59,523 nucleotides of DNA from Synechococcales cyanobacterium bin31.maxbin.ball.101. Its GTDB lineage: Bacteria > Cyanobacteriota > Cyanobacteriia > Leptolyngbyales > Leptolyngbyaceae. Below are positions 1 to 59,523 of the stretch, in pieces (positions within the stretch are counted from its first letter, which is position 1; each line of letters begins with the position of its first letter). The DNA lies in contig JAAFJU010000014.1 of the NCBI GenBank assembly GCA_013298165.1, positions 1 to 59,523 on the forward strand, in the 5' to 3' direction. The notes below the pieces were generated by a model that saw nothing but the letters and a program-made list of their open reading frames with translations, ran no database searches and was not told the DNA's origin. The position numbers and the translations under genes are program-made.

Positions 1-81
1 TGGAATGTGAAGCTGGTTGTTCATGACGATTGCCGAATTCATCGTCCTTGATCATGACACAACCACTCAACCGTTGTCGTC

Positions 82-1245
82 TCACACTAGATGTAGAGAG
101 GGACCACGGCAATTCTGGGAGAACCATTTTTTTTCGCCCCAACCTTGTCGAAGCGTTTCGGAAGGAATGGGAAGAGGGTTATCTTCTAGATGTAAGATAC
201 TCAGATTAACCAAATTTGCGATCGATTCTGGAATATGGCTAATCTGATTGTGATCAATGTCAAGTCTTGTCAGATTAACCAAATTCGCGATCGATTCTGG
301 AATATGACTAATCTGATTGTGATCAATGTCAAGCCTTGTCAGATTAACCAAATTCGCGATCGATTCTGGAATGACGTTAATCTGGTTATGACTAAGGTCG
401 AGATCTTGAAGATTTGTCAACTGAGCAATCGAATCGGGAATACAACTAATTTGATTAATCAGCAGCATTAAACTTTGCAGATTTGTCAACTGAGCAATCG
501 AATCGGGAATACAACTGATTTGATTTTTCCAGAGCCGTAGATCTTTTAGGTTTATCAATTGTGAAATTGAGTCTGGAATAACTCTGATTTGATTGTCAGC
601 AAGGAACAACGACCTTAAAGCTGACAATTGTGTTATTGCTTCTGGGATAACTTCGACTTGATTCCCATTGAGAAATAGAAATGTTAATCTTGTCAATTTC
701 CTAATTGAATCTGGAATTATGTTTATTCGATTATTAGCAAGCATTAACAACTCCAGTCTTACTAAGTTTGTTATTGAATCTGGAATTTCACTGATTTGAT
801 TGTTCTGAAGACAAAGCGTTGTTAAATTAACTAATTCTATTGTCGAATCTGGAATTTTACTGATCTGATTGTGCTTAAGATCAAGCCTTTTCAGATTGAT
901 TAACTTTGTAATTGATCCAGGAATTACACTAATCTGATTTCGATCAAGATATAGCCACTTCAGATTAACTAACTGCACAATCGCATCTGGTATTTCAGAA
1001 ATTTGATTGTTAGTAAGATCCAGTTCCTGAAGCTGTTGAAGTTGCCAGAGTTCGGACGGTAGTACCGTCAACTGGTTTCCAATACTTTCCTTGGTCTCCT
1101 TATCCCACTTCCCCAAAAACAACCGCTTCAACTGCACTAACTTCCCAATCTCCGGCGGCAATTCCGTCAGTTCCATTCCTGACAAATCCAGTTCTTCCCA
1201 GCCCTCTTCGTAGGCTTGGTGGATGAGGGAGAGAGCAGTTTGCAT
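82..1245 (-). CDS. Leucine-rich repeat protein
   Basis: The 387-residue product is built almost wholly of leucine-rich repeats of about 23 residues, with the consensus NQIS.IPDSI..L.NL..L.L from about residue 20 to 370. The short N-terminal part (EEGWEELDLSGMELTELPPE) is the usual cap of cyanobacterial LRR proteins. No Roc/COR GTPase, kinase or membrane segment is seen, so it is a plain LRR protein, probably a cytoplasmic protein-binding scaffold. Partner and role are unknown. At the DNA level the last repeats (about positions 208-370) are near-identical 69-bp units, which shows recent tandem duplication. The 5' part of this gene is copied at 2691-2788. The next gene starts divergently. Confidence 0.85.
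   Translation of the reverse strand: MQTALSLIHQAYEEGWEELDLSGMELTELPPEIGKLVQLKRLFLGKWDKETKESIGNQLTVLPSELWQLQQLQELDLTNNQISEIPDAIVQLVNLKWLYLDRNQISVIPGSITKLINLKRLDLKHNQISKIPDSTIELVNLTTLCLQNNQISEIPDSITNLVRLELLMLANNRINIIPDSIRKLTRLTFLFLNGNQVEVIPEAITQLSALRSLFLADNQIRVIPDSISQLINLKDLRLWKNQISCIPDSIAQLTNLQSLMLLINQISCIPDSIAQLTNLQDLDLSHNQINVIPESIANLVNLTRLDIDHNQISHIPESIANLVNLTRLDIDHNQISHIPESIANLVNLSILHLEDNPLPIPSETLRQGWGEKKWFSQNCRGPSLHLV
208..370 (-). repeat. Near-identical 69-bp tandem repeats inside LRR gene
   Basis: Two consecutive 69-bp units and part of a third differ by only a few bases. Each contains AACCAAATT(C/T)GCGATCGATT. The unit length equals exactly one 23-residue LRR, so copy number can change without breaking the frame. 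Each unit carries a CGATCG core. Confidence 0.8.
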
Positions 1246-1418
1246 AAGGACGGAGGAGAGAGGACGGAGGACGGAGGAGAAGACGGAAGAGCGAAGATGG
1301 AAGATGTATTTCTATTTTGGCAGAGAGTTGAGAAAAGGGGAAGAGGGAAAAATGCAGAGGGAAGAAGGTTAGAATGGGAGGGACTACTACGATCGATCTT
1401 CAACCCAGCACAACCTCT

Positions 1419-1649
1419 ATGAACTACCGCGACATCATCACGATCGAACCTGGCAAACGAGGTGGGAAACCTTGTATTCGTCGGATGCGGATCACCGTCT
1501 ATGATGTACTCGGCTGGCTGGCTTCCGGAATGAGCCACGCCGATATATTAGATGACTTTCCAGAGCTGACAGAAACCGACATTCTCGCTTGTCTCGCCTT
1601 TGTTGCCGATCGCGATCGATGCCTCACGTCAATGGCAGGTGCTCGGTGA
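1419..1649 (+). CDS. DUF433 family antitoxin-like protein
   Basis: This 76-residue protein (MNYRDIITIEPGKRGGKPCI...) has the DUF433 pattern: a G(K/R)PCIR..RITVYDVL core, then a helix-turn-helix-like part (ILDDFPELTETDILACLAF). DUF433 proteins are usually the antitoxin and DNA-binding half of a pair with a DUF5615 PIN-like protein. The ATG at 1419 is preferred over one 15 codons upstream because the family begins near MNYRDII and the extra codons are low-complexity. Its stop overlaps the GTG of the next gene in GTGA (1646-1649), a sign of translational coupling. One of three such pairs in the window. Confidence 0.8.
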   Translation: MNYRDIITIEPGKRGGKPCIRRMRITVYDVLGWLASGMSHADILDDFPELTETDILACLAFVADRDRCLTSMAGAR

Positions 1650-1978
1650 AACTCTTGTTCGATCAAAACCTCAGTCGTAAATTGGTTAATCGATTAGTCG
1701 ATCTCTTTCCTGGATCAAGTCACGTTCAATTTCACGACATGCCCGAAGCCGATGATTCAGAAATTTGGGAATTTGCCAAAGCGAACGACTTTTGCATTGT
1801 GACCCAAGATGCTGACTTTGCCGATCGGAGCCGTTTGTATGGATCGCCGCCCAAAGTGGTTTGGCTACGCTGCGGAAATACATCCACGCCAGCGATCGAG
1901 AAACTTCTTCGAGAAAGTGAATCTGCTATTCATGAATTGATTGCAAGTATTGTTTTAGATTGCTTAGAAGTTTATTAA
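1646..1978 (+). CDS. DUF5615 PIN-like toxin candidate
   Basis: The product (VKLLFDQNLSRKLVNRL..., about 110 residues) has the DUF5615/Mut7-C PIN-like signature: LLFDQNLS at the N-terminus, H.. as in FHDMPEADDSEIWEFAK, and TQDADFADRS, with acidic residues in the places where PIN nucleases bind metal. The GTG at 1646 is chosen because it overlaps the upstream antitoxin stop by 4 bases and because LLFD.N begins all family members. The likely role is the nuclease-fold toxin of a type II toxin-antitoxin pair, inferred from family and context. The 3' end meets, convergently, the remnant HEPN frame on the other strand. Confidence 0.8.
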   Translation: MKLLFDQNLSRKLVNRLVDLFPGSSHVQFHDMPEADDSEIWEFAKANDFCIVTQDADFADRSRLYGSPPKVVWLRCGNTSTPAIEKLLRESESAIHELIASIVLDCLEVY

Positions 1979-2055
1979 TTGTGTGACTCATTAAGTCGAT
2001 CGTTCTCCGGCTGCAATTCTGCCGTACTAATCCACTCTTGCGTCAGCAGATTCAT
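1975..2055 (-). pseudogene. Remnant of a HEPN-domain gene
   Basis: Right after, and overlapping by 29 bases, the MNT gene lies a 26-codon frame starting MNLLTQEWISTAEL and soon stopped. It matches the start of the intact HEPN protein at 57673-58065 (MRPITQEWVTKAEAD), which overlaps its own MNT partner by 32 bases. The HEPN gene here has therefore lost all but its first 14 or so codons, and the rest of the frame is unrelated sequence. Confidence 0.65.
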
Positions 2056-2359
2056 ACAGTACCCGCCCTTGTTCCACGATCGCTTGAATAACTGGATCTC
2101 CGATCGCTAACCGATCGCTAACCTGTGATGATGTTCTCGTGAGTAAATCTAATGAAAAATCGTACAACGGTAATTGTTGTCGAATTTCAACCGCTTTATA
2201 AGCCCAATGTCCTGTAAATGGCAAAACCACCATCACATCCAAATCCGAGTCCTCAGTGGGTTCACCATAGGCATAAGAACCAAACAGAATAATCTTTTCA
2301 GGATTTGCGACCTCAACAATTTTTTGAGTGAGATGACTAATTTGGTCTGTGTCGATCAT
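2027..2359 (-). CDS. MNT-type nucleotidyltransferase domain protein (orphan)
   Basis: This 110-residue minimal nucleotidyltransferase has the catalytic GSYAYGEPTEDSDLDVMV motif (GSX10DXD). MNT proteins pair with HEPN proteins; in studied pairs the MNT enzyme AMPylates and silences the HEPN RNase. Here the HEPN partner survives only as a short remnant downstream, so the enzyme is an orphan antitoxin. It is clearly paralogous to the MNT at 58034-58366: both share ILFGSYAYG.PTE.SD and a (L/I)DL.TRTS.Q. stretch. Family assignment is firm. Current function is uncertain. Confidence 0.85.
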   Translation of the reverse strand: MIDTDQISHLTQKIVEVANPEKIILFGSYAYGEPTEDSDLDVMVVLPFTGHWAYKAVEIRQQLPLYDFSLDLLTRTSSQVSDRLAIGDPVIQAIVEQGRVLYESADARVD

Positions 2360-2398
2360 GACTTTAGACTCCTCGATCGTTTTGCCAATTCTATCCTG

Positions 2399-2656
2399 TT
2401 ATAAGCTTTGAAAATCTTCGCCATCTAATGATTCAAACACCAATAAATCACTACCAGGTAAATAGTCATCGATCGCACTCAAGGCAGCCATTTTAAGTTT
2501 ACTGGGCTGAGAACGTTCATTCTTACCATTCTGAGTGAGTAAAATCTGTTGAAGCAGTTCAGAGGCAACAATTGCGATGTCTTGTCCTTGATGATATGCA
2601 CGATTTTGAAGAATTATCTCAACTTCAGGCGGCAATGTCAGAACGATCGTCATCAT
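2399..2656 (-). CDS. Small antitoxin-like protein
   Basis: The 85-residue product begins TIVLTLPPEVEIILQNRAYHQGQDIAIVASELL, a pattern common in small cyanobacterial proteins encoded next to toxin genes. In these, a beta strand and helix like a ribbon-helix-helix are followed by an acidic tail (here ESLDGEDF). It has no clear toxin partner: its neighbours are the orphan MNT gene and a stretch of gene fragments. Calling it an antitoxin is an inference from pattern and context. Confidence 0.5.
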   Translation of the reverse strand: MMTIVLTLPPEVEIILQNRAYHQGQDIAIVASELLQQILLTQNGKNERSQPSKLKMAALSAIDDYLPGSDLLVFESLDGEDFQSL

Positions 2657-2938
2657 GAAGACCTTGGTAAATCAAATACTATTTTAGCGTACTTCCCCCA
2701 AAAATCAACCGTTTCAACTGCACTAACTTCCCAATCTCCGGCGGCAATTCCGTCAGTTCCATTCCTGAGTAATCCAGTTCTTCCCGTCGATCGACCCACC
2801 AATATCATCGTCAGACCCACAGAACAGATTCAGTGGAAAGAAAGAAGTCCTCTTAGTTCAACGCGAATCGGTAGACTCGATCGCCCCACCCAAGCGTTAA
2901 ACTAAAGGAACCCATTAGTCTCACTCAACCATTTCTAG
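2657..2938. other. Gap with gene fragments, no intact gene
   Basis: Apart from the LRR fragment, this stretch holds a short plus-strand frame ending about 2905 (...RPTNIIVRPTEQIQWKE...) that reads like the tail of a lost protein but has no start of its own. No promoter or terminator stands out. Confidence 0.4.
2691..2788 (-). pseudogene. Copied fragment of the LRR gene 5' part
   Basis: About 98 bases match 1107-1203, the N-terminal coding part of the LRR gene, with only a few differences including one added C. Both contain TTCCCAATCTCCGGCGGCAA and CAGTTCCATTCCTGA. It is non-coding here and shows that a piece of the LRR gene was copied or left after recombination. Confidence 0.75.
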
Positions 2939-2986
2939 GAGAACCGTTCATGGCTACAATGCGGCGAACCCAGCCCGGATTCTTGG

Positions 2987-3544
2987 GTGCCCATCGCCGA
3001 AATCTGTGGCTTTAATCCAGAAGGCGGCAATCGAGATCACAGCCGGGAAGTGTTTGCCGATCGATCGGAACTTGCCCAAGCGTTGCGACTGTCTTGGTCA
3101 CGGAAGATGACAGAGGGATTTTTCATGCGGGCGGAAAGCTTTTACAACTTCGCCACCTATCTCGATAGTGCATCAAACTTGAGAGCCTACGGTGGTAAAT
3201 CGCTGCATCATCAATCCCATGGTGAATCCTTTCTCGCACTATTTGAGCATCGATTTGAACAAGGTATCTATATTCTCGATGAACCCGAAGCCGCCCTGTC
3301 TCCGCAACGACAATTGTCATTTTTAAAAATCATTCACGATCTCGCTGCCCCCGGACATGCACAGTTTTTAATTGCGACCCATTCGCCCATTCTCTTAGCC
3401 TATCCCGGAGCGGTGATTTATGGATTTGATGACGATGGGATTTCTGAAATTGGCTATCAAGACACCGACCATTACCGCTTGACCCGTGACTTTCTCAACT
3501 CACCCGATCGCTATTTCAAACACCTATTTGAGGATGAGGTTTGA
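2987..3544 (+). pseudogene. 5'-truncated AAA-type ATPase (COG3910-like)
   Basis: The frame encodes ICGFNPEGG, then SHGESFLALF, the Walker B motif IYILDEPEAALS and the switch histidine of FLIATHSPIL. This is the C-terminal two thirds of a small SMC/ABC-like ATPase that normally begins with about 45 residues including a Walker A GENGSGKST. No Walker A precedes it: the upstream frame is open only back to 2939 and reads unrelated residues. GTG 2987 is the only start in place. It is most likely a truncated pseudogene, consistent with the fragments just upstream. The C-terminal end looks complete. Confidence 0.7.
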
Positions 3545-3641
3545 ACCCGATCGAATTTGCATCCCGATCGCATCGATCGTCGGATCAAATTCAACCAACC
3601 AGGATGAGCGAGAAGGACGCCATATTACAAGTTCTCAACAA

Positions 3642-5021
3642 CTATCCCAATCGCGTTGCAAAGTTCTTTTCACGACTCGGTGATAACGATCGCGCTTTCA
3701 AAATCGCCGCACCCAACAACGCATAGGAGAACAGACCGATCGTCGCTAACGCAAACGGTCCCACCAACGGTAAACCACCCACAGAATTCCACATGGTATG
3801 CAATATGGAAGCAGTCAGCCAACCGACCAAAATCGTCAATGCTGCACCACGGGGTTTCAACACCGCCAGACCGATCGCATAGCCAAAGTAGCCACTATAG
3901 GCCATATGTCCCGCCACCGAACCCAACAACCGCGCAATCAAAATCTGTAATCCCTGCGCTTGACTGGCATCTGCCCCATAGGTCGAGGCACTTAAGATGA
4001 TTCCCGGAACATATTGCCCCACGGTCTCCAGTAGCGTAAATCCCATGGCCGAAGCCGTCCCAAGCAAAATGCCATCCAATGGTTCCCGAATGCCGTAGCG
4101 ATCGCGCCATCGATCCGATCGCCCCAAGCCAACAAAAGCCAAAACAAAGAGCGGCAGCGCCTTCAGCAACTCCTCCATCAACCCCGCCCCAAAAAACATA
4201 TTAATCAAGCTCATCGAAGCCGTAGACGACACCTGACCCGGTAAAATTTGTCGAAACACCGTCGTGAATAGCACAAATACCGGACTCTGAATCAAACCGA
4301 TCGTCACCCCACCCATCAACACCAACACCCACCAAGCCTTCTTCTTTCCACAAAGTTGGTAAATTCGATAGTAAGCGGCTAATCCTAAATAGGTGGCCAA
4401 AATGCCATTAAACCAAGGGGGATTCCCCACCACAAAAAACAACGCAACTACCGCTACGATCGTCACCAGCGCAGGCAAAATATAAGCCTTACGTCGAATT
4501 TCTAATCCCGTCGAAAAAATCGGTAATAACTGCGTCAAGGTGACTCGATCGACGTCCGCACTCGTCACCACATCATTAGCAGCCGTTTGGAACCTAGCTG
4601 GAATTTGCAACAGCGGCGGTGCATCGGGAATATCGCGAGGGTTTGGAATATCGATCGCCTGGTTCGTCTGCTCAAATCTAAAAGCCGGACCCTGCTGCCC
4701 CAACACAATCCGATCGCCATCTCGCAACACCTGACAACCCACCAAGCGCTGTCCATTTACAAACGTCCCATTGGAACTATTCAGATCGCAAACCCACCAG
4801 AGAGAACCCGGCTCTAAATTTCCAGCAGTCGTCGTGACCGGGCGAATTTCCGCATGACGACGGGAGACAGCGGTATATAGCAATGGATCAACCGGAATTT
4901 GACAGTCCAAATCCCGCCCTAGAATAAAGCTCTGACTCTGCACCAGCCTATAGACAGATTGGGCCGAATCCCCATCCTCCTTTCCAATCTGCCGTAGAGA
5001 AGCCATCACGATAAAGTCCAC
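3642..5021 (-). CDS. FHA domain-PrsW family intramembrane protease
   Basis: The 459-residue protein has an N-terminal forkhead-associated domain (about residues 25-115: ILGRD, SRRHAEI, NSSNGTFVNG), a linker, then a multi-pass membrane domain (about 178-450). The membrane domain carries the PrsW/CAAX-like motifs EELLK (283-287), GFTLLET (about 327-333), GHMAYSG and LHTMWNS. PrsW proteases cut membrane substrates such as anti-sigma factors. The FHA domain binds phosphothreonine, so substrate choice or activity may depend on Ser/Thr kinase signalling (inference). Met6 is an alternative start. It stands alone, convergent with the truncated ATPase. Confidence 0.85.
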   Translation of the reverse strand: MDFIVMASLRQIGKEDGDSAQSVYRLVQSQSFILGRDLDCQIPVDPLLYTAVSRRHAEIRPVTTTAGNLEPGSLWWVCDLNSSNGTFVNGQRLVGCQVLRDGDRIVLGQQGPAFRFEQTNQAIDIPNPRDIPDAPPLLQIPARFQTAANDVVTSADVDRVTLTQLLPIFSTGLEIRRKAYILPALVTIVAVVALFFVVGNPPWFNGILATYLGLAAYYRIYQLCGKKKAWWVLVLMGGVTIGLIQSPVFVLFTTVFRQILPGQVSSTASMSLINMFFGAGLMEELLKALPLFVLAFVGLGRSDRWRDRYGIREPLDGILLGTASAMGFTLLETVGQYVPGIILSASTYGADASQAQGLQILIARLLGSVAGHMAYSGYFGYAIGLAVLKPRGAALTILVGWLTASILHTMWNSVGGLPLVGPFALATIGLFSYALLGAAILKARSLSPSREKNFATRLG

Positions 5022-5094
5022 AATTTCAGAAGCTCACTTTAAAAGCCCATTACAAAAAGCCCATTACAGCGGGATATAGAGCCACATAGAGCCA

Positions 5095-5292
5095 TTACAA
5101 ATTGTTTTTGGCATCCTTCACCGCCTCTAGAAACGCCCAGACGCTCAAGGGTAAACAAGCCACTAACACCCCCGTCGTCAAAGCACTTCCCCAGTCCGGT
5201 GCTCCCGATGTCAACTCAAATACACAGCCCACGACTGCGATCGCTGCCACACAAGAAATCCCTAAAAACAAACTGCTCTTTGGTGTCATCAT
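5095..5292 (-). CDS. Small two-segment membrane protein
   Basis: This 65-residue protein has two hydrophobic stretches (about 8-25 and 38-56) joined by ELTSGAPDWGSAL, and a basic tail (KDAKNNL). No family is recognised. Length, membrane pattern and a free-standing position upstream of the PrsW gene suggest a real gene, but function is unknown. Confidence 0.5.
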   Translation of the reverse strand: MMTPKSSLFLGISCVAAIAVVGCVFELTSGAPDWGSALTTGVLVACLPLSVWAFLEAVKDAKNNL

Positions 5293-5384
5293 AGTAATTT
5301 ATTCTCTCCAGGTTTTCAAAACTATTTTTTGCGATTTCTGTGAAGATTTCGCCCAATTTTCTGTTAATTTCGCCTAATTTTAAC

Positions 5385-5963
5385 TTAGGGCGTTGATTTG
5401 ACGGCTTTTACAGCTTTTAAGGTAAATCCTTTCTTTTGGAGTTCTTGACCAAGGGCCAGGTGATTGGGGATGCGATCGACGAACATGATGCCATTGAGAT
5501 GGTCGATTTCATGTTGGATGACGCGGGAGAGGAGACCATCTGCCGTTAAGGTCTTCAGACGACCATGTTCATCTTTGTAGCTAATCTCCACGACATCTTG
5601 ACGGACCACATCCATGTAGACCCCGACGACACTTAAGCAGCCTTCTTGATCGGTGACATTAGGTCCCGTGATTCGCTTGACGACGGGATTGATTAACACC
5701 AGTGGCTCCACCTCGGGCTTGTCGATCTCAGTATCAATCACCACCAACTGCTTATTAATGCCAACCTGAGGGGCCGCTAGGCCGATTCCATCCTGGCTGT
5801 ACATCGTCTGCAGCATCTGGCGCACGGTTTCGCGCAGCTCCTCGTCAATTTTCGTCACCCGTTTTGCGGGCTGACGCAGCCCTTTGTCGCCGAGCTGATA
5901 GACTTCCAGCGGTGGGTTTTTAACTTTTTTCTTGTCGATGACGATCGATGAAGTACTGCTCAT
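5385..5963 (-). CDS. def: Peptide deformylase
   Basis: Peptide deformylase removes the formyl group from new protein N-termini. The three family motifs are present: GIGLAAPQVG (about residue 59-68), EGCLSV (about 107-112; Cys binds the metal) and QHEIDHLNG (about 150-158; both His bind metal, Glu is catalytic). The 192-residue length is normal, with a lysine-rich N-terminal extension (DKKKVKNP). It is transcribed alone, divergent from ftsX with about 160 bp between. Confidence 0.96.
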   Translation of the reverse strand: MSSTSSIVIDKKKVKNPPLEVYQLGDKGLRQPAKRVTKIDEELRETVRQMLQTMYSQDGIGLAAPQVGINKQLVVIDTEIDKPEVEPLVLINPVVKRITGPNVTDQEGCLSVVGVYMDVVRQDVVEISYKDEHGRLKTLTADGLLSRVIQHEIDHLNGIMFVDRIPNHLALGQELQKKGFTLKAVKAVKSTP

Positions 5964-6124
5964 GGGGGTCTCTAAAGACGTTCACGCTATTTTAAGGTCT
6001 ATCCATTCTAGCTCCGAGCGCCCCCTCCTAAACATGAGCTTGCCAAAATCTAACTGAAAATCGCAACCTCAAACTCCAGATCTCCGCCATAATAGTCAAG
6101 CCAATCTTCATTGAAATCCGCACC

Positions 6125-7015
6125 ATGGCCCGATCGCTGTACCAAGCCGAATACCTCCTGCGTGAAACCTTACTCGGACTCCGTCGCGGCGGCTGGATGA
6201 ACTGGGCGGCCATTAGTACGGTGGCGGTGTTGCTGTTGCTCTTTGGCATTGGCCTACAAGGCTCTTGGCAACTGGGCGAATTTTTCAATCGCTATGGCAA
6301 CCAGCTTGAAGTCTCCGCCTACCTGAACACAGGCATCGCAGCCAAAGACCTGCAGCCCACGATTCAAAAGCTGCCCAATGTCAATCGCGTCATACCTGTT
6401 TCTAAAGAGGAAGCCTGGGCTGCGCTGAGCAAGGAGTTGGGGATTTCTGATCTGAAGGCTACGACCCAGCAGCTCTCGGGCAATCCGTTAGTCGATGAGT
6501 TACGAGTTCAAGCCAACAGTCCCAGAGGTGTTCCACAGTTAGCGGAGGCGTTGAAGAAGGTGAATGGGGTGGAGACGGTGCAATATGTGGGGGAGGTGGT
6601 TCAGCAGGTGACGGAGCTGAATCATAATTTGCGGTTTATTAGTTTTGGGGTGATTGGGTTTTTGACGTTGAGTGCGATCGCCGTCATTACGACCACGTTG
6701 CGTCTCGTAATTGCAGCCCGATCGCAAGAGATTGAAGTGATGCGACTGGTTGGTGCGACTCGAACCACGATTTATCTGCCATTTTTATTACAGGGCATTA
6801 CCTTTGGGATTGCAGGCGCGGCGATCGCTTGGGTGTTTATTCAAAGTCTGTTAGTGACCTTAGGGCGATTGGCGGCGGGGCAGGCGGATTTGTTGCAAGG
6901 GCTGTTGATGGACACTGGGAAGGGTTGGATTTTACCGTTGGTGTTGGTGGGATTTGGTGGGGCGATCGGATTGATTGGCAGTTTGTTTGCGGTGCAGGCG
7001 ATCGGGCGACGGTGA
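6125..7015 (+). CDS. ftsX: Cell division protein FtsX
   Basis: The 296-residue protein has the FtsX plan: a short basic N-terminus (RETLLGLRRGGWMNWAAIS), TM1 (about 27-45), an extracytoplasmic domain (NQLEVSAYLN...), then three C-terminal TM segments with the family motif VIAARSQEIEVMRLVGAT. FtsX works with the ATPase FtsE to control septal peptidoglycan hydrolases. ftsE is not adjacent, which is common in cyanobacteria. It is divergent from def. Confidence 0.92.
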   Translation: MARSLYQAEYLLRETLLGLRRGGWMNWAAISTVAVLLLLFGIGLQGSWQLGEFFNRYGNQLEVSAYLNTGIAAKDLQPTIQKLPNVNRVIPVSKEEAWAALSKELGISDLKATTQQLSGNPLVDELRVQANSPRGVPQLAEALKKVNGVETVQYVGEVVQQVTELNHNLRFISFGVIGFLTLSAIAVITTTLRLVIAARSQEIEVMRLVGATRTTIYLPFLLQGITFGIAGAAIAWVFIQSLLVTLGRLAAGQADLLQGLLMDTGKGWILPLVLVGFGGAIGLIGSLFAVQAIGRR

Positions 7016-7105
7016 TACCTTGTGAAATACGGATTTACTGCTTTTGACAATAATCCCGTACTAATCACCGGAACCCAACTACCGACAAATCCTACAACCT
7101 CTCGC

Positions 7106-7138
7106 TTGACAAAACAGTCTACCTAAAATAAAGTAGGT
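7106..7138 (+). promoter_or_regulatory. TetR promoter/operator 1 (autoregulatory)
   Basis: TTGACA (7106-7111), then 9 bases, then the dyad ACCTA-N8-TAGGT (7121-7138) seven bases before the tetR ATG. The same arrangement recurs at 7729-7757 and 11105-11137. The dyad covers the expected -10 region, so bound repressor would block polymerase. Confidence 0.7.
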
Positions 7139-7144
7139 GAGCAA

Positions 7145-7723
7145 ATGAACCAATCTATAGGTAATTCCTCGGCTCGTAGTGCAGTCCTTGATGCAGCGGA
7201 ACAGTTATTTACTGCTCGCGGTTACTCATCTGTGACGCTCAAGGATATTGCAAAACAGCTAGGAATCAAGCAGGCTTCTTTGTACTATCACGTACCCGGA
7301 GGGAAAGAGGATTTGTTTGTCGAAGTCATGCTGCGACATTTAGAACGGCGACGGCAAGCGTTTGATCAAATTATTGAGACTGGATCGCCTGAACTGGAGG
7401 ATTGTTTAATGCGGGTTGGGATGTGGTTGATCGTTCAAACGCCGCTCAACGCAGGTCGCATCATCCAGTCAGATCTGCCGGACTTGCCTCTCGAAAAGGC
7501 CCAGCAGTTAGTAGAAGCAATGCGAGGATGTTCTCTAGAACCCATGGAAGTCGTTTTTTCTTGCCATCGCGATCGTCTAAACTGCGACCCTGGATTTATT
7601 GCTGGAACATTTATAGCATCAGTTGAAGCTATCAGTCTCGTCAAACAATATGGCGTAAAAACCGATCAGCAACTAATTGCCGACTTGATCGCTCTTTTGT
7701 TGCGTGGCGGGCTAAGCACTTAA
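7145..7723 (+). CDS. TetR/AcrR family transcriptional regulator
   Basis: The 192-residue protein has an N-terminal TetR helix-turn-helix (about 12-58: AAEQLFTARGYSSVTLKDIA, QASLYYHVPGGKEDLF) and a C-terminal ligand-binding and dimerisation domain of the usual length. It would repress its own promoter and those of the MFS/Rieske unit and the secreted-protein gene, since all three carry the same dyad. The inducing ligand is unknown; an exported or oxygenated small molecule is the natural guess. Confidence 0.9.
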   Translation: MNQSIGNSSARSAVLDAAEQLFTARGYSSVTLKDIAKQLGIKQASLYYHVPGGKEDLFVEVMLRHLERRRQAFDQIIETGSPELEDCLMRVGMWLIVQTPLNAGRIIQSDLPDLPLEKAQQLVEAMRGCSLEPMEVVFSCHRDRLNCDPGFIAGTFIASVEAISLVKQYGVKTDQQLIADLIALLLRGGLST

Positions 7724-7728
7724 TTTTT

Positions 7729-7757
7729 TTGACTTGCTTATCTACCTAAATTTAGGT
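7729..7757 (+). promoter_or_regulatory. TetR promoter/operator 2 (MFS-Rieske unit)
   Basis: TTGACT (7729-7734), 9 bases, then the perfect palindrome ACCTAAATTTAGGT (7744-7757), 29 bases before the MFS start. The half-sites match the operators at 7121-7138 and 11120-11137, but the spacer is 4 bases shorter. Confidence 0.65.
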
Positions 7758-7786
7758 CATTTACAGATGTAGCTATCAGGACTTAT

Positions 7787-8542
7787 ATGCCAGAACCTTC
7801 TGAGTTGAGTAAGTTAGAGCCATCTCATCGAGGAATGCCAATCTTGATTTTCATGGTTGTCTTTCTTGATATCCTGGCATTCGGTATTCTCATTCCGGTT
7901 ATTACACCTCTCGTCCGCCAATTCACGGCTCAAGCATTAGTGGTGGGTTTGACGTTCACTGCTTTTGCTGTTGGACAATTTGTGTTTAGTCCTCTACTTG
8001 GAGTCCTGTCCGATCGCTACGGGCGACGACCGATCTTGCTAATTAGCTCCTTAGGTGGAATGTTGGCGAGTTACCTGTTAGGCGCAGCTAATTCGGTTGA
8101 ACTCATTTTGTTCTGCCGCTTCTTGGATGGCTGTACCGGAGGTAATCTACTGGCGGGTCAAGCGTATATCGCTGACATTACACCACCAGAACTCCGAGCC
8201 AAGAATTTCGGATTGATTGGGGCAGCAATATCATTGGGTTTCATTTTTGGACCTGCACTCGGTGGAGGTTTGAGCCTGGTGAATTCACAACTCCCTGCCT
8301 TCGTTGCTGGATCTTTGTATCTCATGACGGCATTATTGATTTGGTATAAATTGCCAGAATCTCTACCCGCAATTCACCGACGCAAAGAGTCCTTCCAATG
8401 GCAAGAACTCAATCCCCTCACCAAGATTTTTCAGGCATTCCAGCGTCCGTCCGTCCGATTTTTACTGATGGTTACATTTCTGGTCAGCTTTGCCGAGGAT
8501 GGGTTGCGTTCCAATATCCAAGTACTAACGGAGGAGCGATTT
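7787..8542 (+). pseudogene. MFS exporter, N-terminal part (split by IS)
   Basis: These 252 codons encode the first half or so of a 12-TM major facilitator transporter, with the loop 2-3 motif GVLSDRYGRRPIL and the start of the second bundle. The frame runs into the insertion sequence at 8544 and stops inside it at 8626. Removing the element and one TA copy joins this frame exactly to the codon at 9526 (...EERF+SFLIQQNALLF...), giving a normal 406-residue protein. The gene is therefore broken only by the insertion. The family is probably drug or metabolite export. It is the first gene after operator 2. Confidence 0.85.
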
Positions 8543-8584
8543 AGGGCGTATCTGCAAAGTCTAGATATATGGTTTTGTCTCGTT

Positions 8585-9046
8585 TCACAACCAAAGGAGA
8601 ATAGCAGCAATGGTGAGCATGGCTAAATAGTTGTCCGCCCGTTTTTCATAGCGGGTCGCAATCCGCCGAGCTTGTTTAAGGCGATTGATCAATCGTTCAA
8701 TCCGATTCCGTTCACGATAGAGCACCAGGTTCAACCGGGAACGCCGTTTGACATGGCGACGCTTTGGAATCACTGGGGTCGTGCCTTGCCGACGCAAGCA
8801 ATGGCGAATGTCCTTCGAGTCATACCCTTTATCTCCGACCAGATAACGAGGTCGTCGTTTGGGTCTACCTCGCCCAGAACGCTTGACCGCAGGTGCCGCC
8901 GCATTCAGCTTGCAAAAGCCTTTGAAATCTGAGCTTTGCCCTGGCAAGACGACAAACTGCATGGGTTTGCCTAACCCTTCACATTGAATCTGAATCTTGC
9001 TGCTAAAGCCGCCTTTCGAGCGTCCTAGGGCTTCTTGCTCCTGCAT
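8585..9046 (-). CDS. IS5-family transposase, second frame
   Basis: This is the C-terminal part of the transposase, with the second catalytic Asp in LVGDKGYDS and the Glu in RIERLINRLKQARRIATRYEK (DDE set). The Met at 9046 is probably not a real start: the frame is open upstream (SDFTVEQ MQEQEALGRSKGG) and would be reached by a -1 frameshift from the first frame at the A5G5 run 9076-9085. It would act only as part of the fused product. Confidence 0.88.
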   Translation of the reverse strand: MQEQEALGRSKGGFSSKIQIQCEGLGKPMQFVVLPGQSSDFKGFCKLNAAAPAVKRSGRGRPKRRPRYLVGDKGYDSKDIRHCLRRQGTTPVIPKRRHVKRRSRLNLVLYRERNRIERLINRLKQARRIATRYEKRADNYLAMLTIAAILLWL

Positions 9047-9426
9047 TTGCTCAACCGTGAAGTCTGAGGACTGTGCCCCCTTTTTGCGCCGCCTGCGTGC
9101 TGGTGAGCGCGAATCACGGTGCTATCCATAAAGTGAACGGTCCATTCCAATTGCTGGTCCCCATCCGCCTGAGCTTGCAATTGTTCTAAAATGCCTTGCC
9201 AGATGCCTTGTTTTTGCCACCGATAGAAGCGACTGGAGACGGTGCCTTTGGACCCATATCGACTGGGTAAATCATCCCAGGGGGCACCCGTGCGATGAAT
9301 CCACAAAATGCCATTCAGGATTTGACGGTGATCTTGAGGGGGTCTCCCCGTTGAGGCGGGTTTGGGCAAATGGGGTTCAAGTTTCTGCCATTGGGTATCG
9401 GTTAAATCGCCACGATGGGAGGCCAT
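9025..9426 (-). CDS. IS5-family transposase, first frame
   Basis: The N-terminal transposase part (133 residues) has the DUF4096-type region (LTDTQWQKLEPHLP, WIHRTGAPWDDLPSRYG) and the first catalytic Asp in FMDSTVIRAHQHAGG. It ends at a TAG soon after the slippery run A5G5 (9076-9085). Shifting to -1 there gives AKKGAQSSDFTVEQ, the expected continuation. Alone it would lack two of the three catalytic acids. Confidence 0.88.
   Translation of the reverse strand: MASHRGDLTDTQWQKLEPHLPKPASTGRPPQDHRQILNGILWIHRTGAPWDDLPSRYGSKGTVSSRFYRWQKQGIWQGILEQLQAQADGDQQLEWTVHFMDSTVIRAHQHAGGAKRGHSPQTSRLSKCRSKKP
9076..9085 (-). promoter_or_regulatory. Candidate -1 frameshift site in IS transposase
   Basis: AAAAAGGGGG on the minus strand lies where the two transposase frames overlap. 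A one-base backward slip joins them into a full DDE enzyme. The run could equally be a simple mutation hot spot. Confidence 0.5.
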
Positions 9427-9525
9427 AAACAGGATGGGGATGTGTTTTCAGGCATTAGAGTGCCCTACTCTAGACTAAGGCTCACACCAGATTTAGAGCC
9501 AATGGTGAATTTGCAGATATGCCCT

Positions 9526-9990
9526 AGTTTCTTGATTCAACAAAATGCTCTTCTGTTCAGCTATTTGGGGTTACTTGGTGTCTTGATGCAAGGCTTTGCA
9601 ATTCGACCTTTGATAAAACGAATCCCTGAAAAAACGCTGACGATCGTGGGTTTAGGGTTAATGATTGTGGGTTACACCAGTACTGCACTTGCATCTTCTG
9701 TAGGTCTACTTTATGGAGCATTAACTTGCAATGCGATCGGATTTGGGATGACCTCACCAACGCTATTGAGTAGTCTTTCAAAAACAGCAGATGCACAAGA
9801 GCAAGGCTTTATCATCGGCGCAAATCAAGCGATCGGTAGTTTAGCAACGATCTTAAGTCCAATATTAGCCGGGGTAACATTCGATCGACTGGGTTCAGGT
9901 GTGCCCTATTGGACTGGAGCGATTTTACTGACAGTGGCGATGCTGACGATGCTCAACTATCAACTTGTTAAATCTCATCATTTATCTTAG
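9526..9990 (+). pseudogene. MFS exporter, C-terminal part (split by IS)
   Basis: From codon AGT at 9526 the frame reads SFLIQQNALLFSYLGLLGVL to a stop at 9988-9990 and encodes about the last five TM segments of the MFS transporter begun at 7787. In-frame codons further upstream (to 9415) belong to the IS end. The stop lies 14 bases before the Rieske oxygenase ATG, so the two genes were one transcription unit. The IS may now polarly affect the oxygenase. Confidence 0.85.
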
Positions 9991-10004
9991 GAGTTTATTC
10001 CATC

Positions 10005-10973
10005 ATGTTTGAAATGTTTGCTAATGCTTGGACTCCAGTACTACCCATTTCCGAAATTAGTTCTGTGCCAGTGGCGATCGAATTAGCGGGTGAACCTCTG
10101 GTGTTGTTTCGTGACGCACAAGATCAAATTATCGCATTGCTCGATCGCTGTCCCCACCGCAGCATACCGCTTTCGCTAGGACAAGTCACACCAGAGGGTA
10201 ATCTAGAATGCGCCTATCATGGCTGGCAGTTTGGCTCAAACGGGGCCTGTACTCGTGTCCCGATGAATTCACTCAATCCCGCTCAATTGTCAAAGCTTTC
10301 AGCCATCAGCTTTCCAACTCGGACGATCGCGGGTTTAGTCTGGGTCTTTACCGGAACAGGCAACCCACCCGAGCCAGAATTACCCCCGAGTTTATTGGAA
10401 GCAGACGATCGCTACATCATCTACCATGAAATCTGGAATGCCCACTGGACCAGGGCGATCGAAAACTCTCTTGACAACGTTCATGTTCCCTTCGTTCATC
10501 GGAATTCCTTTGGGGGCGGGATGCGGGATATTGCTCAATCTAATGCGATCGTTCAAGTCTATATTACGTCAACTGCCACAGGACTAATTATCAATAATCG
10601 AATTGACACATTACCCTTTGGGCTTGAACTCGAATGGCATCAACCCAATTGTGTCGTCGATAAGTTTGATTTACTAGGAATGCCCTTACGTGCCCATATT
10701 TTCGCCATTCCGGTGAACGATCGACAAATGCGGTTTATGCAGGTCATTCTGCCCAGTCCTGGCATCGATCGAACTAATTTTGACTTCGATGGATTTGTTG
10801 CTTCAGCCATTGAAGATCGCGTCATTCTTGAGGCTCAGAAAGGTGAAGTCCCTAATACAACAGATGAATGTAACGTGCCGACCGATGAGCCATCTCTGAG
10901 GTTTCGTCGCTGGTACTATCGTGCTGTGAAAGATCAAAAAACTGCGGAAAATACTCAGTTATCTACTCACTAA
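10005..10973 (+). CDS. Rieske-type ring-hydroxylating oxygenase, alpha subunit
   Basis: This 322-residue protein has a Rieske [2Fe-2S] domain (CPHR at about 49-52 and CAYHGW at about 69-74) and a catalytic domain with the mononuclear iron motif ENSLDNVHVPFVHRNSFG. Such enzymes hydroxylate or demethylate aromatic or related rings using electrons from a reductase, which is not encoded nearby. An AGGAG sits 11 bases before the ATG. It follows the MFS gene in the TetR-controlled unit, suggesting that the two handle one compound (inference). Substrate unknown. Confidence 0.88.
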   Translation: MFEMFANAWTPVLPISEISSVPVAIELAGEPLVLFRDAQDQIIALLDRCPHRSIPLSLGQVTPEGNLECAYHGWQFGSNGACTRVPMNSLNPAQLSKLSAISFPTRTIAGLVWVFTGTGNPPEPELPPSLLEADDRYIIYHEIWNAHWTRAIENSLDNVHVPFVHRNSFGGGMRDIAQSNAIVQVYITSTATGLIINNRIDTLPFGLELEWHQPNCVVDKFDLLGMPLRAHIFAIPVNDRQMRFMQVILPSPGIDRTNFDFDGFVASAIEDRVILEAQKGEVPNTTDECNVPTDEPSLRFRRWYYRAVKDQKTAENTQLSTH

Positions 10974-11104
10974 CAAGCACAAATAACACATATCTCCCCC
11001 GCTTTTTGTGAAATAGAACATCATTGAAACCATCAATGGCTTCAGTTGAAATCTGGCACAAATGATATGTCATTGAATGTTAGTTAATTCGTGCCAGAAG
11101 GTGC

Positions 11105-11137
11105 TTGACAATTAAGATTACCTAAATTAAGTTAGGT
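11105..11137 (+). promoter_or_regulatory. TetR promoter/operator 3 (secreted protein gene)
   Basis: TTGACA (11105-11110), 9 bases, then the dyad ACCTAA-N6-TTAGGT (11120-11137). The order and distances are as in operator 1, and the 18-bp dyads differ at only a few spacer positions. It lies 130 bases before the chosen start of the next gene. Confidence 0.65.
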
Positions 11138-11266
11138 TTTAATGAAATCTAGAAAACGTGGGTAAAAATTTTACTTGCTAATTATTCAACTAATTGTTGT
11201 TGAATAATTTCTAGAGATTCATTGAAATCGTTTTCTCTCATACGCACCAAAACTGGTACTTCTAAA

Positions 11267-11881
11267 ATGCGACAGTATAAACCTCGATTTCTTGCTCTCT
11301 TGAGTGCAGCTTCGATGATGATGACGATCGGACTAGCGACTCCTGCGACCTCTGCTCCGACGGCTGACTTTGTTGGAGGTTCTACAAAGGTTACTTTAAG
11401 TAGTGAGTTTGTTAATGCATTGGTAAGTCTGAAAGTTACCCCTGGAGTGGTTTCCAAAGGCAAGTTGCGCCGAGGTATTGCATCTTTCCCTATTACGAGC
11501 GGTGCAGGGGATCTAGGGACAATTAAGCTAGAAGTCAATCATCAAGGTGGACTATCCCTAACAGGCGGTAGTACGATCGTTGAGCTTACCGATTTTTCCA
11601 TTACTAACCTGGGAGATAAGCCTATTTTAACCGGACTTGTTAAGGCGAATGATAGTTTAGTTGGAAGAATTCCCCTCTTTAATTTAGCCCTGTCAGGTAA
11701 TCCAACCGTACGACCTATTGTAGGAAATCATAGCAATCAATTAACCCAAGTTGAGTTAAAAAACGTCAACGTCACACTTTCACAAGAGGCCGCAAACGCT
11801 TTAAATAGCGTTTTTAATGTAACTGCCTTTCAAGCTGGATTAAATATCGGAACAGCAGCAGTTACGGCTTACGCCAGATAG
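11267..11881 (+). CDS. Secreted protein of unknown function
   Basis: The ATG at 11267 (MRQYKPRFLALLSAASMMMT...) is preferred over one 15 codons upstream because it gives a standard signal peptide cut after ATSA. The mature part (about 175 residues) is rich in beta-forming, Thr/Gly/Val stretches (FVGGSTKVTLSSEFVNAL, TGGSTIVELTDFSI) with no Cys and no catalytic motif. I do not recognise a named family. It follows TetR operator 3, so it is probably made together with the exporter and oxygenase. A role in binding or carrying a hydrophobic compound outside the membrane is speculation. Confidence 0.75.
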   Translation: MRQYKPRFLALLSAASMMMTIGLATPATSAPTADFVGGSTKVTLSSEFVNALVSLKVTPGVVSKGKLRRGIASFPITSGAGDLGTIKLEVNHQGGLSLTGGSTIVELTDFSITNLGDKPILTGLVKANDSLVGRIPLFNLALSGNPTVRPIVGNHSNQLTQVELKNVNVTLSQEAANALNSVFNVTAFQAGLNIGTAAVTAYAR

Positions 11882-11902
11882 CTATTAATCGTTTAGATAT
11901 TT

Positions 11903-11960
11903 GCGATCGGTGAGGTTTAGGGTCTACGTTGGTACGTAGCCCTAAGCTTTAACCGATCGC
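11903..11960. repeat. Long imperfect hairpin between two secreted-protein genes
   Basis: A 58-base inverted repeat: outer arms GCGATCGGT / ACCGATCGC and inner arms GGG-CTACG / CGTAGCCC around a loop of about 4 bases. No U-run follows, so it is not a simple terminator. It may protect or separate two messages, or be a structured 5' leader of the DUF2141 gene (start 35 bases later). Confidence 0.6.
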
Positions 11961-11994
11961 AGCCCCTTACACACATTAGATTACGGAATTAACG

Positions 11995-12453
11995 ATGCAA
12001 CGCCAAAATATTTGCCTAGTCTTATTACCAATTTTAGGAAGCTTAACGATGTTCTCTACTACGGATGCTGTGGCCGCAAATTCTCAGGTTAGTGTAACGA
12101 TTGCAAATCTAAGAAATCAAAAGGGAAGTGTATGCTTGACGCTATTTAATGGCGCGCAAGGGTTCCCAAATCAGAGCGATCGAGCTGTTGCCTCACGCTG
12201 TATCAATGCTGAAGATGCCGCTTCTGGAATTATCTTGGATGATTTAGTACTTGGAGACTATGCGATCGCAGCTATTCATGATGAAAATAAAGATGGAAAA
12301 CTGAATATAGGACTATTTGGTATTCCTAGGGAAGGCTTTGGATTTTCTCGGAATCCCAAAGTTAGAATGGGCGCACCCAGCTTCAAGGACACGGCTTTTT
12401 CACTTTCTGGACCTAGCACCCAAATCCAAATCGACTTAAAATATATTCTTTAA
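11995..12453 (+). CDS. DUF2141 domain secreted protein
   Basis: The 152-residue protein has a signal peptide (cut near AVAA) and a DUF2141 domain: VSVTIANLRNQKGSVCLTLF, then LGDYAIAAIHDENKDGKLNIGLFGIPREGFGFS. The conserved D.N.DGKL and G.P.EG.GFS parts are clear. DUF2141 proteins are small periplasmic or outer-surface beta proteins of unknown role. It lies downstream of the TetR-controlled secreted protein, beyond a strong hairpin. Confidence 0.85.
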   Translation: MQRQNICLVLLPILGSLTMFSTTDAVAANSQVSVTIANLRNQKGSVCLTLFNGAQGFPNQSDRAVASRCINAEDAASGIILDDLVLGDYAIAAIHDENKDGKLNIGLFGIPREGFGFSRNPKVRMGAPSFKDTAFSLSGPSTQIQIDLKYIL

Positions 12454-12604
12454 AGTTGTACTTCCCAACAAATCTATTAGAAAGGCATGGAAGATGCCAG
12501 ATTGATCCATTGGTTCTGATGGTAGATTATGCATTGTTTCGCGTGAAGGTGAAGACGATCGGATGGGTTGGATCTACCGTATAAACGATCGCCCTAGACA
12601 TCGT

Positions 12605-12946
12605 TCATCGTGATGGACGAACGATACGGAGGAGTTGTTGATTGAGATTGGTTTCATCTTGAATGGCGAGATGAATTCTTTCACCCAACACATTTTTGTC
12701 TGGGTCATCGGTACAAGTAATGATGCCTGCGTGATTAGGATCTTGACGATGAAGTTTGACAAAATCCCGTCGATTTAGGGTGAGAACTGCACGGTTTAAT
12801 GAAGTCGCAAATTGGAGGACTTCATCGTCTGGAATACCTTGATTTCCTTTCCCAGCTTCCTGAACGGTTAAGACATCGTGCCCTAAGGCTCTCAGCCGTG
12901 CGGTAGCGACATAGGGAAATTGCTCATCTGCGTAGAGGTTTGCCAC
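12605..12946 (-). CDS. DUF5615 PIN-like toxin candidate
   Basis: The product (MANLYADEQFPYVATARLRALGHDV...) carries the DUF5615 pattern: N-terminal YADEQF, GHDVLTVQEAG, DDEVLQFAT and LTLNRRDFVKLH. The acidic residues stand in the PIN-like active-site places. The start lies 3 bases after the stop of the upstream DUF433 gene, so the two form an operon. The toxin role is inferred from family and pairing. Confidence 0.82.
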   Translation of the reverse strand: MANLYADEQFPYVATARLRALGHDVLTVQEAGKGNQGIPDDEVLQFATSLNRAVLTLNRRDFVKLHRQDPNHAGIITCTDDPDKNVLGERIHLAIQDETNLNQQLLRIVRPSR

Positions 12947-12949
12947 AGG

Positions 12950-13288
12950 CTACGCATCCTCGTTCTCTTGGATCGCTTGGGCAATTTCATTAGGGTACGT
13001 GACGGCATAAGCCCATACATTGGATAAGTCGATCGCACTCAGGGTAGGATAATTCTCTAAAATTTGTGCATCCGTGTTGCCCAGGTTTCGAGCTTGTACA
13101 ATCACCCAAACGGGAATTCTAGTATTCATAATTCTGGCATCGCCACCGCAAACACCTGCTGTTTTTTCAATGCCACGACAGCGATCGTCTAAGCTTTGCA
13201 AGAGAATTTCGATCGCTTGATGTTTTTCGGTGGGAGTTAAAGCGAGGAGTTGAGGCTGAAGATCTTGAAGTTGCATAACGGCTCGCAA
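12950..13288 (-). CDS. DUF433 antitoxin-like protein with N-terminal extension
   Basis: The 112-residue product has a DUF433 core (VCGGDARIMNTRIPVWVIVQ, AQILENYPTLSAIDLSNVWAYA) preceded by about 40 residues (LQPQLLALTPTEKHQAIEILLQSL) not found in the other two copies here. It is the first gene of a two-gene unit with the DUF5615 protein. An ATG four codons in (MQLQDL) is an alternative start. Confidence 0.82.
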   Translation of the reverse strand: MRAVMQLQDLQPQLLALTPTEKHQAIEILLQSLDDRCRGIEKTAGVCGGDARIMNTRIPVWVIVQARNLGNTDAQILENYPTLSAIDLSNVWAYAVTYPNEIAQAIQENEDA

Positions 13289-13357
13289 AAGACGTACTGC
13301 TACATCTTAACAGACCCAAAGAAGGTCGATTCACGTACCGGGAGGCGTTGCCAACGG

Positions 13358-13705
13358 TTAGCTGAGATCGTCTAATTCATTAATGATTGTGACTGATCCG
13401 GGTTCTAAATCTGGGAGTAAGGGGATTAGTCTGAGAATCAAAGGAATCAGCCGATCGGGACGGGTGCTTTTTGAGTTCAGAACAACGACTTTTAAGGTTA
13501 GGTTCTGAAAATTTTGTTGGTAGGGCAGATTTTTGTCGGCAGTGATGAATAGGTCAAAGGGTTCAGCATTGGCGATCGCAAGCAAGGCTGTGTCCTTGGT
13601 ACCACGCCATCCCATATCATCGACGTTCTGAACTTCGTGACCTGCATCGAGGAATGGCTGTTTTAGTTTGCGGCTGAGTAGGTTTTCGTCAAGCAGAATG
13701 CGCAC
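13358..13705 (-). CDS. DUF5615 PIN-like toxin candidate
   Basis: The 115-residue protein (MRILLDENLLSRKLKQPFLDAGHEV...) is a typical DUF5615 member: ILLDENL, GHEVQNVDDMGWRGTKD, DLFITADKNLPYQQN. The last is the ..TADK.L acid-site motif. It overlaps the upstream DUF433 gene by 17 bases. This is the third such pair in the window. It is about as different from the other two as they are from each other, so they are not recent copies. Confidence 0.83.
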   Translation of the reverse strand: MRILLDENLLSRKLKQPFLDAGHEVQNVDDMGWRGTKDTALLAIANAEPFDLFITADKNLPYQQNFQNLTLKVVVLNSKSTRPDRLIPLILRLIPLLPDLEPGSVTIINELDDLS

Positions 13706-13940
13706 GGGCTTTTTGCTCCTGAGCTAACATTGCTTTTGCGATCGTTTCTAAGACTTTCATCGCTTGCTGACTGAGGTGGGGGAAGTCTTCTAGAAATTCG
13801 GTGAGTCCGGATTCACCTTCTAGGTAGTCAAAGAAAGTTTGGAGAGGGACTCGGGTTCCGACAAAAACGGGGATTCCGCTCATGATATCGGGATCGGTGT
13901 GGATGATGCCTTGTCGATCGAGAGTGTCATTAATGGTCAT
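13689..13940 (-). CDS. DUF433 antitoxin-like protein
   Basis: An 83-residue DUF433 protein: ITIEP-like start (IIHTDPDIMSGIPVFVGTRVP), LQTFFDYLEGESGLTEFLEDFPHLS. The FVGTRVP motif is the classic family core. Its 3' end overlaps the toxin-like gene by 17 bases. The pair probably represses its own promoter, as other antitoxin-led pairs do (inference). Confidence 0.85.
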   Translation of the reverse strand: MTINDTLDRQGIIHTDPDIMSGIPVFVGTRVPLQTFFDYLEGESGLTEFLEDFPHLSQQAMKVLETIAKAMLAQEQKARAHSA

Positions 13941-14085
13941 TGTTACGCTCGTGGAATCGAAGGTGGATTCATTCTAGCATTTCGGTTAGGGACGAGTTGA
14001 TGAGCCAAAACTGGCCAGAAGAATGAACCATTTCTCCTGCCATCAAATTTTAAAATGATTGGATACTACAGTGAGAAATTTAATC

Positions 14086-14202
14086 ATGAAATGCCCTGGA
14101 TGTACCCGTGGCGACCTGCTTCAACAATACTTACCCGATCCGCCAGGATGTATTGCAGTTACTGTCAGATTTGGTATCAAACATCGATCGCAAACGCTTT
14201 GA
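14086..14202 (+). pseudogene. Possible frameshifted small zinc-ribbon gene
   Basis: An ATG at 14086 reads MKCPGCTRGDLLQQYLPDPP. In the -1 frame the sequence goes on RMYCSYCQIWYQT. Together these give CxxC-X21-CxxC, a zinc-ribbon pattern, broken by one base. The 3' end runs into the convergent DUF2237 gene. Evidence is weak. Confidence 0.25.
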
Positions 14203-14560
14203 GATCGTCCAAATTCACCACTTCCAAAGCCTTCTCATGGCAGGCATCCAACATCACCTTCGGCGCAACACCTGCCACAAATGCCTCCTGCCACCGCGAC
14301 ACACAAAGACACCACCGATCGCCCGCCTTTAAGCCGGGAAATTGATAACTGGGAATGGGCGTTGAGAGATCATTGCCTCTCGATTTAGAAAAGGCCAGAA
14401 ACTCCGATGTCACCTGCGCACAGACCGTATGACTGCCGTAGTCCATTGGACCTGTTTGGCAAAAGCCGTCTCGATAAAATCCCGTTACGGGAGACGTGCA
14501 GCAGCAGCGTAATTCGGTTCCTAGAACGTTCTTGGGTCTTGAACTAATATCAGTTGTCAT
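14177..14560 (-). CDS. DUF2237 family protein
   Basis: Starting at the ATG ending at 14560 (MTTDISSRPKNVLGTELRCC...) the product is 127 residues and fits DUF2237: VLG..L..C, TGFYRDGFCQTG, SHTVCAQVT.EFL.FSK, and PGLKAGDRWCLC. The longer frame reaching to 14740 overlaps tatC and is spurious. The family is widespread and probably enzymatic or metal-binding, given the conserved Cys and Asp, but its function is unknown. It lies just downstream of tatC on the same strand. Confidence 0.85.
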   Translation of the reverse strand: MTTDISSRPKNVLGTELRCCCTSPVTGFYRDGFCQTGPMDYGSHTVCAQVTSEFLAFSKSRGNDLSTPIPSYQFPGLKAGDRWCLCVSRWQEAFVAGVAPKVMLDACHEKALEVVNLDDLKAFAIDV

Positions 14561-14570
14561 GAAAGCACCT

Positions 14571-14598
14571 TGGATTTTAGATTTTGGATTTTGGATTA
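14571..14598. repeat. TGGATTT heptamer repeats
   Basis: Four or so copies of a GGATTTT-type heptamer sit between tatC (whose stop lies inside) and the DUF2237 gene. The same unit recurs in the CheR gene at 19936-19976. Confidence 0.6.
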
Positions 14599-15435
14599 TT
14601 TGCCGAGCAGTTTGACTAGGCCAATTCCGCCCATGTACAGGGCTAAGACTGCGCCTCCGAGTAGACTCTGGGTCAATGGATCGGTGGAGGGGGTGATGAC
14701 TGCGCCTAGGACTGCGGCACCGACTAGGACGTAGCGCCAAGCGGATAGCATTTGCTGGGAGGATACAATGCCGATGAAACCGAGCAATGCTTGAACGATC
14801 GGGATCTGAAACGCTAGACCTGTACTAAACATTAACAGCAGCACAAACTCAAAATACTTATCGATCGACCAAGCCTGCTCCACCACGTCCTCACCGTAGG
14901 AGACGAAGAAGTTTAATGCTGCAGGAATTAAGGCAAAGTATGAAAACGCCAACCCAGCTAAAAACAAAAAGCTCGACCCAAACATCACTGGAGCAATAAA
15001 TCGCTTTTCCTTGCGGGTCAATCCCGGCGTTACGTAGGCCACGATTTGATACAAAATAAACGGCGCTGCCAACGTCAACCCGGTATAGCCAGCAGTCTTA
15101 ATCGAAACAAAAAAGAACTCCCCCGGCGATAGCTGCAAAAATTTCACACCCTGGGCCGGAACTTCCAGCAACTGCACGATCGGCTTTACCTGGGTAAAAC
15201 AACCCACAATGCAGATTCCGATCGCAATCAATGAATAAAAGATCCGCTGTCGCAACTCTTCTAAATGATCAAACACGGACATTTCGACATCATCGCTCAG
15301 ATCCTCATCAGGATCATCTGCAACCATATCTGGCTCAACATCTGACGGGGCGATCGGCCCATCCGGCTCCATGGCCATAATCGCCGCATTACGAGCCTCA
15401 ATCGCATCCGCATCAATATTAGAAGGAGCAGTCAT
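14596..15435 (-). CDS. tatC: Sec-independent protein translocase TatC
   Basis: The 279-residue TatC has six TM segments after an acidic N-terminal extension of about 50 residues. Family motifs: [14 protein letters not shown], the first periplasmic loop [12 protein letters not shown], and [10 protein letters not shown] near the end. It is the core receptor for twin-arginine signal peptides. NrtA and the Rieske protein in this window carry such signals. tatA is not nearby. Confidence 0.95.
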
Positions 15436-15469
15436 ATCGCGCTATCCATCCGCATGGGTTTGTTCTATT

Positions 15470-15925
15470 CTAAGCCAACGTCGTTAACCCATCGAAATAA
15501 TCCCGCAATTGCCGATCGTGATCATGGGACAAATTCCCCAACGGCAACTCCTCAGGGTAAAACCCCAACACCTCCATCACCTCCAGCGGATCCCCAATTC
15601 GCATCACCCCCGTCGCCTCCACCTCCACCACCACACAGATCGAATGCATCCGAGGATCCCGATCGAAGTCCGAATACACCCCCACCAGCCGAGAAATCCG
15701 CGTCACCTCCAGCCCCGTCTCCTCCCACAGCTCCCGCCTCACTACCGTCGGCAAATCCTCACCCCAGTCCACAATCCCCCCCGGCAATCCCCACAACCCA
15801 TTATCCCGCCGACGCATCATCGCAATCCGACCATCCGGAAGCTTCGCGATAATACTCGTCCCTGTCACCGGATGGCGGAAGATGACGCCCATTGCATTTT
15901 TAAGAAAGTGCCAGACTCGTTTCAT
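15470..15925 (-). CDS. Nudix hydrolase
   Basis: This 151-residue protein has a full Nudix box (GGIVDWGEDLPTVVRRELWE followed by ETGL), that is GX5EX7REUXEEXGU, which binds Mg and cuts nucleoside diphosphate-linked compounds. N-terminal GTSIIAKLPDGRIAMMRRRD and the C-terminal domain are standard. The true substrate cannot be told. Confidence 0.88.
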   Translation of the reverse strand: MKRVWHFLKNAMGVIFRHPVTGTSIIAKLPDGRIAMMRRRDNGLWGLPGGIVDWGEDLPTVVRRELWEETGLEVTRISRLVGVYSDFDRDPRMHSICVVVEVEATGVMRIGDPLEVMEVLGFYPEELPLGNLSHDHDRQLRDYFDGLTTLA

Positions 15926-15968
15926 GAGGATTAACAGGTAGTGAGAAACTGAACAGATATTCTCTAGT

Positions 15969-16427
15969 TTAGGGAATATCGTTTAAAACGACCTCAGGGT
16001 GGAGATCGGGTTTCACCTTTTTGTAGATTTTGAACACCAGTCCATCCGGGTCAATCAGCACCGTATTGCGGGAAATCCCCATATACTCCTTGCCCATAAA
16101 TTTCTTGAGACCATAACTTTCATACTCCGTCGCCATCACGCCCCCGTCATCAATTAACAGTTGGAAGGGCAGATTAAACTTTGTGATGAACTTGTTATGG
16201 GACTTGGCATCATCGGTGCTTACGCCGTAGACGATCGCATTTTTCGCCGCAAAATCACCCTGCAAATCCCGAAACGCGCAAGCTTCCTTGATACAACCGG
16301 GAGTATTGTCCCTAGGATAGAAATACAAAACCACCCATTTTCCCTGCAGTGATTCGAGAGAAACCGCATTTCCCTCGGCATCGGATAACGTGAAAGCGGG
16401 TGCTGGAGAGCCGATCGTTAAAGTCAT
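15969..16427 (-). CDS. Thiol peroxidase, PrxQ/Bcp type
   Basis: The 152-residue peroxiredoxin has the peroxidatic Cys in DNTPGCIKEACAFRD, with a second Cys five residues on as in PrxQ/Bcp enzymes, and YGVSTDDAKSHNKFITKFNLPF. It reduces peroxides with thioredoxin. It is separated by only 9 bases from the next gene upstream on the same strand, so probably co-transcribed. Confidence 0.92.
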   Translation of the reverse strand: MTLTIGSPAPAFTLSDAEGNAVSLESLQGKWVVLYFYPRDNTPGCIKEACAFRDLQGDFAAKNAIVYGVSTDDAKSHNKFITKFNLPFQLLIDDGGVMATEYESYGLKKFMGKEYMGISRNTVLIDPDGLVFKIYKKVKPDLHPEVVLNDIP

Positions 16428-16436
16428 ACCAAAATT

Positions 16437-17537
16437 CTAGGTGAGGTTTAAAGCCGTCAAGAGTCGATCGCAGTTCAGATGAGCCGCATACATTTCGCGA
16501 ATACAGTGAACCTTAACAGGCTCATGGAGCCGGACTTGGTTAAACGACTGCTCCACAATTTCCACCGTCGTCAGCGTATCGAGATCCACCGACAAAATGG
16601 GCACCTCCATCTCCTCCGCCCGTCGCAGGATTCGCTCGGTGGGAGCCAAATGCCCCGTCAAAATCAAACATTGCGTGGAGGTCTCCAATGCCGCAAATTG
16701 CAGATCTTCCCGATCGCCCCCCGTCACCACCGCCTTATTATGCCGCTTGCGGAAATAGCGCAGGGCTGTGCTGACATTCATCGCGCCGATCACCAGGTTT
16801 TCGACGAGCAAATCCAGCCGATCGCTCCGACAAAGGACCTCAGCCTTAAGCTGCTGCGCTAGTTCCGCCACCGTGACACTGCGAAGTAAGGTGCTGCTGG
16901 GCAAAGTTCCAAAGACTTGAATCCCTTTAGATTCGAGGAATGGCTTCACTTCAGAGTCGATCGTTGCAATATCATTCACGCCGACATCATTCAGCACGAC
17001 ACCCAACAGCCGATCGCCCAAGCGCAATTTCGCCGCTAGCAATCCATCTAAAATCTGTAAAGAGCGGTAGCGAGTCACCAGTAGCACCGAGGCATCGATC
17101 GCATCCGCCATCTCCGTGATCGATAGGCCAAACAACCGACCATCCTCCAGGGTCCCGGCCCCCTCCAGAATGATTAGATCTCCCGACTGCTGCGCCGCAA
17201 CTTGAGTCAGTTGTGCCCGATAATCCGTGGTGTCCAGACCTCGGAGACGCTTACGAATGGCGTCCCCGCCCTGCAAATGCAAAATCGTCGGCAAAATCCG
17301 ATCGTCGGGCAGATTTAACGTCTGCGCTAGAAAGGAAACATCCTCATCTTCGGCGTCAGCATTGCTGCTATCCCCGCTAATGGGCTTCCCATATCCAATG
17401 TCCAGTCCTTTTTGACGAAGCTGATCCGTCACGCCAATCATGGCTGCCGATTTCCCGCTGTAGGCTTCCAGAGACCCAATGACCAGATATTTTGCGGACT
17501 GTGCCACGAGTATCGCTCCCGAAATAAATGATTCCAC
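16437..17537 (-). CDS. BioD-like/DRTGG phosphotransacetylase-family protein
   Basis: The 366-residue protein has a P-loop NTPase domain like dethiobiotin synthetase (IGSLEAYSGKSA at about 21-32, ILEGAGTLEDG) and a DRTGG domain (GAMNVSTALRYFRK, VVTGGDREDLQFAAL). This is the architecture of the N-terminal part of long phosphotransacetylases, without the catalytic acetyltransferase domain. The role is probably regulatory. A GTG ten codons in is another possible start, since homologues begin near KYLVIGS. Confidence 0.85.
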   Translation of the reverse strand: MESFISGAILVAQSAKYLVIGSLEAYSGKSAAMIGVTDQLRQKGLDIGYGKPISGDSSNADAEDEDVSFLAQTLNLPDDRILPTILHLQGGDAIRKRLRGLDTTDYRAQLTQVAAQQSGDLIILEGAGTLEDGRLFGLSITEMADAIDASVLLVTRYRSLQILDGLLAAKLRLGDRLLGVVLNDVGVNDIATIDSEVKPFLESKGIQVFGTLPSSTLLRSVTVAELAQQLKAEVLCRSDRLDLLVENLVIGAMNVSTALRYFRKRHNKAVVTGGDREDLQFAALETSTQCLILTGHLAPTERILRRAEEMEVPILSVDLDTLTTVEIVEQSFNQVRLHEPVKVHCIREMYAAHLNCDRLLTALNLT

Positions 17538-17635
17538 GCCCCACCTGATGAGACTAAAAATAGTATACGGGAGGACGTTGATCTTCGATCGACCAAGGTA
17601 AAGGCACCTGCGGTTTAGATTGAACCAGGATTCAA

Positions 17636-18397
17636 CTAAGACGGATTGATTTTTTGGCCAATTTTTGGTTCGGTGCCTTGACGTAGACGGGCAATATTAC
17701 TGCGGTGCCGCCAAATCACATAAGCACCTCCAAACAGGGCAAAAAGCTGATAGGGCGAGGGTTGTCCCAGCAGCACCATCAAGATCATCGCCCCGATCGC
17801 CCCCAAAATCGAGCTAATGGAGACAATTCTAGTAATCGCAGCAGTGATGGCAAAGACCGCCAGCGTCCCAAGCCCGACGATCGGGTTCATCGCCAGCAAG
17901 ACTCCCAAGCTCGTCGCCACCGACTTTCCGCCCTTAAAGCCCAGCCAGACCGATTTGCTGTGGCCCAAAATCGCAGCGAGTCCCGCCCCGACCACGACCC
18001 AAGGTTGGTAAAGGGCTAGATTTAGACAAAAGGTCGCTTCTGGACTGGTGAAGACACTACTAGCCGAGTTATCGCCCAGTCTCGCCGCTTCGGCTAAGTC
18101 AGCGATCGCCGATCGGGTCCCATCATCCAGCCGACAGACGGTCTCCCCAAAGAGCGAAATATACAGCCAGTAGACGGCATACACCGCCAGAACGCCCTTC
18201 AGGATGTCCAGAAGCAGCACCGCCGCCCCCGCTTTTTTGCCTAAGGTGCGGAGAATATTTGTCGCTCCAATGGAACCGGATCCAACCTTTTGGATATCAA
18301 TACCCTTTGATTTTGCAACCAGGTATCCCGTGGGAAATGAACCCAACACGTAGGCAACAACAAGGGTCGCTGCGATCATTAACCAAGCCATTGTCAT
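17636..18397 (-). CDS. plsY: Glycerol-3-phosphate acyltransferase PlsY
   Basis: PlsY transfers acyl from acyl-phosphate to glycerol-3-phosphate. The family motifs GSGSIGATNILRTLG and GHSKSVWLGFKGGKSVAT are present in a multi-TM protein of about 253 residues. The ATG ending at 18397 has AGGAG 8 bases ahead; the longer frame to 18478 would overlap the divergent lipoprotein gene. There is an insert of about 40 residues (LFGETVCRLDDGTRSAIADL...) between the conserved blocks, making it longer than the typical 200 residues. Confidence 0.93.
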   Translation of the reverse strand: MTMAWLMIAATLVVAYVLGSFPTGYLVAKSKGIDIQKVGSGSIGATNILRTLGKKAGAAVLLLDILKGVLAVYAVYWLYISLFGETVCRLDDGTRSAIADLAEAARLGDNSASSVFTSPEATFCLNLALYQPWVVVGAGLAAILGHSKSVWLGFKGGKSVATSLGVLLAMNPIVGLGTLAVFAITAAITRIVSISSILGAIGAMILMVLLGQPSPYQLFALFGGAYVIWRHRSNIARLRQGTEPKIGQKINPS

Positions 18398-18466
18398 GTC
18401 CTGTCTCCTCGTCCACGAATTTCCTAGCATAATACCGCTATACGGAAAACTCATCCCTAACGAATC

Positions 18467-19507
18467 ATGCAATCCCACCTCACCCCACTCACGCTTACAA
18501 AACCCGGTGCAAAACTAGGTGCAAAACTCGGATTGATCACGATCGCCCTCCCCCTGCTCATCCAAAGCTGTAGCCCCAGTCCCACCAGCGACAAAACCAG
18601 CGGCAAGACCAGCGGCCAAAAGACGATCGCCGTCACCCAAATTGTCGAACATCCCTCACTCAACGCCATTCGGGATGGACTCAAGGAAGAACTCGCCGCC
18701 TCAGGCTTTGAAGCCGACAAAACCTTAAATTGGCAATGGGAAAGCGCCCAAGGCAGTCCCAGCACCGCGACCCAAATTGCCAAGAAATTTGCGGGGGACA
18801 GCCCGGATGTGATCGTCGCCATCTCCACGCCATCGGCTCAAAGTGCGATCGCCGCCGCCCCAAAACTCCCGGTCATCTTCTCCGGCGTCACCGACCCCCT
18901 CAATGCAAAACTCGTGCCGAACCTTCAGCAACCCGGCGGACTCGTCACAGGCGTCAGCGACCTCGCACCGATCGCAAAACACCTCGACCTGATTCAACAA
19001 ATCACCCCAACGGCTAAGCGGATCGGCATTCTCTACAACGCAGGCGAATCCAACTCCGTCAGCCAAGTGACGCTCCTCAAAACCGCCGCAACGGCAAAAA
19101 ATATGACGATCGTTGAAGCCACCGTCAGCAACTCCAGCGAAGTCGCCACCGCCGCTAAGAGCTTAGTCGGGAAAGTCGATAGCATTTATATTCCAACTGA
19201 CAACACCATTGTTTCGGCATTGGAAGCGGTGTTGCAGGTGGGCATTGCCAATAAGTTACCGATTTATGCGGGGGACATTGATTCGGTCGATCGGGGTGCG
19301 ATCGCCACCCTAGGTTTCAACTATAAAGATGTCGGTAAACAAACGGGCAAAATGGTGGTTCGGGTCTTGAAGGGTGAAAAACCAGGGACGATCGCCGTCG
19401 AAACCCCCAGCCAACTCAATCTCGTCATCAACACCAAAGCCGCAAAACAAATGGGCATTACCATTCCCGACAGCATTCTCAAAACTGCTCAAAAAGTGAT
19501 TCCCTAA
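18467..19507 (+). CDS. ABC transporter substrate-binding lipoprotein (TrpX/COG2984 type)
   Basis: The 346-residue protein starts with a signal ending in the lipobox LIQSC (Cys about 37). It continues as a periplasmic binding protein of the ABC_sub_bind family: AVTQIVEHPSLNAIRDGLKE, FSGVTDPLNAKLV, IGILYNAGESNS, YIPTDNTIVSALEAV. Members are linked to import of tryptophan and similar small molecules. No permease or ATPase is adjacent, so its partners must be elsewhere. It is divergent from plsY with about 70 bp between. Confidence 0.88.
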   Translation: MQSHLTPLTLTKPGAKLGAKLGLITIALPLLIQSCSPSPTSDKTSGKTSGQKTIAVTQIVEHPSLNAIRDGLKEELAASGFEADKTLNWQWESAQGSPSTATQIAKKFAGDSPDVIVAISTPSAQSAIAAAPKLPVIFSGVTDPLNAKLVPNLQQPGGLVTGVSDLAPIAKHLDLIQQITPTAKRIGILYNAGESNSVSQVTLLKTAATAKNMTIVEATVSNSSEVATAAKSLVGKVDSIYIPTDNTIVSALEAVLQVGIANKLPIYAGDIDSVDRGAIATLGFNYKDVGKQTGKMVVRVLKGEKPGTIAVETPSQLNLVINTKAAKQMGITIPDSILKTAQKVIP

Positions 19508-19520
19508 AGCCTGAACTCAA

Positions 19521-19554
19521 AGTCCCCCTTTTCAAGGGGGATTTAGGGGGATCG
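19521..19554. repeat. Type B palindromic repeat, half copy
   Basis: AGTCCCCCTTTTCAAGGGGG followed by ATTTAGGGGGATCG. It is a member of the CCCCCTT..AAGGGGG family also seen at 37726-37847 and 47466-47557. It lies between the convergent lipoprotein and cheR genes and could serve as terminator for both. Confidence 0.75.
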
Positions 19555-19589
19555 GGTCTACCGCAATGATGAGAAGGTTTGATATCAAA

Positions 19590-20855
19590 TCAACGAGATC
19601 GCAATAACCGTTGTCTCAATCCCTGAGCCGATGCCACATCGCCCTGACTTTCCCGCAACAAGGCCAAAAGCATTAATGCTTCTTCATGATCCGGCATCAA
19701 ATAAACCGCCTTCGCCAAATACCGATCGGACTCCGCCAACGATCCGATCGCCTGACAAATCTGACCCATCAAAAAATAGCCCTCGCCACACAAGGGCTGA
19801 CGTTTTAAATAATGCTCACAACAGTCCAATGCTTCCTCTAATTTCGACGCATCGGCCAATTCCCGCGATCGTTTTAACAAATCCGTGGCGATGGGCAAAT
19901 CGATCGTTGACTCTGTTGACTCTGATGATGTGACGTTGGATTTGATTTTGGATTTTGGATTTTGGATTTTGGATTTGAGAGGGGATTTGAGGGGGGATTT
20001 GATGTGAGGTTTGGCTACAGAGTTGGGGGTTGGGGAGATTGATTTTTGATAGGCAAAGGCGTAGGGGAATGGAAACATGGACCAACGATCGCGCAACAGA
20101 GAGCCTGTTTCAGCATGTCCCACAAACAAAAGGCCCGTTTTATCTAAACATCGATCGAAGCCTTGCAAAACCTTTTGGCGAGTCTCTGGATCAAAATAAA
20201 TCAACAGGTTACGACAAAAAATGACGTCGTAGTTAGAATCAATAGCCGGAATGCTTTGAATCGTCCAATCCATCACATTCCCTAGCCTAAAATCAATCGT
20301 TTGCATCACCTCCGGCGACATCTGCAAACACTGATCTTGATAACTCCAATAGTCTGCAACACGCTCCCAGAGGCTTCCCGAAGCCTGGATTGCATAGCGT
20401 CCAGATCTGGCAATGCCTAAGGCCCGATCGCTCAAATCGATCGCATCAATTTCAAACTGCTCCAAACTCAATCCCGCACCCAACAAGGTCAACGCGATCG
20501 AATAAGGCTCTTCTCCCGTCGAACAGGGCAAACTCAGAATCTTAAGTTTGCGATCGTTCAAGGTTTGAGTTTGTGCCTGCGCCCATTCGGCGAGACATTG
20601 AAACGGGACCCGATCGCGAAAAAACGAGGTCTCCGGCACCACCACTTCATCTAAAAATGCCTGCCATTCCCCGCCCTGCTGCTGCAATTGAAACCAATAG
20701 TTGGCCACCGTTCGCGTCTGCGTCACCTTCATGCGATGCACGATCGATCGACGGATATTCAATGCACCTAAACAATCACAGGACAGCCCTGTCTTAGTTG
20801 TGAGATGCTGCACGATCGCGTTCCACAGCCACGGTTCGCACTCTAAGCTGATCAC
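19590..20855 (-). CDS. wspC: CheR-type methyltransferase with TPR (WspC-like)
   Basis: The 421-residue protein has CheR domains (VVPETSFFRDRVPF, SLPCSTGEEPYSIALTLLGA, DVIFCRNLLIYFDPETRQ) and a C-terminal TPR region of about 85 residues after a low-complexity linker. It methylates the receptor using SAM. The CheR-TPR form and its place next to wspB match WspC. It overlaps wspB by 62 bases. The linker ([12 protein letters not shown]) is encoded by heptamer repeats. WspC assignment rests on architecture and gene order. No CheB-like demethylase (WspF) is found in the window. Confidence 0.85.
   Translation of the reverse strand: MISLECEPWLWNAIVQHLTTKTGLSCDCLGALNIRRSIVHRMKVTQTRTVANYWFQLQQQGGEWQAFLDEVVVPETSFFRDRVPFQCLAEWAQAQTQTLNDRKLKILSLPCSTGEEPYSIALTLLGAGLSLEQFEIDAIDLSDRALGIARSGRYAIQASGSLWERVADYWSYQDQCLQMSPEVMQTIDFRLGNVMDWTIQSIPAIDSNYDVIFCRNLLIYFDPETRQKVLQGFDRCLDKTGLLFVGHAETGSLLRDRWSMFPFPYAFAYQKSISPTPNSVAKPHIKSPLKSPLKSKIQNPKSKIKSNVTSSESTESTIDLPIATDLLKRSRELADASKLEEALDCCEHYLKRQPLCGEGYFLMGQICQAIGSLAESDRYLAKAVYLMPDHEEALMLLALLRESQGDVASAQGLRQRLLRSR
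19936..19976. repeat. GGATTTT heptamer repeats inside wspC
   Basis: Five or so copies of GGATTTT encode the KIQNPKSKI-type linker. Three units (21 bases) keep the frame, so the linker can change length by 7 residues. The same unit lies at 14571-14598. Confidence 0.7.
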
Positions 20856-21309
20856 AGGAATTCCTCACTTGAGTCAAAAGTTGATCCACCGACAGACCAT
20901 AGATTAAGGTTTGGTCCTGCATCAGGATTTGCTGTGTCTCCGAAGAACTCCAGAGATCATCATCCAGGGTCCAAGTCTGTACCATGGAAGCCGCCATCAA
21001 TCCCCAGACCCGACGATCGCTCTCGTCTTGAACCACCATAATGCGCGTCCCGATCGTCTTCGGACAGGGCACACCCATCAGCAATTGCGATAAATCAATC
21101 ACTGGAACGAGATCCAATTGCTGAGTCCCGGGTTGCTGCCCGGGTTGATCCCCATGCCACTGCAACAAACCGACCTGGGCCGATTGGAAATCGGATGAGA
21201 CCAGTTCGACCTGCGATCGTTGCAGCCTTGTCGCAGGCAGCACCTGTAATACTCGTTTCGCCTCGATCGCATAGTGCCGAGAGGCCACCTTAAACAACAA
21301 CAGCAACAT
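20794..21309 (-). CDS. wspB: CheW-like adaptor (WspB-like)
   Basis: A 171-residue CheW-domain protein: LLLFKVASRHYAIEAKRVLQVLP at the N-terminus, then LVPVIDLSQLLMG and RIMVVQDESDRRVWGLMAASM. It couples the receptor to the CheA-type kinase. Its start is about 200 bp from the divergent receptor gene, and its end overlaps wspC. The second CheW in the cluster (23313-24020) has a Cys-rich head, so this plain one corresponds to WspB. Confidence 0.83.
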   Translation of the reverse strand: MLLLLFKVASRHYAIEAKRVLQVLPATRLQRSQVELVSSDFQSAQVGLLQWHGDQPGQQPGTQQLDLVPVIDLSQLLMGVPCPKTIGTRIMVVQDESDRRVWGLMAASMVQTWTLDDDLWSSSETQQILMQDQTLIYGLSVDQLLTQVRNSCDQLRVRTVAVERDRAASHN

Positions 21310-21510
21310 ACGGGGTTTCCACGGAATTCAACTCAGACATAACTCAGACATCAATCAGACACCCTAGACTGCCCCCAAACCCCACAAAATCCCAACCGCC
21401 CAACGCCTGATATTTTTTGTATCAATTCTGTGAAGCTCATGACAAAGCTGGGCAATCTAGCTTCATAGAAATCATCAACTCATTAGTATCTCCCCCATAG
21501 GAATTTTCCA

Positions 21511-23187
21511 ATGCTTGGCAAGCTAAACCTCCGCGATCGCGTTCTTCTCGGCTATTCCGTCACCACAGGTCTGATCGTCGTCTTCAGTGGTGCCGTCATG
21601 GTCAATGCCAATAAAATCTCCGAGACCTTTCAGCGCGTCGATGAAACCCAGACCCTGATTGTCGAAACCAAAGACATGAACGTCAGCATGGTCAACATGG
21701 AGCGGCGGATCAAGCGGTATCTGCTCACGCCTGATACTGAGGCGGTCAAACTGATGAATGAGGACCTACAAAGCCTGAAAGAAAGTAGCGAAAAAGCCCT
21801 AAACGCCACCCGTGACAAGGCCCAAAAAGAACGTCTGCAAAAAATGTTGGTCCTCGCTTCAGAACTCCGATCGTTGGGCGATCGAATGCTGGCCATCCCA
21901 CCCCAAGCCGTCACGAAGACCGTCATTGCGAACTATATCAAACAGGCCCTCAGCGCCACCACCGAGTTCGATCGGCTCAACAATGAACTCATCGAAATCG
22001 GGCGTAAAAATTTAGACAGCAATATCACTTCTACTCAAGGCGGCATTGAATGGATGAAGGGACTCTCCATCTTTTCATCTCTCCTGGCTGTCACGGTTTC
22101 CATCGTCGGAGCTTACATTCTTTCGCGATCGCTCTCTGGCCAAATCAATGAAGTGATTCAAGTGGCCGATCGACTCTCCAGCGGGGACTTTAGCCATCGC
22201 CTCACCGACAGCGCCACCCGCAGCACCGACGAAATCGGCAAACTCATGGTCTCTTTCCAAAAGATGACCCACACCCTCAGCGCATTGCTCGAACAGGTCC
22301 AGCGGGCCAGTCTCCAAGTCAGCACCTCCTGCGTCCAACTCGGTCGATCGGGCAACCAGCTCGAAGGTAGCATCACCCACCAGATTTCCTCGACTCAACA
22401 AGTCACCAGCGCCGCCCAAGAGATCGCCGCTACCTCCAGCCAACTGGTCCAGACCATGGAAAACGTCTCGGCTCTGTCTCAAAACACGGCCCAGACTGCC
22501 AGCAATAACCAAGAAGACCTGATCCAAATGGAAGGCACCATGCGTCGCCTCGCTGATTCCACCCAATCGATTTCAACGAAACTCGGAACCATCAGCGAAA
22601 AAGCCAACAACATCAACGCGATCGTTGCCACCATCACCAAGGTTGCCGATCAAACCAATTTGTTATCCTTAAATGCGGCGATCGAAGCTGAAAAAGCAGG
22701 GGAATATGGCCTGGGTTTCTCAGTCGTCGCCAAAGAAATCCGACGCCTTGCGGACCAAACGGCAATTGCAACGATCGACATTGAACAAATGGTCAAAGAA
22801 ATGCAATCCGCCGTCTCCACGGGCGTGATGGAAATGGATAAATTCAGTCAAGAAGTGGGCCAAGGGGTTAACGATGTCGGTCTGATCATCAGCCAACTGG
22901 GTCAAGTGATTGAACAAGTCCAAGACCTCACCCCCCGCTTTGAATCCGTCAATCAAGGCATGGAACTGCAAGCCGAAAGCGCCACCCAAATCAGCGAATC
23001 CATGATTCAACTGAGCAACACCTCGCAAGAAACTGGAGAAGCACTGGTTGCAATCAAATCTGCAATCAGCGAACTGACGATCGCAGAACAAGATCTCCAA
23101 CGCGAACTCTCCCGCTTTAAAGTCCGCACCACCCAAGATGTCCGATCGGACCATTCCCAGCAAACACCCCGTTTTGCCTATAGCTAA
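21511..23187 (+). CDS. wspA: Methyl-accepting chemoreceptor (WspA-like)
   Basis: The 558-residue receptor has TM1 (about 12-32), a helical periplasmic region of about 145 residues, TM2 (about 184-205), HAMP (about 206-260) and a long coiled signalling domain. The hairpin tip reads [20 protein letters not shown], then [16 protein letters not shown] and [20 protein letters not shown], close to what I recall of WspA. WspA receptors cluster laterally and respond to surface contact or envelope stress. AGGAA precedes the ATG. First gene of the rightward half. Confidence 0.88.
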
Positions 23188-23193
23188 ACCCCT

Positions 23194-23275
23194 GGCGAAC
23201 CGCCCCCAACCCCCAATTCTGGGGGCTTCGGAAATTCATGTTCCCCCAGAATTGGGGGCTAGGGGGCGGCTCGCC
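23194..23275. repeat. Type A palindromic repeat, full inverted pair
   Basis: GGCGAACCGCCCCC...CCCCCAATTCTGGGGG, a short spacer, then CCCCCAGAATTGGGGGCTAG and GGGGGCGGCTCGCC. The whole 82 bases form a nested inverted repeat between wspA and wspD. It may end or weaken transcription after the highly expressed receptor gene. Confidence 0.8.
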
Positions 23276-23312
23276 AGAAACTCTATTCACCCACGCCTGA
23301 ACATCTAAACCC

Positions 23313-24020
23313 ATGGCTCCCCCAACCGACTCCACTGCTCTACTCACCCATAACCTAGATGCTCGCCAACTCGTCTCCTGTTGGCGAAACATCGGCATTC
23401 ACGGCGACAGGTCCTGCCCGGAACTCCCCGCCGTCACCCATTGCCACAACTGCCCCACCTATACTCAAACCGCCCGCCAACTCTTCGATCGGCCCGTCCT
23501 GGAATCCCTCGAATCCCGCGTCCCCATCACCCCATCACCCCATCACTCCACAACCAGCGAAGTCCAAAACACCTCCCTCGCCCTCTTCCGCATCGGCCAA
23601 GACTGGTTTGCCCTGCCCGCCCACCTGTTTCAGCAAGTCGTCACTACGCGGCCGATTCGTCCTATTCCCCATCGCAGTAACGCCATACTAAATGGACTCG
23701 TCAACATCCAAGGCGAACTCCTCCTCTGCGTCAACTTAAAAAATCTCCTCCACCTCCCCGAACCTACCAATCATCTCCCGCTCAAAATCCTGCCCCGACT
23801 CATCATCATCGAAGGGGAAGGCGATCGGTGGAGTTTTGTCGTAGACGAATTTCAAGGCATCGAAACGATCGCCCCCCAGCAGCTCATCACCCCTCCCAGC
23901 ACCGTCCTCACCAGCACCCAAACCTTCACCCACAGCCTCTTCACCTGGAACGACTGCCCCGTCAACTGCCTCGACGAATGCCTCCTCTTTGAAGCCCTAG
24001 AGCGCACCGCACTATCATGA
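23313..24020 (+). CDS. wspD: CheW-like adaptor with Cys-rich head (WspD-like)
   Basis: The 235-residue protein has a conserved N-terminal head (SCWRNIGIHGDRSCPEL, then THCHNCPTY) with four Cys, as in WspD proteins, a short variable linker, and a CheW domain (LALFRIGQDWFALPAHLFQQ, GLVNIQGELLLCVNL). It is the second adaptor joining WspA and WspE. The Cys may bind a metal or sense redox; that is inference. The stop overlaps the wspE ATG by 4 bases (ATGA). Confidence 0.85.
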   Translation: MAPPTDSTALLTHNLDARQLVSCWRNIGIHGDRSCPELPAVTHCHNCPTYTQTARQLFDRPVLESLESRVPITPSPHHSTTSEVQNTSLALFRIGQDWFALPAHLFQQVVTTRPIRPIPHRSNAILNGLVNIQGELLLCVNLKNLLHLPEPTNHLPLKILPRLIIIEGEGDRWSFVVDEFQGIETIAPQQLITPPSTVLTSTQTFTHSLFTWNDCPVNCLDECLLFEALERTALS

Positions 24021-26416
24021 GTACCTCCCCGACAAATCCCCCAACCAGCAACCAGCACAGCCCAGAAACCCCGCGTTATCGGAAACTCGGCACCGATCCG
24101 GCTCTGGTTAGCCTGTTTTGCCAAGAAGTGCGAATGCAACTGGATATCCTCAACCCCAACCTCCTGCGTCTCGAAGCCGAAGGATTTCAAAGCGAAATCC
24201 TGGAAGCCCTGATGCGCGCCGCCCATTCCCTCAAAGGCGCAGGCCGCATGGTTCACATTGACCTCGCCGTCGGTCTCACCCACGAACTCGAAAACTACTT
24301 CGTCAAACTGCAAAAAACCCGCACCCCGCCCGACGCCATCGGATGCGACATCATCTTTCAAAGCATCGATGCCCTAGAATCGATCGCCACCCGCCTCCAG
24401 CACTTCCCCAACGACACCCTCAGCGAAGAAGCGCCGATCGTTCTAAACTGCGCCCGCATGATCGCCGAGCTAGATCCCAGCCAGCCAGCCCCCGAAATCC
24501 CCGCCCCCGAAATCCCCACGCCCCAGATCGCTCCAGATCCCGTACGGGCAGCGCTTCCCGCGCCCTCTTCCCTAGCCGCGCCCGCGCCATCTCCCGCCCC
24601 CGTTTCCCCAGCCACGCCCGATCGCACCATCCGCCTCAGCCGCGAAAATCTAAGCCGCCTCATGGGACTCGTCGGCGAATCCCTCACCGAAGCCACCTGG
24701 CTCGAACCCTTTGGCCGATCGCTCCTCGATCTAAAAACCCAACAAACCCACCTGATCGAACTCCTCGACAGCCTCCAAGCCCAACTCCCCACCCACTCCC
24801 ATCCAAAACTCCACAGCCTTCTCAGCCAAGCCCGCCACCAAGCCAACCAAAGCCGTCGCAACCTCCTCGATCGCACCACCGAACTCGAAGAATACACCAG
24901 CCGATCGAACCAACTCGCCAACCGCCTCTACCAAGAAGTCATCGAAAGCCAAATGCGTCCTTTCAGCGACGTGGGCATCGGCTTCCCCCGCATGGTTCGC
25001 GACCTCGCACGGCAGGTGAACAAACAAATCAAACTCGAAATCATCGGCAAACAAACCAACATCGATCGCGACATCCTCGACCACCTCGAAGCCCCCCTCA
25101 CCCACCTATTACGAAACGCTATCGACCACGGGATTGAAAGCCCCGACGATCGGACCAACAAGGGCAAAACCGCCTACGGAACCATCCAACTCACCGCCAA
25201 ACACAGCGCCGGAAGCTTGATCATCACTGTCCAAGACGACGGCAGAGGCATCGATCCCGATCACCTCCGGGAGCATATTCTCAAACGCCAACTCGCCACC
25301 CCTGAAATGGTCGCCCAACTCAGCTTGGCCGAACTCATGGCCTTCCTCTATCTACCGGGCTTCTCCACCGCCGATCGCATTAGCGAACTCTCCGGACGCG
25401 GCGTCGGACTCGATGTTGTCCACAGCCTGGTCCAGAGCGTCGGCGGCACCCTCACCGCCCAATCCCAACCCGGTCAAGGCACCAGCTTTTCCCTCAACCT
25501 GCCCCTGACGCGATCGCTCCTGCGCACCCTCGTCGTCGAAATCGCAGGCCAACCCTACGCCTTCCCCATCACCCGCATCGATCGCATCAGCAGACTCTCC
25601 CCCTCCGACATCCATCACTCCGAAAACCGCCCCTACCTCCTCCACAACCAACAATCCATCGGACTCCTCCAAACCAGCGACATCCTCAGCCTCGAAAGCG
25701 CCCCCCGCCAGAGCGAAACCCTCACCATCCTCCACATCAGCGACCAGCAATCCCACTACGGCCTAATCGTCGATCGCATCCTCGGCGAAGAAAAGCTCGT
25801 GATCAAACCCATGCACCCCCGCCTCGGCAAAATCCCCAACCTCAGCGCCACCGCCCTGCGCAGCGACGGCACGATCGCCCTCATCATCGACACCGAAGAC
25901 CTCCTCCAATCCATCCAAAAACACATCGCCTCTTCCGCTTCCGCTTCCGCTTCCGCTTCCGTACGGGCCGCGCATCCCGCGCCCTCTTCCCCCACCCCCT
26001 CTTCAAAACGCATCCTAGTCGTAGACGACTCCATCACCGTCCGAGAAACCGAGCGCAAGCTCCTCGAAAACCAAGGCTACCCCGTCGATACCGCCATCAA
26101 CGGCATAGACGGCTGGAACGCCCTCCAATTTGGCCAATACGCCCTCCTCATCACCGACATCGACATGCCCCGCATGAATGGCATCGAACTCGTCCACCAA
26201 ATCAAACACCACCCAAAACTCGCCAAACTCCCCACCATCATCATCTCCTACAAAGACCGAGAAGAAGACCGACTGCGTGGCCTAGAAGTCGGCGCAGACT
26301 ACTACCTCACCAAAAGCAGCTTCCACGATGACACCCTGATCCAAGCCGTCAAAGACCTGATCGGCGCACCCGAAAATCACCATAACCCCCTCAAGAAGCT
26401 CAACCATCCCCGCTAA
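24017..26416 (+). CDS. wspE: CheA-type hybrid kinase with receiver (WspE-like)
   Basis: The 799-residue protein has an HPt domain (phosphorylated His70 in RAAHSLKGAG), a Pro/Ala linker, a dimerisation part, an ATPase domain (LLRNAIDHGIES, DDGRGID, GRGVGLDVV), a CheW domain (QPYAFPITRIDRI), a second low-complexity linker, and a C-terminal receiver (VVDDS, LITDIDMPRMNG, K in YYLTKSS). This HPt-kinase-CheW-REC order is that of WspE. The two linkers share the coded sequence VRAA.PAPSS at 24541 and 25971. Confidence 0.9.
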   Translation: MSTSPTNPPTSNQHSPETPRYRKLGTDPALVSLFCQEVRMQLDILNPNLLRLEAEGFQSEILEALMRAAHSLKGAGRMVHIDLAVGLTHELENYFVKLQKTRTPPDAIGCDIIFQSIDALESIATRLQHFPNDTLSEEAPIVLNCARMIAELDPSQPAPEIPAPEIPTPQIAPDPVRAALPAPSSLAAPAPSPAPVSPATPDRTIRLSRENLSRLMGLVGESLTEATWLEPFGRSLLDLKTQQTHLIELLDSLQAQLPTHSHPKLHSLLSQARHQANQSRRNLLDRTTELEEYTSRSNQLANRLYQEVIESQMRPFSDVGIGFPRMVRDLARQVNKQIKLEIIGKQTNIDRDILDHLEAPLTHLLRNAIDHGIESPDDRTNKGKTAYGTIQLTAKHSAGSLIITVQDDGRGIDPDHLREHILKRQLATPEMVAQLSLAELMAFLYLPGFSTADRISELSGRGVGLDVVHSLVQSVGGTLTAQSQPGQGTSFSLNLPLTRSLLRTLVVEIAGQPYAFPITRIDRISRLSPSDIHHSENRPYLLHNQQSIGLLQTSDILSLESAPRQSETLTILHISDQQSHYGLIVDRILGEEKLVIKPMHPRLGKIPNLSATALRSDGTIALIIDTEDLLQSIQKHIASSASASASASVRAAHPAPSSPTPSSKRILVVDDSITVRETERKLLENQGYPVDTAINGIDGWNALQFGQYALLITDIDMPRMNGIELVHQIKHHPKLAKLPTIIISYKDREEDRLRGLEVGADYYLTKSSFHDDTLIQAVKDLIGAPENHHNPLKKLNHPR
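25934..25963 (+). repeat. TTCCGC hexamer tandem repeat in wspE linker
   Basis: About five copies of TTCCGC encode a (Ser-Ala)n run between the CheW and receiver domains. Six-base units keep the frame, so linker length may vary between strains. Confidence 0.8.
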
Positions 26417-26471
26417 TCGCCTCTAACCGTTATTCCATGACCCAAAACGGGCACGTTAAACACAGCCTCCC

Positions 26472-27944
26472 ATGGACATAGCCCGGACGATCGACCCCAT
26501 CCCAAACCAGTCACCCACCCAAACCTTGTTCATGTTCACCGTAAACCCCACAATACCCACCCAACCCAACATCAACCCCGAGACCCCGATCGGTCAATCT
26601 GTCGGTCCATCTGTCGGCCAACTTGCCGATCAATCTGCCATCAACACCTTCGACAGCAGCAAGCTCACCGCAACCCGCATCACCGTCCTCCTGATCGACG
26701 ACCAAAGCATGGTCAGCGAAGTCCTCCAACGCAGCCTCAGCAAAGAAACCGACATCGACTTCCACTATTGCAGCGACCCGACAATGGCCATCACCACGGC
26801 CATCGACATCGCCCCCACCATCATCCTGCAAGACCTCGTCATGCCCGACGTAGACGGACTCATGCTGCTCCGGTGGTTCCGCCTCAACCCCGCCACCAAG
26901 GACATTCCCATGATCGTCCTCTCCTGCAAAGAAGACGCCCACCTCAAAGCCGAAGCCTTCACCCACGGAGCCAACGACTACCTAATCAAACTCCCCGACA
27001 CGATCGAACTCGTCGCCCGGATTCGCTATCACTCCCAGGCGTATCAAAACCTCAAAGCCCTTCAAGCCACCACCCTCGCCGCCCAACAACAAGCCCAACA
27101 GCTTGCCCACACCCTCAATCAAGTCCAAGAAATGCAAGCCCAGATCATCCAGTCCGAAAAAATGACTGGACTGGGTCGCATGGTTGCAGGCATCGCCCAC
27201 GAAATCAACAACCCCATCAACTTCATCCACGGCAACGTCAAGCACCTTGGCGAATACATGGACGACCTCCTCAATCTCGTCAAGCTCTACCAAACCACCT
27301 ACCCCGAACCCACCGAAGACATCGAAGCCCTGCGCGACACGATCGACATCGCCTTCCTCAGCCAAGACTTACCCAAACTCATGAACTCCATGAAGTTTGG
27401 CTCAGAGCGGATTCGCAACATCGTCCTCTCCCTGCGCAACTTCTCACGCCTCGACGAATCCGAGAAAAAATCCGTCTCCCTAGAGCATGGCATCGACAGC
27501 ACCCTCATGCTCCTCGGACACCGCCTCAAAACCGAAAACGGCACCCCCCACATCACCATCAAACGCGACTACCACAACATCCCCAACATCGATTGCTATC
27601 CCGCCCAGCTCAATCAAGTGTTCATGCACATCCTGAACAACGCGATCGACGCCCTAGAGACCTATCCCGTCAACGAAACCCCCGCCATCGTCATCTCCAC
27701 CCGACAGATCAATCACCAAGTCGAGATCAAAATTCAAGACAACGGTACAGGCATTCCCATGGATTTGCACGATCGGATCTTTGAACCCTTCTTCACCACC
27801 AAATCCGTCAACCAAGGCACCGGACTCGGACTCGCCATTTGCTACAAAATCATCCAAAAGCATCACGCCAGCATCACCGTCCAGTCGGCCCCCGGCCAAG
27901 GCAGCACCTTCACCCTAACCATCCCCATTCTCATCAACACCTAA
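26472..27944 (+). CDS. Receiver-histidine kinase output protein (WspR-like receiver)
   Basis: The 490-residue protein has a disordered head (1-65), a receiver domain (about 70-190: LLIDDQSM, phosphoacceptor D121 in ILQDLVMPDVDG, K173 in NDYLIKLPD), a coiled coil (about 195-228), then HisKA (H243 in GIAHEINNPINF) and HATPase (NNAIDAL, DNGTGIP, GTGLGLAI). The receiver reads like WspR receivers (ILQDLVMP, GANDYLIKLPD.IELVARIRYHS, as I remember them), but the GGDEF domain is replaced by a kinase. It starts 55 bases after wspE, so WspE is its likely phosphodonor. Met21 is another possible start. The next regulator in the chain is unknown. Confidence 0.9.
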   Translation: MDIARTIDPIPNQSPTQTLFMFTVNPTIPTQPNINPETPIGQSVGPSVGQLADQSAINTFDSSKLTATRITVLLIDDQSMVSEVLQRSLSKETDIDFHYCSDPTMAITTAIDIAPTIILQDLVMPDVDGLMLLRWFRLNPATKDIPMIVLSCKEDAHLKAEAFTHGANDYLIKLPDTIELVARIRYHSQAYQNLKALQATTLAAQQQAQQLAHTLNQVQEMQAQIIQSEKMTGLGRMVAGIAHEINNPINFIHGNVKHLGEYMDDLLNLVKLYQTTYPEPTEDIEALRDTIDIAFLSQDLPKLMNSMKFGSERIRNIVLSLRNFSRLDESEKKSVSLEHGIDSTLMLLGHRLKTENGTPHITIKRDYHNIPNIDCYPAQLNQVFMHILNNAIDALETYPVNETPAIVISTRQINHQVEIKIQDNGTGIPMDLHDRIFEPFFTTKSVNQGTGLGLAICYKIIQKHHASITVQSAPGQGSTFTLTIPILINT

Positions 27945-28021
27945 AAACTCACCCACCTTCAGAATCCAAACCACAGTATTCTGAACTATGGGATGTGAAT
28001 GGGACGTGAATGGGAAACAGA

Positions 28022-28402
28022 ATGAACAAAATCATGACCAAGCTGTGGAGCCTAGTATCGCCTATGCTTTGGGCTTTGCTTTGGGCGATCGGTCTAACGA
28101 TCGGCACCTGGCACCCCCTAGCCCAGCCAGCCCAAGCCGCACCCATCTGTCGCACCATCCAAGATCGCAACATCTGCATCCTGTCCCTCAAACGCAGCGC
28201 CAAAAATTTTTGGGAATATAACGCCGCCGTCAGCATTGATGGAAAACGAGGACCCAAGGAAAACTACAACTGCCGCAGCCGCTACAAGACCTTGCGCAAT
28301 GGCAGCATCGAATATTTTGACAAAGACTCGATCGGATCCTTGGTCTGCAAGATTTACAAGCCCACTCGAAAAGGAATGCCCTCTACCCTCACGATGGAAT
28401 AA
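28022..28402 (+). CDS. Small secreted protein of unknown function
   Basis: From MNKIMTKLW the 126-residue protein has a signal peptide cut near AQAA|PIC. The mature part has four Cys (CRTIQDRNICIL, NCRSRYKT, LVCKIY), suggesting disulfides, and is basic. I do not recognise a family. An ATG four codons upstream is also possible. It stands alone after the Wsp cluster. Confidence 0.7.
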   Translation: MNKIMTKLWSLVSPMLWALLWAIGLTIGTWHPLAQPAQAAPICRTIQDRNICILSLKRSAKNFWEYNAAVSIDGKRGPKENYNCRSRYKTLRNGSIEYFDKDSIGSLVCKIYKPTRKGMPSTLTME

Positions 28403-28546
28403 TCGGAATAATCTCCAGATCTGAAAAGTATCTAAAAATTAAAGATTAGATTGAGCGGTAATATCGGCCACAAAATGCCGCTATTAATTCGGGCATTATA
28501 GGGATATGTCTCCATTCACTGACAACACTCAGACACTCTAGACACT

Positions 28547-29053
28547 ATGTTTCAGCTAATCCAATATCGTAAATTCCGCGACACTCCCAGCGTTCGTTTT
28601 TTTGACATCACGATCGACACCTCAAATGCTAGAGACCTCGTTGTCCACCAGGGTCCGGCGGTCAGCCCCAATGATGCAAATGATGGCTGCTGGCAGTTTT
28701 ATTTACATCCTCATCAAGAGGATAATCTCTTGGCCTTGGCGGGGGGGAGAACCTTTTACTTGGTCAATTTCGATTGGTCAGTGCCTTACCATATGGTGCG
28801 ACTCGATTCCCAAGGCGATATCTTGCGGATTCCACCGGGGACCTTTCATCGATCGGTCTCGGATCTTCACGGTTCCACGGTTCTCAACCAAGCCGTCCGA
28901 GCTGAGAGTACGACAATCGAGCGCGAATTTCGGGTTTACAACAGTGGCGATATTCCCCGGCTTTTGGACATCACCTCTGCCCATGCTGCCCCACCTGTCA
29001 TGCATGGATTTGTCGATCGGCCTTTGCCCATCAGCGCCCTAGCCGTAGCGTAA
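28547..29053 (+). CDS. Cupin-like protein
   Basis: This 168-residue protein has a cupin-type core: YLHPHQEDNLLALAGGRTF (HxH..E-like metal site) and, after about 45 residues, ILRIPPGTFHRSVS (PG...H). Cupins range from enzymes to binding proteins. The N- and C-terminal parts give no further hint. It is a single gene upstream of nadA. Confidence 0.65.
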   Translation: MFQLIQYRKFRDTPSVRFFDITIDTSNARDLVVHQGPAVSPNDANDGCWQFYLHPHQEDNLLALAGGRTFYLVNFDWSVPYHMVRLDSQGDILRIPPGTFHRSVSDLHGSTVLNQAVRAESTTIEREFRVYNSGDIPRLLDITSAHAAPPVMHGFVDRPLPISALAVA

Positions 29054-29150
29054 CGGGTCGCCCACCCCTGAAATCTAGAACAGGACCTTGACTTTTAGTT
29101 TTGGTGATTTATACTATAATTCACCAATATCGTTCTCTCTAGGATTTTCC

Positions 29151-30107
29151 ATGTTTACCACCGCCACCGCTCCCAAGACGACCTTCCCCGCTGATTTGTT
29201 TGGGGCGATCGCTGATCTCAAGCGCGACATGAATGCGGTGATTTTGGCCCATTACTATCAGGAGGCTGATATTCAGGACATTGCAGACTATCTAGGGGAT
29301 TCGTTGGGGCTGTCTCAGCAAGCGGCACAGACCGATGCGGATGTGATCGTTTTTGCGGGGGTTCACTTTATGGCTGAGACCGCCAAGATCCTCAACCCTA
29401 ACAAGCTGGTATTATTGCCTGATCTCGATGCAGGTTGTTCGTTGGCAGATAGCTGTCCACCGGATCAATTTGCGGATTTTAAGCGCCAACACCCCGATCA
29501 TTTAGTGATTTCCTATATTAATTGCACGGCTGACATCAAGGCCATGAGTGACATTATTTGCACCAGTTCGAATGCGGTCAAGATTGTCCAACAAATTCCC
29601 CAAGACCAACCCATTATTTTTGCCCCCGATCGCAACCTGGGGCGCTACGTCATAGAGCAAACTGGGCGCGACATGGTGCTGTGGCAGGGCAGTTGTCAGG
29701 TTCATGAGACGTTTTCTGAGAAAAAACTGATTGATTTGATGATTCAATATCCCAACGCTGAAGTGATCGCGCACCCAGAATGTGAACCGCCATTACTTAA
29801 ACATGCGAGTTACATTGCCTCAACGACCGGATTATTGAATTATTCCAAGACGAGCGATCGGACGAGTTTCATCGTCTTAACAGAATCTGGAATCATTCAC
29901 CAAATGGAAAAGCTGTCACCGGGTAAGCAATTTATCCCCGCACCGCCGATCGCCAACTGTGCCTGTAATGAATGTCCCTACATGCGCCTCAATACCTTAG
30001 AAAAGCTATACCTCGCCATGCTAAACAAAACGCCCGAGATCACCATGGACGAGGCGACTCGGGTAGCGGCGTTGAAACCCATGCAGCGAATGTTGGCTAT
30101 GAGTTAG
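29151..30107 (+). CDS. nadA: Quinolinate synthase NadA
   Basis: NadA condenses iminoaspartate with dihydroxyacetone phosphate to quinolinate for NAD synthesis and needs a [4Fe-4S] cluster. Motifs: [34 protein letters not shown], cluster Cys in [23 protein letters not shown] and [10 protein letters not shown]. The ATG at 29151 gives the normal 319 residues; the frame extends 21 codons upstream without support. Confidence 0.95.
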
Positions 30108-30214
30108 GGGTTCATGAGTTAGGGACTATTGTCCTAATTGTTGTGCCCCAACTCCGACTTGCAATGCCATAGTGGTAAGCTGGATTCAATCGCTTCTCAA
30201 TTCCCCCCCTGACT

Positions 30215-31057
30215 ATGAACTTTATCCTCCAGAATCATCTCCAATGGCTCTTTTTCATTGCCATTCTGCTTGAAATTGTGATCATTCAACGAAAGCAGAT
30301 TGCCTATTCCTGGCGTGAAACCTCTGCCTCCTTTGTCGTTGCGATCGGTCACTTCATCTCCGCCGTCCTCTTCAAAATCATTCCCTTCACGGTTTATACT
30401 TGGGTCTGGCAGCATCGGATTGCAACGATCGAATTGAACCACGTCACGGACTACCTATGGCTCTTTTTGGGCATCGAGTTTTGTTACTACTGGTATCATC
30501 GATCGACCCATCGCATTCGCTGGTTTTGGGCAACGCATTTAGTTCATCATTCGTCTGAATATTTCAACTTCTCCGCTGCCTATCGTCTCGGTTGGACGGC
30601 TCCAATTTCCGGGCACTTTATCTTCTTCACGCCCCTCGCTTGGCTTGGCTTTCCACCGTTAGCCATTCTCGTCACCCTGAGTCTGAATTTGCTCTATCAG
30701 TTCTGGGTTCACACGGAACTGGTACCAAAATTAGGCATTCTCGAATGGGTTTTCAATACCCCATCGCACCATCGCGTTCACCATGCCTTTAACGATCGCT
30801 ACATCGATTGTAACTACGGTGGCGTTTTGATTGTCTTCGATCGACTATTTGGCACCTTCGTTGAAGAGACGGATGAGGAACCCTGTCGCTATGGATTGAC
30901 GCAACCCATTCGATCGAATAATCCCGTGAAAATTGCATTTGCAGGGTGGCGATCGTTGTGGCAGGATTTATCCCAAGCTCAAACCCTTCGGGAACGCATC
31001 CAATATCTAATCCTGCCACCCAACTGGCGACCCGATCGGAAGATCAATTTAAGCTAG
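30215..31057 (+). CDS. Fatty acid hydroxylase / sterol desaturase family protein
   Basis: The 280-residue membrane protein has the diiron histidine motifs of the family: WYHRSTH, WATHLVHHSSEYFN, and HHRVHH near residue 190, with about four TM helices. Members hydroxylate or desaturate lipids or carotenoids. The substrate cannot be told from sequence. Its 3' end overlaps the convergent esterase gene by 9 bases. Confidence 0.9.
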   Translation: MNFILQNHLQWLFFIAILLEIVIIQRKQIAYSWRETSASFVVAIGHFISAVLFKIIPFTVYTWVWQHRIATIELNHVTDYLWLFLGIEFCYYWYHRSTHRIRWFWATHLVHHSSEYFNFSAAYRLGWTAPISGHFIFFTPLAWLGFPPLAILVTLSLNLLYQFWVHTELVPKLGILEWVFNTPSHHRVHHAFNDRYIDCNYGGVLIVFDRLFGTFVEETDEEPCRYGLTQPIRSNNPVKIAFAGWRSLWQDLSQAQTLRERIQYLILPPNWRPDRKINLS

Positions 31058-31702
31058 ACCTAATTGTTTCAACGCGAACGACTGCATTCGATCGAGCACC
31101 TCCCAGGAAATCTCATGGCCCATGCCTGGGAATTCGATCGACTCGACTTCAACACCTGCTTTGATTGAGGCATCTCGCGTGGCTCTTGCGGCGGCGATCG
31201 GCACCACATTGTCGATTAGACCGTGGGTCATCAATAGTTTGGGGGCATTCTTCACAGGGGCGATCGGGCGGTGGGCGTAGCCGCTTAAGGACATCAAGCC
31301 CGCAAAGGGGAAATCCAATCCCAGTTCAATGGTCATTGCACCACCTTGGGAAAAACCGCCGAGTATGGTTCTTTCTAAGGGCACTCCCGTTTGCTGCGGT
31401 AAGGTCGTGAGCCAATCCCGCAGGACTTGACGACTGCGCTGCAAGTCAGACCGATCGCTCAAGTCCACTTTGAAATCAAACCGTTCAATGTTTGGGATGT
31501 CGTACCACATCTGTGCATCAGGATTGTAGGGATGCTGAAACAAGCCCCTGGGCATCAGTTTTACAGCACCTGGAATTTTTAGCATTCCCGTGAACTGCGC
31601 CGCATCTTCCGCCGTGCCGCCCCAGCCATGGAGGACCACGATCGCAGAGGTGGCGGGCTGAGGTTGAGCGGGAAGGGTAATGACTTGCAGCATGGGAGGC
31701 AT
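31049..31702 (-). CDS. Carboxylesterase/phospholipase family hydrolase
   Basis: This 217-residue alpha/beta hydrolase of the YpfH/COG0400 type has VVLHGWGGTAED (oxyanion loop), nucleophile Ser in ILGGFSQGGAM, Asp in THGLIDNVVP and His in PGMGHEIS. It probably cleaves small carboxylic or lyso-lipid esters in the cytoplasm. It is convergent with the hydroxylase gene. Confidence 0.9.
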   Translation of the reverse strand: MPPMLQVITLPAQPQPATSAIVVLHGWGGTAEDAAQFTGMLKIPGAVKLMPRGLFQHPYNPDAQMWYDIPNIERFDFKVDLSDRSDLQRSRQVLRDWLTTLPQQTGVPLERTILGGFSQGGAMTIELGLDFPFAGLMSLSGYAHRPIAPVKNAPKLLMTHGLIDNVVPIAAARATRDASIKAGVEVESIEFPGMGHEISWEVLDRMQSFALKQLGLA

Positions 31703-31814
31703 CGGGTGAGTAATCTATAAACTGTATCTGAAACAGGGGCAAAAATTTGTCTGCATAAGCTATTTTCTGTCGATACTAGGTGCTGTGAACTGGGTCTGAT
31801 GGAAGGCATTCAAA

Positions 31815-34202
31815 ATGGACAAGATTCGATCGATCGTCGTAACTGGATTGTTGATGGGACTGGGCGCTCCGACGATCGCATTGCCTGCGGTGGCACAGAG
31901 TTCGATCTCACAGAGTACGATCGCGCAGAAAATGCCGACGATAGAAACGATGCAAGCGATTGAGACAGGATTTGCATTATTTGAAAAGAGGCGTTATGAA
32001 GCAGCGATCGAGGCATTTAATAAAGTTCTGAAAGATAATCCCAATGGTCTTGACCCAAAGCTCGAAGAACTGGTGCAATCGGCTCTTGGCGTATCTTATC
32101 TGTTGTTAGGACAATATCCGAATGCGATCGGTGCCTACGAAAAAAGTCTCGTCTTGACCCGACAACTTAAAGATCAAAAACTCGAAAGCCTAACCCTTGA
32201 GCAGCTTGCAACCGCCCATAGCGCCTCAGGGAACTATGCAAAAGCAATTGAATACGGTGAACAGGGCTTGACGATCGCTCGATCGGCAGGCGATCGAGCG
32301 CGTGAAGTCTCCGTTCTGAATTTTCTAGGTGTGACCTACAACGAAGTTGGGAATGCGAAAAAAGCCCTAGAGTATCTTCAACAATCACTCCCGATTGCCC
32401 AAGCATTGCCCAATCGATCGAAACTGGCCTACCTACTCCTGTTTCGAGGCAGTTCCTATCGGTTGCTGGGAGACTATCCAAAGGCAATCGCCGATCAACA
32501 ACAAGCTCTCGCGATGTTTCGAGAACTCAACGATCGGGGTGGAGAGCAAGGCGCGCTATCAAATTTAGGCAATATCGCCTCTTCCTCCAAGCAATATCAA
32601 GACGCCATCCAGTATCAAGAGCAAAGTTTGAAGCTGGCTCAGGAAATCAGTGATCCTGCAATGCAGCTTGAAGCCAAACAATACGCACTCAACAATCTGT
32701 CCGCCAATCACAACGCCCTAGGCAACTATCAAAAAGCCGTGGAATTCGCCACGCAAGCCTTACCGATCGCGAAGCAACGGAAGGATCTAGACGGTGAAGG
32801 ATTTGCGCTGACCAGTCTGGGCGTTGGGTATCTGCGGACCGGGCGCTTGGCAGAAGCCGAAACGTCTTTACGATCGGCAGCCACCCAATGGGAATCGATG
32901 CGGGTGGGCTTAGACGATATGACCAAAGTGGCATTCAGTAATACCTACATCCGAACCCTTCTGTATGAGGCACTCCAGGAAACCCTGATTCAAAAAAAAC
33001 AACCAGAAGCGGCTCTAGAAGCATCAGAACGCAGTCGCGCTAGAGCCTTTGTTGACCTGCTCGCCTCCCGCCTCCAAAACAAGTCCCAGGCTGAAATTCA
33101 AGCCTTAGCCGCGTTTCCAAATCTGGACAAAATTCGACAAATTGCCAAAGCGCAGAATGCAACGCTGGTAGAGTACTCCTTGGTTGATGACAAAAAGCAA
33201 CTCTACATCTGGGTCATCAAACCCACGGGCGAAATTCAGTTTAAAAGCTCAAAATTAGAAGCAACCATGCCGATGAGGGAATTGATTAAGCAAAGTCGAA
33301 GTGCGATCGTCCGCAGTAAAACTCAACGCTCCGAAAAACTCGCCCCCACCGAACCTCTCGATGATCTCAATCTGGTTCTGCGTTCACTCCATACCTCCCT
33401 CATTGCACCGATCGTCTCCGCCCTGCCCACCGACCCAAACCAGCGCGTCATCTTCCTACCCCAAGGCGATCTTTTCTTAGTTCCCTTCGCAGCCTTACAA
33501 GATGCTCAAGGCAAATACCTGATCGAAAAACACACCCTATCCATTGCCCCATCCATTCACAGCCTCGCCTTAACCCAAGAAACAGCCAAACGAACCTTGC
33601 GTAATGGCAATGTCGTAGTGGTCGGCGATCCCACCATGCCTCAACTGCCGGGGATAGACTTGATCGCGCTTTCCGGGGCGCGAGATGAAGCGATCGCCAT
33701 CGCCCAACTCTTCAAAACCAAACCGCTAATTGGGGATGAGGCGACTAAAGCAACCGTCCTGCAACAGATGAAACAAGCCTCGATCGTCCATTTAGCGACC
33801 CATGGATTGTTGGGAACCTTTAAGGGCGAGATTCCCGGTGCGATCGCCCTGGCCCCCAGTGGATCGGACAATGGATTGCTCACGTCTAGCGAAATTTTTG
33901 ATCTTAAAATCAATCCAAATCTATTGGTTCTCAGTGCCTGTGATACGGGCGGCGGGGAGGTTACGGGAGATGGGGTGATTGGGCTGTCTCGATCGTTCAT
34001 TGCCGCAGGTGCGCCCAGCATCTTGGTATCTCTCTGGGCGGTCAATGATGACTCCACTAGCACTCTGATGCAATCGTTTTATCAAACGCTCAAAACCAAT
34101 CCGAATAAAGCCCAAGCTTTGCGATCGGCCATGTTGAGCACAATGAAACAATACCCCGGTCCTTATTACTGGGCCGCGTTTACGCTCGTGGGTGAAAGCT
34201 GA
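31815..34202 (+). CDS. TPR-CHAT domain protein
   Basis: The 795-residue protein has an N-terminal hydrophobic signal (VVTGLLMGLGAPTIALPAVA), about seven TPR units (residues 45-370: KAIEYGEQGLTIARS and like) and a C-terminal CHAT caspase-like domain (about 500-795) with the catalytic pair His in VHLATHG and Cys in LVLSACDTGGGE. CHAT proteases act in some defence and cell-death systems, but in cyanobacteria many secreted TPR-CHAT proteins have no known role. The signal suggests action outside the cytoplasm. No partner gene is visible. Confidence 0.9.
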   Translation: MDKIRSIVVTGLLMGLGAPTIALPAVAQSSISQSTIAQKMPTIETMQAIETGFALFEKRRYEAAIEAFNKVLKDNPNGLDPKLEELVQSALGVSYLLLGQYPNAIGAYEKSLVLTRQLKDQKLESLTLEQLATAHSASGNYAKAIEYGEQGLTIARSAGDRAREVSVLNFLGVTYNEVGNAKKALEYLQQSLPIAQALPNRSKLAYLLLFRGSSYRLLGDYPKAIADQQQALAMFRELNDRGGEQGALSNLGNIASSSKQYQDAIQYQEQSLKLAQEISDPAMQLEAKQYALNNLSANHNALGNYQKAVEFATQALPIAKQRKDLDGEGFALTSLGVGYLRTGRLAEAETSLRSAATQWESMRVGLDDMTKVAFSNTYIRTLLYEALQETLIQKKQPEAALEASERSRARAFVDLLASRLQNKSQAEIQALAAFPNLDKIRQIAKAQNATLVEYSLVDDKKQLYIWVIKPTGEIQFKSSKLEATMPMRELIKQSRSAIVRSKTQRSEKLAPTEPLDDLNLVLRSLHTSLIAPIVSALPTDPNQRVIFLPQGDLFLVPFAALQDAQGKYLIEKHTLSIAPSIHSLALTQETAKRTLRNGNVVVVGDPTMPQLPGIDLIALSGARDEAIAIAQLFKTKPLIGDEATKATVLQQMKQASIVHLATHGLLGTFKGEIPGAIALAPSGSDNGLLTSSEIFDLKINPNLLVLSACDTGGGEVTGDGVIGLSRSFIAAGAPSILVSLWAVNDDSTSTLMQSFYQTLKTNPNKAQALRSAMLSTMKQYPGPYYWAAFTLVGES

Positions 34203-34219
34203 TTAGGGATAAAGTCCCT

Positions 34220-34262
34220 GACGAACCGCCCCCTAGCCCCCAATTCTGGGGGGACATGAATT
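34220..34262. repeat. Type A palindromic repeat covering the cnaT stop
   Basis: GACGAACCGCCCCCTAGCCC with CCCCCAATTCTGGGGGG. The minus-strand cnaT stop (34233-34235) lies inside it, so the last eight or so codons of cnaT are repeat DNA. It may also terminate both convergent genes. Confidence 0.8.
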
Positions 34263-35288
34263 TCTAACCGATCGCAATTCTTCTAATTTATTCCAAACAT
34301 CACCCTTCTCCAAGATCGATCGCGCTGTCACCAAGGCTTCTTCCAGGGTCGCACTCACCTGCGATCGCCACAGATAAAAGCCACTATTCCAAACCAACGG
34401 TTCTAACAATTCTGAGGGTTCACCTTTGAGGGCTAACAAGGCCGCAGCAGCCCAATCCTCGGTTTCCATGAGGGGCACTTCGCGATCGGCAAACCCATAA
34501 TCTCGGGGCGCAAGACTGAGCCGTTCAAATTCACCATTTTCCGATGCGCCAATAATCGCCGTCCGATCGCGGGCCAAATCACAACTCCCCTCCAACCCCT
34601 TCACCGTCAAAAACGAAGTCGTCCCCCGCAACTCAAACGCCCCTCTAAACATGCCTTCCGTCGGCGGATGCACGTAACCACAGACCACGGTTTGATCCCC
34701 AACATAGGGAGACCACATCAGTTCAAGGGTAGAGAGCGGTGGGCGTTTCCCGATTTGATCGCGGTAGGGCATTAGGGCTTGGGCTAAGGGAAAATGATCG
34801 ACGATGTAAACAAAGCCCAGACCCACGGTTTCTAAAATTTCGCGGACTTGCATCAAGCTCAATCCCGGCCAACGAACGCCCAGACTGTCCCACAGTTCAA
34901 TCAACGGCAATCCCTCTTTCGTCGGGACCCGATCGCCCCCATGCTGCAAGACAGGAATGCCCGCACTGGCCATCACCAACGCCGTCAAGGGACCCAAGGG
35001 AGCCGTGCGCGATCGGCCATCGTAGGGATGACAAAAGACCCAGACTCGTTTTGAAATCGCGGGGATCTGCGGTCCGAGGGCATCGTAGGCATCGGCCATT
35101 CCTGCGAGTTCTTCCCCGGTGGGTCGCTTGATTCGGTGGGAGATTAAAAACGCGCCGATTTGAGCGGGGGTTGCTTCTTGGTGCAACATCAGGCGCATGG
35201 CGGACTCGGCTTCCGATCGCGGTAAATCTTGACTGGTGTGGGGTCCACTGCCCACTTTACGCAGAAGAGCGCGGAATTCGTGACTCAT
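34233..35288 (-). CDS. cnaT: CnaT-like anthranilate phosphoribosyltransferase-family protein
   Basis: The 351-residue protein has the glycosyltransferase fold of TrpD (MLHQEATPAQIGAFLISHRIKRPTGEELAGMADAYDALG, read in two parts; LQHGGDRVPTKEG in place of the GN..SS TrpD site) but belongs to the TrpD2-like branch. In Anabaena, cnaT next to ntcB encodes such a protein and is needed for nir operon expression. Its place here (22 bases after ntcB, same strand) supports that name. Its biochemical activity is unknown. The C-terminus (NSCPPRIGG) is encoded by an inserted palindromic repeat. Confidence 0.85.
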   Translation of the reverse strand: MSHEFRALLRKVGSGPHTSQDLPRSEAESAMRLMLHQEATPAQIGAFLISHRIKRPTGEELAGMADAYDALGPQIPAISKRVWVFCHPYDGRSRTAPLGPLTALVMASAGIPVLQHGGDRVPTKEGLPLIELWDSLGVRWPGLSLMQVREILETVGLGFVYIVDHFPLAQALMPYRDQIGKRPPLSTLELMWSPYVGDQTVVCGYVHPPTEGMFRGAFELRGTTSFLTVKGLEGSCDLARDRTAIIGASENGEFERLSLAPRDYGFADREVPLMETEDWAAAALLALKGEPSELLEPLVWNSGFYLWRSQVSATLEEALVTARSILEKGDVWNKLEELRSVRNSCPPRIGG

Positions 35289-35310
35289 GAGGCTGACTAA
35301 AAAAGAGCCT

Positions 35311-36240
35311 CTAGTTTAGTACAAGTTTGTCAGAAAACTGTAAGGGATTTAACTGCATTTGCTGCTGAACCAGTTCGCGGAAGCGTTTAATCGGAGGGAT
35401 TTGGAGCCGATCGCTGGTGGTGACGAGGACGACATCGCGGTTGATCACGGGGTCATTCGTCGGGCGCATGACGAGCATGGGATCCAGGTGGAGGTCGGCG
35501 ATCGCCCCTTGAGGCAGCAGGGCAACCAGTTCTCCTTGGCGGACAACGCCGCGAAAGGCATCCAGGGTATTGAGTTCGAGGGCGGCGTTGAGTTGAACCC
35601 CTTGACGTTGGAACTGTTCTTGCACCAAGCGCTGCATTCCGTAGCCATCTTTAAAGACGACTTGGGGATAGTGGACGAGGCGTTCCCAGGGGACGGTTTC
35701 ACTTTTTGCGAGGGGATGGTCGGCGGACATGAGGACTTGGACGGGTTCGGTGTAGAGATGATCGACCACCATGTCAGCGCTGGCGGTGAGGAAGCGGTTG
35801 TTCATGACGATCACTAAATCCACTAGGCCGTCTTTGAGGACTTTCAACGCCCGATCGCTGCCCAAGGAGGTGACGCGCAGTTGGACCTGGGGATATTCGG
35901 CGCAGAAGCGTTGGAGGACGGGGGGAAGCTGGTAGGCGCAGACGGAATGAATGGCGGCGATGCAGAGTTCGGGCTGTTTGCCTTCGATCAGGTCTTGTAG
36001 TTCGAGGGTGGCGCTGTTCCATTCCTGGTAGATTTTGCGCGCCCTGGGAAGAAAGCATTCCCCGGCAACGGTGAGTTTGACGTGGCTGGTGCGATGGAGG
36101 AGCGGAACGCCTAGGACCGTTTCGAGGGTTTGGACTTGGCGGCTGATGGTGGATTGGGTGACGTTGCAGCGTTTGGCCGCTTGTTGGAAGCTTCCGGTTT
36201 CGGCGACGGTGAGAAACGCTTGAATCTGTTCGAGACGCAT
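35311..36240 (-). CDS. ntcB: LysR-type nitrate assimilation regulator NtcB
   Basis: The 309-residue LysR protein has an N-terminal winged helix (MRLEQIQAFLTVAETGSFQ, QSTISRQVQTLE) and an effector-binding domain. NtcB activates nirA-region promoters together with NtcA in response to nitrite. The name rests on gene order: in Anabaena and Synechococcus ntcB lies beside nir genes, and here it is followed by cnaT. Candidate target dyads are at 38437-38454 and 44960-44975. Confidence 0.87.
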   Translation of the reverse strand: MRLEQIQAFLTVAETGSFQQAAKRCNVTQSTISRQVQTLETVLGVPLLHRTSHVKLTVAGECFLPRARKIYQEWNSATLELQDLIEGKQPELCIAAIHSVCAYQLPPVLQRFCAEYPQVQLRVTSLGSDRALKVLKDGLVDLVIVMNNRFLTASADMVVDHLYTEPVQVLMSADHPLAKSETVPWERLVHYPQVVFKDGYGMQRLVQEQFQRQGVQLNAALELNTLDAFRGVVRQGELVALLPQGAIADLHLDPMLVMRPTNDPVINRDVVLVTTSDRLQIPPIKRFRELVQQQMQLNPLQFSDKLVLN

Positions 36241-36297
36241 GAAAGAATTCCTTAAAACAACTTGTTCAGATCCGATTCAAATCCAGTTCAAATCCGG

Positions 36298-36333
36298 CTC
36301 CCCCAGAATTGGGGGCTAGGGGGCGGTTCGCCA
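36298..36333. repeat. Type A palindromic repeat, half copy
   Basis: GCTCCCCCAGAATTGGGGGC then TAGGGGGCGGTTCGCC. It lies between the HEAT-repeat gene and ntcB, 15 bases after the former's stop, so it may attenuate transcription into ntcB. Confidence 0.8.
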
Positions 36334-36347
36334 GTGGGTCTGCCCCC

Positions 36348-37694
36348 TCATCGCCATTCCTCGATCGCAAACTCCAACCCCGATCGCCAAGCCTCCGACA
36401 TCTCTGGATGGGATGCCGCTTGCAATTGCTGCAAGATTTTGGTGCGAACGATCGGATGCTCTAAGGTGCGATCGATTTGCTGGAGGGCTTGAAGGCTGTG
36501 CAGGCGCAGGGAGGTGTCCGGCGTGATGAATTGGGCAATCAGGCAATCGATCGCGGCGGGCTGTTCTAAATGACCGAGGGCCGTGACCGCAAGTTTGCGA
36601 TCGGCAACGGTCAGACTGGTTTGCAGCAGGTCGATTAAATACCGCACACAGATCGGTTTTAAATGGACCTCACGCACTCGACCTAAGCTGCGGAGGAGTT
36701 CATGACGAACGGCATTGGATTGCTGGGCACGATCGAACAGTCCCGAGAGTGCCACCGGGCTACCCAGGCGCAGAAGCGATCGGACCAATTCAATTTCCAA
36801 TTCATCCGGCAGCGGTGAACTGTTTAAGGTTTTGAGTAAGGGAAGTGCTGCGCCATAGCCCAGTCGTCCCAGACTGGCAGTGGTTTTGATACAAACCGCG
36901 ACATTCAGATCCAGCAATAGCGGACTGAGTAAGTCAAGCCGCTGCTCGATCGTTAAACTTTGACAAAACCCGATCGCTTCCACCGCAGACTTACGAACAC
37001 TAGAATGAATAGATTTGAGTAAAGGAATCAGTACATCTGCGATTCGTTCGTCTTGTAAACTCATCAACGCTTCGATCGCCGTACAGCAAACTTCAGGATC
37101 CTCATCCGTCGCCAAGACTAATAGCAGTTCAACAGTGTCGATCGTCCGCACATTGGCCAAAATCCTCGCAGCCCACAGTTTGGATTGCTCCCCCAGAATT
37201 GGGGGCTGGGGGGCCGTTTGGTCACTGGGTAGACAAATCGGCTTCAATAACGCCAAAACCCGATCGCCGTACTGCGTCAACACCGTCGCCGCCATGGATT
37301 GCAGTTCTGGATGGCCGGACTGCAAAACGCCAAAGAGCGCTTGCATCACCTGATCGTTATCCCAAGCGCCCAACGCCCGGACGACAAACCACTGCAACTC
37401 TTCGCAGGTTCCTTCAAGCAAATCTAAAAGAGGTTCGATCGCGATCGTCCCCAGTTTTGGCAAGATTTTAGAGACATCCCAGCGCACCTGAAAATCGCCC
37501 CATTCCAATGCTTGTAATAAAGCATTCAAAATCTGTGATTCTGGCAAGGTTTGTGAAAAAATTCCCTGTTCCGCCAACTGACAGACTTGCACCCAATTCG
37601 ATTGGACGATCGCCGTTTCTAAATCGGTTGTCAAGAGAGTTGTTTGATCAGTTGTCAAATCTGTTGTTTTTATAGCTGTTTGAGAATGTTCCAT
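36348..37694 (-). CDS. HEAT-repeat protein of the nitrate cluster (NirB position)
   Basis: The 448-residue protein is made of HEAT/PBS-lyase-like repeats (LLDLLEGTCEELQWFVVRALG, read in part; AVEAIGFCQS; LAVTALGHLEQPAAIDCLI). Such proteins act as chaperones or cofactor-loading scaffolds. It lies upstream of ntcB, where Synechococcus and Anabaena carry nirB, a gene reported to aid nitrite reductase activity; equating the two is an inference. Residues around TAPQPPILGEQ are encoded by an in-frame type A palindromic repeat (37187-37220). The Thr-rich head (TTDLTTDQTTLLTTDL) is low-complexity. Confidence 0.8.
   Translation of the reverse strand: MEHSQTAIKTTDLTTDQTTLLTTDLETAIVQSNWVQVCQLAEQGIFSQTLPESQILNALLQALEWGDFQVRWDVSKILPKLGTIAIEPLLDLLEGTCEELQWFVVRALGAWDNDQVMQALFGVLQSGHPELQSMAATVLTQYGDRVLALLKPICLPSDQTAPQPPILGEQSKLWAARILANVRTIDTVELLLVLATDEDPEVCCTAIEALMSLQDERIADVLIPLLKSIHSSVRKSAVEAIGFCQSLTIEQRLDLLSPLLLDLNVAVCIKTTASLGRLGYGAALPLLKTLNSSPLPDELEIELVRSLLRLGSPVALSGLFDRAQQSNAVRHELLRSLGRVREVHLKPICVRYLIDLLQTSLTVADRKLAVTALGHLEQPAAIDCLIAQFITPDTSLRLHSLQALQQIDRTLEHPIVRTKILQQLQAASHPEMSEAWRSGLEFAIEEWR
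37187..37220. repeat. Type A palindromic repeat inside HEAT-protein gene
   Basis: GCTCCCCCAGAATTGGGGGC then TGGGGGGCCGTTTGG lies in frame in the coding region and is translated as about QTAPQPPILGE between two HEAT repeats. It is the only copy wholly inside a gene. Confidence 0.8.
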
Positions 37695-37725
37695 TGCAGT
37701 GACCTGTCGTTGGTGTATCAGTGCC

Positions 37726-37847
37726 CGATCCCCCTAACCCCCTTGGAAAGGGGGGACCGGAGAGGACGGGAAGAAAAAGAAGCGGAAAAATAGAGAACCA
37801 GAACTCTTCTCATAGTCCCCCTTCCCAAGGGGGATTTAGGGGGATCG
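37726..37847. repeat. Type B palindromic repeat, full inverted pair
   Basis: CGATCCCCCTAACCCCCTTG at one end and CAAGGGGGATTTAGGGGGAT at the other, each with its own inner palindrome, around about 60 bases that include CCAGAACTC. It lies between the Rieske gene and the HEAT-protein gene. Related full copies: 47466-47557 and, in type A form, 46509-46592. Confidence 0.85.
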
Positions 37848-37850
37848 TAT

Positions 37851-38381
37851 CTATTGAAACCGATCGGCCACCCAAATCTCTTCTCCTCGAATTTCGATCG
37901 GATAGGCTTTTAAATTCGCTTTGGCGGGACCCTGCAAATACTTGCCCGTAATATCAAACCGCGATTGATGACAAGGACAAACAAAGGATTCCTGAAACTT
38001 GTCCCAATTCACGAGACATTTTTGATGGGGACAGGTGGGACTGAGGGCCGCGATCGGACCTGGCTCCTGACTGCCTTTTTTTTTCGGGCCGCGCACCACG
38101 AGCAGCGGTTCACTGGAAAAATGCTCATCAAAAATCTTGCCTTCTTCTAGCAGCAGCTTTACACTACCCACATTCCGAAAGCCCGACTGTGTGGGTTTAC
38201 CACAGCCCGCCACCGTCCCCAGCCCCGCCACCACCAACCACCCCATCCCAAACCGTCGCAAAAAATGCCGCCGTTGGTACCGCTCCCCTAACAGTGTTAA
38301 ATTACGAGTCGTTAAATTGTGAGTTTTAAGTCCTAGAGCCTGAGCACGATTAGAGGGATGATTCATAGGAAAGGTTTGCAA
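37851..38381 (-). CDS. Tat-exported Rieske [2Fe-2S] protein, likely lipoprotein
   Basis: The 176-residue protein has a twin-arginine signal (RRHFLRRFGMGW) ending in a lipobox-like VAGC, then a Rieske domain with CPHQKC and CPCHQSRFD (both Cys-His pairs and both disulfide Cys). Cytochrome b6f Rieske proteins are similar but anchored by a TM helix, so this is a PetC-like relative. It lies divergent from nirA and upstream of the HEAT-protein gene, hinting at an electron-transfer role linked to nitrate use; this is inference. Met6 is an alternative start. Confidence 0.85.
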   Translation of the reverse strand: MQTFPMNHPSNRAQALGLKTHNLTTRNLTLLGERYQRRHFLRRFGMGWLVVAGLGTVAGCGKPTQSGFRNVGSVKLLLEEGKIFDEHFSSEPLLVVRGPKKKGSQEPGPIAALSPTCPHQKCLVNWDKFQESFVCPCHQSRFDITGKYLQGPAKANLKAYPIEIRGEEIWVADRFQ

Positions 38382-38436
38382 AGGTAAGATTACAAATTCA
38401 TCGTGGAGCGTTCATTGTGGAGCAGCTAGGCAGGTG

Positions 38437-38454
38437 GTTTGATATCACTCAAAC
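38437..38454. promoter_or_regulatory. GTTTGA-N6-TCAAAC dyad upstream of nirA (candidate NtcB site)
   Basis: An inverted repeat 87 bases before the nirA NtcA box. The same half-sites, with a 2-base spacer, lie 68 bases before the nrtA NtcA box (44960-44975). LysR proteins bind such dyads upstream of the activator site. Confidence 0.45.
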
Positions 38455-38541
38455 AGTAAAGAAATTATGGACGCTGCAAAACCACCTTAATACGATTTGC
38501 GCATAACGGGTATCCCTCTTTCGCATAAAACCCTTGATTCT

Positions 38542-38583
38542 GTAACCTGTGATACGAATTTGGAGGTTAAACTCTCTTACCGT
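38542..38583 (+). promoter_or_regulatory. NtcA-activated promoter of nirA
   Basis: GTAACCTGTGATAC (38542-38555) is a perfect GTA-N8-TAC NtcA box. After exactly 22 bases follows TACCGT (38578-38583), a TAN3T -10 element. This is the textbook layout of a class II NtcA promoter. nirA starts 57 bases after the -10. Confidence 0.88.
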
Positions 38584-38640
38584 TATGCTTGCTTGCAATT
38601 TTCATGACAATATTCTCCCCATTCCCTATTTTTTAACCCC

Positions 38641-40575
38641 ATGACTCCAGTACCCGAAAAGGCTCTTGCTGCAAAACCCGTTGAGAAACCTGTTGAGAAA
38701 TCTGCCGAGAAATCCGCTGGGAAACCTGCTGAAAAACTCAATAAGTTTGAGAAATTTAAGCTTGAAAAAGATGGTCTTGCGGTTCGATCGGAGCTGGAGC
38801 ATTTTGCTGAAATTGGTTGGGAAGCGATGGATGAGACCGATCGGATTCATCGGTTGAAATGGCTGGGAATTTTCTTTCGTCCCGTGACACCGGGGAAATT
38901 CATGATGCGCCTGCGCTTCCCCAGCGGCATTATGACCAGCGCCCAGTCCCGCGTCCTCGGCGAGATTCTTCAACGCTACGGCGACGATGGCTGTGCCGAC
39001 ATAACAACCCGCCAAAACATTCAACTGCGAGGCATTCGCATTGAAGATGTGCCCGAAATTTTTGCTCAGATGGACAACGTGGGTCTAACGAGCGTGCAGT
39101 CCGGCATGGATAATGTGCGAAACATCACCGCTTCGCCCGTTTCTGGCATCGACGCCGCAGAATTGATCGATACGCGGGAATTGGCGCAGCAGGTTCAAGA
39201 CCTGATTACCAGCAATGGTCAAGGCAATCCTCGATTTAGCAATTTGCCCCGTAAATTCAATATTGCGATCGGCGGCTGTCCCGACAATTCCATTCACGCT
39301 GAAATCAACGACATTGCATTCGTTCCCGCCTTTCAGAACGACGTGATTGGATTTAACGTCGTCGTCGGTGGATTCTTTTCAGCCAGTCGCGTCGAAGCGG
39401 CCATTCCGATGAATGTCTGGGTTGCTCCAGAAGATGTCGTTGATTTGTGTGCGGCCATTCTAGATGTGTACCGCGACAATGGACCGCGAGCAAATCGCCA
39501 AAAATCACGCCTGATGTGGTTGATTGATGAATGGGGCGTTGAGAAATTCCGCGCTGAAGTTGAAACGCAACTGGGCCGATCGCTTTCCCCTGCTGCTGCT
39601 AAAGATGAAATCAATTGGGACAAGCGCGATCATTTAGGGTTTTATCCGCAAAAGCAAACAGGTTTGAACTATGCCGGATTGCACATTCCAGCGGGTCGCA
39701 TGGTCGCCGATGACTTCTTTGAATTAGCCCGTCTGGCGGAGGTCTACGGCGATGGTGAAATGCGTCTGACCGTTGAACAGAATGTCATTATTCCCAACAT
39801 TCCCGACTCGCGATTAGAACCTTTGCAGTCCGAGGCATTGCTGCAACGCTTTAGTGCAACGCCAGGGCCGATCGTCCGAGGCATGGTCTCCTGCACAGGC
39901 GCACAATTCTGCAACTTCGCCATGATTGAAACAAAAAATCAGGCGATCGAAATGGCTGCTGCACTCGATGCGGAATTGGATGTCCCGAATGCCGTCAGAA
40001 TGCATTGGACAGGCTGCCCGAACTCCTGTGGTCAACCGCAAGTCGCGGACTTTGGATTCATGGGAACCAAAGCCAGAGTCGATGGCAAAACGGTTCCGGG
40101 CGTGGATCTATTCATGGGCGGAAAAGTGGGCAAAGATGCGCACTTGGGCGAAAAAGTCATGAAGAGCATTCCGCTCACGGAGTTAAAACCGTTTTTGCGG
40201 AATACCCTGATTGAGAAATTCGGAGCCACACTCAAACCCGGCGTCGCGCCCACGGATTCCACGACTTTAGTATTACCGGATGTGACGGCTACCGCACCGC
40301 AGGAGGTCAAATCTGCCGTCGTGGTATTTAATAAATCCGGCAAAGAGATTGCTTGTGACAATGGAAAATCCATTCTTCACATTGCAACAGCAGCAGGCGT
40401 TGCGATCGAAACCGATTGCCAATCGGGAACCTGTGGCACCTGCAAACAACGACTCGTCGAAGGCACTGTGGAATACCCCAACAATGCCCCGGCGGCGTTA
40501 ACCGATGCCGAGCAAGCTCAATACGTCCTCACCTGTAGCGCTCACCCCGTGGGCCGCGTGGTGCTGGACTTGTAA
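38641..40575 (+). CDS. nirA: Ferredoxin-nitrite reductase with fused C-terminal ferredoxin
   Basis: NirA reduces nitrite to ammonium with siroheme and a [4Fe-4S] cluster. Here the cluster Cys are in SCTGAQFCNFA and HWTGCPNSCGQ. The 644-residue protein exceeds the usual 510 or so because of a plant-type [2Fe-2S] ferredoxin domain at about 560-644 (CQSGTCGTCKQRL, VLTCSAHP), plus a Lys/Glu/Pro repeat head (EKPVEKSAEKSAGKPAEK) before the normal start LNKFEKFK. The fused domain may deliver electrons directly. Such fusions occur in some cyanobacteria. First gene of a nirA-nrtP-narB unit. Confidence 0.95.
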   Translation: MTPVPEKALAAKPVEKPVEKSAEKSAGKPAEKLNKFEKFKLEKDGLAVRSELEHFAEIGWEAMDETDRIHRLKWLGIFFRPVTPGKFMMRLRFPSGIMTSAQSRVLGEILQRYGDDGCADITTRQNIQLRGIRIEDVPEIFAQMDNVGLTSVQSGMDNVRNITASPVSGIDAAELIDTRELAQQVQDLITSNGQGNPRFSNLPRKFNIAIGGCPDNSIHAEINDIAFVPAFQNDVIGFNVVVGGFFSASRVEAAIPMNVWVAPEDVVDLCAAILDVYRDNGPRANRQKSRLMWLIDEWGVEKFRAEVETQLGRSLSPAAAKDEINWDKRDHLGFYPQKQTGLNYAGLHIPAGRMVADDFFELARLAEVYGDGEMRLTVEQNVIIPNIPDSRLEPLQSEALLQRFSATPGPIVRGMVSCTGAQFCNFAMIETKNQAIEMAAALDAELDVPNAVRMHWTGCPNSCGQPQVADFGFMGTKARVDGKTVPGVDLFMGGKVGKDAHLGEKVMKSIPLTELKPFLRNTLIEKFGATLKPGVAPTDSTTLVLPDVTATAPQEVKSAVVVFNKSGKEIACDNGKSILHIATAAGVAIETDCQSGTCGTCKQRLVEGTVEYPNNAPAALTDAEQAQYVLTCSAHPVGRVVLDL

Positions 40576-40625
40576 CTTCTTGACGATTTTGGTGATTTTG
40601 TTCCCTCTTGGAGACTCGACTTGAC

Positions 40626-42068
40626 ATGATTAAGGGATTACTGTCCTTCACGGGACGCTACCGCGTTTTGCATTTAACGTGGTTTGCATTTTTTCTGACG
40701 TTTGTATGTTGGTTTAACTTTTCACCCTTTGCGACCACGATCGCCGCTGAACTCAACCTCACCCCCGCCCAAGTCAAAATTGTCGGAATTTGCAACCTTG
40801 CATTGACCATTCCGGCTCGAATTATTATTGGGATGATTCTCGATCGGTTTGGTCCCAGACTGACCTTTGCCAGTTTGCTCTGCTTTGCGGTGATTCCTTG
40901 TATGGCGACGGCCTTGGCCCAAGACTTCAATGCCTTGGTGTTTAGCCGATTGTTAATGAGCTTAGTGGGAGCCGGATTTGTGGTCGGCATTCGGATGGTG
41001 TCGGAATGGTTCCCGGCTAGTGAGATTGGCTTTGCGGAGGGCATTTATGGCGGTTGGGGCAACTTCGGAGCCTTTGGTGCGAACTTCGCGCTGCCTCTAA
41101 TCGCAGCGGCGGTCACTGGATTTGGCATGGCGGGATCGATGTCTTGGCGGGTCGTCATGGTGGCCACGGGAGTGCTGACGGGCTTGTATGGCTTGTTGTA
41201 TGCCCGATCGGTAGATGACACGCCGCCGGGAAAAGAGTTCAAACGCCCCAAGCGTGCCGGAAGCCTAGAAGTCACCTCTGTATCGGGTTTTTGGGCCTTA
41301 ATGGTTTCCAATATTGGATTGATTTTGGCTTTGGGACTTTTGGATTGGCGCTTGTTGACGGCGAAGTTTCTTAATCCGGTGAGCTTTGGGGCGATCGCGG
41401 TGGGGTTGCTGGCGCTCTATGGCTACCAGTCCTATCAAGCCTGGGAAGTGAACCGTGAATTGCTAGGCGGAATGCGAAAATATGATCCCAAGGAACGCTA
41501 TCAGTTTAGTCAAGTGGCGTTGCTCGAAATGACCTATGTGGTTAATTTTGGGGCAGAATTGACGGCGATTTCGATTTTGCCGAGTTTTCTAGAAGAGACC
41601 TTTGGATTGTCGAAAGTGTTTGCCGGAATGGTGGCGGCGAGCTATTCATTCTTGAACTTAGTATCCCGTCCGGCGGGGGGATTATTGTCCGATCGTTGGG
41701 CCACCCGTCGCTTGGTCATGACCTTGATTACGTTCGGAACGGGGATCAGCTATTTGATTTTGCAGGGCGTTGATGATACCTGGCAGTTACCCGTGGCGAT
41801 CGGCACCATTCTCCTAGCGGGAGCTTTTGCCCAAGCAGGCAATGGGGCTTGTTTTGCGATGGTGCCGTTGATTAAAAAAGAAGTCACAGGCCAGATCGCG
41901 GGCAATGTCGGAGCCTATGGCAACTTTGGTGGGGTGGTGTATCTGATGGTGTACAGCCTAACGGATGCCCATACGTTGTTTGCAACGATGGGCATTGCGG
42001 CGCTGGTGTGCAGTTCGCTCTGTGCGGTGTTTTTAAAAGAACCCAATCCAGAATTGGCGCATCATTAA
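40626..42068 (+). CDS. nrtP: MFS nitrate/nitrite transporter (NrtP/NarK type)
   Basis: The product of about 480 residues with 12 TM segments belongs to the nitrate/nitrite porter family. Nitrate signature regions are GGWGNFGAFGANFALPL and AGNGACFAMVPLIKKEV + GNVGAYGNFGGVVYL. ATG 40626 is preferred; a TTG six codons upstream also opens the frame. It sits between nirA and narB with short gaps, so in the nirA operon. An ABC nitrate importer (nrtABCD) follows in the same island; most cyanobacteria have only one of the two. Confidence 0.9.
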   Translation: MIKGLLSFTGRYRVLHLTWFAFFLTFVCWFNFSPFATTIAAELNLTPAQVKIVGICNLALTIPARIIIGMILDRFGPRLTFASLLCFAVIPCMATALAQDFNALVFSRLLMSLVGAGFVVGIRMVSEWFPASEIGFAEGIYGGWGNFGAFGANFALPLIAAAVTGFGMAGSMSWRVVMVATGVLTGLYGLLYARSVDDTPPGKEFKRPKRAGSLEVTSVSGFWALMVSNIGLILALGLLDWRLLTAKFLNPVSFGAIAVGLLALYGYQSYQAWEVNRELLGGMRKYDPKERYQFSQVALLEMTYVVNFGAELTAISILPSFLEETFGLSKVFAGMVAASYSFLNLVSRPAGGLLSDRWATRRLVMTLITFGTGISYLILQGVDDTWQLPVAIGTILLAGAFAQAGNGACFAMVPLIKKEVTGQIAGNVGAYGNFGGVVYLMVYSLTDAHTLFATMGIAALVCSSLCAVFLKEPNPELAHH

Positions 42069-42385
42069 TGGGGTTTGGGCTAGTCCTTACGGACGTAAAC
42101 TACGACTCCGCTCAGCCCACGGGGATCTCAGGGTTTATGACTTTACTTCTATTTAGTCCATTAAATCCCGAGTCGAGGGCTGAGCGGAGCCGAAGCCCTA
42201 TGCTGACCATGACAAATCTTGATAATCGTGAAACGTCCTGTTTGTATACGTCTCACTGCAAAATGTTAGTAGATAACATTTTCAAACGGTCGCCCTTGAT
42301 ACGCTAAATCACTTATTTTTGTGACTTTGCTCGTGGGTTGCTTCTCTTTTGGTTCTCTCTTACTGATTACCATTCACTGGTTTGT
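42069..42385. other. 317-bp gap between nrtP and narB
   Basis: It holds an inverted repeat (ACTCCGCTCAGCCC at 42106-42119 and GGGCTGAGCGGAG at 42177-42189), which could be a partial terminator or repeat element, and a separate dyad at 42260-42282. A 10-mer TCAAACGGTC (42282-42291) also occurs before nrtA. No NtcA box was found, so narB probably depends on read-through or another promoter. Confidence 0.6.
42260..42282. promoter_or_regulatory. AAAATGTTA-N5-TAACATTTT dyad before narB
   Basis: A perfect inverted repeat with 9-base arms, 104 bases before the narB start. AT-rich, no G/C stem and no U-run, so an operator is more likely than a terminator. Binding protein unknown. Confidence 0.5.
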
Positions 42386-44623
42386 ATGACTGAAACGGCT
42401 AAAACTCAATGTCCCTACTGCGGCGTCGGCTGTGGTTTGGAAGTGCTGCCTCCTGCAATGCCAGGAAAAAAAATCACGCGAGATCCCGATGGCACTCCAG
42501 TGTGGCAAGCTCGGGGCGATCGGTCGCATCCCTCTAGCCTCGGCCAAGTCTGTGTCAAAGGCGCAACGATCGGCGAATCCCTCCACAAAGATCGATTGAA
42601 ATACCCCATGATGCGATCGTCCCTGGATGAACCGTTCAAACGTGTCACCTGGGAGGTCGCCCTAGATGCGATCGCCGAACGGATTAAAGCAGTTTTGGCG
42701 ACCCAAGGCAAGGATGCGATCGCCATGTATGGGTCCGGCCAATTCCAGACTCAAGACTATTATATCGCGCAGAAATTATTAAAGGGCTGTCTCGGCACGA
42801 ATAATTTCGATGCCAACTCGCGCCTCTGCATGTCCTCTGCCGTGTCAGCCTACGCCCAAAGCTTGGGGGCCGATGGTCCGCCCTGTTGCTACGAAGATCT
42901 GGACATTACCGACTGCGCCTTCCTAGTCGGCACCAACACCGCCGAATGTCACCCCATCATCTTTAACCGCCTCCGCAAAAACCATAAACAAAACGCCGGG
43001 ACAAAACTCGTCGTCATCGATCCCCGCGCCACCGACACCTCTAAAAATGCCGACTTGCATCTGGCGATCAAACCGGGTACGGACATAGACCTAATGCATG
43101 GCATCGCTCATTTGCTTTTGAAATGGAGTGAGCAGTCACCGCAATACATCGCACAACATTTCATCGACAACTTCACCAACGGTTTTGAAGACTACCGCGA
43201 CATTGTTAAGGACTACACCCCTGAAAAAGTCGCCGAAACCTGCGGGATCACCGTCGCCGAAATCAAACAAGCCGCCCGCTACTGGGGCAAAGCGAAAAAT
43301 GTCCTGTCCATGTGGTCTATGGGCCTCAACCAGTCCAGCGAAGGCACCGCCAAAGCCCGCACACTGATTAATCTCCACCTATTAACAGGCCAAATCGGAC
43401 GCCCCGGTACAGGGCCGTTCTCCCTCACAGGTCAACCCAATGCCATGGGCGGACGGGAAGCGGGTGGCTTAGCTCACCTCTTACCGGGCTATCGCTTTGT
43501 GGCCAATCCGGAACACCGATCGCAAGTCGAAGAATTCTGGGGATTGCCTGCGGGACAGATTTCGACCCAGCCCGGACTGACGGTATGGGAAATGATCAAG
43601 GCCATGGAACTGGGAGACATTGGCCTATTTTGGGTCGTCGCGACCAATCCAGCGGTGAGCTTACCGGACCTCGATCGGGTCAAAAAAGCCCTACGAAACT
43701 GCCCCTTCGTGATCCATCAAGAATGCTACTCCCCCACAGAGATGGCCGAATTTGCCCATCTCCTGCTCCCCGCTGCCCAATGGAGCGAAAAAACAGGCAT
43801 CATGACCAACTCAGAACGTCGCCTCACCGTTTGTCCCAAGTTCCGGACTCCACCGGGAGAAGCGCGTCCAGACTGGGTCATCTTTGCCGAAGTCGGCCAG
43901 CGCTTGGGCTTTGTGCGGGAGTTTGCCTTTAATGACTCGGCGGAAGTCTACAGTGAATTTGCCCGGTTAACCAAGGGCCAACCCTGCGACCAGACAGGTC
44001 TCAGCCACGAGTTGCTCCTCACCAACGGTCCCACCCAATGGCCCGCGCCGAAAGGCAACATCCCCGGTAAAGACAGCTCAAACCGTCTCTATCAAGATCT
44101 AAAATTCCACACCAAAGACCACCGCGCCCAATTCATCGCCTGCCACTCAAAAGGCTTAGCAGAACCGCCCGATCCCAGCTTCCCCTACGTCCTCACCACA
44201 GGCAGACTCTACGGCCATTGGCACACCATGTCCCGCACGGCCCGCATTGAAAAAATCTTAAAAATGCACCCCAATCCCTTTCTAGAGATCCATCCTCGGG
44301 ATGCGAAAGCATTGGCCATTAATGAGGGCGATTGGGTGGAGATTCGATCGCGTCGCGGCTTTGTGAGGCTTCCAGTGACCGTCACGAAGGGAATTGCCCC
44401 CGGAACCGTCTTTATGCCCATGCATTGGGGCGCGATGTGGGCTGAAAACGCTGAGGCGAATATGTTGACCCATCCGATCGCCTGTCCCGTTTCAAAGCAG
44501 CCTGAACTAAAAGCCTGTGCCGTGTCGCTCTCTCCTGTGGTGACGGACGAGTGGTTTGAGAAAAAAGAAGTCAGTTGGACCAGCGGTCTCTGGGACAAAC
44601 TCTTCCAACGCACGCCTGTTTAA
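42386..44623 (+). CDS. narB: Assimilatory nitrate reductase NarB
   Basis: NarB reduces nitrate to nitrite with molybdopterin and one [4Fe-4S] cluster. The 745-residue protein has the cluster Cys at the N-terminus ([11 protein letters not shown], later VCVKG), the molybdopterin oxidoreductase core ([35 protein letters not shown] read in parts), and the C-terminal molybdopterin-binding domain ([14 protein letters not shown]). The ATG at 42386 gives [12 protein letters not shown], the family start; the frame opens 16 codons earlier. Confidence 0.95.
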
Positions 44624-45043
44624 AGCCCCAAATTGATTGGAATACTTCATTTGCTCTCGACAAACGATTCGTTGGGAGTGAATTCTCTATGATGGGTGAC
44701 AGGCTCTTGACATTTCCTAATGATGGTGATTAAGTTTCCTGATTAAGAAATAAATTAAACCGTTTCATTGGATACAAAATAATTTTAAGTTCATTAAAAA
44801 GTTCTCATTTATACCATTTTACAGGAAATGTAAAAATGTTCATGATGATACATTGTGAAAGTTTTCTGTATCACCAACTAACATTAATGATTCCTCAATA
44901 AAGCTATTTGAAAACGCTGAAAACCTTTCTCTTATTAAGTTTACAGGTTTTATAGATGCGTTTGACATCAAACGGTCTCGGATGATACAAATTGCAAAAT
45001 GTGGATTAGCTTGATGGGAAAAAAGCATTTAATATCGTCTTTT
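44624..45043. other. AT-rich gap upstream of nrtA
   Basis: Beyond narB there is about 420 bp of AT-rich DNA before the nrtA NtcA box, without a credible gene: a 62-codon minus-strand frame has no family features. It holds the CGTTTGA-CA-TCAAACG dyad (44960-44975). No clear terminator for narB is seen. Confidence 0.6.
44960..44975. promoter_or_regulatory. CGTTTGA-N2-TCAAACG dyad upstream of nrtA (candidate NtcB site)
   Basis: A perfect 16-base inverted repeat 68 bases before the NtcA box of nrtA. It shares both half-sites with the dyad before nirA (38437-38454). Confidence 0.45.
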
Positions 45044-45085
45044 GTACGTCCCTATACAAAACGATGTCTTCAAGTAAATTAACTT
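45044..45085 (+). promoter_or_regulatory. NtcA-activated promoter of nrtA
   Basis: GTACGTCCCTATAC (45044-45057) is a perfect GTA-N8-TAC box; its flanks extend the symmetry (TTTT...AAAA). After exactly 22 bases comes TAACTT (45080-45085), a TAN3T -10. The spacing equals that of the nirA promoter, so nrtABCD has its own nitrogen-controlled promoter. Confidence 0.88.
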
Positions 45086-45176
45086 TTCATTATTGAAACT
45101 GTTAGTTGCTCTCCAGAGTGCATTCTCTTCGCTAGCTAATTCTCAATTCATACTCATCGATCGGATATACGGACTC

Positions 45177-46493
45177 ATGGCTAATTTTTCGAGACGCAAA
45201 TTTCTTCTAACGGTCGGTGCCACTGCCGCCGGGACAATGTTGGTTCATGGTTGTAGCGGCGGCGGCTCTAGCCCCAGCACAAGCTCCTCCTCAGCCCCTG
45301 CTGTGAACAGCGGAACAGGGGATTCTCCTGAAGTCGATAAAGTTACCCTGGGCTTTATTGCGCTAACGGATTCTGCTCCTTTGATCATTGCTAAGGAGAA
45401 AAAACTGTTTGAGAAGTATGGACTGAAGAACGCTGAAGTCAAGAAGCAGACCTCTTGGGCCAGTACTCGCGACAACTTAGAACTCGGCAGTGACAAAGGC
45501 GGACTAGACGGCGCGCATATCTTGACTCCCATGTCTTACATGCTCAGCGCTGGCAAGATTACTAAGGGAAATGTCAAAATCCCCATGTACATCCTGGCGC
45601 GTCTCAACACGGACGGCCAAGGGATTTCGATTTCCAATGACTATGCGGACCTGAAGTTTGAAGCGAAGGCTGACAAGCTCAAGGCCAAGATTGACGAAAT
45701 GAAAGCGGCTGGGAAGAAATTCCAATGTGCTGTCACCTTCCCCGGCGGAACCCACGACCTGTGGATGCGCTACTGGCTTGCAGCTAACGGCGTCAATCCC
45801 GACGAAGATGTGGATATCAAGGTCATTCCACCGCCCCAAATGGTGGCCAACATGGAAACCAAGGCCATGGATGCATTCTGCGTCGGCGAACCTTGGAACC
45901 AGCGCCTCGTGACCAAGAAGCTCGGCTACAACGCCGTCACCACAGGCGAACTCTGGAAGGGACACCCTGAAAAATCCTTCACCCTCCGCAAGGACTGGGC
46001 TGATAAGAATCCTAAGGCGGCTAAAGCCGTGCTGATGGCCATCATGGAAGCCCAAATGTGGTGCGACAAGGATGAGAACAAAGTGGAAATGTGTAAGTTG
46101 ATGGAGGGTGACACCTACGTCAAAGCTCCTTCTGCTGACATCTTGGGCCGGATGCAGGGCGACTTCGACTTCGGCAATGGCCGCAAGCTTGACAAGTCTC
46201 CATTGCTGATGAAGTTCTGGCGTGACAATGCCTCCTTCCCCTATAAGAGCCACGACAAATGGTTCGTCACGGAGAACACCCGTTGGGGCACCTTCACTGA
46301 GGCTGACTTGGCCATGGTGGACACCGTCAACCGATCGGATCTCTGGCGTGAAGCGGCTAAAGCCCTCAAGGTTCCCGACGCTCAGATTCCGAAGGAAGAT
46401 TCTCGCGGTAAGGAAACCTTCTTTGACGGCGTGACCTTCGATCCGGCTGATCCAAAAGCGTACCTCGGTAGCCTGAAGATCAAGAAAGCATAG
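45177..46493 (+). CDS. nrtA: Nitrate ABC transporter substrate-binding protein NrtA
   Basis: The 438-residue NrtA binds nitrate/nitrite outside the inner membrane. It has a twin-arginine signal (SRRKFLLTVGATAAG) and lipobox-type VHGC, then the binding domain (VTLGFIALTDSAPLIIAKEK, CVGEPWNQRLV). The ATG at 45177 is chosen because it starts the signal peptide; the frame runs 28 codons upstream past the promoter. The promoter has a consensus NtcA box. A palindromic repeat pair separates it from nrtB. Confidence 0.95.
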   Translation: MANFSRRKFLLTVGATAAGTMLVHGCSGGGSSPSTSSSSAPAVNSGTGDSPEVDKVTLGFIALTDSAPLIIAKEKKLFEKYGLKNAEVKKQTSWASTRDNLELGSDKGGLDGAHILTPMSYMLSAGKITKGNVKIPMYILARLNTDGQGISISNDYADLKFEAKADKLKAKIDEMKAAGKKFQCAVTFPGGTHDLWMRYWLAANGVNPDEDVDIKVIPPPQMVANMETKAMDAFCVGEPWNQRLVTKKLGYNAVTTGELWKGHPEKSFTLRKDWADKNPKAAKAVLMAIMEAQMWCDKDENKVEMCKLMEGDTYVKAPSADILGRMQGDFDFGNGRKLDKSPLLMKFWRDNASFPYKSHDKWFVTENTRWGTFTEADLAMVDTVNRSDLWREAAKALKVPDAQIPKEDSRGKETFFDGVTFDPADPKAYLGSLKIKKA

Positions 46494-46508
46494 GGTCTTG
46501 AACCGATC

Positions 46509-46592
46509 GGCCCCCTAAATCCCCCAATACTGGGGGACTTTGAACCGCAATGTGAAAGCTCTGGTTCCCCCAGTATTGGGGGTTAGGGGGCC
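46509..46592. repeat. Type A palindromic repeat, full inverted pair
   Basis: GGCCCCCTAAATCCCCCAAT then ACTGGGGGA, an inner stretch with GCTCTGG, and the inverse TTCCCCCAGTATTGGGGG..GGGGGCC. It lies between nrtA and nrtB, where a stem may protect the abundant nrtA message and lower nrtB expression. Confidence 0.85.
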
Positions 46593-46635
46593 TTCATTTT
46601 TATTCTCAATCTCTACATTAAAAAGGAACCCACCC

Positions 46636-47457
46636 ATGGCAACTGCTTCCGCCCGTCCCGCCAATCCGATCGTGGAAAAGGCGACTGAGATTCTTCAATC
46701 CTTGATCGCTCCCGTCGTCTGTAGTTCTGCTGTGCTGCTGGTGTGGCAATTGCTTTGCTCCAGCGCAGACTCGAAAATGCCCGGACCCATTAAGGTCATC
46801 ACCCAGACGATCGGCACCATTACCGGAGGCTTTGCAGAAAACGGAATTTGGATGCAGCTTCTGAACAGTTTGACCCGTGTGGGGATGGGTTACGTTGGCG
46901 CAGCGGTTTTAGGCATTGCGATCGGCGTGGCGATCGGCGTTAATAAATTCCTCCGGGACGGCTTCGATCCTTTGATTCAAATTTTGCGAACCGTACCGCC
47001 ATTGGCTTGGTTGCCCCTTTCGACCATTTTGTTTTTACAAACCCCCAAGCCTGCTGAAAACGCCGGGATCTTTCTAATTTTCATCACGGCAATTTGGCCC
47101 ATTATTATCAATACCTGCGTTGGCGTTCAACAGATTCCCAAGGACTACACCAACGTTGCAAAAGTATTGCGCTTATCTGGTAAAGACTTCTTCTTTAGCA
47201 TTTTGATTCCTTCGACTGTACCGTACATTTTCACAGGTCTTCGCATTGGCGTTGGTTTGGCATGGTTGGCGATCGTGGCGGCTGAAATGCTCTCCACAGG
47301 CGCAGGCGGAATCGGAGCATACATCTGGAATGAATACACCTCCATGCTCGATGACAGTATCAGCAAAATCATCTTGGCAGTATTTAGCGTTGGTTTAGTC
47401 GGTCTAGTCCTCGATCGGTTCGTCGGCTGGCTCGGTTCATTGGTTGTTGCTGAATAA
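46636..47457 (+). CDS. nrtB: Nitrate ABC transporter permease NrtB
   Basis: The 273-residue inner-membrane permease has about six TM segments and the ABC permease EAA-like loop (IILAVFSVG; AEMLSTGAGGIGAYIWNEY) plus ILRTVPPLAWLPLSTILF. The ATG at 46636 has AAAGGAAC upstream and gives the family start; the longer frame runs into the palindromic repeat. Confidence 0.94.
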   Translation: MATASARPANPIVEKATEILQSLIAPVVCSSAVLLVWQLLCSSADSKMPGPIKVITQTIGTITGGFAENGIWMQLLNSLTRVGMGYVGAAVLGIAIGVAIGVNKFLRDGFDPLIQILRTVPPLAWLPLSTILFLQTPKPAENAGIFLIFITAIWPIIINTCVGVQQIPKDYTNVAKVLRLSGKDFFFSILIPSTVPYIFTGLRIGVGLAWLAIVAAEMLSTGAGGIGAYIWNEYTSMLDDSISKIILAVFSVGLVGLVLDRFVGWLGSLVVAE

Positions 47458-47465
47458 TTGCCGTT

Positions 47466-47557
47466 CGATCCCCCTAAATCCCCCTTGGTAAGGGGGACTT
47501 TGAAAAGACTACAAACAGAACTCCGGTTCCCCCTTTTTAAGGGGGCTAGGGGGATCG
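47466..47557. repeat. Type B palindromic repeat, full inverted pair
   Basis: CGATCCCCCTAAATCCCCCT and the inverse AGGGGGCTAGGGGGATCG around a spacer containing CAGAACTC. It fills most of the nrtB-nrtC gap. Confidence 0.85.
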
Positions 47558-47627
47558 AGCATTCGCAACAAACACACCTCTCAAATAATCCCTAAACCCA
47601 AATCATTAAATCCCGGAACTAACTGCT

Positions 47628-49682
47628 ATGACAATTTTGGTAGATGTCGATCATATCGATAAAATTTATCCCCTAAAAACAGGCGGCGAATATGTCGCCC
47701 TTCGCAATGTAGACCTAAAAATCAATCAAGGCGAATTCGTCTCATTGATTGGTCACTCCGGCTGTGGTAAATCCACATTGCTCAATATTATTGCGGGCTT
47801 TGAACAGGCCAGCATTGGCGGTGTCGTCCTCTCCGGGAAGCAAATCACCTCCCCCGGTCCCGATCGCATGATGGTGTTCCAAAACTATTCCCTCCTCCCC
47901 TGGCTCACCGTCCGCCAAAACATTGCCCTCGCCGTCGATAAGGTCATGACCGACCTGCCCGCCGCAGAGCGCAAAGACATTATTGAAAAGCATATTGATC
48001 TCGTTGGCCTGCGCGCCGCTGCAGATAAGCGTCCCGGCGCGCTGTCCGGTGGGATGAAACAGCGGACCGCGATCGCCCGCGCCCTCGCCATCCGTCCCAA
48101 AGTCTTACTTCTCGACGAACCCTTTGGAGCCTTGGATGCCCTGACCCGAGGCAACCTGCAAGAGCAACTCATGCAGATCTGCGAAGAATACAAAACCACC
48201 TGCGTCATGGTGACGCACGACGTGGACGAAGCCCTGCTGCTCAGCGATCGCGTCGTCATGCTGACCAACGGACCCGAAGCCCACATTGGCCGGATCCTCA
48301 ACGTAGACTTCCCCCGCCCCCGCAAACGGATGGAAGTGGTCAACGACCCGACTTATTATCCAAACCGGGGAGAAATCATCAACTTCCTCAACCAACAAAA
48401 ACGCGACAAACGCCGCAAAGCCCGTAAAGTCTCCGAAGAGAAAACCTCAATCCCCGCCGTCACAGCGGTCAAAACGGTGGAAAAATCCGTCGTCACCCTG
48501 GGCTACGTCCCCACTACAGACGCCGCACCGCTCGTTGTCGCCAAGGAAAAAGGCTTCTTTGCCAAACACGGCCTGACCCAAGTGGAACTCATTCCCGACT
48601 CAAGCTGGCAGACGATCGCCGACGGCCTCGCGAATCAACGCCTCGACTGCGCCCAGCTTCTGGCCGGAATGCCCCTCGCCATGAGCATCGGAGCCGATCG
48701 CAAACGCCCGACCCCGATCGTCACCGCCATGGTCCTCGCCCGCAACGGCAACGCCATCACCCTGAGCAAAAAACTCTACGACGACGGCGTCCGCAACCTG
48801 AAGGATCTGAAAAAAGCGATCGCCGCCACCCCCGACCAGCCCCACAGCTTTGGACTCGTGGACAGCGTTTCCATGGGAAGCCTGTTGACCCGCTACTGGC
48901 TGGCTTCCGGTGGCATCGACCCCGATCGGGATCTCTCCCTCTCGATCATGTCCTCCGCCGAAATGAAAAACCAAATCTCCAAGGGCTTCATCGACGGCTA
49001 CCTTGCCTCCGAGCCTTGGAACAGCGCCGCCGTCAAAGATGAAACTGGATTTGTTGTCGCCACGGACCTAGAGATCTGGGACGGCCATCAAAACAAAGTC
49101 CTTGGCGTCCGCGAAGACTGGGCACAGGAAAATCCCAAAACCCACGTCGCCCTCGTCAAAGCCCTGATCGAAGCCTGCGAATATTGCGACGATCGACGCA
49201 ACCGCGAAGAAATCATCAAAATGCTGGCTAAGCCTGAGTACTTGAATCTCCCTGCGGAGCAGCTTCGTCCTGGATTCATCGATCCGTTCCAGCGCAGCCT
49301 CGACCAGGCTCCAGAAATGCTGGTTCGCTTCAACCAGTACTACGTCGAACAGTCCACCTGCCCCCGCCGAGCCGAGGCCCTGTGGATCCTCACCCAAATG
49401 GCCCGCTGGAACATCACCCCGTTCCCGAAAAACTGGACGGAAGTGTTGGAGCGCGTCTACTGCCGTGACACCTACGGTCAAGCCGCCCGCGAACTGGGCT
49501 TGCCTGATAGCGTCGATGACCACGAATCGGTCAAACTATTCGACGGTCTGGTCTTCAACCCCGACGACCCCATGAGCTATCTCGCCTCCCTCAAGATCTC
49601 CCACGAAATCCGCGTTGAAGAAATCGTCTTTGAAGAAGCCCCCGCTCCTCGTTCCCTCCGATCGAAGTCCCTTGCCGCCTAA
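47628..49682 (+). CDS. nrtC: Nitrate ABC transporter ATPase with NrtA-like domain NrtC
   Basis: The 684-residue NrtC has an ABC ATPase domain (1 to about 255: Walker A GHSGCGKST, signature LSGGMKQR, Walker B LLLDEPFGALD) and a C-terminal NrtA-like domain (about 285-670: VTLGYVPTTDAAPLVVAKEK). In Synechococcus that domain mediates ammonium-triggered inhibition of uptake. Both domains look complete. Confidence 0.96.
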   Translation: MTILVDVDHIDKIYPLKTGGEYVALRNVDLKINQGEFVSLIGHSGCGKSTLLNIIAGFEQASIGGVVLSGKQITSPGPDRMMVFQNYSLLPWLTVRQNIALAVDKVMTDLPAAERKDIIEKHIDLVGLRAAADKRPGALSGGMKQRTAIARALAIRPKVLLLDEPFGALDALTRGNLQEQLMQICEEYKTTCVMVTHDVDEALLLSDRVVMLTNGPEAHIGRILNVDFPRPRKRMEVVNDPTYYPNRGEIINFLNQQKRDKRRKARKVSEEKTSIPAVTAVKTVEKSVVTLGYVPTTDAAPLVVAKEKGFFAKHGLTQVELIPDSSWQTIADGLANQRLDCAQLLAGMPLAMSIGADRKRPTPIVTAMVLARNGNAITLSKKLYDDGVRNLKDLKKAIAATPDQPHSFGLVDSVSMGSLLTRYWLASGGIDPDRDLSLSIMSSAEMKNQISKGFIDGYLASEPWNSAAVKDETGFVVATDLEIWDGHQNKVLGVREDWAQENPKTHVALVKALIEACEYCDDRRNREEIIKMLAKPEYLNLPAEQLRPGFIDPFQRSLDQAPEMLVRFNQYYVEQSTCPRRAEALWILTQMARWNITPFPKNWTEVLERVYCRDTYGQAARELGLPDSVDDHESVKLFDGLVFNPDDPMSYLASLKISHEIRVEEIVFEEAPAPRSLRSKSLAA

Positions 49683-49733
49683 GCGCTAAACCTAAACCCC
49701 AATCTGTTATCCTCTCAATCCGTCATACTAACC

Positions 49734-50567
49734 ATGCAAACCTTAACCAACCCGATCGCCGTGAACTCTAAAACAGGCGACCAACCCTTTCTCCTTATTG
49801 AAGAAGTCGGCAAAGTCTACCCCACCAAAAAAGGGGACTACACCGTCCTCGATGGCGTTAATCTCACGGTCAAAGAAGGCGAATTCGTCTGCGTCATCGG
49901 CCACTCCGGCTGCGGCAAATCGACCCTTTTAGACATGGTTTCGGGATTTAATACACCCACTAGCGGCAAAGTGTTGCTCAACGGGAAACCCATTACAAAG
50001 CCCGGTCCCGATCGTATGGTGGTCTTCCAAAACTACTGCCTCCTCCCTTGGAAAACCGTCTATGAAAACGTCAACCTAGCCGTCAGCGCCGTCTTCCCTG
50101 AAAAGAGCAAAGCCGAACGCGACGAAATCACCCGATCGAATCTCCACATGGTGGGACTCGACGAAGCCATGAACAAAAAGCCGGGTCAAATCTCCGGTGG
50201 GATGAAACAGCGAGTTTCGATCGCCCGCGCCCTGTCCATTCGCCCTGAAATCCTGATTCTAGACGAACCCTTTGGTGCCCTCGACGCCATCACTAAGGAA
50301 GAACTCCAAGAAGAACTGCTGGAGATCTGGGAAGAGCATCGCATCACCGTCATGATGATTACCCATGACATCGATGAAGCGCTGTTTCTCTGCGATCGGC
50401 TCGTCATGATGAGCAACGGACCCTCCGCAAAAATTGGCGAAATCTTGGAAATTCCCTTCGATCGGCCTCGGGTCCGAGAAGAGGTCATGGAAGACCCTCG
50501 CTATTTCAAACTGAGAAACCAAGCCCTCGACTTCCTCTACAATCGGTTTGCCCATCACGAAGACTAA
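49734..50567 (+). CDS. nrtD: Nitrate ABC transporter ATPase NrtD
   Basis: The 277-residue ATPase has Walker A GHSGCGKST, signature ISGGMKQR and Walker B LILDEPFGALD. It pairs with NrtC to power nitrate import. It is the last gene of the nrtABCD unit, 51 bases after nrtC and 14 bases before a strong terminator. Confidence 0.96.
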   Translation: MQTLTNPIAVNSKTGDQPFLLIEEVGKVYPTKKGDYTVLDGVNLTVKEGEFVCVIGHSGCGKSTLLDMVSGFNTPTSGKVLLNGKPITKPGPDRMVVFQNYCLLPWKTVYENVNLAVSAVFPEKSKAERDEITRSNLHMVGLDEAMNKKPGQISGGMKQRVSIARALSIRPEILILDEPFGALDAITKEELQEELLEIWEEHRITVMMITHDIDEALFLCDRLVMMSNGPSAKIGEILEIPFDRPRVREEVMEDPRYFKLRNQALDFLYNRFAHHED

Positions 50568-50581
50568 ATCTTCAGCGATAC

Positions 50582-50622
50582 AAAAAACCTCTAGATTCTC
50601 TTTCAGAATCTAGAGGTTTTTT
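50582..50622 (+). terminator. Rho-independent terminator after nrtD
   Basis: AAAAAACCTCTAGATTCT, a 5-base loop, then the exact inverse AGAATCTAGAGGTTTTTT. A perfect 18-base stem with a T-run on one side and an A-run on the other, so it can stop both nrtD and the convergent MBL gene. Confidence 0.95.
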
Positions 50623-50653
50623 AATAGGCGGGTAAAAAACCCAAAATCACAAA

Positions 50654-51574
50654 TTACTTGCGGCCTAGTAGTTCAAGATTGCTGGATGCCACGACGGGTA
50701 AATGGGCCGATAGATCAGGCTCATCGCCCCCAATATTAATCACCATACCTTCCCGCGCCAGACAAGCACCGGGATAAGCCGACTGGACTTTCATTTCCAC
50801 CGACTCAAGGAAATCGTCCCCATGGTCTGGGTCATGGTGGAACATCACCGGATGCTTCACCTGAGCCGCTTCAGCTAAACGCAACGCCTCTTGCCAAGTG
50901 GAATGTCCCCAACCGCGTTTCGAGTATTTCTCATCGTGATACTCCTCATCGGTATAGCAAGCGTCATACACGAGTACGTCGGCATTACGGCAAAGGTAGA
51001 CCAAATTCTCATCAAGGTGGTCCGCATAATGCTCCGTATCAGTCGCGTAGACTGCACTGTGGCCATTCCAACTGACGCGGTAGCCAAGGGCGGTATTGGG
51101 ATGATTGAGGGCACCCATTTCGACCGTGACACCATTGCCCAGATCAATCACCTGCCCTGGCGCAACATCATGGAATTGCAAATCCGCCTGCATAATCTGC
51201 ATGGGCACCGGGAAATTCGGATGCAGCATCTGATCGCTGAGGCGTTGACGCATGGTGGCCCCATTGGGTGCGACACCGCCGTAGATATGGAAGCGATTGG
51301 CTGGGACGAAGGCAGGCCGAAAGAACGGGAAGCCTTGAATGTGGTCCCAGTGGGAATGGCTAAAAAATAGGTGAGCCTCAATGGGCGTCTCCTTCAGAAG
51401 CTGCTGTCCGAAGACCCGCAGACCTGTTCCGCCGTCAAAAATGAGGCGCTTGCCAGCAACCCGCATTTCGACACAGGAGGTATTGCCTCCGTACCGAACG
51501 GTCGATGGCCCCGGGGTCGCTACGCTTCCGCGAACGCCCCAAAACTGAACTGCAAATTCTGTAGAGTGAACCAT
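50654..51574 (-). CDS. MBL-fold metallo-hydrolase
   Basis: From the ATG ending at 51574 (MVHSTEFAVQFWGVRGS) the protein has 306 residues and the metallo-beta-lactamase motif HSHWDH (in FFSHSHWDHIQGF), a family start VQFWGVRGS..TPGP....GGNTSC, and later metal ligands (YATDTEH, MFHHDPDH). It is a probable phosphodiesterase or RNase Z-like hydrolase; the substrate is unknown. The frame opens 38 codons upstream, but that part is poor in coding character. Confidence 0.85.
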   Translation of the reverse strand: MVHSTEFAVQFWGVRGSVATPGPSTVRYGGNTSCVEMRVAGKRLIFDGGTGLRVFGQQLLKETPIEAHLFFSHSHWDHIQGFPFFRPAFVPANRFHIYGGVAPNGATMRQRLSDQMLHPNFPVPMQIMQADLQFHDVAPGQVIDLGNGVTVEMGALNHPNTALGYRVSWNGHSAVYATDTEHYADHLDENLVYLCRNADVLVYDACYTDEEYHDEKYSKRGWGHSTWQEALRLAEAAQVKHPVMFHHDPDHGDDFLESVEMKVQSAYPGACLAREGMVINIGGDEPDLSAHLPVVASSNLELLGRK

Positions 51575-51935
51575 TTCCCGACTCTTAATCCGCTTAACGC
51601 AGCAATGATGAACACTTTGATTGGGCGCATGAGTATAGCTTCTTAGAAGAACACTCTGCCTCCGCCGTGAGAGGTGACTTGAGAGCAATTAAGGAATAGA
51701 GAGCTTGAGCAATCACTGCTTAGACCGTCTATTTCTACTGCTTATCCTACCCAGCGAAGGGATGATGCTCCCATTTTTACGCAAATCAATCCAAATCTTG
51801 AAAAATCTAGATGCACAGTAAGAACAAATGCGCCAAAAAGCAGCACAAGTCTTTAACTACTGTGCTGCTTTTTAGTCAGGATGTCTGTGATCTCAGTCTT
51901 GATGACGCAGACGGCTCTAATCCATTACTGAGCGG
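51575..51935. other. 361-bp gap between MBL hydrolase and ppa
   Basis: It contains the terminator at 51835-51873 and otherwise no gene or motif that I recognise. Confidence 0.6.
51835..51873 (-). terminator. Rho-independent terminator, downstream of ppa
   Basis: AAAAAGCAGCACA, a 13-base loop, then TGTGCTGCTTTTT. It lies about 63 bases after the ppa stop on the minus strand, with a T-run on that strand as well as the other. Confidence 0.9.
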
Positions 51936-52448
51936 CTACTGAGCGGCCTTAATACATTTCTCGACTAGGGGTAGGACGGTTTCAACGTCTTTCCAACCGA
52001 GGACTTCGACGGCTTTCTTTTCCAAATTCTTGTAGGTTTTGAAAAATTCGGCGATTTCATCGAGGCGATGCTGAGGGATGTCTTTGAGGGACTTCACATG
52101 GGCATAGCGGGGGTCTTTGTCGGGGACGCAGAGGATTTTTTCATCCCGATCGCCCCCATCAATCATTTCCATCATGCCGATGGGCCGTGCGGCAATGACG
52201 CAGCCGGGGAACGTGGGTTCGTCCATGATGACCATGCCATCAAGGGGGTCGCCGTCATCAGCCAAGGTATTGGGGATGAAGCCATAGTCGTAGGGGTACA
52301 TGACCGAGGAAGACAGGACGCGATCGAGGGCGAAGGCGTTGAGGTCCTTGTCAAATTCGTACTTATTTTTGCTTCCGGCTGCGATTTCGATCAGCACGTT
52401 GAGTAAGCCGGGTTTTGGCTGGGCGGGAATACGGGCGAGGTCTACCAT
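51936..52448 (-). CDS. ppa: Inorganic pyrophosphatase
   Basis: A 170-residue family I soluble pyrophosphatase. The signature DGDPLDGMV is present, with [18 protein letters not shown] and the lysine-rich N-terminal catalytic part ([10 protein letters not shown]). It splits pyrophosphate to drive biosynthesis. Single gene with its own terminator. Confidence 0.96.
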
Positions 52449-52587
52449 GAGCTTCTCTGATATTTTACGGATCTTTTGAGTTACCGAATTCGATTGTAGG
52501 GGAAGTCTGAGTATATCTACTAAATTTTTGAGTGCCTAATTTTCAGGCCAGTCGTTCTCTACTGTCGTTCTTCTTTATTTACCGATT

Positions 52588-53193
52588 ATGGTGCATCTAA
52601 GTACTTCATTTTGTGCTGCTTGTCTAGTGGGGACAATTTCTCTCCCGGTGTGGCTGACAGCACCCAATCCTTCTGAGGTGGGGGCAGATTTTGGCCCACT
52701 GGAAAAGTTGCTAAAGGCTGAGAAATGGGCAGCGGCGGCGGAAGAAACCCAGGATATGGTGTTCCAGATTTCACAAAAGAATTCCCATCCGACGATCGGC
52801 CAAGATATGCTCACGGCTCAGTCCGTGGAGAATTTTCCCTGCAAAGACATTAAATCATTAGATTCACTTTGGCGCAAGTATAGTCACAACAGATTTGGCT
52901 ATCGATCGCAGCTTTTGGCGGTGAAGCGGCAGTCGATCGAGTTGAAGTATGAGACGTTGCGCGAGTCTCCGGAGGTTTGGGCGCAGCTTACGAATCAAGT
53001 GGGATGGCAGGCTTGGCAAGAGAACAGGGAAGATTCGCCGGAAGTCAAGCAGCCGACAGACCTGCCTGAGGGGAACTTTCCGCTGCCTGTCCGATCGACG
53101 GCAGACTTCGGAGATGCAGCGGTGGTGCGAGGGGAGGGGGCTGTTTTTGGGATGAGCTTTCTGGCGCGATCGAAACAGTGTGGTGTGGAGTAG
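52588..53193 (+). CDS. Secreted GUN4-domain protein
   Basis: The 201-residue protein has a hydrophobic N-terminus (CLVGTISLPVWL) and a GUN4-type domain: LEKLLKAEKWAAAAEETQDM, FPCKDIKSLDSLWRKYSHNR and FGYRSQ. GUN4 proper binds porphyrins and activates Mg-chelatase; many cyanobacteria have several GUN4-like proteins of unknown role. The long spacer between the two motifs and the signal-like N-terminus set it apart. The C-terminal third is low-complexity. Confidence 0.8.
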   Translation: MVHLSTSFCAACLVGTISLPVWLTAPNPSEVGADFGPLEKLLKAEKWAAAAEETQDMVFQISQKNSHPTIGQDMLTAQSVENFPCKDIKSLDSLWRKYSHNRFGYRSQLLAVKRQSIELKYETLRESPEVWAQLTNQVGWQAWQENREDSPEVKQPTDLPEGNFPLPVRSTADFGDAAVVRGEGAVFGMSFLARSKQCGVE

Positions 53194-53217
53194 TTGACTT
53201 TAGTTGGAGATCTGGAG

Positions 53218-54078
53218 TTAGAGCCTCCGCTGGATTTCGGTGATCTGCTCGATCGACAATCCGACGATCGTTGCCACTTGCTCTGAGGACATACCCGATC
53301 GAAGGAGGTTGGTGACGACTTGACTCATTTGAGCTTCGGCGCGATCGGCCCGTTGCTGTTGTTCTTCAGCCCGTTGCTGTTCTCGTTCCGCTCGTTGCTG
53401 TTCTCGTTCCGCCCGTTGCTGTTCTCGTCCCGCCCGGTGTCGTTCCTCTCTGGCGATCAATCTTTGTTGCTCAGCGAGCAGGGCTTGTTGCTGGGCGAGG
53501 CGATCGAGTTCGACAGAGGTAAGAAACTTGCGACCGTCGGGACGATAGATTTCCAGTTCGCCATTGAATTGGGCGAACCGGATTTGCAGGCGAGGGCTGA
53601 CCCAGCCGTTCATGTCAGGGATGGCAAGGAGGCGATCGTCCGCCCGCATCCAACCTTTGAGTAATAACCTGTCTGGATCGAAACTGTAATATTCTTCAAC
53701 TCCATGGGTTTCGTAGAATTTGCGCTTTTCTTCCATTTCAGGCGCGAAGTTGCTGGGCGACAGGATTTCAAAGGTGACTTGAGGGGCGATATTACCTTCT
53801 TTCCATTGTTGATAAGAACCCCGGTCGCCCTTGCCCGGACCAAACGCCACCATTGCATCCGGCGCTATTCGAGTTGTGTTATCGCCTTCGATCGGATACC
53901 ACAACAAATCCCCCGCGACAAACACATGGGCCATCGCGGCAAACCAAATTTCCAAATTCTCTTTGATCATCACAATCAATTTGAACTGTTTGGTATTGTC
54001 TGACATGGGTTGCCCGTCTGAGTCTGGATAGTGAATTTCAATCTCAGGGCTGAGTCCCTGTTGGGTAGTGATGCTCAT
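53218..54078 (-). CDS. Uma2-family (DUF820) protein with coiled-coil tail
   Basis: From MSITTQQGLSPEIEIHYPDS the protein has a PD-(D/E)XK-like Uma2 domain (DNTTRIAPDAMVAFG, PQVTFEILSPSN, GVEEYYSFDPD), and a C-terminal coiled coil with repeated EQQRAER units (about 205-250) and a short helical end. Uma2 proteins are very numerous in cyanobacteria and their function is unsettled. The EQQRAER units are encoded by near-identical 21-base repeats. An ATG ten codons upstream is possible. Confidence 0.85.
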   Translation of the reverse strand: MSITTQQGLSPEIEIHYPDSDGQPMSDNTKQFKLIVMIKENLEIWFAAMAHVFVAGDLLWYPIEGDNTTRIAPDAMVAFGPGKGDRGSYQQWKEGNIAPQVTFEILSPSNFAPEMEEKRKFYETHGVEEYYSFDPDRLLLKGWMRADDRLLAIPDMNGWVSPRLQIRFAQFNGELEIYRPDGRKFLTSVELDRLAQQQALLAEQQRLIAREERHRAGREQQRAEREQQRAEREQQRAEEQQQRADRAEAQMSQVVTNLLRSGMSSEQVATIVGLSIEQITEIQRRL

Positions 54079-54241
54079 TGCACCGAGGCTCCGATCGAAA
54101 GAGTTCATTCATTCTAACGTAATGGGCAAGTCGATCGAAGTTTGAAGCAGCAATGGCGCAAGTTCCTGATGTTGAGCCTGAGGAGAACGATCGGCTTTAG
54201 GGGCGATGGATTATTGGGTCCGATTGCTGTATGACAACCCA

Positions 54242-55849
54242 TCAGGCAACACGCCAGACCATAATAGTCCCATCATTTTGCCCATTGATGAGACAGGTTC
54301 CATCTTGCGTAAAGGCTATCGTCCCTGTGCCAGCCAGTGAACCGTATTGGGAAAAGGCTACTTCAGGGTCATCGACCCGGATAGTCCAAAGCTTGATTTG
54401 ACCATCATTGCTAATACTGGCCAAGAGATTCGGTTGAGAACTAAACGTGACCGATCGAATCGCGGCTTCGTGTGCCTTGATAGAACTCAACAGATGTCCT
54501 GTCTGCAAATTCCAAATTTTTAGAGTGCAGTCACTTCCGCCGCTGGCGATCAGGGTCTCATCTGAATTAATAGTGACTGTATTAACCCATCCTTGATGAT
54601 GATTGAGAACCTGAGCCTCAGCCCATCCGTCTAGGTTCCAAATGCGGATATTAGAATCGGCACTTCCGCTCACCATTCGCCGCCCATCACGGGTTACTGT
54701 GATTGAAAAAATAGTATCCGTATGTCCTTTCAGAGTACGTTTCAATTTCTCTTGAATAAAATCGCGGTGGTCATTTTTCCAGATCCGAATTGTTCGATCG
54801 CTACTTCCACTGAATACCAGCTTACCTTCATCCCCAAAAGTTAGACATTGAACAAGGCCATCATGACTACGGTAAGATGGCGATTTTGTAAATATGCCAA
54901 TTCTTTGACGAGTATCAAGATTCCAAATTGTAATATCTTGTTCACAGGCCCCCAACAGTATCTTACCATCGGGACTGATGGCGATCGACTGTACCGTTTG
55001 AGTCAGATAAAAGCGGTGAATAACCTCTCCACTGGACAAATCCCAAAGTGAGATCGTCTCATCATCACTTCCAGTTGCAATCCAAATTCCGTTTGGATGA
55101 ACAGCAATTATATTAATAGCTTTGCCATGATGACGAAGCGTATGAATACAGTCACCAACTTTATATTTCTCTGGAATATTTGAACTAGCTTTGAGCTGTT
55201 CTTGACGTTGTATTTCTGATTTCAATCGCTGTAATTCTGGTTCAACATCCCATTTCAGAAATTTAACAAGTCGATCGTCCTCACCTAATGTCAGCTCCAA
55301 CAATGCCATTGTGTAAGCTTGTTGGTAATCATAATCTTCATCTATTCTTTCAGCCATTCGATCGAATGCTTGATAGGATGTTTCCTGAGGTCCAGAATCT
55401 AGCATTTTAGCGAGACCGTAGACGCCTAACCCAACGATTCCTCCAGCAATCCCAAAGCTTCCGATGCCTAATTTGACGGCACCAAAACTTCCCGCAGCAC
55501 CGACACCCCCAAAGGTGGAAGCTACTCCCATCCCACCGATGGCACCTACTCCTAAAGCTCCGATCGCGACCTTATCGCCTTGGATCACTCCCGCTATTGC
55601 ACCATAGGTTGCAGCCCCTACGATCGCACCTGCACCCACCATTGGCAACATCCCGACACTCACGCCCCCAAAACCACCGACTAACCCAACTTTACCGACG
55701 TTGGAAGCTAGAAAACCGCCCGTGACCGCACCATTGAACAGGCATACGGATCCTACTGTACTTTTATAGGGCATGACGTGGCTCTTGTGTCTCTTGAACA
55801 AATAAATGATTTTTTCACCCTGGAAATAATTATTGCATACCTTGCTCAT
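54242..55849 (-). CDS. WD40-repeat protein with glycine-rich membrane head
   Basis: The 535-residue protein has a glycine/alanine-rich hydrophobic head (about 45-155: GFGGVSVGMLPMVGAGAIVG and so on), a helical region (160-235), and about seven WD40 repeats forming a propeller (LVFSGSSDRTIRIWK, GHTDTIFSITVTRDGRRM, SGGSDCTLKIWNLQ). The head may insert in a membrane or self-assemble; its role is unknown. A Met at 55774 (MPYKSTVGS) is a second possible start. No kinase or NTPase domain is present. Confidence 0.85.
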   Translation of the reverse strand: MSKVCNNYFQGEKIIYLFKRHKSHVMPYKSTVGSVCLFNGAVTGGFLASNVGKVGLVGGFGGVSVGMLPMVGAGAIVGAATYGAIAGVIQGDKVAIGALGVGAIGGMGVASTFGGVGAAGSFGAVKLGIGSFGIAGGIVGLGVYGLAKMLDSGPQETSYQAFDRMAERIDEDYDYQQAYTMALLELTLGEDDRLVKFLKWDVEPELQRLKSEIQRQEQLKASSNIPEKYKVGDCIHTLRHHGKAINIIAVHPNGIWIATGSDDETISLWDLSSGEVIHRFYLTQTVQSIAISPDGKILLGACEQDITIWNLDTRQRIGIFTKSPSYRSHDGLVQCLTFGDEGKLVFSGSSDRTIRIWKNDHRDFIQEKLKRTLKGHTDTIFSITVTRDGRRMVSGSADSNIRIWNLDGWAEAQVLNHHQGWVNTVTINSDETLIASGGSDCTLKIWNLQTGHLLSSIKAHEAAIRSVTFSSQPNLLASISNDGQIKLWTIRVDDPEVAFSQYGSLAGTGTIAFTQDGTCLINGQNDGTIMVWRVA

Positions 55850-55948
55850 TCATACGAGGCAAGGTGATTGCTCTTCTCCCAAGGATTCAGAATAAATAAA
55901 AAATCACTCCAGCTTTAGGAGAAGAAGTAAACGTTAGAGAGAATTTCA

Positions 55949-55980
55949 GGTTCCCCCAGAATTGGGGGCTAGGGGGCCTG
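55949..55980. repeat. Type A palindromic repeat, half copy
   Basis: GGTTCCCCCAGAATTGGGGG and CTAGGGGGCC, in the gap between the SIMPL gene and the WD40 gene. Confidence 0.8.
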
Positions 55981-56009
55981 ATGTACAGCAATGACTCATT
56001 GATTCAGCA

Positions 56010-56771
56010 TTAGTAACTAATTTCCAACGTCACCGTAGCCTCGATCGTCTGCTCACCGCCCATAACCGGACTGGGAGCATCTGCGATTTTGGCCGATCGT
56101 TGCATCAGAGCACTCTCATTCATTTCCAGCGGACGAGGACGGGGAACGGCATTGTTCACCTGAATTCCAATGATGTCTTTCTGGGTAAAGTTCAGCGCTT
56201 CTAAAACCGCACTGGCCTGAGCTTGAGCCTCCTTCGTTGCCCGCTTCAGGGATACCTTTTGAGCGGCTGCGATCGCCTCATCCGTCGCCACAAAACTAAT
56301 GCCATCAATGCGACTGGCACCGGATTTAACCGCTTGGTCAATGATCTCCCCAGCAGCATTGTTACTGGTCCGAAACACAACCATGTTAGAGCCGCTGTAG
56401 CCCGTCAAAACCTGTTTGTTATTTTCGTAGCTGTAGGTGGGATTGAGATTGATGCCTGTGGTTTCGAGTTTTTCCACATTGCGGGATTTGAGGAAGGCGA
56501 CGACGGCATTCGATCGTTTGGCGATCGCACTTTGGACTTCGCTCGCTGTTTTGCCCTGAGCTTCGACCCCGAGACGCACCACGGCGATCGTCGTGGGAAT
56601 CGCTTCAGTGCCTCGTCCGGAGACCGTCAGGGTGCGAAGGCGATTGCTAGACGTTGAGACAGATTGGGCTTGGGCGGAGTCGGGCGTGAAGATTACTGGG
56701 AACGCAGCAGCGATCGTGAGGGTAGTGAGGAAAAGAGCGATCGTGCGTTTAGGATTTAATTTAGATGGCAT
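56010..56771 (-). CDS. SIMPL (DUF541) domain secreted protein
   Basis: The 253-residue protein has a signal peptide cut near AQAQ and the SIMPL pattern: LTVSGRGTEAIPTTIAVVRLGVEAQG at the start of the domain, SGSNMVVFRTSNNAGE-like middle and IGIQVNNAVPRPRP, ending with EATVTLEISY. SIMPL proteins are periplasmic and linked to oxidative stress or outer-membrane function. Single gene. Confidence 0.92.
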   Translation of the reverse strand: MPSKLNPKRTIALFLTTLTIAAAFPVIFTPDSAQAQSVSTSSNRLRTLTVSGRGTEAIPTTIAVVRLGVEAQGKTASEVQSAIAKRSNAVVAFLKSRNVEKLETTGINLNPTYSYENNKQVLTGYSGSNMVVFRTSNNAAGEIIDQAVKSGASRIDGISFVATDEAIAAAQKVSLKRATKEAQAQASAVLEALNFTQKDIIGIQVNNAVPRPRPLEMNESALMQRSAKIADAPSPVMGGEQTIEATVTLEISY

Positions 56772-56984
56772 GAGTGTAGGTTTTGCGATAAAGAATTGAA
56801 CGGGATGTCATTACTGTGCCATTAGTTCGCAACGATGAGGGGTCAGGTTGCAATTTTTGATACAGCTTTGATGAGGATCTGGCGAGACTCTGTTCAGATC
56901 TTGACATCGGAACTTGTGGCGGGCAACGATCGTCATTCAATACAGTCTAAAATGATAGTCCCCCTGCATGAGGCTTGTTGCGTA

Positions 56985-57629
56985 ATGAAATTCCAAAAAC
57001 GTCAGATTTTAGTTGCGATGAGTTTGTTGCTACTGAGCAACTTAGGCGTTTCTCCAGCCTTTGCCGATGGTGGACTGTTCAATAGTCCCGTCGATAAACT
57101 GCCCTCGGCCTCCCGCACCACGCTCCGATCGGGTGCCACCCTAGTCACAGGCGAAAAAGGTCGCTACGTAGCCCAGGTGTTAGTCACGGGCAACATGGAC
57201 ACCGCTTGGGATGTGTTGACGGACTACGATAATTTCGCAAAGTTTCTACCCAACGTAGAAAGCAACAAAATCCTCGAATTCCGCAAAGATTCAAAGATCA
57301 TGGAGCAAGTGAGTTTTCAACAAGTCTTTCTGTTTACCATCAAATCCCGAGTCAAGTTAGCGATTACTGAATCCAATCGTCGTCGCGTTGATTTTAAATT
57401 GCAAGACAGTGATCAATTGGTCAGCATGACGGGCTATTGGCAATTGGAACCGATCGCCGCCTACGACGGAGCAAAACCAACCCAAGTCTTGATTACGCAA
57501 GTCGTCGAAGCCCAGCCCAAATCTGGAACCCCCAAGGACACCTTCTACGACATCTTCAAAAACACCTTGTCAAAAACCATGACAGCAGTTGGACGTGAGA
57601 TGACCTCAAGAGAAAGTAAGAAAAGCTAA
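56985..57629 (+). CDS. SRPBCC (START-like) secreted protein
   Basis: The ATG at 56985 (MKFQKRQILVAMSLLLLSN) gives a signal peptide cut near AFA; the frame extends 50 codons upstream without support. The mature part is a SRPBCC/cyclase-dehydrase fold (VTGNMDTAWDVLTDYDNFAKF, FLPNVESNKILE, VKLAITESNRRRVDF), which binds hydrophobic ligands. Its ligand is unknown. Confidence 0.85.
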   Translation: MKFQKRQILVAMSLLLLSNLGVSPAFADGGLFNSPVDKLPSASRTTLRSGATLVTGEKGRYVAQVLVTGNMDTAWDVLTDYDNFAKFLPNVESNKILEFRKDSKIMEQVSFQQVFLFTIKSRVKLAITESNRRRVDFKLQDSDQLVSMTGYWQLEPIAAYDGAKPTQVLITQVVEAQPKSGTPKDTFYDIFKNTLSKTMTAVGREMTSRESKKS

Positions 57630-57672
57630 CAGAAATTTCGTAGGGACATGGCTTGCCGTGTCCTAATAAACC

Positions 57673-58065
57673 CTAGAGTCCAAGATACTGTCGAATCATC
57701 TGACGAATTGTGCTGCAATCTTGAAAGGCTTGAGTAGCTAGAGCTTGAGTTGAAGACACTCCAGGGTAGCGAAATTCAACCGCATAGGTAGTCAGAATAT
57801 CCAGGTTAGGCAGTAACGTTGCCCAACTTGGAACAATCGGCAACATTAAATTCAATAGTACAGTTAGATCATGAGTTCTATTAAAAGCGATATTTTCCTC
57901 TTGAAGGCAGGCTTTCAGGTACTTTTCAACACACTGCTGACTGTGAAAACAAACTCCGTCATAGTTTAGAGTTTGATTAGAAGATGGCTGAACTTGAAGT
58001 TCACGATCGGCAGTCGCAAAGTCAGCTTCCGCCTTAGTAACCCACTCTTGTGTGATTGGTCTCAT
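57673..58065 (-). CDS. HEPN-domain protein, toxin candidate
   Basis: From MRPITQEWVTKAEADFATAD the protein has 130 residues and the HEPN pattern: E.....A..DF.TA, VCFHSQQCVEKYLKACLQ, and the RTHDL motif that carries the family's catalytic Arg/His. Its start overlaps the MNT gene end by 32 bases. In studied pairs HEPN is a ribonuclease toxin held off by MNT. The first 14 codons match the remnant at 1975-2055. Confidence 0.88.
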   Translation of the reverse strand: MRPITQEWVTKAEADFATADRELQVQPSSNQTLNYDGVCFHSQQCVEKYLKACLQEENIAFNRTHDLTVLLNLMLPIVPSWATLLPNLDILTTYAVEFRYPGVSSTQALATQAFQDCSTIRQMIRQYLGL

Positions 58066-58366
58066 AAAGAATCTGTCCTTTCTGAATAATGTCTTGAATG
58101 AAAAAATCACCCATCTCCAAACGTTGCTGAATCTGTTCAGACGTTCGAGTCATCAAATCCAGAGGAAAGGTCGCTTTAACCTGTCTCCGAATTTCAATCG
58201 CCTTGTAAACGGGTAAATCATCAAACGGTAAGATGACTAATAAATCGACATCAGAGTTCTCAGTTGGCTGACCATAAGCATAAGAACCAAAAAGAATGAT
58301 TCGGTCGGGTTGAAATTTCTCAACAATTTTCTGACTAAATTCTTGAATCTCTTCAAATGGAATCAT
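58034..58366 (-). CDS. MNT nucleotidyltransferase, antitoxin candidate
   Basis: The product (MIPFEEIQEFSQKIVEK...) is about 110 residues with the MNT motif GSYAYGQPTENSDVDLLV (GSX10DXD). It is encoded first in a two-gene unit with the HEPN protein; in known pairs it AMPylates the HEPN partner. It is the intact paralogue of the orphan at 2027-2359. A Met six codons upstream is an alternative start. Confidence 0.88.
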   Translation of the reverse strand: MIPFEEIQEFSQKIVEKFQPDRIILFGSYAYGQPTENSDVDLLVILPFDDLPVYKAIEIRRQVKATFPLDLMTRTSEQIQQRLEMGDFFIQDIIQKGQILYETNHTRVGY

Positions 58367-58456
58367 CCTGAACCTCTTACACAATGGTTATAGAACGGTC
58401 TATTAAATATACTTCAACCAGGTATTGTGAGTTGAGATCATTCACAAGCCTCTACG

Positions 58457-59515
58457 TCAAACCTCTGCCCGATCGATAATCCCTCCACCCAGCAGCACCT
58501 CCCCGTCGTACCAAACTGCCGCCTGACCCGGCGTAATACTCAACTGCGGCTCATCAAACACGATCTTCACGGCATCATCGCTCACTGGCACGATCGTGGC
58601 AGGCGAGGGCAACGATCGGTAGCGAATTTGGACTTCGGCTTTGATGGGCGCAGTGATGGGTGCGACCGAAACCCAGTTCACCCGCGATACAGAACATTCG
58701 GTTTGATAGGCTTCATCTTTAACCCCGACAATCACGCGATTCATTACTGCATCCAGGCCAATCACGTAGAGCGGCTCACTATAAGCAATGCCCAACCCTT
58801 TGCGTTGGCCAATGGTGTAGTGATGAATTCCGGAATGCTGGCCAAGCACTTCACCCGATCGCAGCACAATATCGCCATCTGTTCCCGTAATGTATTTATC
58901 TAAAAACGCCTGCATCGAACCATTCGCTTCCACCAAACACAAATCCATACTTTCCGGCTTATCCGCCGTTTGCAGATCAAACTGCGCCGCAATCTTTCGA
59001 GTTTCGGTTTTTTGCGTTTCACCCAAGGGGAAAATCACATGGGCCAAATCGTCTTGGCTCAAATCATAGAGAAAATAGGTTTGGTCTTTGTTGCGATCGA
59101 ACGCTCTCAGCAAGAGCCACCGATCGATCGACTCATCATAACGAACCCGCGCATAGTGGCCCGTCGCGATCAAATCAATCCCCAACTCCTGCTGCGCATA
59201 ATCGATCATCGGACGAAATTTCACCGCCTTATTGCAGTTTGAGCAAGGCAATGGCGTGATGCCCTCGCGGTAGCCGTCCACCAAATAATTAATGATGTAC
59301 TTCTCAAAGGACACCCGACTATCCACCACATGATGCGGCACGCCCATTTGCTCACAAAGCTGCGCTGCATCCACCATGCCTTCCGAGCAACATTGGCCCT
59401 TCCCCTTCATCAACCACAGCGTCAACCCTTCCACGGCATAGCCCTGATCTTGCAAAATCGCAGCAGTAGTAGAACTATCGACTCCACCCGAGAGTCCGAC
59501 AACGACCTTTTTCAT
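58457..59515 (-). CDS. mnmA: tRNA 2-thiouridine synthase MnmA
   Basis: MnmA thiolates U34 of Lys, Glu and Gln tRNAs. The 352-residue protein has the PP-loop [10 protein letters not shown] at the N-terminus, the catalytic Cys in [10 protein letters not shown] and DLCLVEANG, and [12 protein letters not shown]. Complete at both ends, eight bases before the window end. Confidence 0.96.
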
Positions 59516-59523
59516 GACGCAAA

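Follow-up and report, generated by a model that had tools for sequence, protein, structure and literature searches.

The gene cluster and its terminal receiver-kinase

The DNA that we analyzed, a stretch of 59,523 nucleotides referred to here as the window, contains a chemosensory gene cluster of the Wsp type that ends in a gene for a receiver (REC) joined to a histidine kinase (HK). The genes of the cluster and the features of the terminal gene are:

19590-20855, minus strand: cheR with C-terminal TPR, wspC-like, on the divergent strand (Pfam: CheR 1.5e-37, TPR weak)
20794-21309, minus strand: cheW, wspB-like, on the divergent strand (Pfam)
21511-23187, plus strand: MCP gene with CHASE3-HAMP, wspA-like (Pfam)
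23313-24020, plus strand: cheW, wspD-like (Pfam, comparisons with relatives)
24017-26416, plus strand: wspE-like cheA with Hpt, HATPase, CheW and C-terminal REC (Pfam; comparison with proteobacterial WspE)
26472-27944, plus strand: REC-HisKA-HATPase gene, WspH-like, 490 amino acids, at the WspR place (ORF, Pfam, orthologue alignment, predicted model)
26685-27026, plus strand: WspR-type receiver domain, residues 72-185 (Pfam, WspR match E=2e-48, receiver tree)
26832-26834, plus strand: codon of D121, the predicted phosphoacceptor (motif ILQDLVMP; invariant across the orthologue alignment)
27027-27173, plus strand: helical linker, residues 186-234, within a continuous helix 177-276 (predicted model)
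27174-27449, plus strand: DHp region, residues 235-326, with H243 at 27198-27200 (HisKA 235-261 by Pfam; model helices 177-276 and 293-326)
27600-27929, plus strand: HATPase_c domain, residues 377-486 (Pfam)

We confirmed that ORF 26472-27944 encodes a WspR-type receiver, a long helix and a complete histidine kinase and that it ends the Wsp-type cluster, in keeping with the original prediction of a receiver, a coiled coil and a HisKA-HATPase directly after wspE. The gene starts 55 bases past the end of wspE, and its product matched Response_reg at residues 72-185 (7.7e-16), HATPase_c at 377-486 (1.7e-26) and, partially, HisKA at 235-261 (1.7e-7). The GGDEF diguanylate cyclase found at the C-terminus of WspR is absent and HisKA-HATPase stands in its place. 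In the predicted model, the receiver leads into helix 177-276, which bears H243; a second DHp helix (293-326) and then the ATPase domain follow. Mean pLDDT was 77.6, and the arrangement of the domains is uncertain because confidence in the linker is moderate (pLDDT about 69-79) and pTM was 0.41; the N-terminus is poorly ordered (pLDDT <50 for residues 1-66). Across eight aligned orthologues there is no variation at D121, H243, the acidic pair D76/D77, S151 or K173, nor at the N/G-box residues. The kinase end had been predicted to resemble common cyanobacterial kinases, and the kinase core is indeed of a type common in the source genome, with up to 54% identity to other kinases encoded there.

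A single cluster holds an MCP, two CheW proteins, CheR-TPR (the TPR match being weak) and a CheA with Hpt and REC, the gene content of a Wsp system, and its terminal regulator carries a WspR-type receiver as judged by PDB search and tree. Window WspE aligns with its proteobacterial counterparts along the whole protein (39-44% identity over about 760-780 amino acids), the MCP retains its signalling domain and cheR is present. By contrast, the CheB methylesterase (WspF; PF01339) had no match in the cluster or anywhere in the source genome, which is 96% complete, whereas it was present in 17 of the 24 genomes searched. With no detectable cheB, signalling here may differ from that of a complete Wsp system. 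No response regulator gene adjoins the REC-HK gene in the window.

The wspD, wspE and REC-HK genes (23313-27944) have C at 59-63% and G at 10-12% of third codon positions, unlike most flanking genes, a pattern that may reflect either foreign origin or a local bias. Separately, the best matches to window WspE in three genomes of the same genus, one of them 69% complete, reached only about E=1e-74, which suggests that a WspE orthologue is missing from all three.

WspR-type receivers and their outputs in cyanobacteria

The receiver had been predicted to be WspR-like, and three comparisons bore this out. Among PDB entries it matched the WspR structures 3bre (2e-48) and 3i5a (7e-48), with PleD next at 4e-15, a likeness to WspR far beyond chance. 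It is 56-68% identical to the Wsp-type receivers compared, including that of P. aeruginosa WspR at ~65%, and 23-34% identical to ordinary receivers. Finally, a receiver tree of 53 rows split Wsp-type from ordinary receivers at 100/99, and grouping with the receivers of ordinary REC-HK proteins was not seen. On the tree and the PDB search we reject an ordinary REC-HK beside wspE. We also considered that a WspR-like GGDEF protein encoded elsewhere might be the real WspE target; searches of the 96%-complete source genome found none, and they detected no second WspR-type receiver, with or without GGDEF.

A protein search covered 386 genomes of the phylum, roughly half from outside the window's class, and yielded 25 WspR-type receivers in 23 genomes. 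A degenerate DNA pattern for GANDYL(I/V)KLP gave 24 sites in 22 genomes, each coinciding with a protein-search hit, whereas the reversed pattern used as a control gave 0. Outputs were read from translations; Pfam was applied to a single PP2C and a single cyclase example, and the rest were classed by motif and similarity. On this reading the 25 receivers carry eight REC-HK outputs (window included), one PAS-PAS-HK-REC-Hpt hybrid, four PP2C phosphatases and 12 class III cyclases in two layouts; a GGDEF output was seen on none of the 25. Two genomes, G110 and G357, each carry both the kinase and the cyclase type. Beyond this sample, a HAMP-cyclase type accompanies the WspR-type receiver in five relatives of the same family, Laspinema sp. 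D2d has a REC-HK with such a receiver, and genome G030 has one with no recognised output. A 256-amino-acid protein with a WspR-type receiver and no recognised output domain is encoded after cheA at 8183-8953 of locus L079. Among the loci listed in a contig scan (at least 80), only one, L123, had a close WspR-type receiver.

A search of cyanobacteria for REC-HK genes beside wsp genes, as the original prediction had suggested, found the same architecture after wsp genes in eight other cyanobacteria, with 50-58% identity over 418-446 amino acids. In six (G065, G114, G228, G057, G381 and Laspinema) cheA, cheB and REC-HK occur together, with the REC-HK gene after cheA and cheB; in the segment reported, the cheA of G065 matched window cheA across just 149 residues. 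In G110 the neighbour seen of REC-HK is cheB, with part of a cheA several kilobases upstream of that cheB, and in G357 only cheB was seen near the REC-HK gene.

Origins and relation to known Wsp systems

The nine cyanobacterial receivers joined to kinases (the H-type) require one label change in the receiver tree (90/85; 92% of bootstrap trees). Their kinase cores form no single clade in the best tree; grouping all nine gave an AU p of 0.065, and grouping the window with six gave 0.37, so a single origin of the core is neither shown nor clearly rejected. The cyanobacterial H-type rows come together in the receiver tree but not in the WspE tree (4 changes). Their history may involve one fusion with later exchange, or several fusions.

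A histidine kinase does stand at the WspR place, as predicted, but a swap from GGDEF proved too specific, since no GGDEF was found among the cyanobacterial outputs. Because Wsp receivers of cyanobacteria carry several outputs, none of them seen to be GGDEF, the immediate ancestor may have had a non-GGDEF output. Nor is the swap unprecedented. Burkholderia WspH (wspHRR; PMC8552884, PMC4324302), the product of a Wsp cluster, likewise has a WspR-type receiver with a histidine kinase attached and no GGDEF, but its kinase core is of another type (SHDMRSP versus AHEINNP in the window) and its gene lies 5' of wspA (PMC8552884), whereas the window gene follows wspE. Two Burkholderia records gave WspH-type proteins. 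One of these (L219) shares 49% identity with the window protein in a 150-residue stretch around the receiver and 22% in 122 residues at the ATPase end. The WspE tree separates cyanobacterial from proteobacterial WspE at 100/100 and places Burkholderia H-type WspE with the latter. Dissimilar kinase ends and separate WspE clades thus speak against common descent of kinase and system with Burkholderia WspH, and the two swaps appear to be independent and convergent. No genome with both Wsp systems had been reported (PMC8552884); contrary to this, the Burkholderia stagnalis and B. arboris records (L208 and L218; L209 and L219) each hold WspR-type REC-GGDEF and WspH-type genes.

Other known systems share parts of this design. 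Pseudomonas Wsp has a receiver about 65% identical and wspA/B/C/D/E-like counterparts, but its WspR ends in GGDEF where the window protein ends in a kinase, and the window genome lacks a detectable wspF (cheB). The cyanobacterial Wsp cluster of Phormidesmis priestleyi BC1401 (PMC4971617) also has an output other than GGDEF where WspR would stand, in that case a class III cyclase, and includes wspF. In the ACF chemosensory class (PMC3447774), clusters likewise combine CheR-TPR and a multidomain regulator, and an HK module is present in about 40% of these regulators; that class is broad and is not defined by a WspR-type receiver. The kind of swap is therefore already known, from Burkholderia WspH, from the HK-bearing regulators common in this pathway class and from the published cyanobacterial cyclase. 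What is new is a cyanobacterial H-type Wsp system, in a genome without detectable cheB (wspF). We found no description of one in the open-licence literature, although the supplementary table of PMC3447774 may list cyanobacterial HK-bearing regulators. A 2021 survey confined Wsp systems to beta- and gammaproteobacteria, which does not fit the PMC4971617 cluster or the present data.

A proposed phosphorelay and its alternatives

We propose that the window probably encodes a cyanobacterial H-type Wsp system in which WspE would act on D121, D121 on the activity of H243, and the kinase on a separate response regulator. The MCP would control the CheA-type kinase WspE, which would phosphorylate D121 of the WspR-type receiver; the state of the receiver would reach the dimerisation helices by way of the continuous helix and alter H243 autokinase activity, and the kinase would then phosphorylate a response regulator presumably encoded elsewhere. 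Since the last protein of this surface-sensing-like system has a histidine kinase in place of a c-di-GMP-making enzyme, a further regulator probably receives the signal. The original prediction, that surface sensing would feed a second His-Asp phosphorelay and not c-di-GMP, is thus supported in part, with surface contact as a putative stimulus. The data show how the domains are ordered, what kind of receiver is present, that catalytic residues are conserved, in which cluster the gene lies and that the design recurs in other cyanobacteria; phosphotransfer, whether control is on or off, the kinase's partner and the stimulus are inferred.

In Rhodospirillum centenum Che3 (CheA3-CheS3-CheY3), CheA3 phosphorylates REC1 of the REC-HK protein CheS3 (PMC3868531), a transfer to a second histidine kinase that in the window is proposed only; that cluster also encodes CheY3, whereas the window cluster encodes no adjoining response regulator. 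The sign of control differs among precedents, for genetics indicate that phosphorylation of REC1 lowers CheS3 kinase output (PMC3868531) while the Burkholderia H-type pathway is modelled as activating (PMC4324302). A NarL-type regulator was considered as the kinase partner. It lies beside the H-type gene in three genomes of one family (L106, L109 and L110) but is convergent and is absent from beside the window gene. The source genome does encode an 80% identical homologue at another place, and this regulator is only a lead.

The output could still be c-di-GMP if the kinase phosphorylated a separate REC-GGDEF protein, and the source genome has 12 GGDEF matches, including at least one stand-alone REC-GGDEF (329 amino acids). 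We consider this unlikely, as no genetic link joins the REC-HK gene to any GGDEF protein and Burkholderia wsp mutations left c-di-GMP unchanged (PMC8552884), with genetic evidence there for a downstream DNA-binding regulator (PMC4324302, PMC8552884). It is somewhat less plausible still that the protein is a self-contained hybrid, with H243 phosphorylating D121 in cis as a phosphate sink or feedback and WspE in a minor role. Both domains lie in one protein and some hybrid kinases act in this way (reviewed in PMC3868531), but the tethered CheS3 kinase does not phosphorylate REC1 (PMC3868531), and the window receiver is of the WspE-target type, a type kept in the tree beside several unrelated outputs. 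That an ordinary cyanobacterial REC-HK came to adjoin wspE by chance would agree with the commonness of its kinase core in this genome; the receiver tree, the PDB search and the conserved neighbourhood in other families contradict it and make it very improbable.

Beyond the proposed relay from WspE to the kinase, a broader view, which we hold tentatively and at slightly under even odds, is that cyanobacterial Wsp provides a common input to which kinase, cyclase or PP2C phosphatase outputs can be fitted interchangeably, with no direct production of c-di-GMP, that its H-type arose independently of that of Burkholderia, and that the present lineage, lacking WspF, lacks standard adaptation. The findings extend H-type Wsp signalling, which a published survey had confined to Burkholderia, to cyanobacteria, and suggest that the same receiver has acquired different outputs on more than one occasion. 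These natural swaps form a set in which the control of different catalytic modules by one receiver can be compared, and they offer a way into what Wsp pathways do in cyanobacteria.
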